A stretch of DNA of 47,491 bases, taken from positions 1-47,491 of IMG/VR virus record IMGVR_UViG_3300025889_000192; one strand, written 5' to 3'. This DNA comes from a virus. Of this stretch, positions 1 to 47,491 are shown one piece after another (the stretch's first letter is position 1; the number at the start of each line of letters is the position of its first letter). The position numbers and the translations under genes are program-made. Under the pieces are notes generated by a model. The model searched no databases. It had not been told where the DNA came from and saw only the letters and a list, made by a program, of their open reading frames with translations.

Positions 1-361
1 AACCATTATCAATGACTCCGGCTACCGTGAATAAATATTGTTTGGTAGCGATTGATGACCTATCCTTAATAATACCACCATACCCAGCTGGAAACTGTAC
101 AGAGATGCCTGTTTTAACCAACCTAGTTTCGTGTGGTGCAATCATTACTGGGTCTGATGCATATAAATCATAACCTAAATCACCATCGTGGGCTTTGGTA
201 GGTAATGTTGCGTCTTCCTGTAACCTTTTAACTTTCATTGATTCTCCTTTGGGTTCTTCCCAATCAATAACAATATCTTCATTAGCTGTTCCATATGACA
301 TTGACTTAGACATACCATAAGCGTGAGCCGTTCCAAATGTTAAATTTCTCCATACTGCCAT
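1..361 (-). CDS. dut: dUTP diphosphatase (dUTPase), 3' end cut by window edge
   Basis: Hydrolyses dUTP to dUMP and pyrophosphate, keeping uracil out of phage DNA and feeding dTMP synthesis. The visible 120 codons contain the trimeric dUTPase motifs in order: DLGYDLYA (motif 1), the KDRSSIA stretch (motif 2, with the Ser-rich phosphate loop) and AGVIDNG (motif 3, carrying the catalytic Asp). The gene runs off the window at base 1. The open frame starts with ATG at 361 behind AAGGAG, but dUTPase homology begins only at MKVKRL, whose ATG at 236-238 has its own AAAGGAG at 244-250. The first 41 residues are therefore either an N-terminal extension or a separately regulated longer form. It lies 11 bases after nrdJ and is probably cotranscribed with it. 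The family call is firm; the start is uncertain. Confidence 0.9.
   Translation of the reverse strand, partial: MAVWRNLTFGTAHAYGMSKSMSYGTANEDIVIDWEEPKGESMKVKRLQEDATLPTKAHDGDLGYDLYASDPVMIAPHETRLVKTGISVQFPAGYGGIIKDRSSIATKQYLFTVAGVIDNG
244..250 (-). promoter_or_regulatory. Internal Shine-Dalgarno deciding an alternative dut start
   Basis: On the minus strand this reads AAAGGAG, five bases before the ATG at 238-236. It lies in frame inside the longer dut reading frame and points to initiation at the position where dUTPase homology begins. The upstream ATG at 361 also has a good AAGGAG, so two protein forms are possible. Confidence 0.5.
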
Positions 362-372
362 AACTTTTCTCC

Positions 373-2226
373 TTATGAAATTTCACAAGAACCACCACCA
401 CAGGCAACCTCACCTTGTAAATCAGTAGTATCTTCTATTTCTATTATATTATTAACGTTTACTTCACTCAAGGATTCCATCATCTTATTGTAAGTTTCTT
501 CATCACAATCTTCAAACGGGGCCTGAGTATAGGTGTGGTCTGAGAATGGTAATACGGATAGAGCAGTATACATATTACGATTGTGCCACATCCAATCACC
601 AACCTTATCCCACTCATCATCCTTAATAGATACGGTGGTGGATACATTGTTTTTGTTCTCACCCTTTCTATGACCAGCTCTTACCCAATCACCCCAAACG
701 GTTTGAACACGACTCAATAGGTCCATAGCACTTTCTTGTCTTGTAATGGCTCCGCTAGGTGCCTTTTGTGGAACCTGAATAACAGCTTGTTGTGTTGGTT
801 TAAAGAACTCATCCTCAATCATATCTGGATGATTTATAGCAAGATAGGTATAGATTGCTTCGTTCTTACCCACTCTTACTCTACGGATGTAATGGTCATT
901 ATGCCAGGCGTGAATACCACTACTGGAACCCAAGACTAATGATGATGTGCCTTCTGGTTTGACCGTGGTTGTTCTGGCAGCAGGATTAATACCGAGCAAT
1001 CCAGCAACTCTCTTGTTTTCATCCTTGACCACATTAGCCGCTTCCTTCATGTTCAAATCAAGAACACGACCAGAAGCAATACCTGTCATTGACACACCGA
1101 TTAGTGCCTCTCGTTCGGTTGTCTTCTTCCAGATATCACGAAGGTAGTGGAAATCCGTATATGATGCCTGTAGAGTAGCAATAAAGGCAGCTGCTTTTGC
1201 TCTTGCGTTATAGTCATCTTGGTCAACCACATCTGATGCGTTAATGGTAACCAAGTTACAGAACTGGTATGGTCGTAGGCTAATCTCAGCACAAGGATTC
1301 ATTCCCCAATCTTTATCGTTGGTAAAAAAGAAGCCGGGTTCACCAGACTTGGATGCCTCAATCTTCTTCCACAACTCTATGAATGTTTCCTTGTCAATCT
1401 TGTGTCTAACGATAACTGCACTGTTGTTAGCACGAGCAAGATGTGGTTTGGTATCCCACCAACTACCAAACTTACAAGTCAACATATCTTCGTCATCAAG
1501 GTCAAACAAACTAATCATTGCTGACCTACGGATACCACCAGACAATACTGCGTCGGCAATATAACAATTGATTTCGTGAACCTCAAACGAAGTTAGTTTC
1601 TCTCCATCTTCCTTTCGGTCAAGAACCTTACGAACATTGTGTAGGCAGTCGTGTAGGGGTTCAGGACCGGGAGCTTTACCACCACTGGTGATAAGTCGGG
1701 CACCCTTTGGACGGACATCACTAAAGTCAAACAGTGGTAGAGAACGACCAGCGAAATATGCCTTCATTAATACCTTAACAGCGTCTGACCAACCCTCAAT
1801 ACTATCACCAACCAAGTAGCGTCTGGTCTTGGTTGGTTTACGAATCTCTGGTAGTTTTTCAATGTGATGATTCTGGACAGAGTAACCCACACCTGTTCCT
1901 GAAAGTAGTAGGAACATTACTTCACTGAAACTTTCGTAACTATCCATTGGAAGATAGCAACAATTATACAATCTAGCATTATTAATCTCAATTGGTTTAC
2001 CACCAAATTGCATTGACCTCATACTAGGAAGTATTTTTCTATCGTGCACTAATTGATACGCATCCAGAATTTCTGTTTTTAGTTGTGGATACTTTTTAAT
2101 GTGCATCATTTTGTTTCTAGTTACTATTTCATCCCAATTTTCTCTGCGGTTTAGTTCTGGGATAAACTTTGCATATTTCATATGCACAGTCACATCGGAT
2201 AAAATTTTAGACGCTAATTCCATCAT
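373..2226 (-). CDS. nrdJ: Class II (adenosylcobalamin-dependent) ribonucleotide reductase
   Basis: Reduces ribonucleotides to deoxyribonucleotides with a coenzyme B12 radical, so no NrdB partner is needed. Cysteines match the monomeric Lactobacillus-type enzyme: Cys89/Cys90 in RLYNCCY; Cys312 in NPCAEI (310-315), the radical Cys; Cys323, the partner of the redox pair, 11 residues on, the same spacing as in that enzyme; and a C-terminal CGGGSC pair (spacing 5) for re-reduction. At 617 residues it is shorter than the roughly 740-residue bacterial monomer. Start is ATG-ATG behind GGAG. It sits between the replicative helicase and dut, a normal place for nucleotide supply in a phage. It implies that the host has or imports cobalamin. 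Family is certain; di- versus triphosphate preference cannot be read. Confidence 0.93.
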   Translation of the reverse strand: MMELASKILSDVTVHMKYAKFIPELNRRENWDEIVTRNKMMHIKKYPQLKTEILDAYQLVHDRKILPSMRSMQFGGKPIEINNARLYNCCYLPMDSYESFSEVMFLLLSGTGVGYSVQNHHIEKLPEIRKPTKTRRYLVGDSIEGWSDAVKVLMKAYFAGRSLPLFDFSDVRPKGARLITSGGKAPGPEPLHDCLHNVRKVLDRKEDGEKLTSFEVHEINCYIADAVLSGGIRRSAMISLFDLDDEDMLTCKFGSWWDTKPHLARANNSAVIVRHKIDKETFIELWKKIEASKSGEPGFFFTNDKDWGMNPCAEISLRPYQFCNLVTINASDVVDQDDYNARAKAAAFIATLQASYTDFHYLRDIWKKTTEREALIGVSMTGIASGRVLDLNMKEAANVVKDENKRVAGLLGINPAARTTTVKPEGTSSLVLGSSSGIHAWHNDHYIRRVRVGKNEAIYTYLAINHPDMIEDEFFKPTQQAVIQVPQKAPSGAITRQESAMDLLSRVQTVWGDWVRAGHRKGENKNNVSTTVSIKDDEWDKVGDWMWHNRNMYTALSVLPFSDHTYTQAPFEDCDEETYNKMMESLSEVNVNNIIEIEDTTDLQGEVACGGGSCEIS

Positions 2227-2268
2227 TACATCTCCAAAAGGGTTAGGGTTAATTGTGTGAGTTACAGA

Positions 2269-3648
2269 TTATTCGTCTTCAGACTGAAAACTTTTGAGTT
2301 TATTAGCAAGGAATTTCTTCATGCTCTCTTCACCTTTCGCCATAGTTTCCTGCAACTCACTACCCTCAGAAGATGTTGGGTCATGGACATCTACCAGACC
2401 CTTTGATGTATCCATTTTTACGGGCAAAGTAACTCCGTCTGCACCAAATCTATTTTTGACTATGTGCAACCGAGCAGTATTATTAATCTTGTCTTCAGTC
2501 TTGCGGCTAAGAGAAAGTAGAACATCGGCTGTTTTAACCTTGTTATAACTCTCACCGATTTTATCGGCTTCAATTACTTCATCATTAATACTGGACCGTT
2601 GTGTCTGACTTGCGGTCCAAATTGGAACTTGTAGTTCTCCTGCCATTGAACGAAGTTCCTCATAAATATATCCTAACTCTTCGTGTCTAGCATTAGAACG
2701 AGTAGGAGTTTTCATCAAGTCAGCATAGTCAATGATTATCAAGTCTGGTCTAAAATCGTGAATTGATAAGTAATCAATATGTGATAATAATGTATGATAC
2801 GATGCCGTTCTTGTAGGAAAGTATTTAATAAGTAGTCTACCAGTTACCTTTTCAATAGTAGATTTTACCGTTTCTAGGTGGTGTTTTAGAGCAGATGGTT
2901 CAATTCCAGTGAAAGAAGTGTCATATCTGATACCTTGATAGTTCTCATTCAACTCATATGTGTAATGAATTACCTGTTTTCCTTGTTGAAGTGCAGCCTT
3001 ACCCAAGTGAGTTAAGGCCCAAGACTTACCAATACCAGATGGTGCGGCAATAACACCCAATTCGCCGGGACCAAGACCACCATCAAGATACTTGTCAATG
3101 ATTTTCCAACCAGTAGGTAGTGTATTTCTGGAGGCTTCTATATGTCTCTTCTCAAAGTCCTCATCCCACCGAAGTCCAATGTCTTTCTGTGTTCCAGCTT
3201 TCATTGCACTATCAATCATCAACTTGATTTCTCCGTATTGACCACGTTGGAGTAAATCAGCAGAACGCAGAATAGCATTCTTCAATGTCTGGTTTTTACT
3301 AAACTCAAGAAATTTATCTTGAACATACTCAAGGTCCGTATCAGTAAAATGTAATTTACTATTCTTGAGTTGGTCTAAGACTTCTACCTTTAGACTTTCA
3401 TTCTTTTCTATCTCACCAAACTCTGCACGGAAAAATTCCATTGTAGGATTTTTTCTATACTGAACATAGTATTCAACAATCTTTGATACAATCCACTGAG
3501 ATGCAGTGCTATCAAAGAAGTTTGGGTTGATAACATCAAACGATTGTGCAAGGAATGACCCGTTACGAATGAGTGATGCGATTACCTTACTTTGAAACGC
3601 AGGTCCAAATTCTGTGAGCTTATCAACATTAGCATTATAGTCTACCAT
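2269..3648 (-). CDS. DnaB/gp41-type replicative DNA helicase
   Basis: Hexameric 5'-3' helicase that unwinds the fork and recruits primase. The N-terminal helical domain (about 1-170) is followed by a RecA-like core: Walker A APSGIGKS at 202-209, Walker B LIIIDYADL near 305-313, and the TASQTQRSS stretch typical of the DnaB C-terminal domain (sensor/H4 region). The length of 459 residues equals the usual T4 gp41/DnaB size. ATG start has GAGG four bases upstream; the gene overlaps the end of the RNase H gene by 14 bases, suggesting coupled translation. No separate primase gene is visible in this window, and no primase motif is present here. Possible internal promoter at 3716-3742. Confidence 0.92.
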   Translation of the reverse strand: MVDYNANVDKLTEFGPAFQSKVIASLIRNGSFLAQSFDVINPNFFDSTASQWIVSKIVEYYVQYRKNPTMEFFRAEFGEIEKNESLKVEVLDQLKNSKLHFTDTDLEYVQDKFLEFSKNQTLKNAILRSADLLQRGQYGEIKLMIDSAMKAGTQKDIGLRWDEDFEKRHIEASRNTLPTGWKIIDKYLDGGLGPGELGVIAAPSGIGKSWALTHLGKAALQQGKQVIHYTYELNENYQGIRYDTSFTGIEPSALKHHLETVKSTIEKVTGRLLIKYFPTRTASYHTLLSHIDYLSIHDFRPDLIIIDYADLMKTPTRSNARHEELGYIYEELRSMAGELQVPIWTASQTQRSSINDEVIEADKIGESYNKVKTADVLLSLSRKTEDKINNTARLHIVKNRFGADGVTLPVKMDTSKGLVDVHDPTSSEGSELQETMAKGEESMKKFLANKLKSFQSEDE

Positions 3649-4678
3649 TAAACCTCGTCAGTGGTGAAAAAGTTTGTTGCAACCAAAAGTCATAGTTTTG
3701 CATTGACGGTAGAATATTATACTCTTTTAATAGATTTGTCAAGATAGGCTTATCAAGAACCTGTTCAGTTTCTTCAATTCTATTTAACACCTTCATCTTA
3801 TTCATATCACTCATATTTGCTGAGGCTAGTGACATAAGATATAAATTTCTTTCTAAGATATCACCACTATCGGCAATCTTTTGCATAACCTTTGATTTGT
3901 GTGCTTTTGATATATTAACCAAATCATTTAATCCTACCTTGGGTTGTTCACTCAATTCAGGAACAAACTTCAATAGGGTTTTAGTTCCCAAACCTTTTAT
4001 GCCGGGAATGTTGTCACTATTATCCCCCGTCAAGGACCTATACAGTAGAAAGTTATTAGGATGGATTTTGTATTCATCTAAAATAGCATCTACTGTATAG
4101 GTCTTTTTCTTGACGGGGTTCCAAACTTTGATATTCTCATTGACCAACTGAAGAAAGTCTTTATCTGTTGAGTAAATGATACTCTCACCACCCTTTTCCT
4201 CTGTATAGGTTGCGATATACGAAATGATATCATCAGCCTCAACGTGGTCAAGAGTAATAGTGGTAATAGGCAAATTCATCAGAGCCTTTGCAACAATCAC
4301 CAACTCGTATTTCATCAAGTCCTTTTCGTCTTGTTCGGTAGTCATATCATATGCACGATTCAATCGTGTCACAGGTTTCCTACCTGCCTTATATTCGGGA
4401 TATAAGTCACGACGGCGTTTACTACCACCTTTACCATCAAAGATTACATAAACTCTTGTAGGATTAAAACTACGAATAGCAAAACCTACTGACTTGAGAA
4501 ACCCTGTTACACCACCAATGTGATTACCGTTATCATCCATAGTTGGGATTGCTGCAAAACTACGGATAAAGGTATTCATACCATCAATGATTAAAACACG
4601 GTCATTAAGAGAAAGACTTTTCTGTTCTTCTCTTTCACTCAACATATTATTAAATGCTTTCAACAGTTCTTCAGTCAC
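3635..4678 (-). CDS. 5'-3' exonuclease / flap endonuclease (T4 RNase H-like)
   Basis: Removes RNA primers and 5' flaps from lagging-strand fragments. The FEN/PIN metal-binding acidic residues are visible in order: VLIIDGMN near 28-35, VYVIFDGKGG followed by the arginine-rich RRRDLYPEYKAGR, HVEADDII, STDKDFLQL, then a helix-hairpin-helix region GDNSDNIPGIKGLG. Length 347 is near T4 RNase H (305) plus a C-terminal tail. The start is GTG at 4678 with GAGGAAT upstream; no ATG in frame precedes the first motif. It sits between the recombinase and helicase genes and overlaps the latter by 14 bases, as expected for a replication operon. Confidence 0.92.
   Translation of the reverse strand: MTEELLKAFNNMLSEREEQKSLSLNDRVLIIDGMNTFIRSFAAIPTMDDNGNHIGGVTGFLKSVGFAIRSFNPTRVYVIFDGKGGSKRRRDLYPEYKAGRKPVTRLNRAYDMTTEQDEKDLMKYELVIVAKALMNLPITTITLDHVEADDIISYIATYTEEKGGESIIYSTDKDFLQLVNENIKVWNPVKKKTYTVDAILDEYKIHPNNFLLYRSLTGDNSDNIPGIKGLGTKTLLKFVPELSEQPKVGLNDLVNISKAHKSKVMQKIADSGDILERNLYLMSLASANMSDMNKMKVLNRIEETEQVLDKPILTNLLKEYNILPSMQNYDFWLQQTFSPLTRFNGRL
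3716..3742 (-). promoter_or_regulatory. Possible internal sigma70-type promoter before the helicase gene
   Basis: Minus-strand TTGACA (3742-3737) and TATAAT (3721-3716), both perfect hexamers but with a short 15-base spacer; the alternative TAATAT gives 17 bases. It lies inside the end of the RNase H gene, about 70 bases ahead of the helicase start, so chance occurrence in AT-rich coding DNA is a serious alternative. Confidence 0.3.
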
Positions 4679-4680
4679 GA

Positions 4681-5799
4681 TTATTCCTCGTTGGAAATTT
4701 CAAAGATGGGTTCTGTATCTGTGGAACGATAAGACATAATAATGTTCTCACAGATTTGATTATAAAACTTTTCTTTTCTTCCCTTATCAGCTTCTAAAAA
4801 CTCTGGGAAGTCTTTGGATTGGAATTTGTGTTCCTCACCAGTTTCGTCTATGAATGAGTACCAAGCACCACTTTGTTTGACCAGTTTATTTTCCTTCATA
4901 ATCTTCAACCACGAAGCGTAGTCATCAATACCACGGTCAAAATAAATGTCAAACTCAGCAACTCTATGTGGTGGTCCACAACGGTTCTTCATAACCGAAG
5001 CCTTTACGGTTACTCCAACTACATCACCGTTACTATTCTTAATCTTACCAGTTGTAGCAAGACGAAGCCGAACAGAGGCGTGATACTGAATTGCCTTTCC
5101 ACCACTCGTTGTATATTGGTCACCGAATGGCATAGCGTTCATCTTCTGTCTCAACTGGTTGGTGAAGATTAATAGCACTCGTTGTTTTGCTAGTAGATTG
5201 GTAATCTTTCTCATAGCCTTACTGAGAATAATTGCCTTATCTGTAGCATAACCATCCTTACCAAAGTCGGCTTCAATCTCTTTCTTAGTAGAAGCGGCAG
5301 CAACTGAATCAACCACGATTGTGACCAACTTATCCTTGTCGGCTTTCCTGACCTTTTCAATGACATTGGTAATCATATCAAACACATCCTCAAGGGCATC
5401 TGCTTGAACATACACCAACTTACTCATATCAAGACCAATGGAACGCCAGAATTCCTCGTTAGCCGAAGACTCTGTGTCAATCAAAATACCCACACCACCA
5501 ACCTTTTGTGTGCTGGCAATAACGTGAGCGGCGAGTAGACTTTTACCAGATTGTTCAAGACCCGTTAGCTCTACAATCCTTCCCACTGGGAAACCACCAT
5601 GAGGACGATTGCTAATAGCAAGGTCCAACATGGTGGCTCCAGTAGAAACCCAATCATCTAAATCAATTGGGGTATCGTCATTGCCATCAAGAAAATAGGC
5701 GACCTGACCATCGTTTTTCATCATTGAGTTAAGACTATCTGCAATAGTCTGCGCTAACTCATCACGGTCAGGAGTATTAACCTCCTTCTTTACTGGCAT
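4681..5799 (-). CDS. RecA/UvsX-like recombinase
   Basis: Forms filaments on ssDNA and drives strand exchange for recombination-dependent replication and repair. The core has Walker A GLEQSGKS at 80-87, the catalytic Glu region DTESSANEEF, Walker B LVTIVVDSVAA, and the RecA L2-type segment FTNQLRQKMNAMPFGD followed by TSGGKAIQYHASVRLRL. A region near 195-230 would form DNA-binding loops. The motifs look closer to bacterial RecA than to T4 UvsX (for example FTNQLRQK and the TSGGKA block), which is common in marine phages. Length 372 suits either. It begins three bases after the SSB stop, in the replication operon. Confidence 0.92.
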   Translation of the reverse strand: MPVKKEVNTPDRDELAQTIADSLNSMMKNDGQVAYFLDGNDDTPIDLDDWVSTGATMLDLAISNRPHGGFPVGRIVELTGLEQSGKSLLAAHVIASTQKVGGVGILIDTESSANEEFWRSIGLDMSKLVYVQADALEDVFDMITNVIEKVRKADKDKLVTIVVDSVAAASTKKEIEADFGKDGYATDKAIILSKAMRKITNLLAKQRVLLIFTNQLRQKMNAMPFGDQYTTSGGKAIQYHASVRLRLATTGKIKNSNGDVVGVTVKASVMKNRCGPPHRVAEFDIYFDRGIDDYASWLKIMKENKLVKQSGAWYSFIDETGEEHKFQSKDFPEFLEADKGRKEKFYNQICENIIMSYRSTDTEPIFEISNEE

Positions 5800-5802
5800 T
5801 TA

Positions 5803-6576
5803 TTACTCTGAGAACAGAGCTTCAAACTCATCAACAGCACTCTTAACGGGAGAGTTTGTCTGTTGTGGAGTAGCAGGTGAGGTTACCTGCTGAGTTACGC
5901 TTGTCTCAGGTGCATCAACCGCACCATCGGGGTCAAGATACCTCTTGAGGAACGCACTGAGTTCTTCAAAGGAAGGCTCCTTATACAGAGAACGAAGGTC
6001 AGGTTGAGTTGAAGTCCACTTCTGAACCAAACGAGCATCATCACTCAACGCAGTCTGGTTAGGCTTGGGCATCACCGAAGTCTTGGCGAAATTGGTGTCA
6101 CTCTTTTCCTGTGGAATATGGGTGACGGTAATATCACGACCTGTCTCAATGTGAGTAATATCACCATAGTCAGGGTCACTGATAATTTGTAGAAGCTCTT
6201 GGTAAACGGTCTTACCGAATGACCAGAAGCGGACACCTTCATCCTCTTCACCACGAACGACTACAGGCACAAAAGTGCGGAGCTTAGGCATAAACTCGCG
6301 GGCTTGCTGGTAAGACTCACGACTACCATCACCACGAAGGTTGTCAGCGAATTCAGCAATCGGGTCACGATTGCCGTAAGTCATAGGACTTAGGTGAGTC
6401 TTGTTTCCAAGATAGTGAAAGTAAAGCTCAGAGAAAGGATTCTCAGGCCTATCAGTTAGAGGAACGATACGAACGACCGTCTTACCCTCTTGAGGTTTCC
6501 AGAAAGCGGAAGTCCGCTCTCCTTGTCCTTGGAAAGAATTTAGCTTAGCGCGAAGTGCAGCAATGTCAAGTGCCAT
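5803..6576 (-). CDS. gp32-like single-stranded DNA-binding protein
   Basis: Coats ssDNA at the fork and works with the recombinase encoded just downstream. N-terminal residues LRAKLNSFQGQGE resemble the basic cooperative-binding arm of T4 gp32; the core FWKPQEGKTVVRIVPLTDRPENPF is the usual start of phage gp32-type OB folds; the C-terminus is a Gln/Thr/Pro-rich linker ending in the acidic tip DEFEALFSE that recruits partners. Residues around 61-72 (KTHLSPM) align with the zinc region of T4 gp32, but the whole protein has no cysteine, so zinc binding of the T4 kind is absent. ATG start behind AAGGAG, with a strong promoter 46 bases upstream. Confidence 0.88.
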   Translation of the reverse strand: MALDIAALRAKLNSFQGQGERTSAFWKPQEGKTVVRIVPLTDRPENPFSELYFHYLGNKTHLSPMTYGNRDPIAEFADNLRGDGSRESYQQAREFMPKLRTFVPVVVRGEEDEGVRFWSFGKTVYQELLQIISDPDYGDITHIETGRDITVTHIPQEKSDTNFAKTSVMPKPNQTALSDDARLVQKWTSTQPDLRSLYKEPSFEELSAFLKRYLDPDGAVDAPETSVTQQVTSPATPQQTNSPVKSAVDEFEALFSE

Positions 6577-6621
6577 AGTTTTTCTCCTTATGGTTTAGGG
6601 TTTAATTTTTACTACTTTAGT

Positions 6622-6650
6622 AATATAACATCGTTTAGTATTTAAGTCAA
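6622..6650 (-). promoter_or_regulatory. Sigma70-type promoter for the SSB-recombinase-helicase operon
   Basis: Minus strand: TTGACT at 6650-6645, a 17-base spacer, and TATATT at 6627-6622, in the largest gap of this region (6577-6667), 46 bases before the SSB start. A T/A-rich leader with AACCCTAAACC follows. The same architecture recurs at 27550-27578 and 42317-42345. This would be host RNA polymerase-driven expression of the replication genes. Confidence 0.7.
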
Positions 6651-6667
6651 GTCTTATTTTTTAGTTG

Positions 6668-6955
6668 TTACAGATTATCGTCGTCTGTTCCAAGTTTGTC
6701 ATCTAGTCCATCGTGACTATCTAACCAACCAGCAACAGCATTCAAGTAATCGGCACTCTTTGTAATCTTAGATTGGACCCACGCTTCTAAATCTGTGTGT
6801 CCGTGTTCCTTTATCTTCTTTATAATTAGGTGAGCATTCTTGATTGCCTGTTCTAATTCAGCCATAGCCATTTCAATTTCGTGGTCTTTACTTTGTTCTT
6901 CTTCTTCAAATACCATAAAGGCTTTCTTTGAAATCAATGGAAACATTTTAATCAT
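6668..6955 (-). CDS. Conserved phage hypothetical protein, AWVQSKIT motif
   Basis: A 95-residue acidic, mostly helical protein without signal or membrane segment. Residues from about 25 onward (EIEMAMAELEQAIKNAHLI, then LEAWVQSKITKSADYL) form a domain I recall, without being able to check, from several T4-like marine phage proteins, where the AWVQSKITKAADYL helix is well conserved; no biochemical role is known to me. The C-terminus is Asp-rich. The longer frame would start with TTG at 6970, but GAGGAG lies exactly there and seven bases before the ATG at 6955, so the ATG is chosen. It precedes the SSB promoter and is the last gene of the upstream unit. Confidence 0.65.
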   Translation of the reverse strand: MIKMFPLISKKAFMVFEEEEQSKDHEIEMAMAELEQAIKNAHLIIKKIKEHGHTDLEAWVQSKITKSADYLNAVAGWLDSHDGLDDKLGTDDDNL

Positions 6956-6999
6956 GTTTATGCTCCTCAAATCTAACTTTTAGTTCAGTTAATTGTAAT

Positions 7000-7062
7000 T
7001 TATGATTTGGATTTTTTACCCAATTTTTCTAACAGAGTTTCTACTTCATTCCGTTCTACATA
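7000..7062 (-). other. In-frame extension after an amber stop (possible readthrough tail)
   Basis: Directly after the TAG of the 133-residue protein, 20 sense codons follow in frame and then TAA. The product would be YVERNEVETLLEKL followed by GKKSKS, a charged amphipathic helix with a basic end, more like protein than random AT-rich spacer. Either TAG is read through or suppressed at some rate, or the gene was recently shortened by a nonsense mutation. Chance is not excluded because 20 codons is short. Confidence 0.3.
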
Positions 7063-7464
7063 CTACAGATGTATAATTTCGTTTATCTGCGTATGTATCT
7101 TTTTGAGTTTTCCATAGGCAGTAACCAAGATTACATTTTCTAATTCTGACCAATCCACAACATACGTCTTGTCAAGGATGCCATTGTTCTTTTCCATAAT
7201 CAATTTGTTTAATGCATTTATAGTATAAATAGTATTTGATTGTTTCTTTCTATGAACAGAGATTGTTGATTCCAAAATATCATTTAAATCTGCATTGACC
7301 ACATTGTAAGTCAAAATTAATTGTGTTGAATCATCAATGTTTTCTAGAACGAATATTTTGTCAAACACTACTTCATATTTATCTAATATTTTTTTGCAAG
7401 TCTGTTGTAACTCATCAACTTTACAAAATGTAGATAGAAGTTGTGTTTTCATATTGATGTCCAT
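7063..7464 (-). CDS. Hypothetical protein, amber-terminated
   Basis: Unrecognised 133-residue soluble protein with alternating helices and strands: an N-terminal helix with Cys pair FCKVDELQQTC, a strand-like VVFDKIFVLENID, then LILTYNVV, and a C-terminal half ending VILVTAYGKLKKIH. No catalytic motif stands out. No good Shine-Dalgarno precedes ATG 7464 or the in-frame ATG four codons later, so the start is unsure. It ends with TAG (7065-7063) and the frame then stays open for 20 more codons to TAA at 7002-7000, with coding-like composition. It lies between the polymerase-like gene and a conserved small gene. Confidence 0.6.
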   Translation of the reverse strand: MDINMKTQLLSTFCKVDELQQTCKKILDKYEVVFDKIFVLENIDDSTQLILTYNVVNADLNDILESTISVHRKKQSNTIYTINALNKLIMEKNNGILDKTYVVDWSELENVILVTAYGKLKKIHTQINEIIHL

Positions 7465-7498
7465 GTAAAATATACATCAATAAATAGGTTTCATAAAG

Positions 7499-8731
7499 TC
7501 AAAAGTTAAAATTATGACCAACTTTTACGGTATATGGAAACAAAAGTTTGTCTTTCAATGTATTTCTGGTGAATTCAACCTCGTCTGGTGTAATTTCAAA
7601 TATCATAGAGTCATATGTGTATAGAATAGGCGTCAAACCAGTATCAATAAGGTTATACATTTGTTTGACATTGGTTTCTGTCTCTAATGCCTGAATATAA
7701 TAGTTGAAGACTTTGTTTTTACTTGGATTGTCCACCACGATTTCATTATCATAGTCGGTCACCAGATATCCACAAGATTGATATTGTGCCCAAAGGTTTT
7801 CCTGAAACTTTTGGATTTCTTGGAACAATTGTAGACTCTTAACATTCTCATCCATCTGGTATCCATACAGATTTCTAAATGTTATCTTTTTAGCATCATC
7901 ATATTCCATATCATTCAATGCATCTTTGTTAAAATACATCTTACCCAACCATTCGTGGGCGTTTTTGGGTATTTCTATTCCCAACTTCTCACAAATCAAG
8001 AACAAATGGTAACTATTAAAGTCAATGTTGACCAATAGTTTGTTGCTCTGGAAAATGTCACGGGAACCATCGGTCTTATTGAGTGCGGCATAGTTGATTC
8101 CACCGTGAGTATTACTTGGGCGTCCTGTTTTTGTGTATATATTATAGGACGTATATACTCTGTTCTCCTGTATCAAATACCTCTTGTCCTGTCCGTAGTG
8201 GTTCAGGAAAAGTTCGTCATTTACAGGGACGCCTAATCGTTCTATGGACGAGAATACGGATGGTATAAGGTGGTGATACATCGTTTTGTATCGTATGGTC
8301 ATACCCTTCTTTGGCGTTAGTTGTCTACCGATTTCCTGCATACTTTCTATGTGAGAATACAGAGGAATGATTCTGTTTATGTACCTGACCGCGGGTAATT
8401 TTGTGTGGTAGAAATGACTAAGTTTGTTAACCTCTGGTGTATCATTAAAGTATAACAAATCTACGCCGTTATTGACCACGACACCTAGATTGACCAACTC
8501 TTTGATGTTGATTGTGTATGCGTTATTGATGACCAAGCCTTCCGTGGATTGGGTGGGGTAGTCGGGGTGGTCAAACGACGAAAAAAACTCACCATCTGTA
8601 GTTTTGATATACATACAAGACAATGAGTTGTTGCACGAATGTTGTTTGTGGTCACTCAACACACACAGAACAATCTTTTGTTGGTCATTAGATAGGATTG
8701 TTCGTAGGTTTTCACCAGAGATATATTGCAT
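7499..8731 (-). CDS. Divergent family A DNA polymerase, palm and fingers only
   Basis: A 410-residue protein whose second half carries the family A polymerase landmarks: TGRPSNTHGGINYAALNK (202-219) for the TGRLSS...NLQNIP block; motif A LLVNIDFNSY with Asp237; motif B DDAKKITFRNLYGY (278-291) with the conserved Lys, Tyr and Gly; and motif C ILYTYDSMIFE with Asp374. The His and Glu of the usual HDE are replaced by Tyr and Ser. The thumb-like stretch VFSSIERLGVPVN (159-171) precedes. The N-terminal 150 residues show no readable 3'-5' exonuclease motifs. Both metal-binding Asp are kept, so activity is plausible. TAATG overlap with the upstream gene. No other polymerase is in the window, so it may be the replicase or a second, specialised polymerase. 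Confidence 0.7.
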   Translation of the reverse strand: MQYISGENLRTILSNDQQKIVLCVLSDHKQHSCNNSLSCMYIKTTDGEFFSSFDHPDYPTQSTEGLVINNAYTINIKELVNLGVVVNNGVDLLYFNDTPEVNKLSHFYHTKLPAVRYINRIIPLYSHIESMQEIGRQLTPKKGMTIRYKTMYHHLIPSVFSSIERLGVPVNDELFLNHYGQDKRYLIQENRVYTSYNIYTKTGRPSNTHGGINYAALNKTDGSRDIFQSNKLLVNIDFNSYHLFLICEKLGIEIPKNAHEWLGKMYFNKDALNDMEYDDAKKITFRNLYGYQMDENVKSLQLFQEIQKFQENLWAQYQSCGYLVTDYDNEIVVDNPSKNKVFNYYIQALETETNVKQMYNLIDTGLTPILYTYDSMIFEITPDEVEFTRNTLKDKLLFPYTVKVGHNFNF

Positions 8732-9114
8732 TACTCCCCAACATAGAATTGGTCGTATTTTCTTAGATAGCTTTTTATTGCAGGAATTTTCTTACTAAGA
8801 AACATAACACTGGTTTTGTTCTGTGTCAAGACGCCTGGAATAATGATGGGTTCTCTTCCTTCTAGAAACGAAGGATTTCCTGTGTATACAGTTATTGTCT
8901 TATCTTCTGGGTCACCATTAATGATCCAAGTTAGATGACCAAGAACTACAAAACTATTTCCAGTGAATCTATGATAATCTCTCAATGAAATTTCATAAAC
9001 TTGATCACGAATTTGATTTGCACGAGCGGCAAAATATCGTGGCATATAACCACGATTTATATCTTTCTGTGTGACAGAGGGTATTGTATGTTTTATGTTA
9101 ACTGTGAATGTCAT
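8731..9114 (-). CDS. Conserved hypothetical protein at the baseplate/replication junction
   Basis: 127 residues, beta-rich, no signal peptide or membrane segment. The segment RGYMPRYFAARANQIRDQVYEISLRDYHRF resembles small proteins that I recall from marine phages (pattern RYF..R.N....YEIS...Y), none with a known role. A short internal WIINGDPEDKTITVYTGN suggests a beta hairpin. It sits 14 bases after the large structural protein and overlaps the polymerase-like gene by one base (TAATG), so it is translated with both. It could be a small baseplate accessory or an early protein; the sequence does not decide. Confidence 0.55.
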   Translation of the reverse strand: MTFTVNIKHTIPSVTQKDINRGYMPRYFAARANQIRDQVYEISLRDYHRFTGNSFVVLGHLTWIINGDPEDKTITVYTGNPSFLEGREPIIIPGVLTQNKTSVMFLSKKIPAIKSYLRKYDQFYVGE

Positions 9115-9128
9115 AAGCGTTATTTAAC

Positions 9129-11492
9129 CTATTGGGAATTTGGTGTCAATGTTATATACTGACCATTTATCGTGGTGGTCCAACCCTCCGGTGTTATATT
9201 ATGAGAATAGGCAGTTAAATAAAATAATGCGTTTTCACTATAAGGAAAAGGCAATACATTTTCTACGGAAAAAAGATCACCGAATCTAAATCCATCCAAA
9301 CCTTGTAAGGTCAATGTTATTTTTGCACCAGTTGGTAGGGTATCGTATAGTTTTCCACCAGACATATTTCCCTGACGAATCAATTGTGCTTTTAGTCCCG
9401 ATGGAACCAATTCTTGGTATCCCACAATTTCCTGTAATAGTTTGTCTTCTGTAATTTGTTTTCTTGCGTTTTCAACTACTCCATCGTCTTCTTTTTTATG
9501 TTTAGCTTTATTTAATTGATCACCCCCACAAGTTAGTTTATCTGTATCATTTTGTGATGTGGGAGTATTTCGGGGTGGATCGAATTGTTCCATAGTATCT
9601 ATTCCAGTAACATATCCATTTCGTATAAGATGTGAGACTTCACTATCACCTATTTCATTTGCATTATCATGTCCTTTCCACTGATTGGCCACAACAGTTG
9701 AGGCCACAGCAGAAGGCAAAGAAAAATCAAATTTATAAGAAACTGCTTCAGATTTATTATTTTGAAAAAAAGTAAAAACGTCTGGGCGCGTTTCTTGTCT
9801 GAAAACTTCTCGTTCATCATATATTAATAATTTTTCTACTTCACTCTGTTCATCTTCTGGATTAGATCTTACAATTTGTAATTTTAATTTTAGAATGTCA
9901 CTAGTTGTTGCGTTAATTTGATTTAATATTTTAATAATCGCTTCTGATAATGAATTTGAATTTGCGAAAGAATTTTTAACTAGACCGTAGTTTATAAAAA
10001 TACCAGATAAAGTATTTTGTGGAGGTCTAGATACCCCATTTACATCTGGGGGTTCATTAGCAACATTTAATCTGCGTTCCGTGGCGAATGGATATAAATT
10101 TTTTTCTTGCCAAGCCATATTTACATCAAAAAATGTTCCAACTTCGGTTGGGTCAAGAGAGTCAAATTTTTTAACATAGTCTGGTATTCTTGATCTAAAT
10201 TTATCTGGCGCGTATAACCTTTCTACAAATCCTGCACTTCTAAGTCGTTCCCACCACCCCGCACCGGCGCGTTCTTCATTAATATAAACAGGTTCTCTGA
10301 GACCATACAAATTGTTATTATTAATTAAAACATTTTTAATATTACTTGACCTTAACAATTCCCATCTGCCAATTGCACCATATTCTATTATGGGTATGTC
10401 CGCTTCAACTAAACCCTCCGCATTAAGATTTAAAATTTCAAAACAACCACCACCCGTGCTTTTTAATATTTTTGGTAACAAAACACCAATAAGATAATCC
10501 ATACCAACATAAACATATTTCATTTCTTTGTTTGTATTTATACTCCACACACCACGAATTTCTGAATCTGTAGTATAATCATCGCCGGCTTTGGTTCTAA
10601 TAGAATTTAGAACTATAGCATTAGAATTTGGATCAGGCCATATAATATCCTTTGCATATGTGGTTGGATTTTTTTCGAAATCATCTAATATAGTTTTATA
10701 TACACAATCAAATTTAGGTGTATACTCTACGCCCGTGGTCATACCAAAATTTTCTTTAATAGATTTAGACAAACCTTCTTCTGTAAAATCTAAGACTGTT
10801 TCACCAACAGGAAGAGTGAACATAAATTCTAATCCGTTGACCAAATCTATGGAGGCTTCATATTCATTCTGTTCATTTAAATTTATTTTAAAATTGGATA
10901 CCTGACCAACCGCTACTCCAGAATTTGGATTGTCTGGTATTGATGGTTTAAATTTTCTTAAGTCGTCAGAAAATCTTGTAATTGCTTCATCAAACGACCC
11001 ATTTGTTAAAAATCCTAAATCTTTCTTATTTTTACCAGTATGACCAAACTCAATAGCAACTACTCTGCCTGGCTTCATAAACAATTGATAGATTGCATCA
11101 TATTGTTCTTTGCCATAGAATTTAATATTAATGGTTGCCTTAAACATAAGACCACCCTTAGTTTGTATATCAACACTAGTTACACCAGGCGAAGGTAAGT
11201 TTCTTTTATCTGTGTTAATAAAAACGGGTTCAGGTTGTCCATTTATATAAGTTGTTCCTATTACACAACGACCGTTCGTTGATTGAATTGGTGTTGAGTT
11301 GTCTGGTCCTAATGTAAACCCTTTTATTGGTGGCAGGGAAAAACCATTTACACTGATTCCTTGAGCTGGTGTTTGGACCATAGAAGTAACTCTAACTTGT
11401 GGAAACAATACATCTTGAATCGCACCGGGGTCTCGTCTTCGTTCAAGTTCTTCTGTTATTTTTTCCCTAAACGTATTTCCAAAAAAAGCCAT
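9129..11492 (-). CDS. Large baseplate/tail structural protein
   Basis: 787-residue soluble protein. Around residues 103-150 it has SPGVTSVDIQTKGGLMFKA, then ATINIKFYGKEQYDAIYQLFMKPG and VVAIEFGHT. This is the pattern of a family found in baseplates of marine myoviruses, where a beta sandwich is followed by 'hxxLYMRPGxxVLLEWG'; I recognise it from memory only. The rest is beta-rich, with a low-complexity charged stretch near 640-690. It lies between the LysM-like protein and the replication genes, at the end of the tail module, which supports a baseplate hub or wedge role. Ends with TAG. Start ATG 11492 overlaps the preceding stop. Confidence 0.65.
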   Translation of the reverse strand: MAFFGNTFREKITEELERRRDPGAIQDVLFPQVRVTSMVQTPAQGISVNGFSLPPIKGFTLGPDNSTPIQSTNGRCVIGTTYINGQPEPVFINTDKRNLPSPGVTSVDIQTKGGLMFKATINIKFYGKEQYDAIYQLFMKPGRVVAIEFGHTGKNKKDLGFLTNGSFDEAITRFSDDLRKFKPSIPDNPNSGVAVGQVSNFKINLNEQNEYEASIDLVNGLEFMFTLPVGETVLDFTEEGLSKSIKENFGMTTGVEYTPKFDCVYKTILDDFEKNPTTYAKDIIWPDPNSNAIVLNSIRTKAGDDYTTDSEIRGVWSINTNKEMKYVYVGMDYLIGVLLPKILKSTGGGCFEILNLNAEGLVEADIPIIEYGAIGRWELLRSSNIKNVLINNNNLYGLREPVYINEERAGAGWWERLRSAGFVERLYAPDKFRSRIPDYVKKFDSLDPTEVGTFFDVNMAWQEKNLYPFATERRLNVANEPPDVNGVSRPPQNTLSGIFINYGLVKNSFANSNSLSEAIIKILNQINATTSDILKLKLQIVRSNPEDEQSEVEKLLIYDEREVFRQETRPDVFTFFQNNKSEAVSYKFDFSLPSAVASTVVANQWKGHDNANEIGDSEVSHLIRNGYVTGIDTMEQFDPPRNTPTSQNDTDKLTCGGDQLNKAKHKKEDDGVVENARKQITEDKLLQEIVGYQELVPSGLKAQLIRQGNMSGGKLYDTLPTGAKITLTLQGLDGFRFGDLFSVENVLPFPYSENALFYLTAYSHNITPEGWTTTINGQYITLTPNSQ

Positions 11493-11749
11493 TAGTCAAT
11501 CCTTGGTATTATTAAAGTTTTATTGGGGGGTGGATACAATGTTCCTTTGACATCATTGTTTGCTTTTGCAATAACATACCACAGATTACTATTACTATAA
11601 AATTTATAAGCAATATTGTCATATCGTTCACCAAGTTGTGGTGTATATGTAGCGAGTGAATTATCTAACTTGTCACTTGGCATTGATATTGCATATGTCT
11701 GTCCTAAACCATTAATTTTTTTTGTTTTGGTTTGTTTATATCTTTTCAT
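11492..11749 (-). CDS. LysM-like baseplate protein (gp53-type)
   Basis: 85-residue basic protein. Residues TYTPQLGERYDNIAYKFYSN followed by NLWYVIAKANN and ending PPPNKTLIIP show the LysM pattern (a 'GDTL...IA..yYG....W..I..AN' repeat ending in 'G..L.IP'). In phages such single-LysM proteins (T4 gp53 C-domain, gpX of P2) sit in the baseplate, some binding peptidoglycan. The longer GTG start at 11758 (GTGA overlap) has no ribosome site; ATG at 11749 is preceded by GGTGA at a usable distance, so it is preferred. Neighbours on both sides are structural, consistent with this role. Confidence 0.7.
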   Translation of the reverse strand: MKRYKQTKTKKINGLGQTYAISMPSDKLDNSLATYTPQLGERYDNIAYKFYSNSNLWYVIAKANNDVKGTLYPPPNKTLIIPRID

Positions 11750-11754
11750 TATTA

Positions 11755-13302
11755 TCACCCAGTAGTTAAACCTGTTATATTTAACAAACGTATTCCTATG
11801 TTAGAAGTAAATGTCATAGGTAATTGTTCATTTATGTCCCAAGAAACGTCATTTTCAATATTATGTGTAAGAGTTTGTATAATACATTCTTCTCTATTGA
11901 AAATCTTTCCAATTGTAATTTTAAATATCCGTGGGGTCAAATAATTATTTGTGACTTCTGGATATGCCAATTTAGTTAAATATGTCATTTTTTGGTGTAA
12001 GTGATTTAATTCTTCTTTACTAAATGCGTGTAATGTTAATTTAAAATTAACATCTCTTGTTACTTTATCGTATGTATAGACTATTTCGTGACGACCAATA
12101 TATTTGTTTTCACTATATGATGGTGTGACCGTCTCACTTAAGTCTTCTAGGAATGCTCTAAATCTAACTGGTTGACTATCTCTGACCGAAAAAATAACAT
12201 CAATACTATCTACATCGGTGGGAGAGGTAGGATTGCTAATTATTGAACCAATTTGTGTTAAATCTTGATAGTAGTCGGGTCGTGCAGTTGTATAAGAATA
12301 TGGACCAGTGCCTGGATCTCTAGAATATGCAGTAAATAATCCATTACTGGGTGTCCCCGGTGATGCGATAGAAATACGTTTACCTGTGTCTCTTAAATAG
12401 TTATTTACTTCTTCTGCATATTTTTGGTTCTTTGGTTTAAAATCTTGTACTGATTTTTGGTATTTTGTTTTATATGTTACTCTAGGATTGGTGTCTGGTG
12501 CAAAATCATGAACCCATTTGTTAACCACCCCAAAAGTTTTGGGAGAACCGGGGTAAAATCTATCTTGTGGTGCATCTTGTTTATCTAATTTATTTTCTAA
12601 ATCTATATATTTTTTACCATCCTCGTCTACCCAAACATGATATTTTGCATTATCGGGATTAAGCATAGTATTATACCAATTTATTTCTGGTCTATCACTT
12701 GTGGGGTCACTCCCTAATGCTCTATATCCAGAAACAAAACCACTAATGGTATCATTAAATGTATTTCTCACCCTACCAAACAAACCAGATGTTTGTGGTT
12801 GAAAATTTATATCAGTATTTAAAATACCACCCTTTCTTTGTGCTCTTATATTAGCTAAATTTGTTACCTTTGTAGCAGTTTCTTTTTGTAATCTAGCATA
12901 CTTACCTTCGTTATCTGAACCCCCAGAAAATAATTCTCTAATTTTTTTCAAATCAACGTGTCTTGGTAAATGAACAAACGGAACAGAATGTATTTGAACA
13001 TTTAGTGGATTATATAATCTGGTCTGTGCAAATGTATTACCTGTCTGTAAGAATGCTTGTTTTCCAAGAAAGACCAAACCCTTAGCAGACTTACTGAACT
13101 GGAACATTCTATTGAAGTCTCTTCTTGCACTTAAAGATACTGGATTTGATTGGTCTTCAAAGAATGTATTCTTTATTGGTTCTGCTTTATCCAATGTAGT
13201 ATAACGGTATGGTTGTGTATCACCATCTTCTTTATAAGGATACTTTACATAATTGTATAGTTCTGGTTCCCTTTCGTTAAACAAATCAATGAGTTTAGCC
13301 AT
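11755..13302 (-). CDS. Tail/baseplate structural protein
   Basis: 515-residue soluble protein with no transmembrane segment. A recognisable block is FLGKQAFLQTGNTFAQTRLYNP then LNVQIHSVPFVHLPRHV (about 78-116), which I recall from virion proteins encoded next to tape measures in marine phages. The C-terminal part is regular and beta-rich: VDSIDVIFSVRDSQPVRFRAFLEDLSETVTP and a pattern IVYTYDKVTRDVNFKLTLHA typical of tail-tube or baseplate sandwich folds. The ATG overlaps the tape-measure end by eight bases (TATATGGCTAA), so translation is coupled. The exact part, for example baseplate wedge or tail terminator, cannot be named. Confidence 0.6.
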   Translation of the reverse strand: MAKLIDLFNEREPELYNYVKYPYKEDGDTQPYRYTTLDKAEPIKNTFFEDQSNPVSLSARRDFNRMFQFSKSAKGLVFLGKQAFLQTGNTFAQTRLYNPLNVQIHSVPFVHLPRHVDLKKIRELFSGGSDNEGKYARLQKETATKVTNLANIRAQRKGGILNTDINFQPQTSGLFGRVRNTFNDTISGFVSGYRALGSDPTSDRPEINWYNTMLNPDNAKYHVWVDEDGKKYIDLENKLDKQDAPQDRFYPGSPKTFGVVNKWVHDFAPDTNPRVTYKTKYQKSVQDFKPKNQKYAEEVNNYLRDTGKRISIASPGTPSNGLFTAYSRDPGTGPYSYTTARPDYYQDLTQIGSIISNPTSPTDVDSIDVIFSVRDSQPVRFRAFLEDLSETVTPSYSENKYIGRHEIVYTYDKVTRDVNFKLTLHAFSKEELNHLHQKMTYLTKLAYPEVTNNYLTPRIFKITIGKIFNREECIIQTLTHNIENDVSWDINEQLPMTFTSNIGIRLLNITGLTTG

Positions 13303-15172
13303 ATACTAATCCTCTGTCCTCTGCATCCTTGAGTTGGGTTAATCCCTTATCAATTCCTGTTATTTCAGTTCGTAACCCTCTTTGTAATGCTTGAGTTTGT
13401 CTTTCTATTGCGGCATATAATTTATCTAACTTGACCTCTACACCTTGCATACTGACCGAACTTTGTGAAGGTCCAGACAACTCACCCTTATCATACAGAT
13501 TGGTTCCTGCAATCAATTGATCTTGATTGTTGAGTGCAATATTTCCTGTTGGAGTGACCAAGGTTCTTTCGCCGTAGCCGGGGTTAGATACGATATCGTC
13601 ACCTTCCATAGATTTTCCGGTCGCCCACCCCACGCTGGCCCCGAAAGCCGCGGCCGTAGCCACGCCGGCTATACCAAATCCTAGCGCGGCGGGCATCGAG
13701 GCAACTTGGGTAGTGGGGAACCCACTTAAAGCCGTAACAATCATCACTCCGGCGAGCCCTGCGGCCACAGCACCAATAAGAGCACCAACACCCGCCAATA
13801 TATATTTTAACAACTTATTTCTATTTCCATCCAAATCTTTCTGAGCATCGAAATTCACATCTTGATTTTGTAATATTCTGTCTATCTGGTCGGCAGTAAA
13901 TCCTGTTGATTGTTCTAACTGAGCGAGCGCAGTTCTACTCATACCCTCTACACTGGTAATACCTGCACCTTGCAATCCTGTGCGAATTTGTTCTATAAAA
14001 TCGTTGGTGGACCCATAAAGAGCTGTGCTGAATAGTTGATTAAAGTCTGTCTCAAAACCGGGGATGACCGCTCTTAACCCAGCGAACTGATCTATTGTTC
14101 CCTCAAAGTTTGTAGCAAATCCAGTTAAGGTTTGTTCTATTTTACCAAACTCTAAACCAAGTCGTTTAGCATTTTTGATACCTTCTACGATAAACGAATT
14201 AAATTTATCCCCGGCACGTGCAACAGCTGCCATATTTTTATTCATTTCTTCTGCAGCTACACCACTAAGAAAACCTTGTTGTGTGAAAGCGTCTAGAGCT
14301 TCTGAAGCTGATAGTGCATTAGATTGTAATGTTCTCTCCAATCCTGCCAATTGTTGAGCAGTTAAACCATAACTTTGAGCTACTTTGGTTAATTCAGTAG
14401 CGGACCCAGTTGTTGCTAGTTGTCCAAACTCTTGACCAAGTTCTCCTTGAGTTTCTAATATTCTTCTACCACTGATAGCAAATCCAGTTCTAAGTGAAGC
14501 AAAAAATGCTGCAACTCTTTGATCAAATGCTTTTGCTAAAGAAACACCACCCAACTGTTGTGATGTTTGAATTAAGGAATCTCTAAATTTAATTAATGCA
14601 CCAACTACAAAGGCGATTGCAGTTACTGCGCCCGTTAAACCTTTCACAAACGTTTTTGTTTTGTCTATTTTGTCTCTTTCAGATACTTCTAGGTCTTTTT
14701 GAGTTTTTAAATACTCTTTTTGACGTTCGGCGGCGGCCGCCTGTAATCCTGCTAGTTTTTTCTTACCCTTTCCAGCCCCATCGGAAGTAACTTGACCAAG
14801 ATTTTCATACATCTGTGCGTCAAACTTAGGAAATTCTTGTTTTATTAATTGTTTATTTTTTTCTGGGTCTTTTAATAGTTCATCAAGTCTTTCCGACACT
14901 TGTTTGGGGCGAGCCGCAATTCTTTCTTTTAATGTGGGCCCACGACCAGTTATTGTTGTTTTAATTCCTTCAACAATACCTTTTCGCACTGCAGTTTCTA
15001 TGAGTAGTTGGACTCGATCCGCTGGGAGACTGAAAAATGCACGGAGTCCCGTTCCACCCACACCAAGACGGGTATTTAACTGGTTTTGACTACTACCAGA
15101 TGTTCTACTAGTAGTAGCTTCTGTGTTAGCGTTTAGAGCTTGAGTAAGTTGTCTTATTGCATCTTCATTCAT
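13295..15172 (-). CDS. Tail tape measure-like protein
   Basis: 625 residues, Gln/Ala/Gly-rich and largely helical, with hydrophobic segments at about 175-196 and about 455-520 and long helices between them; a short coiled-coil-like tail follows. This is the usual profile of a tape measure, which sets tail length and may insert into the host membrane during injection. At 1.5 Angstrom per residue the length predicts a tail near 90-95 nm (inference). It follows the small chaperone-like ORF and precedes baseplate genes, the classical order. The second hydrophobic block coincides with a GC-rich patch at about 13600-13800. Start ATG 15172 with a modest AAGAG. Confidence 0.75.
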   Translation of the reverse strand: MNEDAIRQLTQALNANTEATTSRTSGSSQNQLNTRLGVGGTGLRAFFSLPADRVQLLIETAVRKGIVEGIKTTITGRGPTLKERIAARPKQVSERLDELLKDPEKNKQLIKQEFPKFDAQMYENLGQVTSDGAGKGKKKLAGLQAAAAERQKEYLKTQKDLEVSERDKIDKTKTFVKGLTGAVTAIAFVVGALIKFRDSLIQTSQQLGGVSLAKAFDQRVAAFFASLRTGFAISGRRILETQGELGQEFGQLATTGSATELTKVAQSYGLTAQQLAGLERTLQSNALSASEALDAFTQQGFLSGVAAEEMNKNMAAVARAGDKFNSFIVEGIKNAKRLGLEFGKIEQTLTGFATNFEGTIDQFAGLRAVIPGFETDFNQLFSTALYGSTNDFIEQIRTGLQGAGITSVEGMSRTALAQLEQSTGFTADQIDRILQNQDVNFDAQKDLDGNRNKLLKYILAGVGALIGAVAAGLAGVMIVTALSGFPTTQVASMPAALGFGIAGVATAAAFGASVGWATGKSMEGDDIVSNPGYGERTLVTPTGNIALNNQDQLIAGTNLYDKGELSGPSQSSVSMQGVEVKLDKLYAAIERQTQALQRGLRTEITGIDKGLTQLKDAEDRGLVYG

Positions 15173-15174
15173 TA

Positions 15175-15378
15175 TTATCTCTTACGAGCCTTATTGATTT
15201 CGGCTTGTTGTTTTTTAGAAACTTCGTTTACAATCGTAACATAATAATTTCTTAAATTGACCGGCATTTCATACCAATCTCTTAAGGTAAACCCATCTAC
15301 ATTCATGGTCAGGTTGACCATCATTTCGTGTAAATGTTTTTTATACTCCACTGTCAGGCCATAGAAAGTTAATCCCAA
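15175..15378 (-). CDS. Small tail assembly chaperone-like protein
   Basis: 67-residue protein overlapping the end of the gp26-like gene and ending two bases before the tape measure. It contains LTVEYKKHLHEMM and TLRDWYEMPVNLRNYYVTI; the DWYxMPVxxR pattern recurs, as far as I recall, in small proteins placed just before the tape measure in T4-like marine phages. Position suggests a chaperone or hub assembly factor (T4 gp51-like) but no direct proof exists. The frame also has a GTG at 15387, which lies inside the ribosome site AAAAGGAGG; the TTG at 15378 has that site eight bases upstream and is chosen. Confidence 0.55.
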   Translation of the reverse strand: MGLTFYGLTVEYKKHLHEMMVNLTMNVDGFTLRDWYEMPVNLRNYYVTIVNEVSKKQQAEINKARKR

Positions 15379-16102
15379 TGGGGACACCTCCTTTTATTAT
15401 ATGACCACAACTTGTGCATTCTATTTCCAGTGACATATCAACCGAAGGATTTACTTTATTAAACTCTTCTCTAATAAACTTACTATCCCTGACCACAAGG
15501 TTGTCTATCATATTTGATAGTTCTGCCTTGTCGGTGACACCATTTATAGAAACTATAGTCTTTTTTAATCTTGATGTAACTTCTGTGGATTGACCACCCA
15601 ACTTTGATTGTATTACTTTAATATCTTTTTCTATAGATATTTCTTCACTTCTTGTTAATGTCTTGACCGAAACTTCTAGCCCACTTGGGGTTTTAAAAGT
15701 ATAGTGACCTTGGGTATCTGTATCTACAACTTCATCTGGTGTTTCTAATTGTGACAAATCTACATTATGTTCTAATTTAGTTTCACACTTACCACAAGTA
15801 ATTTCTACTGGATAATCCTTTCCGTAAGCAAGAACTCTTGATGCCATCAATACAGCATTTAAGTCACCAGTAGATAGGTCTTTTGCTTTAATTCCTTCAT
15901 GAATGACCAAACTATTCATTAGAACATCAACAACCGTTCCGTTAGAAATAAGATTGGTATTTGTCAAAATATCTTCTTCTTTAGCTGTCATATACTTAAC
16001 ATCTAATTTACCACCATTTTCCCTTAGAGGATGTCCTTTGGGATAAATCTTTCCCTGACTTGGTAATTGGATAACCTCTGTTGGATACATAAACTCTGCC
16101 AT
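15341..16102 (-). CDS. Baseplate hub assembly protein, T4 gp26-like, zinc-binding
   Basis: 253 residues. The N-terminal part PTEVIQLPSQGKIYP and MTAKEEDILTNTNLISNGTVVDVLMNSLV (about 38-66) is the widely conserved gp26/baseplate hub pattern of T4-like phages. Two CxxC pairs, Cys103/Cys106 (CGKC) and Cys229/Cys232 (CTSC), likely hold one zinc ion, as in many T4-like relatives. The middle segment GLEVSVKTLTRSEEISIEKDI resembles the T-domain of the same family. It begins the tail block after a 41-base gap and overlaps the chaperone-like ORF by 38 bases in another frame. ATG start 16102. Confidence 0.75.
   Translation of the reverse strand: MAEFMYPTEVIQLPSQGKIYPKGHPLRENGGKLDVKYMTAKEEDILTNTNLISNGTVVDVLMNSLVIHEGIKAKDLSTGDLNAVLMASRVLAYGKDYPVEITCGKCETKLEHNVDLSQLETPDEVVDTDTQGHYTFKTPSGLEVSVKTLTRSEEISIEKDIKVIQSKLGGQSTEVTSRLKKTIVSINGVTDKAELSNMIDNLVVRDSKFIREEFNKVNPSVDMSLEIECTSCGHIIKGGVPIGINFLWPDSGV
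15387..15395 (-). promoter_or_regulatory. Strong Shine-Dalgarno that selects a TTG start
   Basis: Minus-strand AAAAGGAGG, eight bases before TTG at 15378-15376. It lies inside the upstream gp26-like coding sequence. A GTG immediately overlapping it cannot be used by the same ribosome site, so TTG is the probable start of the small overlapping gene. Confidence 0.55.
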
Positions 16103-16143
16103 AACTTTTTAACTCCATATTAAATGTAACAATTATAAATAGT

Positions 16144-18003
16144 TTATTCTAAATGTTTTTCTCTTATGAGGCGTTGGACGAACTCCTTGAATACTGATTT
16201 GGAGTTTTCTGGATTGATGACCTCACCATCTACAATCTCAGAGGCAATTTTCATCTTGTCATTAATGAGTTCTGCCATATATTCATCTATACTATCCTCA
16301 ACCGTCATATAATAGATTTGGACCTTAGCGTCTTGACCAATTCTATGCACACGGTCTTCTGCTTGTTCGTGGTTAGCAGGCACCCAATCCCTGTCTAGGA
16401 ATATCACGGTATCAATAACGTGTTGTAATCCGTCAATACCCATACCAGCTGCTTTAAGACTGAACAATCCTATCTTAGCTTCTTCACTGACCAACCTGTC
16501 AATACTTTCCTGTCGTTCTTCTTTTTTCATTGACCCATGTAAAAGTGCAGCATCGTGACCATAATGTTCTGCTAGTCGTTTGAGTGGTTCTACGAAACAA
16601 CAGAAGATAAGAATGGGTCTGTCGTTGTCCAGATACTCGTCTATGATTTCGTGGAGACGAGGCATCTTTTGGTCAATCAAGAACGATTGGATTTTAGGCA
16701 TTGTGCCTACGGTTGGTTTACCACTGAACTTCCACTCTTTAAACAATTCATCTAACATCTTTAGATACTCTCTACGTTCTTCGGTAGACATCTCAATGTA
16801 TAAATCGTTTCTTTGTTTATTGGGAAGTTCTTTTAACACATCACTCTTCTTACGACGGATGGTTAAATCTTTTGTGCGTTCGTGTAGTTCTCTTAGATTC
16901 TTGACCGGAACTCCTTTCCACCCACCATATCGTTCTGTGAAGTGATAGAAGTTACTGAACCTGTTACTGTCTAAGATGTGGAGAAGGGTGAATGCCTCAA
17001 TGGGGCGTGACATTACGGGCGTTCCTGTCAAAAACACAATGTGGTCAGTCTTGATGCCGGGATACTTTCTACGTTCTTTGTATGAACCAAGTAATGACTT
17101 AAACCTAATTGTATTTCTATTCTTTAGAAATGTAGCTTCATCACACACCAACATATCAAAGTCTATCTTACGTAATACATCGTGAACTTTACGCACCGCA
17201 TCATAGTTAATAATGTGGAACTGGTTTTCTAAATCACCATCCACATCTTTACTGGTCCATACTGTGCTAGGTAATCCAGTGAACTTCTTGACTTCTTTTC
17301 TCCAGTTAATGACCACAGATAAAGGTGCAACCACCAATGTCTTTAGGTTCATCAACTTAGCATATGCAATGGCTTGGACTGTCTTACCCAATCCCGGCTG
17401 GTCCGCGATTAATGCTCTACCTTTAGTATGATATAGGAACTCAACGCCGACTTTCTGGTATGGAAACAAGTCTAACTTGAGCCCTTCTATCTTAAAGTCG
17501 GTATCTTCTTTTTCTCTTACTTCGTGTCTAACCTTTTGTTCTTCTATGATTTCTTGGTAGATTAATTTAATCTTTGGTGTGACCTTTACCTCATAGGTTT
17601 TAATAATCTCAATAACCTTGGGTAACTGAACTAATGGAAACTCCCATTGTTTTTCTTTGTCATTCCATTTACGACCATCAATCGTAGCCTTGAATCTAGC
17701 AATAAGAGACTTGTCATATGGCATATTAATTTTTGCCATCTCATCATTTAACTCACTAATCTCAATTACTGTTTTGTGTTGTAAGTATTTGTTCTCAGTA
17801 GTTTTAACCCGTGGTAAATTGAGATGGCTAATGTCTTCATTTTGGAGTGCTAAAGAAACCGCTTCCCTCCATAGTGGAGAGAAGTCGGCTTTATCTTTAA
17901 TCCAATATGCATAATCTGGGCTTTCTCTTATGATGTGCGCAAGAGTATATCCTTTGAATTTACCAAAAGGAAATACCACAGATTCTGCCGAATCATGAGG
18001 CAC
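16144..18003 (-). CDS. SNF2-family ATPase, SMARCAL1/HARP-like, with extra N-terminal domain
   Basis: DNA-translocating ATPase likely to anneal or remodel forks, comparable to T4 UvsW in role. Order: a PFGKFKGYTLAHI module at 12-24 with YAYWI (a DUF3820-like domain, seen in exonuclease-like and phage proteins); a HARP-like segment about 98-150 (IARFKATIDGRKWNDKEKQW); then SF2 core with motif I DQPGLGKT at 201-208, motif II DEAT at 288-291 in place of DEAH, LTGTP, and C-core DRDWVPANHEQAEDRVHRIGQ, diagnostic of SNF2. The start is GTG 18003 without a clear ribosome site, just after the previous stop (TAAAGTG); reinitiation is likely. Confidence 0.87.
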   Translation of the reverse strand: MPHDSAESVVFPFGKFKGYTLAHIIRESPDYAYWIKDKADFSPLWREAVSLALQNEDISHLNLPRVKTTENKYLQHKTVIEISELNDEMAKINMPYDKSLIARFKATIDGRKWNDKEKQWEFPLVQLPKVIEIIKTYEVKVTPKIKLIYQEIIEEQKVRHEVREKEDTDFKIEGLKLDLFPYQKVGVEFLYHTKGRALIADQPGLGKTVQAIAYAKLMNLKTLVVAPLSVVINWRKEVKKFTGLPSTVWTSKDVDGDLENQFHIINYDAVRKVHDVLRKIDFDMLVCDEATFLKNRNTIRFKSLLGSYKERRKYPGIKTDHIVFLTGTPVMSRPIEAFTLLHILDSNRFSNFYHFTERYGGWKGVPVKNLRELHERTKDLTIRRKKSDVLKELPNKQRNDLYIEMSTEERREYLKMLDELFKEWKFSGKPTVGTMPKIQSFLIDQKMPRLHEIIDEYLDNDRPILIFCCFVEPLKRLAEHYGHDAALLHGSMKKEERQESIDRLVSEEAKIGLFSLKAAGMGIDGLQHVIDTVIFLDRDWVPANHEQAEDRVHRIGQDAKVQIYYMTVEDSIDEYMAELINDKMKIASEIVDGEVINPENSKSVFKEFVQRLIREKHLE

Positions 18004-18004
18004 T

Positions 18005-18283
18005 TTACTGAATTGGTTGTTCTACTCTAACGAAACGTAAACCTTCGATGTCTAGTAGCCAACCCTCTTCTTGTTTGAGGGACAATATGTTCATAAGTTC
18101 CTGTGATGATTCAGTAATCTCACCCATTAACCGTTGTTGTGTTTGTTGTAACTCACGGTTGCTGTTTTGGATAAGAGTGACCAACGCTTTTGGCAATGGT
18201 CGTTCATCAACTATTTGAACTTGAACCTGTTGTGGTTGTTGTGGTAGTTGAGTTTCTTGCACTTCTTCTGTTTTCTTAGGCAT
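18005..18283 (-). CDS. Small Gln-rich hypothetical protein
   Basis: 92 residues. Residues 4-30 are Glu/Gln/Val-rich low complexity (QLPQQPQQVQVQ), followed by a helix with heptad-like pattern RELQQTQQRLMGEITESSQELMN and a short beta C-terminus EGLRFVRVEQPIQ. It could be a small coiled-coil scaffold, but nothing identifies a function. ATG follows an AAGGAGG ribosome site in the 18-base gap. It lies between the zinc-ribbon gene and the SNF2 ATPase, probably in one transcript. Confidence 0.5.
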   Translation of the reverse strand: MPKKTEEVQETQLPQQPQQVQVQIVDERPLPKALVTLIQNSNRELQQTQQRLMGEITESSQELMNILSLKQEEGWLLDIEGLRFVRVEQPIQ

Positions 18284-18301
18284 TATAACCTCCTTGTATT
18301 G

Positions 18302-18535
18302 TTATATTGGCCACTTGTCTTTTGGACATGACCGTTCTTTTGGACTGTAAACTTTTTTTGATATCGGACACCCACAGGCATCACATTTGAAATACATGAG
18401 ACTTTCTACAAATACATTAAATTCACAAGTATCACAAACTTTCATTCGTTGTTCTGCAATAAGTTGTTGTTCTTCGGTAGGATTAGCAGCACGTTTCCAA
18501 GCCACTGCAATTTCTAACATATTAGGTATTTTCAT
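18302..18535 (-). CDS. Zinc-ribbon protein
   Basis: 77 residues. After a helical start (LEIAVAWKRAANPTEEQQ) come cysteines Cys34/Cys37 (CDTC), Cys51/Cys54/Cys56 (CDACGC) and Cys70 (SCPKDKW), enough for one or two zinc sites. A very similar layout (xxC...CDxCGCPI...CPxxKW) is, as I recall, frequent as a small conserved protein in T4-like marine phages; its job is unknown to me. The stop codon overlaps nothing downstream; upstream, its ATG shares one base with the stop of the protease gene (TAATG), so it is made together with the protease. Confidence 0.6.
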   Translation of the reverse strand: MKIPNMLEIAVAWKRAANPTEEQQLIAEQRMKVCDTCEFNVFVESLMYFKCDACGCPISKKVYSPKERSCPKDKWPI

Positions 18536-20487
18536 TAAAAATATTTATCCCCATATTTAGCATCAACTACCCAGTCACTATCATTATACGTTACAAAATT
18601 TCCAGCTTCAGTTGAAATGTAAACTGTAGGCACAACTTCTTCTATATATTGTTTTATACCGTCATATTGTTCGACGGTTATCCATTTATCATTATGTAGG
18701 AATGGATGGTCATTTGTAATCTTGAGATCATTATCAATTATATAGTAACCTTCTCTCATGTGTTCGGTTACTACCTTAGTTACTTTAGTATATCCATCGT
18801 AAGCTGCGATCATATCTCCAACTCTAACATCTTCGACAGACACCAAGTCTCTTTCTCCTTGTTGTGTCATAACCATAACTTTCATATCATAATGTAAACA
18901 CGCCAGATCCGTACAAGTTCCTGCGCATGAACAAAAGAAGCCCACTTTATCTTCACAATCAGATGTCGTAGGAAAGCAACTTCCGGCTGTACAATCGTTA
19001 AATTGAATAAAAACTTCACCACTGTCTTCTATTATAGTACTAGGTCTGTCCTCAAAAGGATATTGATAATTTTCATCTGTGACCGCAACAACTAATAAAT
19101 CTCTATATACCATAACACCATTCTGATCATTACCTGCTATATAAATATCATACACACCCGTTGCGGTTAAACCGATTTCTGGAGAAAAGGTTAGGGTGTC
19201 ACCATTTAAACTCACCCAATCTGGTTTAATATGAAAACGTTCTCCATCACCCTGTGCTGATCTAAGAGAAGGAATTCTATCTATCTCCAAATGATCAATT
19301 AGTTCAGTATTATACTCCACCAAAAAATTAAATATTGTACCATTTTCTATTTCTAATGGACTAAAATGTTGTCTTAGATTAGTAAATGGACTAAAACTAG
19401 CAGAAGTTTGTAGTAGAAGATTTGGAGTTGTTCCATAAATGGTTTCATCTCTAAACAACAAATCTTCCGCGGCACTAGCAACAATAGTATATTGAATTTC
19501 TGCTGCCGAGGAGGAGGGAGACGCTTTAATATATTGTGCAACTACACCAGATGTTATTCCCGCTGCAACTGAGGTTCCAGATCTTGTTTCATATTCATCA
19601 GAATTTTCTTCAGTTACAATACGAGCGGTTCTAATGTCTATTCCAGGCGCCGTAATATCTACATCCGGTCCATAGTTCATTATTGAACTTGTTCCCAATG
19701 ATGACCAAGAAACAACACGATCATATACATCACTAGCACCAACTCCCAATACAGTATTTAATCCAACCGGAGAATAGTTATTGGCATCTAATCCGTAGTT
19801 TCCGGCAGATGCAACCACAACAAGATTGTCATCTTGTAATTCTGATATCTTAGCATCAAGAACAGCATTTCTCTCTATTGTCCAAGAACAATTAACCACG
19901 GAAACATTGGATTCGTCATGATCTTCTATTATAGCATCTAACGCTTGTAGAATAACACTAACGTTGGTCGTTCCGCTTGGTATTATAACGTTTTTTAAAA
20001 TGACATTTTTTGACATACCCACGGTTGAACCACCTATTACACTAGCTACACCCGTTCCATGTTGTTGTGGTGTAAAATCACTATTGTGGGACCACAAATC
20101 TATAACACTAGACGAACTAAATTCTGAATGTGTTTTGTCTACCCCAGTATCAATTACATAAACCGATACTCCATCTCCATAATTTAAAGGAAGATATAAT
20201 TTTTGAAGAGGTAGATTCTCAATAGAACATCTTAATTGGTGCCAGTAATTAGGGCTTGGTGTAGTTCCATGTACATTATAAGAAAAATCCTCTTTAACGT
20301 TTAATTGAACATCTTCATCATACACAAGTATTCCAGATATGTTTGAAAAATTAGTATCGGTAGATGATATATTAATTATTCTTGCATTAGGTAATGTAAA
20401 ATTAATAGTGACACCAAGTGACTCTAATTGTTGTATAAATACTGATAAATCTATATCTTTTTCGTATAATATATTATATGTAATCAT
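18535..20487 (-). CDS. Subtilisin-like serine protease fused to a C-terminal Hint domain
   Basis: 650 residues in four parts. (1) Residues 1-70: an alpha/beta segment resembling a subtilase propeptide. (2) Residues 100-320: peptidase S8 core with all catalytic residues visible: Asp113 (VIDTGVD), His143 (QHGTGVASV), Asn230 (ASAGN) and Ser306 (SGTSVAAG). (3) Residues about 340-500: a beta-rich domain ending in the Cys-rich FFCSCAGTCTDLA. (4) Cys530 to the end (121 residues): a Hint domain, with block A CLHYDMKV, block B ITNDHPFLHN, and a late block VYISTEAGNFVTY, but ending DAKYGDKYF instead of His-Asn. It thus could cleave before Cys530 but probably cannot splice. No signal peptide. Neighbours suggest a late, perhaps virion, protein. 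The first call is firm, the Hint call strong by motifs. Confidence 0.82.
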   Translation of the reverse strand: MITYNILYEKDIDLSVFIQQLESLGVTINFTLPNARIINISSTDTNFSNISGILVYDEDVQLNVKEDFSYNVHGTTPSPNYWHQLRCSIENLPLQKLYLPLNYGDGVSVYVIDTGVDKTHSEFSSSSVIDLWSHNSDFTPQQHGTGVASVIGGSTVGMSKNVILKNVIIPSGTTNVSVILQALDAIIEDHDESNVSVVNCSWTIERNAVLDAKISELQDDNLVVVASAGNYGLDANNYSPVGLNTVLGVGASDVYDRVVSWSSLGTSSIMNYGPDVDITAPGIDIRTARIVTEENSDEYETRSGTSVAAGITSGVVAQYIKASPSSSAAEIQYTIVASAAEDLLFRDETIYGTTPNLLLQTSASFSPFTNLRQHFSPLEIENGTIFNFLVEYNTELIDHLEIDRIPSLRSAQGDGERFHIKPDWVSLNGDTLTFSPEIGLTATGVYDIYIAGNDQNGVMVYRDLLVVAVTDENYQYPFEDRPSTIIEDSGEVFIQFNDCTAGSCFPTTSDCEDKVGFFCSCAGTCTDLACLHYDMKVMVMTQQGERDLVSVEDVRVGDMIAAYDGYTKVTKVVTEHMREGYYIIDNDLKITNDHPFLHNDKWITVEQYDGIKQYIEEVVPTVYISTEAGNFVTYNDSDWVVDAKYGDKYF

Positions 20488-21083
20488 TTATATATATTCT
20501 CCAATCCTAAACTATTCATTGCCCATTGTCTTTCTGCACAAAAATAACACCCCCCACATGGATTTTTATAACCATACCCTCTAGAGTATCCACACGATCT
20601 GGTTAAAGATAACAAATCTACTATATCGTTGTCAATATATAATTTTGTTATTTCTATTTTGTCCATATCTATGAACGGTCGTAAATGTTTTTCGTTTAAT
20701 GCCGGTCCCCTTATTGGAGGAGTATCATATTCAATATAGTTTGTTGGAACAAATTTATTTTCATCCCAAATTACCAAATTACAACCAGTATAAACATAGT
20801 CAGTGCCCATAACTTTTATTATTGAATCTACACTATCTCTTATATATTTTCTATTTGTAGGCAATACATTTTCTATCTGTATATTTAAATCATTGTTAAT
20901 CCAATCTATAACACGATTAATTATTTCAAAACGAAATTTATCAGTTCTCAAATATTGCGTATAAGTTGTTATTCTAATATTAGAATTATTTTTTGCTAAT
21001 AAATATAATAAAATAGAACTGTCTACTCCGCCTGATGTCATAACACCTATATGTTTAGAACCACTTGGAACTTCTATCTTCAT
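20484..21083 (-). CDS. QueC-like PP-loop ATPase, copy 1
   Basis: 199 residues. The N-terminal SGGVDSSI (17-24) is a PP-loop that adenylates a substrate carbonyl. The C-terminal zinc motif is C-x11-C-x2-C-x2-C followed by ER (the SC, NPC, GGC, YFC cysteines near 166-185), the pattern of 7-cyano-7-deazaguanine synthase QueC. The start MKIEVPSGSKHIGVMTSGG is paralogous to that of the next gene. QueC turns a carboxyl to an amide and nitrile using ATP and ammonia; here other 7-deazaguanine genes are missing from the window, so another carboxylate substrate in the glycan pathway is possible. ATGA overlap with the protease. Confidence 0.7.
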   Translation of the reverse strand: MKIEVPSGSKHIGVMTSGGVDSSILLYLLAKNNSNIRITTYTQYLRTDKFRFEIINRVIDWINNDLNIQIENVLPTNRKYIRDSVDSIIKVMGTDYVYTGCNLVIWDENKFVPTNYIEYDTPPIRGPALNEKHLRPFIDMDKIEITKLYIDNDIVDLLSLTRSCGYSRGYGYKNPCGGCYFCAERQWAMNSLGLENIYK

Positions 21084-21095
21084 ATATAATTATCC

Positions 21096-21662
21096 TTATC
21101 GTGTAGATAAATCCACCAGTTGTAATTCATCAAACGCCCACTTTCTTTCTCTACATTGCCAACACAAATTACATCTACCAACGGACTGTTCTGTACAAGT
21201 GTGTGTTAAATTTAACAATTCCCAAAGGTTATGTTTAACATATAATTCTAATATATCTGTTTTCCAAAAACTATAAAACGGTGAAGTTATTCTATCATTA
21301 TTTAAAAATTTTCTTATTGGACCACCTGGCAGTATTTTCTGTGGATAATCATTACACCCCATAAACAAATGATCAATTAAATTATGCCTAAATATTCTAT
21401 TCAAAGCATCACCGACGATTAAAGAGTGGTGTATATCTGGGTCACCTATTATAATAGGATTTTTAATATCGGTTGTTGTCTCTTTGGATATCCAATCTAT
21501 AACAGGTTGAACATAATTTTTAGCGCCATCATGTTTTGGAATTGTAAATGGTTGTATAGTTTTTTTTGTATTAATAGACAAAAGATATAATAGTAAACTA
21601 CTATCCATTCCACCAGATAATAATATACCTACTCTGTCTACATTTGGTATTTCTATTTTCAT
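21096..21662 (-). CDS. QueC-like PP-loop ATPase, copy 2
   Basis: 188 residues, paralog of the adjacent gene. PP-loop SGGMDSSL lies near residues 16-23. The zinc motif near the C-terminus, C-x7-C-x2-C-x2-C (CTEQSVGRC, NLC, WQC) followed by RERKW, has exactly the spacing of bacterial QueC. Middle region KNPIIIGDPDIHHSLIVG differs from copy 1, so substrate preference may differ. At 188 residues it is shorter than QueC (about 230). The copies are separated by 12 bases and both start MKIE[VI]P. ATGA overlap with the SGNH gene places it in the carbamoyltransferase operon. Asparagine synthase-like alternatives are less likely because of the zinc motif. Confidence 0.68.
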   Translation of the reverse strand: MKIEIPNVDRVGILLSGGMDSSLLLYLLSINTKKTIQPFTIPKHDGAKNYVQPVIDWISKETTTDIKNPIIIGDPDIHHSLIVGDALNRIFRHNLIDHLFMGCNDYPQKILPGGPIRKFLNNDRITSPFYSFWKTDILELYVKHNLWELLNLTHTCTEQSVGRCNLCWQCRERKWAFDELQLVDLSTR

Positions 21663-22249
21663 ATTCTTTGTAAAAAGTATTCGGCTATTTTTTTATAACC
21701 ATTATCATTTGGATGATAATCTTCTGCATAATCATCTTGTGTTAATATACTTCTAAATGATCCCTTGGACATGACCAATCCGTCTGTTCTATATACGACA
21801 TTAAGATCTTCTACATCATTAAAGGCCATAGCATAATAAAATTTATAAGTGTGTAATTTACAAAAATTCTCTACACATTTTAAATAAAAGGCAGTTTCTT
21901 GCATTGGATCTAATTGTAACACAGAAACTACCTCAGAAACATACCATTTGAAAAAATCTTCGTTGTGAGAGATGGAAAAATTTCTAATGTGTGTATTACT
22001 ATAAAAACTAAATCGTATTGGATCAGTCAATAAAAAAATTACAATTACGTCATCATATTTTTCTTTTAAATTTTCATGTTTTTTTGTGATCAATGTCTTA
22101 GCTGCACCAGAATTGGAATTGCCTCTAATCCCCAAGTTTATAAAATCATAACTTAATGCAGAAGAAACATAATCGCCCCACGATAATCCATTGGAAGAAC
22201 CTTGGCCATATGTCCAACTGTCACCCATTGTTATTAACAGACCACTCAC
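21659..22249 (-). CDS. SGNH/GDSL-like hydrolase (paralog A)
   Basis: 196 residues. Block I is LLITMGDSWTYGQGSS at about 4-19 with Ser11; NLGIRGNSNSG holds the block II Gly-Asn region; the C-terminal EDYHPNDNGYKKIAEYF carries the block V Asp-x-His pair. These proteins act as acetyl or acyl esterases/transferases on sugars and lipids. Start is GTG at 22249, overlapping the carbamoyltransferase stop (GTGA); an in-frame ATG seven codons later would remove the first strand. It is coupled to the downstream PP-loop gene by ATGA. Four further SGNH-like genes lie in this block. Confidence 0.75.
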   Translation of the reverse strand: MSGLLITMGDSWTYGQGSSNGLSWGDYVSSALSYDFINLGIRGNSNSGAAKTLITKKHENLKEKYDDVIVIFLLTDPIRFSFYSNTHIRNFSISHNEDFFKWYVSEVVSVLQLDPMQETAFYLKCVENFCKLHTYKFYYAMAFNDVEDLNVVYRTDGLVMSKGSFRSILTQDDYAEDYHPNDNGYKKIAEYFLQRI

Positions 22250-23697
22250 AACACATCCACTCCATATCTATTTACAAATTGTTGAGCATCATTATCATCA
22301 TTAACTATTGGTTGACCTTTGATATTCAAACTTGTGTTAAGAACCATTGGACATCCTGTTTCTTGATACCAATTAGTTAAGAACTTATGAAACTCTGGTG
22401 AGTCGTTTTTACTGACCGTTTGCACTCTTGACGTTCCATCTTTATGAACGATGGCCGGAAACTCTTCTGGCTTTTTACATTTGACCACATATTGCATATA
22501 CGGACTATGTTCGGTATTCATGTCAAAGTAATCACTTGCGTGTTCCTGAAGTATGGACGGAGCAAATGGTCTAAACTTTTGTCTACGTTTAATGTCGTTA
22601 ACTTTGTCCTTTATGTCAACCCCCCTTGGATCGGCTAATAAACTTCTATGTCCTAATGCTCTGGGTCCAAATTCAGCTCTACCATTAGCCACACCGACTA
22701 TCTTGTCCGTAAGTAGTTTATCCACCAATTGTTCGGTGGGGTATTTCCCTTCTATGTTGTAACCAAGATATGGTCCTTTCCAATCCAAGAATGATTTTTC
22801 CGCGGCGGCAATTGCACCTAAACTATTTCCTGCATCGCCTGGGTTTGGCATAATCCAAACATTTTTAAATACATTTGTAGCTATTGTATTTGCGGAACAA
22901 TTCAAAACACAACCACCACCCAATACTAAATTGTCTCCACCCACCAATTGTTTTGTTTTTTTCAATAACTTATAAAATTGATGAGAGTATATGTATTGTG
23001 TAGCGGCTGCGATATCATATTTGTCTTGTTCACTATTTAATTCTGGTTTCCACCACATACAACCACGATGTAGATTGTGTTTGAGTTTTAGATTATCACC
23101 AGATTGGAAAAATTCTTGTTCAATCTCTACCAAATATTTGCACGGATCACCATAAACGGCCATACCCATCAAGATATATTCTTCTTCATTTGGTTTAAGA
23201 CCAATCCTCTGTGTCATTGCAGAATACCACAAACCTAAACTATGTGGATAAGTTGAACTATAAAGTTTCCTTAGTTCGGTTTGTTGTGCTGACCAGATGG
23301 TTGTGGTGTCAAACTCACCGATAGCATCTACAATGAGTATAGCGGCGTCTTTAAACTTGGAAGTAAAGTATCCAGCAGATGCGTGTGCTTCGTGGTGACT
23401 AACGGTTTTAATTGGAGCGTGTATTCCATACTTTGACATATAGGAATGGGGATTATTGTTTATCAATCCCTGACCAGATCTCAATTGTCGTAAAGTTTTT
23501 AACCAAGGTTTTTCATACCAAACAATATAATCTGGTTTACCATAGTATAAAGCGTCTTCTAACAATCTAGGATTCAAATGTGGATCATTCTTAACCTTAG
23601 AATATCTTTCACTTTGAGAAGCGAATAGTATTTGATCCTCTTGTGTAACCGTTATAGCAGCATCATGACTGTTTGCCGATATTCCCCATGTTATCAT
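22246..23697 (-). CDS. NodU/CmcH-family O-carbamoyltransferase
   Basis: Transfers a carbamoyl group from carbamoyl phosphate (through carbamoyl-AMP) to a hydroxyl, typically of a sugar or secondary metabolite. The N-terminal ASKHA-type part has MITWGISANSHDAAITV and the metal motif SHHEAHASAG near residue 100; LIVDAIGEFDTTTIW follows. The C-terminal YrdC-like part shows GRAEFGPRALGHRSLLADP, KFRPFAPSIL and VLNTSLNIKGQPIV. Length 483 is slightly short of the usual 550-600, the missing part being in the N-terminal half. It overlaps the aminotransferase by 35 bases. In phage it suggests carbamoylated glycan. Confidence 0.88.
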   Translation of the reverse strand: MITWGISANSHDAAITVTQEDQILFASQSERYSKVKNDPHLNPRLLEDALYYGKPDYIVWYEKPWLKTLRQLRSGQGLINNNPHSYMSKYGIHAPIKTVSHHEAHASAGYFTSKFKDAAILIVDAIGEFDTTTIWSAQQTELRKLYSSTYPHSLGLWYSAMTQRIGLKPNEEEYILMGMAVYGDPCKYLVEIEQEFFQSGDNLKLKHNLHRGCMWWKPELNSEQDKYDIAAATQYIYSHQFYKLLKKTKQLVGGDNLVLGGGCVLNCSANTIATNVFKNVWIMPNPGDAGNSLGAIAAAEKSFLDWKGPYLGYNIEGKYPTEQLVDKLLTDKIVGVANGRAEFGPRALGHRSLLADPRGVDIKDKVNDIKRRQKFRPFAPSILQEHASDYFDMNTEHSPYMQYVVKCKKPEEFPAIVHKDGTSRVQTVSKNDSPEFHKFLTNWYQETGCPMVLNTSLNIKGQPIVNDDNDAQQFVNRYGVDVL

Positions 23698-24724
23698 ATA
23701 ATAACTCTTTGAAAAATGGTTGTTCAGATAAATTTGGTTGAATTGTTAAACGACACCAATTCTTTCTAAAATCATCTTGATGAATGGAACAATATTTTGT
23801 CAATACTTTATGTTTATCAAACAACATTTGGGTTCTAATATTGTCATCATGAGTATTGAAATGTATCCAATTGGTCTGACTTCCTATTGTATCAAAATTA
23901 GATAACAAAGATAATACCTTTTCTCTCTCAATTTTAACATCATTAATGTATTTTTCAACCAAACCATAATTGTCTAATAAAAATTGACAATATTTCATTG
24001 ATACGCCAGACACCTCATACATCTGTCTGAACTTAGAAACTAAATTGATATAATTTTTATTAGAAAAAACCATACCAACACGAACCCCGGCGGCTCCAAA
24101 TGCTTTGGAAAATGTTCTAGTCACCAACAAATTTGGATAATCGTTCACCCGATTTACTAAACTTTCATGATCGGTAAATTCTATATAAGCCTCATCAATT
24201 AAAACTGGAATTTCTGTATCCAACAAGGGTTTGATTTCTTCAAATAATTTATAATCACCGATTGGACTGTTTGGGTTAGCTAAAATAATCAATTGTGTTT
24301 GATTATTAATTTGTTTTAACAAATCATCAACTGATGTTGATTTGTTATCCGCACCATACTGAACACCAATAAATTTACAATTATACAATTCTGAATAAAT
24401 TTTAAACATTGGAAACGACGGATAGGAACTAATTACAGTTCCAGCGTCCACAAATGTTTCGAATATAGCTTTTATGCCTACATCTGATCCATCACATAAA
24501 AATAAATTATCTATATCAACATTGTAAAACTCACACAAATTGTCTTTAAATTTTTTTGTATTAGGATAATACATAAAATCTTTTTGAGTCAAACTGTGTA
24601 TAAAGTTATTGAAAAAAATATCTGGAATATTTTCAGAACGTTCAGATTGATTCAAAACATAATCATATTTTGATTTGTCTGTGTAATCGAATATTCGTTC
24701 TATATATTTTAAATGTGTTTTCAT
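23663..24724 (-). CDS. PLP-dependent aminotransferase, HisC-like (fold type I)
   Basis: Class I/II aminotransferase related to histidinol-phosphate aminotransferase. Residues ANPNSPIG (149-156) and PVLIDEAYIEF (173-183) are the substrate and PLP Asp/Tyr region; RTFSKAFGAAGVRVG (203-217) holds the PLP-binding Lys207; the C-terminal WCRLTIQPNLSEQPFF carries the arginine that binds the substrate carboxylate. Length 353 is standard. It begins with ATGA overlapping the stop of the 34-residue ORF and overlaps the carbamoyltransferase. Likely makes an amino sugar, an amino alcohol or amino-acid moiety for the glycan, or is a non-histidine enzyme. Confidence 0.85.
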   Translation of the reverse strand: MKTHLKYIERIFDYTDKSKYDYVLNQSERSENIPDIFFNNFIHSLTQKDFMYYPNTKKFKDNLCEFYNVDIDNLFLCDGSDVGIKAIFETFVDAGTVISSYPSFPMFKIYSELYNCKFIGVQYGADNKSTSVDDLLKQINNQTQLIILANPNSPIGDYKLFEEIKPLLDTEIPVLIDEAYIEFTDHESLVNRVNDYPNLLVTRTFSKAFGAAGVRVGMVFSNKNYINLVSKFRQMYEVSGVSMKYCQFLLDNYGLVEKYINDVKIEREKVLSLLSNFDTIGSQTNWIHFNTHDDNIRTQMLFDKHKVLTKYCSIHQDDFRKNWCRLTIQPNLSEQPFFKELLYDNMGNIGKQS

Positions 24725-24825
24725 TTGTAAATAAAAGGATCTCGTTTTTGTATTTCTTTTAGCTTCTTTTTAAATTCTCTATGTCTTTTATATCTCTGTA
24801 ACAGATTGACGAACCACTTAAACAT
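24721..24825 (-). CDS. 34-residue basic ORF coupled on both sides
   Basis: A small gene in the only 93-base gap of this stretch. It starts ATG at 24825 inside the end of the radical SAM gene (its GTT TAA is read as TGTTTAAG), with GGAG nine bases upstream, and stops TGA at 24721, overlapping the aminotransferase ATG (ATGA). Its sequence begins MFKWFVNLLQRYKRHRE, then a Lys-rich stretch KKKLKEI, and ends KRDPFIYK. It is a strongly basic amphipathic helix with a hydrophobic N-terminus. I recall the C-terminal DPFIY ending in similar small phage ORFs, without being able to search. Double coupling argues for real translation; function unknown. Confidence 0.55.
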   Translation of the reverse strand: MFKWFVNLLQRYKRHREFKKKLKEIQKRDPFIYK

Positions 24826-25759
24826 TCTTGACTCCAAGATAATCTAACATAGGAACCAACTCTTTATATGAACAATTAATACAATGTGAAGTTGGATTAT
24901 TAGTATCACACCCCAGTTTAACATTTTGATAATCTTCACTTAGTCTAACTTCATCAATTGATTGTTCAAATAAATTGCCAAATGGTTTTGCGCCGGTGTT
25001 CATACAACACAATTTAACATGACCCTCTACGGTTGTATAAAGACCTTCTTTCACCCAAAAACAATCTTCGAAATCCCACTTAGATTTACCTTTAATATGA
25101 GCACTCCAATTATCTCGTAGGTAATCTAAATCCTCTTGTTTATAACCAGAAGTTGCTATATTATCTTTTATGGTAGAGTCCGCATCCCAGAGTTGAGCCA
25201 TGTTAAGTCTTAGTTCTCCAAGATTATTCTCAATTTGTAATTGTTGTACTTTTTCAATATCGTATATATTATAAGCATTAACAACATAATTAACTACAGG
25301 ATTACAATCATATCTATCTATAGTTTTAAATTGATCTAGAAAATTTATTAACTTACTCCATTTCGCAGGTGACCTATCTCGTTCATAACTTTCCCCCCAA
25401 CCATCAATAGAAAAATATAACAGATCAATGTATTTCATACATTCCTGAAATTTTCTTCTGAATTCACTACCCTCTTTTATATTATATTGACAATTGGTTG
25501 CAACAATTAATTTAGAATCGGGAAAGGTTTCTTTGAACATCCTACACACTTCATCGAAATGTGGATGAAGCATAGGTTCACCCATTCCCATTAACTTAGC
25601 TTCTCTTATTGGATGATGTTTTATTCCATTGAGTAGTTTTTCCCAATTATCTAAAGACATATGTTTCAAGGGCCCAATTACTTCATTTCTGTTGCAAAAA
25701 CTACAATTTAAATTACAATAATTTGTAGTTTCTAAATATGCATAAGTTATGGGTTTCAT
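24818..25759 (-). CDS. Radical SAM protein with SPASM-type C-terminus (1)
   Basis: 313 residues. ETTNYCNLNCSFCNR has the CxxxCxxC [4Fe-4S] site (Cys15, Cys19, Cys22) for SAM cleavage; GMGEPMLHP and LYFSIDGWG belong to the TIM-barrel core. The C-terminus VKLCCMNTGAKPFGNLFEQS and CDTNNPTSHCINCSY carries at least five cysteines, a SPASM/twitch-like auxiliary cluster. Such enzymes modify peptides or sugars (for example dehydrogenation or epimerisation). It is followed within its stop by the 34-residue ORF and sits one base after the nucleotidyltransferase gene, so these three may act together. A peptide substrate is possible but not shown. Confidence 0.8.
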   Translation of the reverse strand: MKPITYAYLETTNYCNLNCSFCNRNEVIGPLKHMSLDNWEKLLNGIKHHPIREAKLMGMGEPMLHPHFDEVCRMFKETFPDSKLIVATNCQYNIKEGSEFRRKFQECMKYIDLLYFSIDGWGESYERDRSPAKWSKLINFLDQFKTIDRYDCNPVVNYVVNAYNIYDIEKVQQLQIENNLGELRLNMAQLWDADSTIKDNIATSGYKQEDLDYLRDNWSAHIKGKSKWDFEDCFWVKEGLYTTVEGHVKLCCMNTGAKPFGNLFEQSIDEVRLSEDYQNVKLGCDTNNPTSHCINCSYKELVPMLDYLGVKNV

Positions 25760-25760
25760 G

Positions 25761-26495
25761 TTATACTCCAGTATAATTCAAAAATTGTTCTAAATATTCT
25801 GGTGTTCCTAAGTGATATATTTTAGTCACCATAAATGTTCCTACTTTTTTGTTATCTTTTATAGCCCAATTATAAACCGGAGCTACATAAAATTCTCCGT
25901 TGGTCCTATCATTTTCTTCTATCATTTGTTCGGCGTATTTTACAAAATCACTTCCCCTTGACCAGTAATAGTATCCGGCTGTAGCTTGGTTAGATATTTG
26001 TTTCTTTTCGGCCACTTCTGTTACATATCCATCTGGACCAGTTTTTGCATAACTCCAGGCTTTACCTTCTCCGTAAAAACAAGGAATCATCGCATCGTAT
26101 TCTTTAGCTTTCCAAAACATTGTTTCAACATCGTATTCAATCATTTGATCTGAATTCATGGTTAACAACGGAGTTTCATTGTCGATTAAATGTTTTGCGG
26201 TTAGTATAGTTTGAGCGGCACCCTGTGTTACATCATCTAAACAAATGATGTCATAAGATTCGTGTCCTATAACATTTTTGAATTCGGAAAAATTATATCT
26301 CTCAAAATCTTCTCGCAAACAAACTAATATAAATTTATAATTAGCATCAAATTCTATATTTAGATTTTCAATTACACGATGTATCATTGGTTTTCCATTT
26401 ATATCAATAAATGGTTTTCTATCAGTATAACCTTTTTCTTCAAATCTAGAACCTCTGCCTGCCATAGGTATTAGAATATTAAACTCTTGTTTCAT
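25761..26495 (-). CDS. Sugar nucleotidyltransferase (RmlA/CMP-sugar-like NTP transferase)
   Basis: 244 residues. FNILIPMAGRGSRFEEKGY is the G-x-G-x-R nucleotide-binding signature at the N-terminus; DINGKPMIHRVIENL is the second motif; LTMNSDQMIEYD holds the metal-binding Asp; EVAEKKQISNQATAGYYYW binds the sugar. It activates a sugar-1-phosphate with NTP. ATG at 26495 has GAGGAG at a good distance; the longer frame from ATG 26534 (overlapping the previous stop as ATGA) adds MKGILPNGYEESL, which has no ribosome site. Both starts are in frame. It sits between the GT-HAD gene and the radical SAM gene, in the glycan operon. Confidence 0.8.
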   Translation of the reverse strand: MKQEFNILIPMAGRGSRFEEKGYTDRKPFIDINGKPMIHRVIENLNIEFDANYKFILVCLREDFERYNFSEFKNVIGHESYDIICLDDVTQGAAQTILTAKHLIDNETPLLTMNSDQMIEYDVETMFWKAKEYDAMIPCFYGEGKAWSYAKTGPDGYVTEVAEKKQISNQATAGYYYWSRGSDFVKYAEQMIEENDRTNGEFYVAPVYNWAIKDNKKVGTFMVTKIYHLGTPEYLEQFLNYTGV

Positions 26496-26530
26496 TAAAC
26501 TCTCCTCGTAACCATTAGGTAGAATACCTT

Positions 26531-27523
26531 TCATTCAAAAAAATCTTCAGAATTTATTGCTCTATCATCTATAAAATAATCGGCATTAGCCGGTTTAAAA
26601 AATAATTCATCATATTTACAACCCCACCCCTTTAATTGTTTTTCTGTAATTGGGCGATAATATGGTTCTCCTCGACCAGAGGACAGTCCTCTAGCGGTCC
26701 AATATACAATCGTGTTGCCCTCATCATACAATTTATTTATTTTTTCAATTCTATCCATATAAGGAATCCTATCCACAACCGGACCTTCTTCTTTACAAAT
26801 AGTTCCATCAATATCTACTAAAAATTTCTTTTTCTTACTTAGTATATTTTCATATTGGGATATCCACATTTCACCATAATCTCCCTGCCACGTTTCATGC
26901 CAAGGACCACCGTTCGTAAAATGAACAACCTTTGGATCTTTCAAATATTCATAATCACCCTCTAAATAATTGTATGTAATTGGTATAGAACCAACATCAC
27001 TGGTCCATTCCATTCGATGTAAATATTTTGGACTCTGAGTATTGACAGCAGTTACCGATAAGTTTTTGATATCGGGATGTTCACAATTAAACATCATTAG
27101 ACTCGACCAGTTTTTTCTTGGATATGTTGTTTGGGCATACCCATCCATTTTAGTATCTGTTCTTGGTGTATAGTCGTGTTGAACACACATTACTGCATAA
27201 TTGTCATCATAGTATTCCAACAACTCTTCTATATCACAATTCCACAAAAAATCAGAATCGCAAAATATAGCTATGCCTTTATAGTCATTCAAAAAAGGAG
27301 TCAGAAATCTACTGTATGTAAATTCCGTGGAAGCTAGTGGATCTAGTTCTCTATAGTAGAGGCCCCGTTGAATCAAATCATCTAACACAATTGGATGTAT
27401 AGATACATTCCGATTGTAGTTTAATATGGAGGCTTTACAGACTTCATAACAAGGGTTTTTAATTCTGCCAAAATTAGGGGTATAGTTTTGTCTACTATCA
27501 TACCCCACGTAAACATTTATCAT
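26531..27523 (-). CDS. Glycosyltransferase-like domain fused to HAD-type phosphatase
   Basis: 330 residues. The N-terminal about 220 residues look like a GT-A fold: INVYVGYDSRQN at the start, a CDSDFLW block at 88-94 whose DSD at 89-91 is a DxD motif, and a C-terminal VHFTNGGPWHETW. The C-terminal about 100 residues have FLVDIDGT (234-241, DxDGT of HAD) and VYWTARG, a motif common in small HAD phosphatases of polysaccharide clusters, plus DYFIDDRA. A fusion of a transferase with a sugar-phosphate phosphatase would couple making and activating a residue. ATG behind AGGA, with the best promoter in the block 27 bases upstream. Confidence 0.72.
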   Translation of the reverse strand: MINVYVGYDSRQNYTPNFGRIKNPCYEVCKASILNYNRNVSIHPIVLDDLIQRGLYYRELDPLASTEFTYSRFLTPFLNDYKGIAIFCDSDFLWNCDIEELLEYYDDNYAVMCVQHDYTPRTDTKMDGYAQTTYPRKNWSSLMMFNCEHPDIKNLSVTAVNTQSPKYLHRMEWTSDVGSIPITYNYLEGDYEYLKDPKVVHFTNGGPWHETWQGDYGEMWISQYENILSKKKKFLVDIDGTICKEEGPVVDRIPYMDRIEKINKLYDEGNTIVYWTARGLSSGRGEPYYRPITEKQLKGWGCKYDELFFKPANADYFIDDRAINSEDFFE

Positions 27524-27549
27524 GTAACCATTCCTATTTTAGTTATACT

Positions 27550-27578
27550 AATATAATTATTCCGTAAAAGTTTGTCAA
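27550..27578 (-). promoter_or_regulatory. Sigma70-type promoter inside the glycan block
   Basis: Minus strand: perfect TTGACA at 27578-27573, 17-base spacer, TATATT at 27555-27550. The -10 box ends 27 bases before the GT-HAD start. The -35 box overlaps the stop of the preceding SGNH gene. This is the cleanest promoter in the window and divides the block into an upstream and a downstream (QueC/carbamoyltransferase) transcription unit. Confidence 0.7.
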
Positions 27579-28276
27579 TGGTTTGTTTGCGTAATGTGTT
27601 CATATAATAAATCTGCCATTGTATGATGTTGTTCTTGGTTAGGATGACCTTGAATTTTCATAAAAGATTGCCAAGATTCGTCTTCAGGGTGATCAGAGAA
27701 TGTAAAATAATTGATGCCCATAGAATATGCTTTAGTCAATCCATGTCCTAATGCATCAAAAAATATTACATTAGGTAAATAATTTTGAAATAACACACAG
27801 TTTCTTCTGAGTGTATTACTTGCAACTCTGTTATCATACAAATATTTAAAATGAAATTCTATCCACTGATGGTATTCTTTCGCAGAACAACCAATATAGT
27901 CTAGTTGTGCGGAGACTCCCTCTGGGTTTTGAAGTTGTGGAAGAAACGGATAATGTTTTTTTCTTTGTTTAGAAAATAAATCTATTCTAGAAAGAGCAGT
28001 TAACCCAAACACAAATAAACTTTTCTTTACTTTATCATGATTTCGTATACACCAATCAAATGTAGTTCTAAACATTCGATCATTAGAACCTCCTGCCTGA
28101 GATAAATTTATGTCTTCACAATTTAATTTCTCCGCCAGTTTTCTTGAAAATCTATTTTCATACATTAATGAAGTAATTTCATTCGTCTGTAATTTAGGAT
28201 CTTCCACATACATACAAGCGCCATAGGAAAAACTACATCCATTTACCACCAAATATTCAATATTTTCTAAGTTCAT
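27575..28276 (-). CDS. SGNH/GDSL-like hydrolase (paralog B)
   Basis: 233 residues. The block I is VVNGCSFSYGA with Cys in place of the usual Asp before the Ser; AGGSNDRMFRTTF provides the Gly-Asn block; the C-terminus IQGHPNQEQHHTMADLL carries His-containing block V. It resembles paralog C (30479-31252) most. The Cys-Ser variant is frequent in marine phage SGNH proteins that I recall, but whether it is active is unclear. Starts with ATG 28276 overlapping the SDR by 20 bases; its stop overlaps the -35 of the strong promoter. Confidence 0.65.
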   Translation of the reverse strand: MNLENIEYLVVNGCSFSYGACMYVEDPKLQTNEITSLMYENRFSRKLAEKLNCEDINLSQAGGSNDRMFRTTFDWCIRNHDKVKKSLFVFGLTALSRIDLFSKQRKKHYPFLPQLQNPEGVSAQLDYIGCSAKEYHQWIEFHFKYLYDNRVASNTLRRNCVLFQNYLPNVIFFDALGHGLTKAYSMGINYFTFSDHPEDESWQSFMKIQGHPNQEQHHTMADLLYEHITQTNH

Positions 28277-28808
28277 CTTTCATTTCAGAAACTATCTTAT
28301 ATGGAGTTGTGTTCCACACAGATATTTCTCCTATTTCAATATGAAATGGTTGATTTATTGACCAAATAATAATATCACAAAGTTCTTTATAAGTCAAGCT
28401 AGGCATATTAGAATCTAACAGCCCGGCATTTATATCAATTATTCTACATTTTTTGTCGCTAACAAATCGTAAACTATTTGATAAATGACTCAATGATGCT
28501 TTAGAAGTCGAATATAAAAAACCCTTAGATATGTTTGGATATTTGCTTCTACTAATAATATTAACAATTGTTTTTTTTTCAAATTTCCATTCTTTAAATA
28601 TTTCTTCTAAAAGAATAGTCTGGAAGAATGGTTCATGTGCGTTATTAATAAAAACATCACATTCATTTATACTTGAAATTATATCTTTTCTTTTTTCTAT
28701 ATCTGTGATATCAAATCCATTACTACGAGAAAATCCCACAACATTTTCAAATCTAGTAAACAATTCTTTTCCTAGTCCACTAGTGTGACCCGTTATTGCT
28801 ACTCTCAT
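28257..28808 (-). CDS. Short-chain dehydrogenase/reductase (SDR)
   Basis: 183 residues. VAITGHTSGLGKELF (3-17) is the Rossmann TGxxxGxG NAD(P) loop; NNAHEPFFQT is the NNA-type motif; the active site is IVNIISRSKYPN with LYSTSKASLSHL giving Tyr-x3-Lys. Slightly shorter than classical SDRs (about 250), lacking the usual C-terminal part. It likely reduces or oxidises a sugar hydroxyl or keto group in the glycan pathway. ATG with AAGGA upstream; overlaps the radical SAM gene end by 29 bases. Confidence 0.8.
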   Translation of the reverse strand: MRVAITGHTSGLGKELFTRFENVVGFSRSNGFDITDIEKRKDIISSINECDVFINNAHEPFFQTILLEEIFKEWKFEKKTIVNIISRSKYPNISKGFLYSTSKASLSHLSNSLRFVSDKKCRIIDINAGLLDSNMPSLTYKELCDIIIWSINQPFHIEIGEISVWNTTPYKIVSEMKDELRKY

Positions 28809-29673
28809 AATATTCCTTTATTATATTAAAACTTGTCTCACCAAACAATTGACCATTAACTGAACAACTTTGGCACGGACTAAAACTTCTGTCTCCCTTC
28901 ATTAATTTAGTTCTTATCTCATACATTTTTTCCCCAAACCACACTTCTTCTAATGTCTGTTTAAGAAGATTCCCCACGATTATTTCTCTACCCCAATCAT
29001 TAGAACAAAACAATACGTCTCCGTTCCAATCAACAAACAATTTATAGAATGGATAATAACATGGTTTACCCTTGAGAGATTCAATATCACTTTCGTCAAA
29101 CCCCAACCAATCTATATTTCCACCACGATTGTTTACAAACAATCCATAATCTTCTTGAGAATAATGCGCTCTGTATTTATATTTTGAAGAATCTATATCT
29201 TTTAACAATTCATCAAATTTTTCAATCTGATGAATTCCGTCGTATAAATTTATGTAAAGTAAATCTAACCCACTTTCAAATACTTTATTTACATTATCTT
29301 TTTTTAAAAAATCACCGTTGGTATTACATTCAAACAAATTATCTTTTAAATGATTACGCATAGTTTGTATTATTTCTAAAAATTTTTTATTTAAAAAATT
29401 TTCACTATATCCACTATAAGAAATTTTTCCAACATAATCATGTTGTTTTAAATTTACAGCAATTGTCTCCGCCGTTTCTACTGTCATATTTAAATTACGA
29501 TTTGGATACACATTCTTATCATACCTTGGACAAAAAACACAAGTTCTATTACAGAGTTCGGTTGTGTTTATTTCTACAGTTAGTATAGAATTTAATGGGT
29601 TATTATTATCCAATTTTTCAAAAAAATCTTGTTCCTGTTTTCGTCTATGTTGTAAAAATTCTTGTTTATTCAT
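28780..29673 (-). CDS. Radical SAM protein with SPASM-type C-terminus (2)
   Basis: 297 residues. ELCNRTCVFCPRYD holds CxxxCxxC (Cys41, Cys45, Cys48 from the chosen start). YSGYSENFLN is the sugar/SAM-barrel GGE-like region. The C-terminal LFCSNDWGREIIVGNLLKQT then CQSCSVNG is the SPASM-like cysteine set. The longer frame starts with TTG; the ATG at 29673 overlaps the previous stop (ATGA) and is chosen. Paralog of the gene at 24818-25759 in architecture, but little similar in sequence. Two separate SPASM enzymes in one operon suggest two distinct radical steps. Confidence 0.78.
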   Translation of the reverse strand: MNKQEFLQHRRKQEQDFFEKLDNNNPLNSILTVEINTTELCNRTCVFCPRYDKNVYPNRNLNMTVETAETIAVNLKQHDYVGKISYSGYSENFLNKKFLEIIQTMRNHLKDNLFECNTNGDFLKKDNVNKVFESGLDLLYINLYDGIHQIEKFDELLKDIDSSKYKYRAHYSQEDYGLFVNNRGGNIDWLGFDESDIESLKGKPCYYPFYKLFVDWNGDVLFCSNDWGREIIVGNLLKQTLEEVWFGEKMYEIRTKLMKGDRSFSPCQSCSVNGQLFGETSFNIIKEYYESSNNGSH

Positions 29674-30482
29674 GGTCCAAATTTCCAATAAGTATCCTGT
29701 AACATACTAACATTTTGTTCATAAATCCATTTAACACCTTTGGTATCTAATAATTCTCTCATAGTCTGAGGTGTGGGCCTACCATGTTTTCTTAACCTAC
29801 CTTCTCTGAACAAGAGTGGTGCTATATTAAGAGATAAATTAGTGATTCCATTTTTAAAATAAAATTCAGCTTCTCCATGATGACAACCATGATACTGTTG
29901 TGTTGGCAAAGAATCAAATAAATTCATAATAATATTCATACTTTTAGAATTACTAAAAATAAAATTATCATCATCTACTGCTAAATGTTGTAAATCTGAA
30001 CCTCTGATATTTGTTCCGCCTGGAGTCATTACTACTTTATGTTGTAAATAATACGGTTGTTTTATACAAATCCTAACACATTTATCTAAAATATCTTTAT
30101 TAATAAACATATCATTTCTGATCTGAAGAATCGAATCAAACAACATATCATTTTTATCTTCATAATTTTTTCTTAATGTCTGAACCTGCTTCATAGCATA
30201 TGCTCTAAGGAAACTATTAGGTAATCTCATGTGTTCTGGAAAATTAACTTCGGCTTCTGTGTGTAAAGAAAAATCTGTTATGAACTTATAGTTAGAATAA
30301 TCATGATCTTTCAAGTCTAGTTCTCCGAACCTATCTTTTTCATACCACTTGTGCCCTGTCCAAGTTGACAAGAAAAATACAAACTCAACTCTATTTTGGT
30401 ATAACGTATTCCAATATTCAAATAATGGATATGTTTCATTCCAATATCTAATCAACCCAGATATACAAACCGCTATTTTCAT
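29670..30482 (-). CDS. Glycosyltransferase-like protein, 'VCxSGxxR' family (1)
   Basis: 270 residues. Starts KIAVCISGLIRYW, shares the family pattern with the genes at 31265-32029 and 33645-34445: a beta strand 'KIAvCxSGxxR', then a DFF/FFLSTW segment, and the mid block DSILQIRNDMFINKD (like 'YDxVIxxRxDxxFxxD'), a DxD-like GT-A site. The C-terminus has GGTNIRGSDLQHLAVDDDNFIF and HHGEAEFYF. I infer a glycosyltransferase; the family name is not known to me. ATGA overlap with the SGNH gene before it. Confidence 0.55.
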   Translation of the reverse strand: MKIAVCISGLIRYWNETYPLFEYWNTLYQNRVEFVFFLSTWTGHKWYEKDRFGELDLKDHDYSNYKFITDFSLHTEAEVNFPEHMRLPNSFLRAYAMKQVQTLRKNYEDKNDMLFDSILQIRNDMFINKDILDKCVRICIKQPYYLQHKVVMTPGGTNIRGSDLQHLAVDDDNFIFSNSKSMNIIMNLFDSLPTQQYHGCHHGEAEFYFKNGITNLSLNIAPLLFREGRLRKHGRPTPQTMRELLDTKGVKWIYEQNVSMLQDTYWKFGP

Positions 30483-31252
30483 TTCTTTAAAATCAGATTT
30501 GTGAGGATATAATTATATAATTTATCGGCAAGTTCTCTGTTAGCTAATGGGCCGGGATGCATACATGGGGTTACATAACTATCTATAAAAGTTTCTGTGG
30601 GAGGGTTGTGATCATTCTCCTCCCAACCATATTTTCTACGAATATATTGACTCCATGTAAAATCATTTTCTGTTATTTTCATATAATTAAAATGTTCCTT
30701 ATTAGGAAGTTGTGGACACAAGGAACTAAAAATTACCATGTTTCCCCCATTCATTTGTATAAAATTTTGTATCATTAATAATTTTAAATATAATTCATCC
30801 GCTCTGACGGATTCATCATACGTATATTTATATAAATTAGTATTCCATTCTCTTGATTTATTTTTATCTAATACACCCGAAAAAATTTGTTCCCAATATT
30901 CAGGGAACCACCCCGTATCTATTGGTTCATGGGACCAAAATGTTCTATATTGTTTACCAACATTATCATAATATTCAATTCTAGAAAGTTCTGTCAATCC
31001 TACAATAAAAAGTGTATTTTTAACATTAGTTTTATTTTTAATTAACCAAGATGTTAATACTCTAGTAATATAATCATTAGAAGCGCCATTCTTTGCTAAA
31101 TTATTTTGATTAGAAGGCCGCTCGTCACAAGGAATTTTTAATTTTCTTTGTAGATGTATCATAAAATGATCTTGATGAAATCCAGTTCCATATAAATGAC
31201 CACCATCAACAAAACTACACCCAGTCACTATAATTCTATTGTAACGCATCAT
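30479..31252 (-). CDS. SGNH/GDSL-like hydrolase (paralog C)
   Basis: 257 residues. IIVTGCSFVDGGHLYG is block I with GCS, as in paralog B; KNGASNDYITRVLTSWL is the block with Gly-Asn; C-terminal CMHPGPLANRELADKLYNYI holds the HPG block V. SGNH and 'VCxSGxxR' genes alternate here. Start is ATG-ATG behind GAGGG at 31252. The C-terminus overlaps the glycosyltransferase-like gene (ATGA). Possibly an O-acetyl esterase or transferase; substrate unknown. Confidence 0.65.
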   Translation of the reverse strand: MMRYNRIIVTGCSFVDGGHLYGTGFHQDHFMIHLQRKLKIPCDERPSNQNNLAKNGASNDYITRVLTSWLIKNKTNVKNTLFIVGLTELSRIEYYDNVGKQYRTFWSHEPIDTGWFPEYWEQIFSGVLDKNKSREWNTNLYKYTYDESVRADELYLKLLMIQNFIQMNGGNMVIFSSLCPQLPNKEHFNYMKITENDFTWSQYIRRKYGWEENDHNPPTETFIDSYVTPCMHPGPLANRELADKLYNYILTNLILKK

Positions 31253-31264
31253 GTATAACCCTCA

Positions 31265-32029
31265 TTATTTTTTCCACTTGTTTTCAAGTATCCAACGCTC
31301 TTCTTCTGTTCCTAATATTTTATTCAATTCAGAATATGATAATTTATAATTTTTTTTAAAAGTAGAATGTAAAATGTGTGGTCTAATTAACCAACCCAGT
31401 ATATTATTTACCAACACTATGGAATTATAATACGCACAGAAAAATCCAATTACATGATGTGCTCCGGCTACAAAATTAAAATTTAATTCCAAATCCATTC
31501 TAGATACAAATAAATCGTTAAATAATTGTGAAAATAATTTAGATGCCGAATTATTTGCTATAAACAAAATTGGATCTGACATTACTAAACTACGTTCATA
31601 TATTTCCAGTTTAGTTTGCATTGAAAATATAGGTTTATTAAACTCTTTAAGAGTTAATAATTTGTTAAGTTCTGTTCTTAGATGATCTAAGTCGAACACA
31701 TAGTCAGTACGAGATATTATAACCAAATCATATTTAAAATTATGTAGGGTTTCATATTTTTCTTTCAAAGTAATAACTTGATTTATCAAATAAGTTTGAT
31801 ATGTCGGTGAACTATCTCCCAGATGTAAATTTTGTAATTTATTTTCTGTTTCGCTAAAATTCAAAAGTTGTTTATCTGTAAAATTTAGATCAAGTTTTCT
31901 AGAATCTCCATCATCCCAAGTAGAAATAAAAAAATCATATTCATTTTCTACCTGTTTAAACCATAGGTTTATAACATCAGAAACTCTGGTTTGGCCGTAA
32001 AAACAAAATGCTATTCTATAGTTTTTCAT
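31265..32029 (-). CDS. Glycosyltransferase-like protein, 'VCxSGxxR' family (2)
   Basis: 254 residues. Starts KNYRIAFCFYGQTRVSDV, same fold as its two paralogs: DFFISTWDDGD, YDLVIISRTDYVFDLDHL for the acidic site, and a C-terminal part with FVAGAHHVIGFFCAYY. Length and order of motifs agree with the other copies but identities look modest. It lies between two SGNH genes, overlapping the following SGNH stop by 14 bases. Inferred sugar transferase; no catalytic assay can be inferred. Confidence 0.55.
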   Translation of the reverse strand: MKNYRIAFCFYGQTRVSDVINLWFKQVENEYDFFISTWDDGDSRKLDLNFTDKQLLNFSETENKLQNLHLGDSSPTYQTYLINQVITLKEKYETLHNFKYDLVIISRTDYVFDLDHLRTELNKLLTLKEFNKPIFSMQTKLEIYERSLVMSDPILFIANNSASKLFSQLFNDLFVSRMDLELNFNFVAGAHHVIGFFCAYYNSIVLVNNILGWLIRPHILHSTFKKNYKLSYSELNKILGTEEERWILENKWKK

Positions 32030-32810
32030 GTATGATATTATAAATGTTTTTAGCTATTAGTTGATGACCCAATTCACTAGGATGTAGATGATTGTTTATA
32101 TTAATATTTATAAAATTTTTATCTTCAAAAAAAGTATCGTCGTGTTGTTCGTCTATCCAATCATACAAAGTTTTTTCTTGAAAATATTTAGAGGTGTCTA
32201 CCAAAACATTATCAAAATTTAAATTTTCAAAAGCATCAAACATAAAAAGTTTGATTTCTTTTTCTGCAAAATATTTTTGTAATAAACAAATGTAATTAGT
32301 ATTTAATTTTTTATAATAACTTTCGTCATGTAAGTTTTGAAGATAAAAATTGAAATATCTTTTCATGAAAGGGGTCATGTCATCTAATACATACTGTTTG
32401 ATCACAGGATCGTCGTCAGTAAAATATCTTGTGAATGGATGAGAATGATCCACTATAGCGGCTAGTTCTTTTAGTGACCATGACAATCCAATGGGACCAT
32501 TCCTAGAAAACAAATTTGGAAAGAATGGCAAATGATCGCGAAGAGGCGAACTCCACGCTATTATTATTACATCATTTGAACGAATTTTAAACTTAGAATA
32601 CATTTCAAATATATTGTTAAAAATTCTATAGTTGGAGCTACCCGTTTCTCCATAATTTACATAGTCCACCTGACACAAATCAGATAAATATTTAGGCCAT
32701 GCATGAGATCTCTCATATTTTTGTTGTTCTCCATAACTTAATGTATTGGTAACAGAATGATTTGTTCCTTCACCCTGAGTAAAACTATCTCCAAAACATA
32801 TTAATCTCAT
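32016..32810 (-). CDS. SGNH/GDSL-like hydrolase (paralog D)
   Basis: 264 residues. LICFGDSFTQGEGTN is a canonical GDSF block I; NYGETGSSNYRIFN gives the block II Gly; NDVIIIAWSS is block III-like; NNHLHPSELGHQLIAKNI carries the block V His. This is the most canonical SGNH in the series. ATGA overlap with the GT47-like gene. Possibly an acyl hydrolase acting on the polysaccharide or its lipid carrier. Confidence 0.72.
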   Translation of the reverse strand: MRLICFGDSFTQGEGTNHSVTNTLSYGEQQKYERSHAWPKYLSDLCQVDYVNYGETGSSNYRIFNNIFEMYSKFKIRSNDVIIIAWSSPLRDHLPFFPNLFSRNGPIGLSWSLKELAAIVDHSHPFTRYFTDDDPVIKQYVLDDMTPFMKRYFNFYLQNLHDESYYKKLNTNYICLLQKYFAEKEIKLFMFDAFENLNFDNVLVDTSKYFQEKTLYDWIDEQHDDTFFEDKNFINININNHLHPSELGHQLIAKNIYNIIHEKL

Positions 32811-33664
32811 AACCCAAACTCTCTACAAAAATTATTAAAATCTAACAAATAGTAATTGTCCCAATTATAATTATCATAACTGTCTTGTAGAATGGACACA
32901 TCAAAATTTTTCCAATCATCAACCAATACCATCGGAAAAATTTTTGAAAAATATTCTGTATTAGCACTTCTGTCAACTATCGGAACTGTTTTTAAATATA
33001 AAGATTCCCATAGTCTATGAGTATCTATACCATTTCCTTCTGGACATATGCAAAATTTATATGTAGATAAACTTTTTATATATTCAAATTGTGTTTTATT
33101 TTCCACCCAAGGTATTTGTTGAGAAGATATACTTTCATAACAACTTGGACGTTTAACATCTCTACACCCACCCTCCACAGTAAAATTAAAATAAACAAAA
33201 TTTTCTTTGTGGTTCGGTATTTCTAATCTTTTCCACAAATCAAGATTTCCCCACTCCCAACAATTATTTGCAATACCTATGGGCAAAGGAACAACTCTGT
33301 TATCGTATGTTATTACATTTTGTGCATATATTTTTTTACAATTTGGTATATCAAAATAACGTAATTGATAATCAGAAAATGAAGCATCATTATTATGTAA
33401 AATCAAATTAAAAGGATTGACAAATTTTGACAAAATATCATACATATCAATATGAGATAATTCTGGTATGAGATCATCTACCAAATTATTATTAACATGA
33501 ACCCACGATAGATTATTAAAGTTATCGAAATCAAATTTTGTTACATCTATGTGTTTATCAGAAGGATACAATTCATACGGCATAAATTCTTCTATGCTCA
33601 AATGATGATCACATAAAGATTGAAATTTTTCTCCGGTTATAAGATTATTTAGAATACCATTCAT
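32807..33664 (-). CDS. GT47/exostosin-like glycosyltransferase
   Basis: 285 residues. The C-terminal half is the exostosin-type C-domain: STYKFCICPEGNGIDTHRLW ESLYLKTVPIV (about 202-232), a well-conserved 'cPxGnGxDthRlwEaLylGxiPiv' block of GT-B fold enzymes. The N-terminal half is less conserved, with LSWVHVNNN and VVPLPIGIAN strands. Lacks an obvious signal or membrane segment. ATG at 33664 behind GGAG. Nearest neighbours are SGNH and another transferase, so it likely adds one sugar residue. Confidence 0.75.
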   Translation of the reverse strand: MNGILNNLITGEKFQSLCDHHLSIEEFMPYELYPSDKHIDVTKFDFDNFNNLSWVHVNNNLVDDLIPELSHIDMYDILSKFVNPFNLILHNNDASFSDYQLRYFDIPNCKKIYAQNVITYDNRVVPLPIGIANNCWEWGNLDLWKRLEIPNHKENFVYFNFTVEGGCRDVKRPSCYESISSQQIPWVENKTQFEYIKSLSTYKFCICPEGNGIDTHRLWESLYLKTVPIVDRSANTEYFSKIFPMVLVDDWKNFDVSILQDSYDNYNWDNYYLLDFNNFCREFGL

Positions 33665-34445
33665 TAAAATATCTCCTAATTTTTTTAAACTCTTTTGGAT
33701 CTGATAAATCTATTTCTGGTGCTCCCATTCTTAAAATCGTATCCATCCACGATGCGTGAGTAAATTGAATACTATGAGGTGTTAGTCCATAGTCTCTACA
33801 ATATTCTCCCATTTGTACGCCTGGACCCATAAGTTGATAATTTAAATAACCGTGTCTATCATTTTTAAATTTAGAAAATTCGTGTATAGTTTTTTGTCTA
33901 TAGTTATATAAATTTATCAAAATATCTATGGTATAAGAATTTGCGTAAAAACAGGTATCATTAACATTTATCATGTTACATTCAAATTGTAATTCTCCCA
34001 TGTGTGTAGTATATAAAAAACCATCTATCAAATATAAATTTGAAAAATTATAATCTGGATCAAAAACTAAATCTGGTCTTGTTTTGATAACAATGTCATA
34101 TTCAGTATTTGTTTCTAGTTCATATTCTTTTTTTAACATAAACGACTGAACCATACTATAAAACAAACACATCCAATGATCATTTTCATAAAAAAATTTT
34201 GTTGGTTTGGGATCAAATATAATTTTTTTTGGTTCATACCAATTAATAAATTCTGAAAATTCCCCCTCGGATATAGTTCGTTCTAAATAATCATGTGTAG
34301 ACCCACCAGTTCTATCTGCACTAGTTGTCCATGTGTGAATAAAATAATCAACCGTGTGTTCTCCCATTTGCCAAAATTTCTTTTGATTTTCTTTGGCTCG
34401 GGCCCACTCTCTTAATTGACCACTCATACATACTGCTATTTTCAT
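33645..34445 (-). CDS. Glycosyltransferase-like protein, 'VCxSGxxR' family (3)
   Basis: 266 residues. Starts KIAVCMSGQLREW; then DYFIHTWTTSADRTGGSTH, YDIVIKTRPDLVFDPDYNF for the acidic site, and NYQLMGPGVQMGEYC. Best-preserved member of the three paralogs. ATGA overlap with the 155-residue gene upstream and an overlap of 20 bases with the GT47-like gene downstream. The family recurs in marine phage and bacterial polysaccharide clusters from memory, without a known acceptor. Confidence 0.58.
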   Translation of the reverse strand: MKIAVCMSGQLREWARAKENQKKFWQMGEHTVDYFIHTWTTSADRTGGSTHDYLERTISEGEFSEFINWYEPKKIIFDPKPTKFFYENDHWMCLFYSMVQSFMLKKEYELETNTEYDIVIKTRPDLVFDPDYNFSNLYLIDGFLYTTHMGELQFECNMINVNDTCFYANSYTIDILINLYNYRQKTIHEFSKFKNDRHGYLNYQLMGPGVQMGEYCRDYGLTPHSIQFTHASWMDTILRMGAPEIDLSDPKEFKKIRRYFNEWYSK

Positions 34446-34909
34446 ATTTCTCTCAACCGTATTCTGTGAAATCTACATAGTTCATATAATGTTTTTGTTC
34501 TTTTGGGTCGTCTTCTTTGTGCTAAAATCCATAATACAAAACTACCACAATATAATAAATCATCTTTAGCATAACATATTTCTATTTCACTATCACCTGA
34601 CGGTATACCATCTACATTAAAATACGGAGTATGTTTAAAATCATTACAATATAAGCTGTTATCATCTAATGGAAGTTTTATTAGAAAATCAAAAGAAACA
34701 TCGGTATTATTATTTAATATAATATGTCCATTAAATATCTCGTCTTTGTCTAGTTCATATTTTTTAATATCAAAACAAATTTTTTCAAATGTTAACTCCG
34801 GCGTTATTGTGTAAACTATAAAATTGTTTGGAAGAGTGCCTAATAAATTTTTGTCTACTTCCTCGCCCAAAATTAGAGTAAATTTTCCATTAAAATATTT
34901 ATGGTTCAT
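34442..34909 (-). CDS. Hypothetical protein
   Basis: 155 residues with no recognised motif. N-terminal half is beta-rich (KFTLILGEEVD, NFIVYTITPE), with an acidic centre (ISFDFLIKLPLDDN-like) and a C-terminal basic end (ILAQRRRPKRTKTLYELCRFHRIRLREI) that could bind nucleic acid or membrane phosphates. No signal peptide. Translational coupling to the transferase on each side suggests it belongs to the glycan operon. Function unassigned. Confidence 0.5.
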   Translation of the reverse strand: MNHKYFNGKFTLILGEEVDKNLLGTLPNNFIVYTITPELTFEKICFDIKKYELDKDEIFNGHIILNNNTDVSFDFLIKLPLDDNSLYCNDFKHTPYFNVDGIPSGDSEIEICYAKDDLLYCGSFVLWILAQRRRPKRTKTLYELCRFHRIRLREI

Positions 34910-36194
34910 TTAATAACCTCATTTTTAATTCACTGTCAACATCAAAATTAGCTATAACATTTACATTATGTTGTAAAACCTCTTTCATCTCAACATACAT
35001 CTCTAACAATTCTTCGTTGCTCTTTTGAGAAACTTCACACACAACCCTTATTACCTCACGTAATCTGTCCCACGGATCTTCTATGTCGTCATATCCCTCA
35101 TCCCACCAATTATAAAATGTTTTAAAACCATAATTTCGTAATATTGATAGAGATTTATATGGACCAAATTGTATTATTGGGTGACCACAATAAATGGGAT
35201 TGAAGGTAGAACTATGCATATGCATGGAATCATTTTCAAAAGGAAACGCACACATTACTATACTAATAAAACTATTTCTGTAATGAACTGGGTTGAATGG
35301 CAAGTCAGCGTTAAAGAAGCCCACCCCCACGCCGCCTGGGCCATGATTGGTTTCATCGGTATGATCTATATCAAAAGGTATTTTTGATCGTAAATTAACA
35401 ATATTATCTTCCTCTAAATACTGTGAAAATTGTGTGAACGCGTCTAAAGGTTCGTCAAACATCCTTGGAAAACTTATCAAACATTTATCTAACAATCTTT
35501 CTTTATTTAAAAACAACATAAATACATCTCGCTCAGGCCGACCAGTTCTGTTTATTTTTAAAAATGGTTTTATTGTATGTAAATTTTTTGTTTTATAATC
35601 TATTTCTTCATCAATACATACCCGACTAGGCAAATGATTTAAATGAATCAATCTCTTAACATCACCCACATTATACATATAAGAAATTACATTGATATGA
35701 CTTTTTCTATTTGTTGTTTGTAACCACTCCATGTGTTGTTTTTCTGCTAACAAATTATTAGTAACAAAATATATATTTTTTGGTGGTAAATTTAGTTCAT
35801 CAATACTATTATAAAATGGAATCAAAAAGTCGTCATCTTTAATTGTTTTCCCTTCTAATGTATTGTCAAAAACTAATTTACATTTATCATGTCTAACCGC
35901 ATCTAATATGTGAGATGGAATCACATCTATATTTCTAGACCACAACTCTTGATTGTAATGAGTAGTAACAAAATAAAAAAATTGTTCATCTGATAATACC
36001 CGTCTTACCGTATTCATATTTATTATATCTGGCATACTAGACTGACTAAACAAGGGTCTAAACATCCAATCACCATGATTATCTTGTTCTGGAATATACT
36101 CTTCGTCATCTACTGCATTGTATATTTGTCTAACATACGACGACATATTATGCATATCAGTTTGATTAAACTTATCTATTAGAGCTTTATTCAT
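34899..36194 (-). CDS. Glycosyltransferase-like protein
   Basis: 431 residues from ATG 36194. The C-terminal block STFNPIYCGHPIIQFGPYKS and LSILRNYGFKTFYNWWDEGYDDIEDPWDRL follows a pattern I recall from marine phage proteins, '(S)EKTFKPI..gHPFI.fG....L..Lr..GFkTF...wDEsYD.i.d', thought to be GT-B-like transferases. N-terminal half has no clear motif (IYFVTNNLLAEKQHMEWL). The chosen ATG has AAAGGA eight bases upstream and overlaps the previous stop as ATGA; an earlier in-frame start at 36233 lacks such a site. Transferase assignment is from recall and position only. Confidence 0.55.
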   Translation of the reverse strand: MNKALIDKFNQTDMHNMSSYVRQIYNAVDDEEYIPEQDNHGDWMFRPLFSQSSMPDIINMNTVRRVLSDEQFFYFVTTHYNQELWSRNIDVIPSHILDAVRHDKCKLVFDNTLEGKTIKDDDFLIPFYNSIDELNLPPKNIYFVTNNLLAEKQHMEWLQTTNRKSHINVISYMYNVGDVKRLIHLNHLPSRVCIDEEIDYKTKNLHTIKPFLKINRTGRPERDVFMLFLNKERLLDKCLISFPRMFDEPLDAFTQFSQYLEEDNIVNLRSKIPFDIDHTDETNHGPGGVGVGFFNADLPFNPVHYRNSFISIVMCAFPFENDSMHMHSSTFNPIYCGHPIIQFGPYKSLSILRNYGFKTFYNWWDEGYDDIEDPWDRLREVIRVVCEVSQKSNEELLEMYVEMKEVLQHNVNVIANFDVDSELKMRLLNEP

Positions 36195-37027
36195 ATAACA
36201 TCCTTTATGTGATTGTAAACAACGTTTGCCCAAATTTTATGACCCTCTCTGTTTGGGTGATGTTGATCTGGTTCAAATAAATTATCATGTCCGTTTTCCA
36301 TCAATGTCATAATATGATTTCTAAAAGATCCTTTTATAAAAATTTGATCGTAAAGTTTGCTAAAATTTTTTACTGTACTTTTATTTATAGAAGCCTGTCC
36401 TGTTAAGTCATCCATCAAATCTGACTTATAAAAAATACCCACAAAATCATTATCGACACTCATTTCATACGGAGTCTTTTCTAAATCAAATTTACACTCG
36501 TAAAACGCATTAAAAAATATATGTTTGATATTTTTATCTTTCAAAAAATAATGTAACAAATAGTTTTGTTGTATATGTCTAGTAATAAATTCCGCTTGGT
36601 TCCAAAAATATTGTATATATGTTTTGTAAAAATCTTGTATATCTTTCTTTGTGTTAATAGTACATTCAAAAAAAGATGGGTATAATGTTTCCCACCCTGT
36701 GTGTTCTATTGATGTGTAATAAAAATCTTTTCGTTCGGGGGAAGACCACCCCACTATGACAAATAATTCTTCTGGAGAATATAATTCCTCTTCTAAAAAA
36801 TAATTTATGTTATCAATTATTCTTCTACACACACCGTCATTAGAACTGCCGGCTCGAGCAATATTTAGCACAGGAATGTTTGATAATTTTTCTAAATCAT
36901 TTGGCCACAATTTTGACAATCTATAATCATCGTTTCTTTCGTCATTAACATTAGTTGTATCTATTGTTGGATCAATCATGTCACCAGCGGTCCAACTATC
37001 CCCATCGCAAAGTATCAATTTAATCAT
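36191..37027 (-). CDS. SGNH/GDSL-like hydrolase (paralog E)
   Basis: 278 residues. LILCDGDSWTAGDMID is block I with GDS; NIARAGSSNDGVCRRII matches the Gly-Asn block; LFEPDQHHPNREGHKIWANVV carries Asp-x-His block V. Similar in order to paralog A. Coupled ATGA overlap to both the glycosyltransferase-like gene and the 303-residue gene. Fifth SGNH-like copy in the block. Confidence 0.72.
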   Translation of the reverse strand: MIKLILCDGDSWTAGDMIDPTIDTTNVNDERNDDYRLSKLWPNDLEKLSNIPVLNIARAGSSNDGVCRRIIDNINYFLEEELYSPEELFVIVGWSSPERKDFYYTSIEHTGWETLYPSFFECTINTKKDIQDFYKTYIQYFWNQAEFITRHIQQNYLLHYFLKDKNIKHIFFNAFYECKFDLEKTPYEMSVDNDFVGIFYKSDLMDDLTGQASINKSTVKNFSKLYDQIFIKGSFRNHIMTLMENGHDNLFEPDQHHPNREGHKIWANVVYNHIKDVI

Positions 37028-37935
37028 AAAATTATTTCCGAAATAATTTGATTTGTCCCTCCAGTATTATCATCCAAAGTTAACTGGTATGTTTTTTTGT
37101 CTAGGTCAAAATTTACTATAAGAAAACTATCCATTCCATTACTATTTTTAAAATTATTCCCCACACTTTGTAAACTAAATTGTTTTTTATTTCTAGGAAT
37201 TTGTGTTAATATGGGATAATCATTTCCACTCATACCACACATGAACAACCTATGCATTCCATTCACTAAAAATTTTGTAGTAAAAAAATTTGTATTTGGA
37301 AACACTAGACCATTTTGTAACATTGTTCTGAATCCCAATATTGGAAAATCCCAATTCCAATTTAAATATTTTTTATCAAATTCATCTATCTTATTTTCTA
37401 TTTCTTGTAAATCATTCCAATCTTTTATTTCACTGATAAATTTTCTGGAAATTTCCATACTCCAATAATTTCCATCATCATCTATATTAGAAGTAGAGTG
37501 CATATAATTTACAATTACGTCATTTGGAATTGTAAAATATAAAAAATTTTTTTCTATTTCATCATTAATCAACGGAACAAAGTAATGTTCATATAAACAC
37601 AAATGTTCAAATGGTGGTTTTATTGCTAAATCTCTCCACTGATAATTACAAGTCGAACCAATTTGTTTGTCGGTGTATTTATTTCTAAATAATGGTTGAC
37701 CATTAGGATATAAACATATCTGATGGTTGTTACCAATCTTATTAAATTTGAGGTATAGGTCTTGCATTACCTTTATATTTTTATATTTTTTATTGTAATA
37801 AACTAAGTTTCCCGTTTCCCACTGACCAAATTCTAGTAACGTTGAGTAAATACGATATAATAATTCATGTAATGAAATCGTATCAAATATATTTAGATCC
37901 GAAAAATGTGGTTTCCAATAATTTACTCCATTCAC
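37024..37935 (-). CDS. Hypothetical protein
   Basis: 303 residues, aromatic-rich and beta-rich, without signal or membrane segment. LVNGMHRLFMCGMSGNDYP near 225-245 is the only striking block; NGMHRLFM looks like an ordered strand-turn with His-Arg but I do not recognise the family. Start is GTG at 37935, overlapping the stop of the radical SAM gene (GTGA). Neighbours are a twitch-type radical SAM enzyme and an SGNH protein; a role in the same pathway is likely but unproven. Confidence 0.5.
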   Translation of the reverse strand: MNGVNYWKPHFSDLNIFDTISLHELLYRIYSTLLEFGQWETGNLVYYNKKYKNIKVMQDLYLKFNKIGNNHQICLYPNGQPLFRNKYTDKQIGSTCNYQWRDLAIKPPFEHLCLYEHYFVPLINDEIEKNFLYFTIPNDVIVNYMHSTSNIDDDGNYWSMEISRKFISEIKDWNDLQEIENKIDEFDKKYLNWNWDFPILGFRTMLQNGLVFPNTNFFTTKFLVNGMHRLFMCGMSGNDYPILTQIPRNKKQFSLQSVGNNFKNSNGMDSFLIVNFDLDKKTYQLTLDDNTGGTNQIISEIIL

Positions 37936-39368
37936 GATGCATCTCTACAAAAATAATAAAACCCTGCATATTCAGGAAATACTTCAAGAAAATTAGTATC
38001 TCTTCTCTTATCATATTCATCAATATATGCTGCAAAATTTCTTCGTTGTTCTATATTTTGGGGTTTATCAATTCCCATTTGTTCTCTTATCAAGAAATAC
38101 AGTCTTTCCATTCTGTGGATTTCATGTTCATAAAACCCACATCCTGCTAAAGCGAACCACTCACTAACCTGTTGATGTCTATACATGAATGATACCGATT
38201 CTTCTACATAAGGTAAGAAGTTTTCTGTTAAAATCCAAGCAGATAACATGGGAGGAAATCTTAGATAGGGAATATCTACACTCAACGGAACATTAAATCC
38301 TCTATCAGATTTCATTTTATAAACATATTTTTGTTTAAGTTCAAACATATCCCGTAAGAAATCTGTAAATGTGGTAACCGACAAAAGATTGTAAGTTGAC
38401 ATTAACGTAACTTGACTGTAAGGTACTTCACTCAAAATTCTATCTACATTACCTAACCAATAATCATAGTTCAAACCAAACCTAATATATTCAGCTTTTT
38501 TGCCATGGGCTTCATTGCTTGTAAAACACTTGAAATTTTTAACAGCTCTATTTTCTTGAATGATACTCATCTTTTCAATAAATTTGTCTATAATTTCTTT
38601 GGGAACCCCTAAATTTGTATTTACATTGAATTCCAGTTGTGGTTGTGGATTTTCAATAAGATAATCTAATACTTTAAATGTGTTCTTACTTAAGAGTGGT
38701 TCTCCCCCAGTAATTCTAAAAGTATGCATATGTCTAACCGCGTCGGGCCACCATTTCCAAAACGCTTCGATATATGGGTTATATTCTGATTGTAATATGG
38801 GCAGACCTTCATTTTCCACACGATCAATTACATTGAAATTAAGGGTTGGTAGTTCATAAGGACCATGTTTTTTAATCTCCTGCATCCATGTAGTCGAATA
38901 AAATGGAGAACAATAAGCGCACTTGAAATTACAAGTTGTATCAAAATCAACCTCAACATATGATGGGTTTACATTTGTGTCCCAAGGCATACTCTGAATT
39001 TGGGATAAATGAGGAAGGGCCCACGGCTCAGAACTTTTAACAATTCTATCACTAAACAATTCACCACCGTCTTCACTCTGTGGGGTGTCTTCAACTCTCC
39101 AACAATAATCACATTCTGTTGGACGTTCTCCGGTTAACATCTGTCTACGTAATTGTTTCTTATAGTTCGTATTGTGAAGAGCAGACGGATTATCTTTCAA
39201 TTCATCAAGTGGAATGGTGTGAACTCTTGGGTGGTGACAACTATGTGTTGTTCCATTTCCCAAATGAATTGTTACTTGATGCCATTTTGCTACACACATT
39301 GATGGACTTATTACATCTAATTGTTTTTTAACATTTTTAAACGATTGTATTGCTTGTCCTTTTGCCAT
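37932..39368 (-). CDS. Radical SAM protein with N-terminal twitch-like cysteines
   Basis: 478 residues. The radical SAM motif TTCNFKCAYCSPF has Cys146, Cys150, Cys153. In front of it lie Cys25, Cys44 (THSCHHP), and Cys86/Cys89 (ECDYCWRVED), the pattern of an auxiliary Fe-S cluster; placing this twitch-like part before the barrel is the reverse of the usual SPASM order. GGEPLLSKN is the barrel's GGE. The C-terminal third continues without repeated Cys clusters. I recall similar 'twitch domain' radical SAM proteins in marine phage polysaccharide loci. ATG 39368; the previous gene's stop overlaps its start. Function: modification of an unknown sugar or peptide. Confidence 0.78.
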   Translation of the reverse strand: MAKGQAIQSFKNVKKQLDVISPSMCVAKWHQVTIHLGNGTTHSCHHPRVHTIPLDELKDNPSALHNTNYKKQLRRQMLTGERPTECDYCWRVEDTPQSEDGGELFSDRIVKSSEPWALPHLSQIQSMPWDTNVNPSYVEVDFDTTCNFKCAYCSPFYSTTWMQEIKKHGPYELPTLNFNVIDRVENEGLPILQSEYNPYIEAFWKWWPDAVRHMHTFRITGGEPLLSKNTFKVLDYLIENPQPQLEFNVNTNLGVPKEIIDKFIEKMSIIQENRAVKNFKCFTSNEAHGKKAEYIRFGLNYDYWLGNVDRILSEVPYSQVTLMSTYNLLSVTTFTDFLRDMFELKQKYVYKMKSDRGFNVPLSVDIPYLRFPPMLSAWILTENFLPYVEESVSFMYRHQQVSEWFALAGCGFYEHEIHRMERLYFLIREQMGIDKPQNIEQRRNFAAYIDEYDKRRDTNFLEVFPEYAGFYYFCRDAS

Positions 39369-40000
39369 TATTTATATCCTATTGTCATAAACCTGTGATA
39401 AATTCCACTTTCTTTCATACATTCAAGCTTCCCCGACCAGAGTATTTCTCCTAAAGAATTGTTTTCATTAAAACTATCCAAATTTCTATAACATCTAATA
39501 TGATCATAACATTCAAAATAATTATTTCCCTGTAAAATTACAGGAGTTCCGTCAGGAACATTATGTATCCATTGATCGTAAATATTTTGTTCTATATGTT
39601 CTGTGCTAGTATTGATTATCAACTGTGGATTAATGTAATTTGTAAAATTTTCCATATTGGTAGTAATGAAATTTATTTTTTCGTCATAATTACACAACGA
39701 AACTCCCTGTAGAGCACAAAATGGATCTTTATCTATTGTAAAAACTTTGGTAGGAAAATTATCAACTATTAATTGTGCTAAAATTCCATACCAACCACCC
39801 ATAACATAAACATTTCCAGATAATTCTGGAAATAATTTTTTAGTGGTATTTATTAACCACGATTTACTTCTAATCTGACTATCCCAAAAATTTTCTAATA
39901 ATCTAAATCTAATTTCTTCCCTAGAATCACGGATTGAATTCATCCACTGGATAATTCGTTTAGTTTCAATTAAAAGAGTATCATTTTTTTCATCAGACAT
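39368..40000 (-). CDS. SAM-dependent methyltransferase-like (class I)
   Basis: 210 residues. NVYVMGGWYGILAQLIVDNF is a glycine-rich nucleotide loop with the following acidic FTIDKDPFCA strand; INFITTNMENF and LIINTSTEHI further follow the class I order. I recall such 'GGWYGILA' proteins as methyltransferase-like domains of phage surface loci. The longer frame from TTG 40015 covers the end of the preceding gene; ATG at 40000 is preferred and overlaps it by eight bases. Likely methylates a sugar hydroxyl, though weak conservation leaves a catalytically altered protein possible. Confidence 0.6.
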   Translation of the reverse strand: MSDEKNDTLLIETKRIIQWMNSIRDSREEIRFRLLENFWDSQIRSKSWLINTTKKLFPELSGNVYVMGGWYGILAQLIVDNFPTKVFTIDKDPFCALQGVSLCNYDEKINFITTNMENFTNYINPQLIINTSTEHIEQNIYDQWIHNVPDGTPVILQGNNYFECYDHIRCYRNLDSFNENNSLGEILWSGKLECMKESGIYHRFMTIGYK

Positions 40001-41096
40001 GATATTCCATCTCAAATCTATCCCTCAACCAATCCCAATTTTCAGACTTTCTTAGTAAGGTTCTATCTTCTCTGTTTGCTTCTGCAAATTGATGTCCATC
40101 TTCAGCACCCTTGAGTACCCAATCACTATTGTCACCTTCGGCAAACGCTAACCAACGATCTAACCACTTCTTAGAATTTTTATCATAGTTAAGTGTCAAC
40201 TTTACACACTCACGGAACGCAGTTCTCCACGCTTCAAATGGTGTAGTAGCAAATCTAGCTTCACTAACGGTTCTTGGAATCAATTCAGTTGGACTATATC
40301 CTGTGAAATCCAATCCAAAGTTTTCTGGTGTACTTAGCACAAGTTCTTTGTCATAACATACGATACCCATGTGACCATACTCTAGACGATTACTCATATT
40401 CTTTGCTTGGAACACAACGTGTTTTCCTCTAAAATCACTTACAGGGAAATTAAACACTGATCTATCTGTAAGAAAGTTCTTTCCTGTGACCACGAAGAAC
40501 TGATCGTGGTGGCCACATAGATCAACACAACGATGGAACATTTTTCTTCTTGGAGAAATGTTATCCATTCGCATAGCCCAAGGAACCATCTTAACTAAAT
40601 GTTCCCAATTTTCGTCTGCATTACTTTCTCCATTGGAAGCAAAGAATACAGGAATAGGACGTTCTTCTGAACGCTCCATACGTTGTTCCATCATATGTAA
40701 AGCGACCAAAGGAACACATTCGGCAACAACCTTTTCGGGCCAATCCCACGGGTTCTCGCTTTCCTTTTTCCATTTTTCTAACGTTTCTTTTGATCCAGCC
40801 CAACCAACGATGGTTTGGTTTTCTCCTTGAGAAACTACAAACACCAACGGAATCTCAATGTGAGCCCAATCACCATCTTTATAATGATATAGTTTTTTCT
40901 CTGCATCAACTGCATCAACAATATTAATATAATCCATAGGTGTAAGTTCATGGTCACCCAACTGAACCCAACCCTTAGAAGACTTTACCATTTCAACAAA
41001 ATCTTCAAACCAACCTAAAGATCTAACCCAAGGTTTAGTTTCTATGATCCAATGTTTATTGAACAGATCACTATGTGCTAGCCACGTTTCATTCAT
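39993..41096 (-). CDS. Conserved hypothetical protein of the glycan block
   Basis: 367 residues, acidic, tryptophan-rich. The central segment IPVFFASNGESNADENWEHL then MDNISPRRKMFHRCVDL and FFVVTGKNFLTDRSVF fits a pattern I recall from phage glycosyltransferase-like proteins ('SNGEpnAdenwehl...RvdgvkgR..ay..aa..s.t..ffav...'), but I cannot confirm it. The C-terminal half (SPTELIPRTVSEARFATTPFEAWRTAFRECVKL) is helical. Overlaps the GT gene by eight bases. Called hypothetical here because no catalytic residue is identified. Confidence 0.5.
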   Translation of the reverse strand: MNETWLAHSDLFNKHWIIETKPWVRSLGWFEDFVEMVKSSKGWVQLGDHELTPMDYINIVDAVDAEKKLYHYKDGDWAHIEIPLVFVVSQGENQTIVGWAGSKETLEKWKKESENPWDWPEKVVAECVPLVALHMMEQRMERSEERPIPVFFASNGESNADENWEHLVKMVPWAMRMDNISPRRKMFHRCVDLCGHHDQFFVVTGKNFLTDRSVFNFPVSDFRGKHVVFQAKNMSNRLEYGHMGIVCYDKELVLSTPENFGLDFTGYSPTELIPRTVSEARFATTPFEAWRTAFRECVKLTLNYDKNSKKWLDRWLAFAEGDNSDWVLKGAEDGHQFAEANREDRTLLRKSENWDWLRDRFEMEYHV

Positions 41097-41835
41097 CTTT
41101 CGTTACCTTATTTTTATTGATTCTTTTTGTTACTGTCTTAGAAGAATCTTCTTTTTTAGACTCTTGTATTTTTTTAATTTTTTCTTGATTTGTTCCAATG
41201 TTTGGACCAAATGCCCACTGACCGATATGTCTAATCTGATATGAAAGGTTCATGTCTACCATTATTTTATGTCCAGCGTCTCTCAGTTTCTTTTGAAAAT
41301 AGAAGTCTTCACCGTGCCAATCGCCTTTGTAATATTCAAACTCGAAGAAAGGTCTTTGTAAATCTTTGATCGCTTCTGGCTTTACCATGAAACACCCCAT
41401 ACCGATCCCCTCGACCTCTTCTAACTTGTCTGAAGGTTCTAGAGGTAACCAACTATCCCAATCACCTCTTTTCTTGTAGGCGACCGTCTGGAGGGGTAGG
41501 GCACGTTTCATGTAATTACAACACACAACAGGCAAATCATGCGCCATCATTCTAATAGCAGTAGTCGAGGGAAACATCATATCCGAATCCAACCAAAGAG
41601 CGTAATCAGCTTTTAGTCTGATCGCTTCCGACATTAATTTTTCACGTTGAGAAACTAGAATCGTACTTTGATCATACATTACGTGAATATCATGTCCCGC
41701 TTCTATAGTAGCTTTAACCATTTCTACTAAGGACGCCGTAAAAAGACTGAACACTGTATCTCGACATGGAATTAAAACTACTATTTTCTTTTTACCCGTT
41801 GAATACCTTGTAGAATCAAATATATTCTGGCTCAT
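41089..41835 (-). CDS. Glycosyltransferase, GT-A fold (family 2-like)
   Basis: 248 residues. The core is KIVVLIPCRDTVFSLFTASL, then HVMYDQSTILVSQREKLM, LWLDSDMMFP with DSD at 83-85 binding metal and UDP-sugar, and GMGCFMVKPEAI. This is a common phage transferase family. A Lys/Glu-rich tail follows (KEDSSKTVTKRINKNK). First transferase of the block in transcription order, coupled to the 151-residue gene upstream. Could act on the host envelope or a virion protein. Confidence 0.8.
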   Translation of the reverse strand: MSQNIFDSTRYSTGKKKIVVLIPCRDTVFSLFTASLVEMVKATIEAGHDIHVMYDQSTILVSQREKLMSEAIRLKADYALWLDSDMMFPSTTAIRMMAHDLPVVCCNYMKRALPLQTVAYKKRGDWDSWLPLEPSDKLEEVEGIGMGCFMVKPEAIKDLQRPFFEFEYYKGDWHGEDFYFQKKLRDAGHKIMVDMNLSYQIRHIGQWAFGPNIGTNQEKIKKIQESKKEDSSKTVTKRINKNKVTKDE

Positions 41836-42287
41836 ACCCCAGCAACACCAGAAGAAATAGGAACAGCTTGTGAAGTTATATCTCTGATCATACCCACTAA
41901 TTCGTGTACACGACGAACGACCATCTTATAATCATCCATAGGAAATCTACTGATTGTGGATAGGGTGTCTATACTATATCGGTCATAGATAAGAATTTCC
42001 ATAGCCGCTTGTCGAGCCCACTTTTCGATTATAGCATATCTAGCTGTTTCTGGTTCATCAACCAGCAGATTATAAAGATGAAGTGGTTCGTGTTTGTTAA
42101 GAAGTTTTTGTAAAAACTCCTGTCGAGCTGGCCATTCATCATTCTCTTGAAGGTACTTAAGCTCATAGAGAAGCTCAGACAGAGCTTTCTTATCGAAGTG
42201 GATGTTTACGTACTTAATGTACTCATCTTCATAAGGTGAAATAGCATCATTGTTAGCTGCTATTAAATCTTCTACTGTTTTGGACAT
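41832..42287 (-). CDS. Hypothetical helical protein, first gene of the glycan block
   Basis: 151 residues, almost wholly helical (LSELLYELKYLQENDEWPARQEFLQKLL, YAIIEKWARQAAMEILIY, MVVRRVHELVGMIRDITS), ending in a Gly/Val-rich tail. No motif recognised. Its ATG at 42287 has TAGGAG eight bases upstream and follows the promoter at 42317-42345 by about 30 bases, so it opens the transcription unit. An assembly or regulatory role is possible; there is no evidence for either. Confidence 0.55.
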   Translation of the reverse strand: MSKTVEDLIAANNDAISPYEDEYIKYVNIHFDKKALSELLYELKYLQENDEWPARQEFLQKLLNKHEPLHLYNLLVDEPETARYAIIEKWARQAAMEILIYDRYSIDTLSTISRFPMDDYKMVVRRVHELVGMIRDITSQAVPISSGVAGV

Positions 42288-42312
42288 AACTTACTCCTAT
42301 TTGTTGTAACCT

Positions 42313-42324
42313 GTTAAATTTAAC
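42313..42324. repeat. 12-base perfect palindrome over the -10 box
   Basis: GTTAAATTTAAC, centred on the -10 hexamer of the promoter at 42317-42345. A dimeric repressor site would fit, but AT-rich palindromes of this size can also arise by chance. Confidence 0.3.
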
Positions 42325-42345
42325 CTATTATAAATATCTTGTCAA
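42317..42345 (-). promoter_or_regulatory. Sigma70-type promoter for the glycan block
   Basis: Minus strand: TTGACA at 42345-42340, 17-base spacer, TAAATT at 42322-42317, in the 61-base gap after the 66-residue gene. Perfect -35; the -10 has two mismatches to TATAAT. Spacing equals that of the promoters at 6622-6650 and 27550-27578. Confidence 0.5.
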
Positions 42346-42348
42346 GAC

Positions 42349-42549
42349 CTATGGATAATCATTTGGTGTGGTTTGACCACCAAATTCTCCACTAAGTGTC
42401 GTTGTATTACCAGCGCCTGGTGGTGAACTGGATTCTGGTCCTAACGTAGCGTTAAGACCTAGTTGAACCGTACCTGCCGTTCCCAACCCAAAAGCCTGAC
42501 CGACCTTACCCATAGATATCTCAGATCCACTTGAAGGAATTAACCCCAT
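42349..42549 (-). CDS. Small fibre-associated protein, SSGxISM-type N-terminus
   Basis: 66 residues, Gly/Ser/Thr-rich. Starts GLIPSSGSEISMGKVGQAFGLG; I recall a nearly constant start ('LPSSGxISMSxIxxELG') at the N-terminus of marine phage tail-fibre or virion proteins. The remainder is low complexity (SSPPGAGNTTTLSGEFGG). Ends TAG. Its frame is the same as that of the 72-residue gene, from whose TAG it is four codons away, with AGAGGAG just after that stop; so readthrough would fuse them. The Shine-Dalgarno argues for separate initiation. Confidence 0.5.
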   Translation of the reverse strand: MGLIPSSGSEISMGKVGQAFGLGTAGTVQLGLNATLGPESSSPPGAGNTTTLSGEFGGQTTPNDYP

Positions 42550-42561
42550 CTTGTTACTCCT

Positions 42562-42780
42562 CTAATAGTAGGCCGTGATTTCATTTGTTGCAATAATTTG
42601 TCCAGTAACGTGTAATGCTTGTGCGGGAGCTGCATTACCGATACCGACGCGGTTATTCGTCGCATCAACAAATAAAGTACTGGTATTAAAAGTAACATCA
42701 CCTGTAAATACAGGTGCGTCTATGTTACCTGAGGAATCTGCCTTAGCAACAAATTTTGATAAATTTCTATTAATTGACAT
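42562..42780 (-). CDS. Short tail-fibre-like protein lacking the S74 chaperone
   Basis: 72 residues: SINRNLSKFVAKADSSGNI, then PVFTGDVTFNTSTLFVDA, NRVGIGNAAPAQALHVTG and ends ATNEITAYY. The NVGIG..SPAA.L.(I/V).G and (A)T(S/N)EITAYY segments match the tail fibre at 46812-47491, where they precede the S74 chaperone SDERLKE. This protein stops (TAG) exactly there. Such a copy may trimerise without self-cleavage or be a separate small decoration. A TATAAATA lies 28 bases upstream. A weak ribosome site (GCGAG) precedes the ATG. Confidence 0.62.
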   Translation of the reverse strand: MSINRNLSKFVAKADSSGNIDAPVFTGDVTFNTSTLFVDATNNRVGIGNAAPAQALHVTGQIIATNEITAYY

Positions 42781-42808
42781 TACATATACTCGCTTAAAAT
42801 ATTTTAAA

Positions 42809-42816
42809 TATTTATA
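42809..42816 (-). promoter_or_regulatory. Possible T4-type late promoter element
   Basis: TATAAATA on the minus strand, the exact T4 late-promoter -10 octamer, in the gap 28 bases before the 72-residue fibre-like gene. The same octamer also occurs inside coding sequence in this AT-rich window (for example near 29183 and 30828), so chance is possible. Confidence 0.3.
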
Positions 42817-44121
42817 TCAGACGCCAAATCTATTTCGTGTTGAATTAAAATTTTGTACCATCTGTACTGCTGACAACGGATAATCATATACTTTAACTTG
42901 TGCAAGTCTGCCCTGCCATCTTTCACTATCCCCTGAACCATGACCACCAAATCTAATAAAATCAACGTCGGTACAATGTTCACATGCAGCAGATATAGTT
43001 TGTGTAGTTCCATTAACACAATAAGTAAATGAATTACCATTATATGAAAATGCTACATAAACCCATTGATTAGAAGGTACAGTTAAAGTTGACGAAGAAC
43101 AAGGCCAATAATGCAAATAATTACTTGGGTTTATATATAATGCATCATCTGTTGCCTGATTATTCTGAATAATTGCACGATAACCACTATTATTTTTTGT
43201 ATCATAAATCCAGGCTTCATAACTAGGCGTATATATATTGCCAGAAGAATAATTAGTTTCTACATATTCATCAGTACCATCTAGAACTAAACTACCTCCA
43301 TTACTTGAGTTGTAGGTAATTCCATTATATAAAGTACATACACCATTAGAATTTAAATATCTCCAACCAGATTCACCGTTAGAAATTAATTCAGCCACAG
43401 AAGGCTGTGTGCCATCAAGTTTATCTAATCTAGGAAATGCAAATTCTAAACCAGATGATGTATTGGTTGTATAATAATGATATGTTCTATGGATTGCTGT
43501 GGTTGTTGTAGGATCCCATCTAACATCTTGCTGACCTACATTACCATAACTTTTATCCGCTATTTTTACACCATTTTCATACCACCCAGAATCGGGATGT
43601 CTATTACCAGAATATCCTTCGTAAAAACAATGAGCAACAACCAAATACCAAGTGTTTTGTGTTAAATCGGATTGCGCAGGATAGGTAAAATAAGGATTGC
43701 TTTGAGAAGCGTTTGTATCATTCCGTATAGGAGCAGGGTTTAGTCCCATATAAAAAGTACCACCAGTGCCTGCTGTGTGTCTTCTGACCCAAACACTCCA
43801 TCTATAAGTATAAGCTCTGTCTATACTGTAAGAGGATGAATTCCAACCACCATCAGCACCCGATATTGCATCAGGAACAGTTCTCCAAATAATGCTTCTT
43901 CTACCCCAAGGATCGTCATCAACCCAAGCACGAAGCTGTTCTGCAGCATCACCATTTCTACCATAGCCGGATGAACCATCATTACCCGTGGTCCAATCAT
44001 GTGGATTAGGTAAAATATTAGAAGATTGTAATGGTCTCATTGTGCTTCTAACGTTCCCACCATCTACGGCAATCACTAAATCATCTTGTAATGCGAGATT
44101 TGGGCCTTGAAATGCTGACAT
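42817..44121 (-). CDS. LamG/concanavalin-like tail protein (1)
   Basis: 434 residues. Starts FQGPNLALQDDLVIAVDGGNVRS, the start of phage LamG-containing receptor-binding proteins; a second beta-sandwich block LYNGITYNSSNGGSLVLDGTDEYVE continues with PSYEAWIYDTKNNSG, then VPSNQWVYVAFSYNGNSFTYCVNGTTQT. It closes with the shared tail PLSAVQMVQNFNSTRNRFGV. Compared with paralog 2 the LSGN segment is reduced. Presumed carbohydrate-binding adhesin. Ends TGA where the TATAAATA of the next gene begins. Confidence 0.75.
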   Translation of the reverse strand: MSAFQGPNLALQDDLVIAVDGGNVRSTMRPLQSSNILPNPHDWTTGNDGSSGYGRNGDAAEQLRAWVDDDPWGRRSIIWRTVPDAISGADGGWNSSSYSIDRAYTYRWSVWVRRHTAGTGGTFYMGLNPAPIRNDTNASQSNPYFTYPAQSDLTQNTWYLVVAHCFYEGYSGNRHPDSGWYENGVKIADKSYGNVGQQDVRWDPTTTTAIHRTYHYYTTNTSSGLEFAFPRLDKLDGTQPSVAELISNGESGWRYLNSNGVCTLYNGITYNSSNGGSLVLDGTDEYVETNYSSGNIYTPSYEAWIYDTKNNSGYRAIIQNNQATDDALYINPSNYLHYWPCSSSTLTVPSNQWVYVAFSYNGNSFTYCVNGTTQTISAACEHCTDVDFIRFGGHGSGDSERWQGRLAQVKVYDYPLSAVQMVQNFNSTRNRFGV

Positions 44122-44122
44122 T

Positions 44123-44455
44123 TTATTCCTCTTTTTTAACTTCCTGCCATTCGTTAGTAGATAAAATTTCTATAAATTGTTCATGTGTATATTCTGGATA
44201 TTCTTCAGAATATATGGAAGGTCTTCCATATACTCCAGCTTCTATTGTATAAGTTTTAACACCTTCACCCGTTTCAGCATCATATATTTCATGGGTTTCA
44301 TTTTCTGTAACTATATTTACATTATATTTCACAAAGGTTTTTGTACCGTCCACAGAATATCGCATTGTGTTTTTTGATGTTTCATAAACTTGTGAAAAAT
44401 TTATATTATCTATTATGGATGCTGGAATAACCAAATATCGTCTACTGTTATACAT
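44123..44455 (-). CDS. Small fibre accessory protein
   Basis: 110 residues. MYNSRRYLVIPASIIDNINFSQVY then SVDGTKTFVKYNVN and the C-terminal YTHEQFIEILSTNEWQEV match a small family that I recall beside LamG-type tail proteins in marine phages. No signal peptide. The frame is open farther upstream, but the ATG at 44455 has GGAG nine bases before it and starts one base after the preceding stop, so the 110-residue form is preferred. Possibly a fibre chaperone or connector. Confidence 0.6.
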   Translation of the reverse strand: MYNSRRYLVIPASIIDNINFSQVYETSKNTMRYSVDGTKTFVKYNVNIVTENETHEIYDAETGEGVKTYTIEAGVYGRPSIYSEEYPEYTHEQFIEILSTNEWQEVKKEE

Positions 44456-44456
44456 A

Positions 44457-46091
44457 TTACACTCCGAATCTATTTCTTGTTGCGTTAAAATTTTGTGCGA
44501 CTTCTGCGGCTGATAAAGCAGTGGTGTATATTTTGCTACATGCAACTTTACAGTTTAATAGAGAATATACAAGTTGACCTCCCTCGTCTACCTGTGCTTT
44601 ATTAAATCCTATGTTACCTGCGGTTGTTGCGTATCCAGAATTATATTCTTGTGTGGGTCCTGCCACTGAACTGTACAGTGAACCATTAACATACAACTTC
44701 AATGTAGTGTCTGACCTGCTATTAACAAGTGTAAAGTGATACCAAGTATTAGTACTCATTGAATAACCTGAAGTTTTCCGGGATGCATCCGCACCTCGAA
44801 TATATCCATACATGGTACATGCATTGCCAGATGTGTTTCCATACCAATATAAAGCACAACCAGAATAATAAGTAGCTCCAAGGAGAACTCCAGCTCGAGT
44901 GGTATTGTTGTATGCGTTTGGAGAAGATGCGGTTGGAAATGAGGGAATAGACACCCAACAATCCATGGTCCAGTTAGATAATGCTGCTAATGTAGTCAAT
45001 GTTATTGGTGTGGTGACTGTATCATTGGTTGCATCAAATACTATATTACCTCTTGAATCTGAATTAAATGTTGGACCATTAACCAATTGACCATGATTTG
45101 CATTACCACTTAAGTCTGCCCAACCACCATCTGTTGCTACAGTTGTTCCACGGGTACCTGTTGTAAAAAACCTAGTTGTAGTTGGCGCTGGTCCAATTTC
45201 AACCATTAAATCCGCAATATCAATCCAGTATGGTGAAGATTCAGTACTGGGCCAGAAGTACTTATAAAAACTAAATGTAGTAGAAGCTGTCCAATTGTGG
45301 GTAATTAATTGCCAGTCTTCGGTCAACACATCCGTATAACGTGCATACGACGACTGCCCGGACCCAAAATATGTACTAAAGCCAAGCGTTGCATTACCAG
45401 CAGCACCAACTGCGTTTGTCTTTGCCCAATAACTAACGGTAATGGAGTCTCCTTGTGTAACTGGGGAATATACACCATATGCCATTCCATCAACCCCGGA
45501 TGTTCTTGGTATATGAAGCCTCATGCAATTTGTACCCGATACATATCCACCATCTTGTACAATTTCTTTTACTAGTCCGGCATTTGGTAAATGAGGTGGT
45601 CCCCACCACATTGTAGGAAAACTTGTTGAATTAATTGAAATTCGTTGATCGTTTGCAATAGAATCATGAACTTTATGAAATCCTGTAGATGGATCAAGGT
45701 ACCCCTGACTTCCATTTTGATTACTATTATATTGATGGATTGAAAACGAAGTATCAGATATTTTTTTAATAAAATAATTAGTTCCCGCGGTGATCCCACC
45801 ACCAGTCGTTTGTGCTCGTACAACATCAAATGTTCTAAGTCGGTGATTTGAAGCAGTGGTCACAATGTTATTACTTACGCTAGAAATTGTACCGATATTA
45901 AAATATGTATTACTATTATATTGATTGGTATTATAAGTACCCCAACCATTTGATGTTGTAAATCTGCCATTGGCCGACACGTTTGGTAAAATATTTGTAG
46001 TAGGTCCACCACGGAAACTTCTAGGGTTGGCAACATCAAATAACAATCCCAATCCTGTATTTACTACGTTAGGTGAATATACTGTAGCCAT
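44457..46091 (-). CDS. LamG/concanavalin-like tail protein (2)
   Basis: 544 residues, largest of the three paralogs. Starts YSPNVVNTGLGLLFDVANPRS; an inserted segment with LRTFDVVRAQTTGGGITAGTNYFIKKISD (about 85-120) is absent in the others; then WADLSGNANHGQLVNGPTFN, the LamG start, with NWTMDCWVSIPSF and NTWYHFTLVNSRSDTTLKLYVNG; final tail ALSAAEVAQNFNATRNRFGV. This is a receptor-binding candidate for host glycan. ATG at 46091 follows the end of paralog 3 closely. It overlaps only the start of the accessory frame that I rejected. Confidence 0.75.
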   Translation of the reverse strand: MATVYSPNVVNTGLGLLFDVANPRSFRGGPTTNILPNVSANGRFTTSNGWGTYNTNQYNSNTYFNIGTISSVSNNIVTTASNHRLRTFDVVRAQTTGGGITAGTNYFIKKISDTSFSIHQYNSNQNGSQGYLDPSTGFHKVHDSIANDQRISINSTSFPTMWWGPPHLPNAGLVKEIVQDGGYVSGTNCMRLHIPRTSGVDGMAYGVYSPVTQGDSITVSYWAKTNAVGAAGNATLGFSTYFGSGQSSYARYTDVLTEDWQLITHNWTASTTFSFYKYFWPSTESSPYWIDIADLMVEIGPAPTTTRFFTTGTRGTTVATDGGWADLSGNANHGQLVNGPTFNSDSRGNIVFDATNDTVTTPITLTTLAALSNWTMDCWVSIPSFPTASSPNAYNNTTRAGVLLGATYYSGCALYWYGNTSGNACTMYGYIRGADASRKTSGYSMSTNTWYHFTLVNSRSDTTLKLYVNGSLYSSVAGPTQEYNSGYATTAGNIGFNKAQVDEGGQLVYSLLNCKVACSKIYTTALSAAEVAQNFNATRNRFGV

Positions 46092-46807
46092 TATAGCCCA
46101 AACCTCGCTCTTAGTGCGTTATAATTTTGTGCTATTTCTTGTGCGGACAAATGTTTATTATAATATAAAAACACAGCAATTTTTCCCCAATATTGAGAAG
46201 AAGTTGTTATTGTTGTGCTACCGTCATGATAAGCTCCTATTACACAAAATCCATTGTGAAATGTTGCATTTGAATTTGTAATAGTATATTCCGTTGCATT
46301 ATCATTATATTGAAAACTATAATATGGAGAAGACTGCGACAATTTCCAAGTTAGGCAATTAAACTGTGTATATGGGTTGGGTAGAGACGGTATATCAAAA
46401 CCAGAATCAATAAACCCGGCTCCGGTATTATCATACATACCCAAATTATTAGCACCAAATTGTACTATAACTTGGTGGTCGGCTGAAACTCCACGAACTA
46501 ATGTTCTCCAAGTACTAGTGCTATTTAAAATAGTACTAAAACACATTATTGTTCCGTTTATAGCATTAGGAACATCGGTCAATGATCCTCCAACCAATCG
46601 TTTTGCGGACCCATATGAACCCTCAAAATTCATATGAGCAATTCCCCCCGAAGTGGAATACGCAGACGAATTTATAGTAAATGTATAACCATTACCACTC
46701 AAGTCATACCAACTTGTTCCGCTGCCGGGATAACTACGAACATTGGCTGCATCTAAACACAATACTAAATTATCAGTTACTAGGTTTGGTGAATGATATA
46801 GTCCCAT
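46091..46807 (-). CDS. LamG/concanavalin-like tail protein (3)
   Basis: 238 residues, the most compact paralog: SPNLVTDNLVLCLDAANVRS then YPGSGTSWYDLSGNGYTFTIN, the textbook start of this phage family, then LMCFSTILNSTSTW-like strand, CVIGAYHDGSTTITTSSQYWGKIAVFLYYNKHLSAQEIAQNY and the end NALRARFGL. It overlaps paralog 2 by one base. Short form with a single LamG domain, presumably an adhesin or attachment protein. Confidence 0.78.
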   Translation of the reverse strand: MGLYHSPNLVTDNLVLCLDAANVRSYPGSGTSWYDLSGNGYTFTINSSAYSTSGGIAHMNFEGSYGSAKRLVGGSLTDVPNAINGTIMCFSTILNSTSTWRTLVRGVSADHQVIVQFGANNLGMYDNTGAGFIDSGFDIPSLPNPYTQFNCLTWKLSQSSPYYSFQYNDNATEYTITNSNATFHNGFCVIGAYHDGSTTITTSSQYWGKIAVFLYYNKHLSAQEIAQNYNALRARFGL

Positions 46808-46811
46808 AATA

Positions 46812-47491
46812 TTACCTTAAATTGTTTTTCAATTCATCAATTTGTTTTTGTTGTTCTTTTATTGCCTCGATTAAAACCGGAACTAGTTTTGCATAATCCA
46901 AAGTTAAATAATTTTCACCCGTTCTAGATGTTTTGTTTCCTTCATTATCAGTTTTTGTATCAAACGGAGCCAAAGTTACAATTTCAGGAAGAACTGCTTG
47001 TACTTCCTGTGCACTCAAACCAATTTGAACCTTGTTGTCACGATAGCCAAAATTCATTGCTTTTTCGTTATTGATATATTTAAAAGCAGACAAAGATGAT
47101 ATAATATCTAAAGGATTGTTGATAATGTCAACCTTTTCCTTTAATCTTTCATCAGAATAATATGCTGTGATTTCTGAGGTTGCTCGAATTTCACCAGTAA
47201 CATCAAAATAATTTGTGGATCCTGCAGTTGCTTCAATGATTGGAATACCTGAAATATCATTAACAGAGAAAACCGTTCCTGTTAATGAATCAGTTACAGA
47301 AAATAACTGCCCTGAAGATCCATGAATATCTAGCTTGGCGGCAGGCGAAGTAGTACCGATACCAACGTTGCCGGCACCTGTAATGCGCATTTTTTCAGAT
47401 AAACTGCCGCCTGATGCTTGTGTTGATATTGCCATATCAATAGCATCGGTTCCATCTTTTGCTGCATATAATTTTACAACACCTGTATCAT
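46812..47491 (-). CDS. Tail fibre protein with C-terminal S74 chaperone, 5' part outside window
   Basis: The frame stays open to the window edge at 47491, so the N-terminus is outside. Visible: DTGVVKLYAAKDGTDAIDM, then NVGIGTTSPAAKLDIHGSSG, a fibre-type repeat, ATSEITAYYSDERLKEKVD and NFGYRDNKVQIGLSAQEVQ, the endosialidase-type intramolecular chaperone (peptidase S74), with the Ser-Asp at the conserved cleavage site, and a C-terminal coiled coil (LIEAIKEQQKQIDELKNN). Such fibres trimerise with the chaperone and then lose it. First gene of the region in transcription order; four bases before the LamG paralog 3. Confidence 0.85.
   Translation of the reverse strand, partial: DTGVVKLYAAKDGTDAIDMAISTQASGGSLSEKMRITGAGNVGIGTTSPAAKLDIHGSSGQLFSVTDSLTGTVFSVNDISGIPIIEATAGSTNYFDVTGEIRATSEITAYYSDERLKEKVDIINNPLDIISSLSAFKYINNEKAMNFGYRDNKVQIGLSAQEVQAVLPEIVTLAPFDTKTDNEGNKTSRTGENYLTLDYAKLVPVLIEAIKEQQKQIDELKNNLR

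Follow-up and report, generated by a model that had tools for sequence, protein, structure and literature searches.

Why should a phage protease carry a Hint domain at its end when the residues for protein splicing are missing from that domain? This question was raised by one gene of the window, by which we mean the whole stretch of DNA that was analysed, a single linear IMG/VR record (G000) of 47,491 bases. The first-pass annotation had described a subtilisin fused to a Hint domain and had suggested that Cys530 could drive an N-S shift, which would cut off the C-terminal 121 residues or attach them to a nucleophile, perhaps under control of the protease. The S8 catalytic residues, Cys530, both Hint motifs and the DAKYGDKYF end were all found in the translation where it had placed them, and the S8 assignment was borne out by Pfam. 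The gene, its parts and its direct neighbors are listed below, where L112 and L121 are two loci with orthologous S8 genes.

18535..20487, minus strand: S8-Hint gene, ATG start, 650 aa (ORF call and translation)
20248..20487, minus strand: residues 1-80, N-terminal region, conserved in L112 and L121
19468..20178, minus strand: residues 104-340, Peptidase S8 domain (Pfam PF00082)
19018..19410, minus strand: residues 360-490, poorly conserved in the alignment to the orthologues, beta-rich by inspection only
18901..18993, minus strand: residues 499-529, six-cysteine tail (C499, C504, C511, C519, C521, C525), all six invariant in the orthologue alignment
18538..18900, minus strand: residues 530-650, Hint domain (Pfam Vint, independent HMM, model and PDB fold match)
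18898..18900, minus strand: Cys530, the Cys1 of the Hint, invariant in 25/25 aligned Hints; the predicted cut lies just before it
18706..18717, minus strand: TxxH motif T591-N-D593-H594, with Thr, Asp and His invariant in 25/25
20484..21083, minus strand: QueC-like PP-loop gene directly upstream (PF06508, 3e-07), which precedes the S8 gene in L112 and L121 too
18302..18535, minus strand: DUF6171-like gene directly downstream (PF19668, 1.3e-04, under the cut-off); a similar gene follows in L112 and L121

The protease part was clear. PF00082 matched the protein at 7e-28 (98 bits against a cut-off of 21.8) and at 2.7e-30 in a second search. The positions of Asp113, His143, Asn230 and Ser306 are invariant in both full-length orthologues (L112 and L121), and the Asp/His/Ser triad is accompanied by Asn230, the oxyanion-hole residue of S8 proteases. 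Residues 1-80 had no Pfam match and no apparent signal peptide, and they are probably an inhibitor-like prodomain. Residues 360-490 had no family match in Pfam. A weak Rieske match at residues 467-529 was judged to be a chance result of the Cys pattern, and a single-sequence model of the whole protein (pLDDT 32) was of no use.

The C-terminal part is a Hint domain, as the first-pass annotation had claimed. Pfam Vint matched from residue 530, at 5.2e-07 (30.1 bits) with the C-terminal 151 aa and at 5.8e-06 (26.6 bits) with the whole protein, the cut-off being 27; this match spans only positions 2-75 of the 166 positions of the Vint model. In addition, a family HMM that left out the window, L002/L018, L035 and one frameshifted row found the window's Hint with E = 9e-26 and reported 0 of 1,000 shuffled tails. 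An AlphaFold model based on the 25-row alignment gave an all-beta domain (pLDDT 84, pTM 0.74). Its fold matches in the PDB were the gp41-1 intein (7e-5, the best), the class 3 intein 6zgq, Vint 8r2c (3.5e-4) and other inteins, and hedgehog 1at0 was a weaker match (5e-3). By sequence profile alone, the best PDB match was Vint 8r2c (2e-4), followed by a weak one to the BIL 2lwy (0.008). By its modelled fold, its N-terminal Cys530 and the T591 and H594 of TxxH, the domain is a member of the Hint superfamily. It contains the motifs CLHYDMKV and ITNDHPF. The protein stops at VVDAKYGDKYF, without a C-terminal His-Asn, a +1 nucleophile or a C-extein, and is thus not a splicing intein.

The missing splicing end is not peculiar to the window. 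One DNA pattern scan of the viral collection gave 49 IMG/VR loci, all with a motif-bearing frame; hand-made DNA patterns worked here, and there was almost no yield from peptide patterns, whether made from the full protein or from a two-row Hint alignment. In the 25-row Hint alignment, there is no variation at Cys1, at the Thr, Asp and His of TxDH or at the positions of H576, R578 and Y581, and for Cys1 and TxDH this holds in members down to about 30% identity. The C-terminal block is VHG, VSG, VDA or similar, with His-Asn in 0/25 rows; L061, a locus outside this alignment, keeps NHN at its Hint end. The Hint is C-terminal in every carrier with a readable end, and Vint is the nearest Pfam family for 19 of the 25 members.

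What reaction could such a domain carry out? In Hog, the residue that attacks the preceding carbonyl is Cys258, and two residues of the TxxH motif, T326 and H329, matter for activity; the N-S shift needs Cys1 and TxxH, and the resulting thioester is taken by cholesterol (PMC9163320). Type B BILs are without block G and cut without splicing (PMC4031507). Since the phage Hint family keeps Cys1 and TxxH and has no Asn, N-terminal cleavage is the expected reaction, and the best reading of the sequence is that this Hint would be N-cleaving and work like a type B BIL. In the window's protein, the Ala529-Cys530 peptide bond would be moved onto the thiol of Cys530 with the help of T591 and H594. Water or a small nucleophile would then break the thioester, and protease 1-529 would be freed from the 121-residue Hint. 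The cut proposed by the first-pass annotation is therefore plausible, because the residues for the N-S shift are kept and the splicing end is absent. It gains weight because no member of the aligned family has the Asn. It should be noted that the conservation of Cys530 is read across the carriers of the Hint family, as the S8-Hint fusion itself is a single record.

The orthologues give a second line of evidence. An initial S8 pattern that used the D/H spacing had found only a few distant or unrelated sequences. We also observed that the S8 gene of L062 (CAKLQH020000012.1, labelled Acinetobacter phage MD-2021a) is surrounded by iscS, pheP and a sulfate transporter, which makes this stretch of the record resemble bacterial chromosome. 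A second DNA pattern scan found L112 and L121, which encode S8 proteins of 516 aa with 41% and 44% identity to window residues 1-525 and 1-529, respectively; a scan with the three-row S8 alignment gave no further S8 orthologue. Both proteins share the N-terminal region, the catalytic residues and the six tail cysteines with the window's protein, and then they stop. L121 ends with NGTCDTFA and a stop, whereas the window has AGTCTDLA and then Cys530, and L121 thus stops at the position of residue 529. L112 ends with NGTCGTHGEQCLF and a stop, and its end lies five residues beyond that of L121. A search of the remainder of L112, L114, L119 and L121 gave no Hint. The Cys-rich section that the first-pass annotation had seen before the Hint is indeed present; because its six cysteines are invariant in the Hint-less orthologues, we assign this stretch to the protease and not to the Hint. 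Furthermore, as the orthologues end in the same six-Cys tail, the Hint is an add-on at the natural end of the protease, and judging from one fusion and two close orthologues it was likely added in the window's lineage.

The predicted cut before Cys530 gains further weight because one Hint-less orthologue ends exactly at position 529. A cut at 529/530 would give the protease an ordinary C-terminus again, and the freed protease 1-529 would have the same kind of C-terminus as the Hint-less orthologues. The coincidence of the cut site with the L121 end supports the release of a normal protease. However, only one of the two orthologues gives an exact boundary, and a fusion of any kind at the C-terminus would begin close to the former stop. 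Taken together, we give a probability of about 0.62 to the reading that a mobile non-splicing Hint sits on the natural end of the protease and releases protease 1-529 by an N-side cut. The occurrence and the timing of the cut at Cys530 are predictions from sequence and model.

A fusion that is seen in one record only, with related-phage records lacking it, could also be an artefact of assembly or a chance joining of two separate genes in one frame. We consider this very unlikely: the frame is intact, the GC content of the two parts is similar (0.35 and 0.33), the Hint starts directly at Cys1 without a stray linker, and on either side the flanks, QueC-like and DUF6171-like, agree with the orthologous cassette. 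L112 and L121 have the same flanks with one extra gene between, which is sulfotransferase-like in L121. Beside the S8 gene, at 20484-21662 of the window, there are two QueC-like PP-loop genes in tandem, which share about 30% identity. For these neighbors, we considered the QueC-type protein deazaguanylation of QatC and type IV CBASS (PMC13279940) as a conceivable role.

The gene content of the window points to a T4-like myovirus, with a T4-type baseplate protein (PF12322), a helicase, ribonucleotide reductase, DnaB-like and UvsX-like proteins. Genes of LamG- and S74-type fibres lie at 42.8-47.4 kb, and between them and the S8 gene there is a long block with carbamoyltransferase, aminotransferase, radical-SAM, nucleotidyltransferase and SGNH-type genes. 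By inspection, five genes are SGNH-hydrolase-like (21659-22249, 27575-28276, 30479-31252, 32016-32810 and 36191-37027), of which Pfam confirmed the first only. Relatives of the helicase gene mostly have 86-97% identity (59% in L009), and their records carry other genes at the place of the S8 gene; in eight such records, which are fragments, neither an S8 gene nor a Hint of the window's kind was found. The S8-Hint gene thus lies in a variable region, where relatives have fibre genes, and this region recalls the host recognition cluster described for pelagimyophages (PMC7029224).

Two side observations were made at this place. In L009 (104-4518), the place of the S8 cassette is taken by proteins with long HTDNTT/HTNI-type repeats and collagen-like GPTGPTG repeats. 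In addition, the helicase gene orthologous to window 16144-18003 has an insert of ~935 bp at residue 169-170 in two records (L007:172-1107 and L008:998-1933). The L007 insert holds a Cys-rich, HNH-like frame, so that an intron encoding a homing endonuclease is probable; Rfam gave no match for the insert of L007/L008.

The Hint family has many carriers that are not proteases. Carriers of about 1,330-1,660 aa match DUF4815 and the N-part of baseplate protein VrlC. In phages C48C1, HTVC008M, Mosig and Melnitz, VrlC is without a Hint and is a single chain of 1,661-2,127 aa; it is one chain in cultured Kyanoviridae. Carriers of the VrlC N-part were found at 18 loci (including L014, L016, L027, L034, L041 and L048-L052), and there the Hint ends the first half. 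The next gene was the VrlC C-half in all 17 loci with readable downstream DNA, which are not 17 independent events because several are closely related. The C-half gene starts 2-32 nt after the Hint-bearing N-half gene. A second group of carriers, assigned by inspection, lies between portal-like and scaffold-like genes of podovirus-type contigs. Also by inspection, L037 is a tip-like protein and L002 and L035 are fibre-like; a search for Hint-less orthologues of the L035 fibre gave N-terminal matches only. In the phylogenetic tree, the window's Hint grouped with L002 and L035 (support 100/99), and VrlC-borne and podovirus-type-borne Hints were similar within one clade; the deep forks are unsure because of several long branches. 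On these comparisons the Hint module has evidently moved between unrelated carrier proteins. In addition, the sister Hints on fibre-like and baseplate proteins, together with the gene's place in a variable fibre-gene region, suggest a virion context for the S8-Hint protein, and we infer that the protease may belong to the virion or be associated with assembly.

This distribution does not favour the proposed control of the Hint by the protease. The Hint rides many non-protease carriers and the S8 protease occurs without a Hint; as the two parts occur apart, we dropped this as the favoured idea.

The same distribution could mean that a decayed intein or Hint serves as a structural or chaperone-like tail, or is merely carried along, without any catalysis. 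Such a domain would have lost its C-terminal splice residues and could move between carriers, as is seen here, and in VrlC the Hint sits at the point where one protein became two genes, as expected of a broken intein. However, drift would not keep Cys1 and TxDH invariant across strongly diverged members, and on its new carrier the window's copy still has them. We therefore regard a tail without catalysis as improbable.

An N-side thioester could also be used for ligation instead of release, as the first-pass annotation had supposed with its attachment to a nucleophile. In that case, it is protease 1-529 and not the 121 residues that would carry the thioester and be attached. The thioester would be passed to a protein amine, a sugar or another small molecule, and the protease would become attached to the virion or tagged. 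This outcome is possible if unlikely. The thioester is the expected intermediate and is taken by cholesterol in Hog (PMC9163320), H576, R578 and Y581, which are invariant and specific to the family, could act in an acceptor step, and genes of sugar- and PP-loop-type enzymes are among the neighbors; the VrlC halves are separate adjacent gene products and could in principle be joined. However, no acceptor site or adduct-binding region could be identified, and the carriers are very diverse. A narrower claim within ligation is a general trans-ligating device that tailors virion proteins, whose thioester would join each carrier (VrlC N-half, fibre or S8 protease) to a defined acceptor. For example, the VrlC N-half could be joined to its separately encoded C-half, unlike in known inteins. 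We find this general system decidedly improbable, and we retain the release of protease 1-529 as the preferred reading.

Within the sensitivity of the searches run, the Hint family looks phage-borne and largely uncultivated. The same DNA pattern gave one clear Hint member in 84,980 bacterial and archaeal genomes, and the family Hint query had one match at E<=1e-3 in 50,697 phage records, in phage NCTB. This one member, L092 (NZKY01000163.1), was binned in an Opitutia MAG but appears to come from a phage, because its VrlC-Hint gene is nearly identical to that of the phage contig L034. All other matches that were inspected, among them those in Chryseobacterium, were short spurious frames and not Hint proteins. 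The phages with related Hint modules would be mostly marine, and so would the virus of the window, judging from the kinds of relatives. In phage NCTB, one tail-fibre locus (L074:4813-12072) holds three Hint-type genes, two on long carriers that end with HNA and a short tail and one that codes for a free-standing protein of 153 aa.

Should the predicted cut take place, phages would have a C-terminal module that removes itself, on a protease as well as on several unrelated proteins of virion type, and this would be a bacterial-virus counterpart of hedgehog-style autoprocessing. The exact predicted site comes from the comparison of Hint-bearing and Hint-less orthologues. It would then be asked why a domain is added only to be removed, and assembly timing, chaperoning or a thioester for a link could be the answer. 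On its own, the one S8 fusion is a modest result. The phage Hint family is of more interest, as is its place at the VrlC split, where a splicing element may have been caught in the course of becoming a cleaving one. In the phage Hint-domain literature searched, with subscription journals thinly covered, we found no description of Hint carriers of these kinds, which is weak evidence of novelty.

Compared with known systems, inteins such as gp41-1 gave the best fold matches of the window's Hint model; however, they have a C-extein, His-Asn and a +1 nucleophile, and the window's Hint has none of the three. In phage NCTB, collagen-like tail proteins with an annotation as intein domain proteins likewise carry a C-terminal Hint, but they are distant (33% identity over 65% of the query) and their Hint ends keep His-Asn (CIHNA and LVHNA). 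Vint (PF14623; Tetrahymena VWA-Vint, PDB 8r2c) is also a C-terminal Hint with Cys1 and TxxH. It was defined on eukaryotic VWA-Vwaint proteins, whereas the window's Hint is on a phage S8 carrier with no VWA match. Hog is similar in its C-terminal position, Cys1, TxxH and fold (1at0). However, its sterol-recognition region is absent from the window's protein, which ends at the last strand of the Hint and has no known adduct. Type B BILs have block A and B motifs without block G, as seen in our alignment when set against their definition (PMC4031507), and the likeness is by this definition only; they were described from bacterial proteins, whereas the phage Hint family has its own invariants HxRxxY. 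Finally, the S8 proteases of L112 and L121 are orthologous to the window's protein and have the same six-Cys tail and the same flanking genes, and the Hint domain is what sets the window's protein apart from them.
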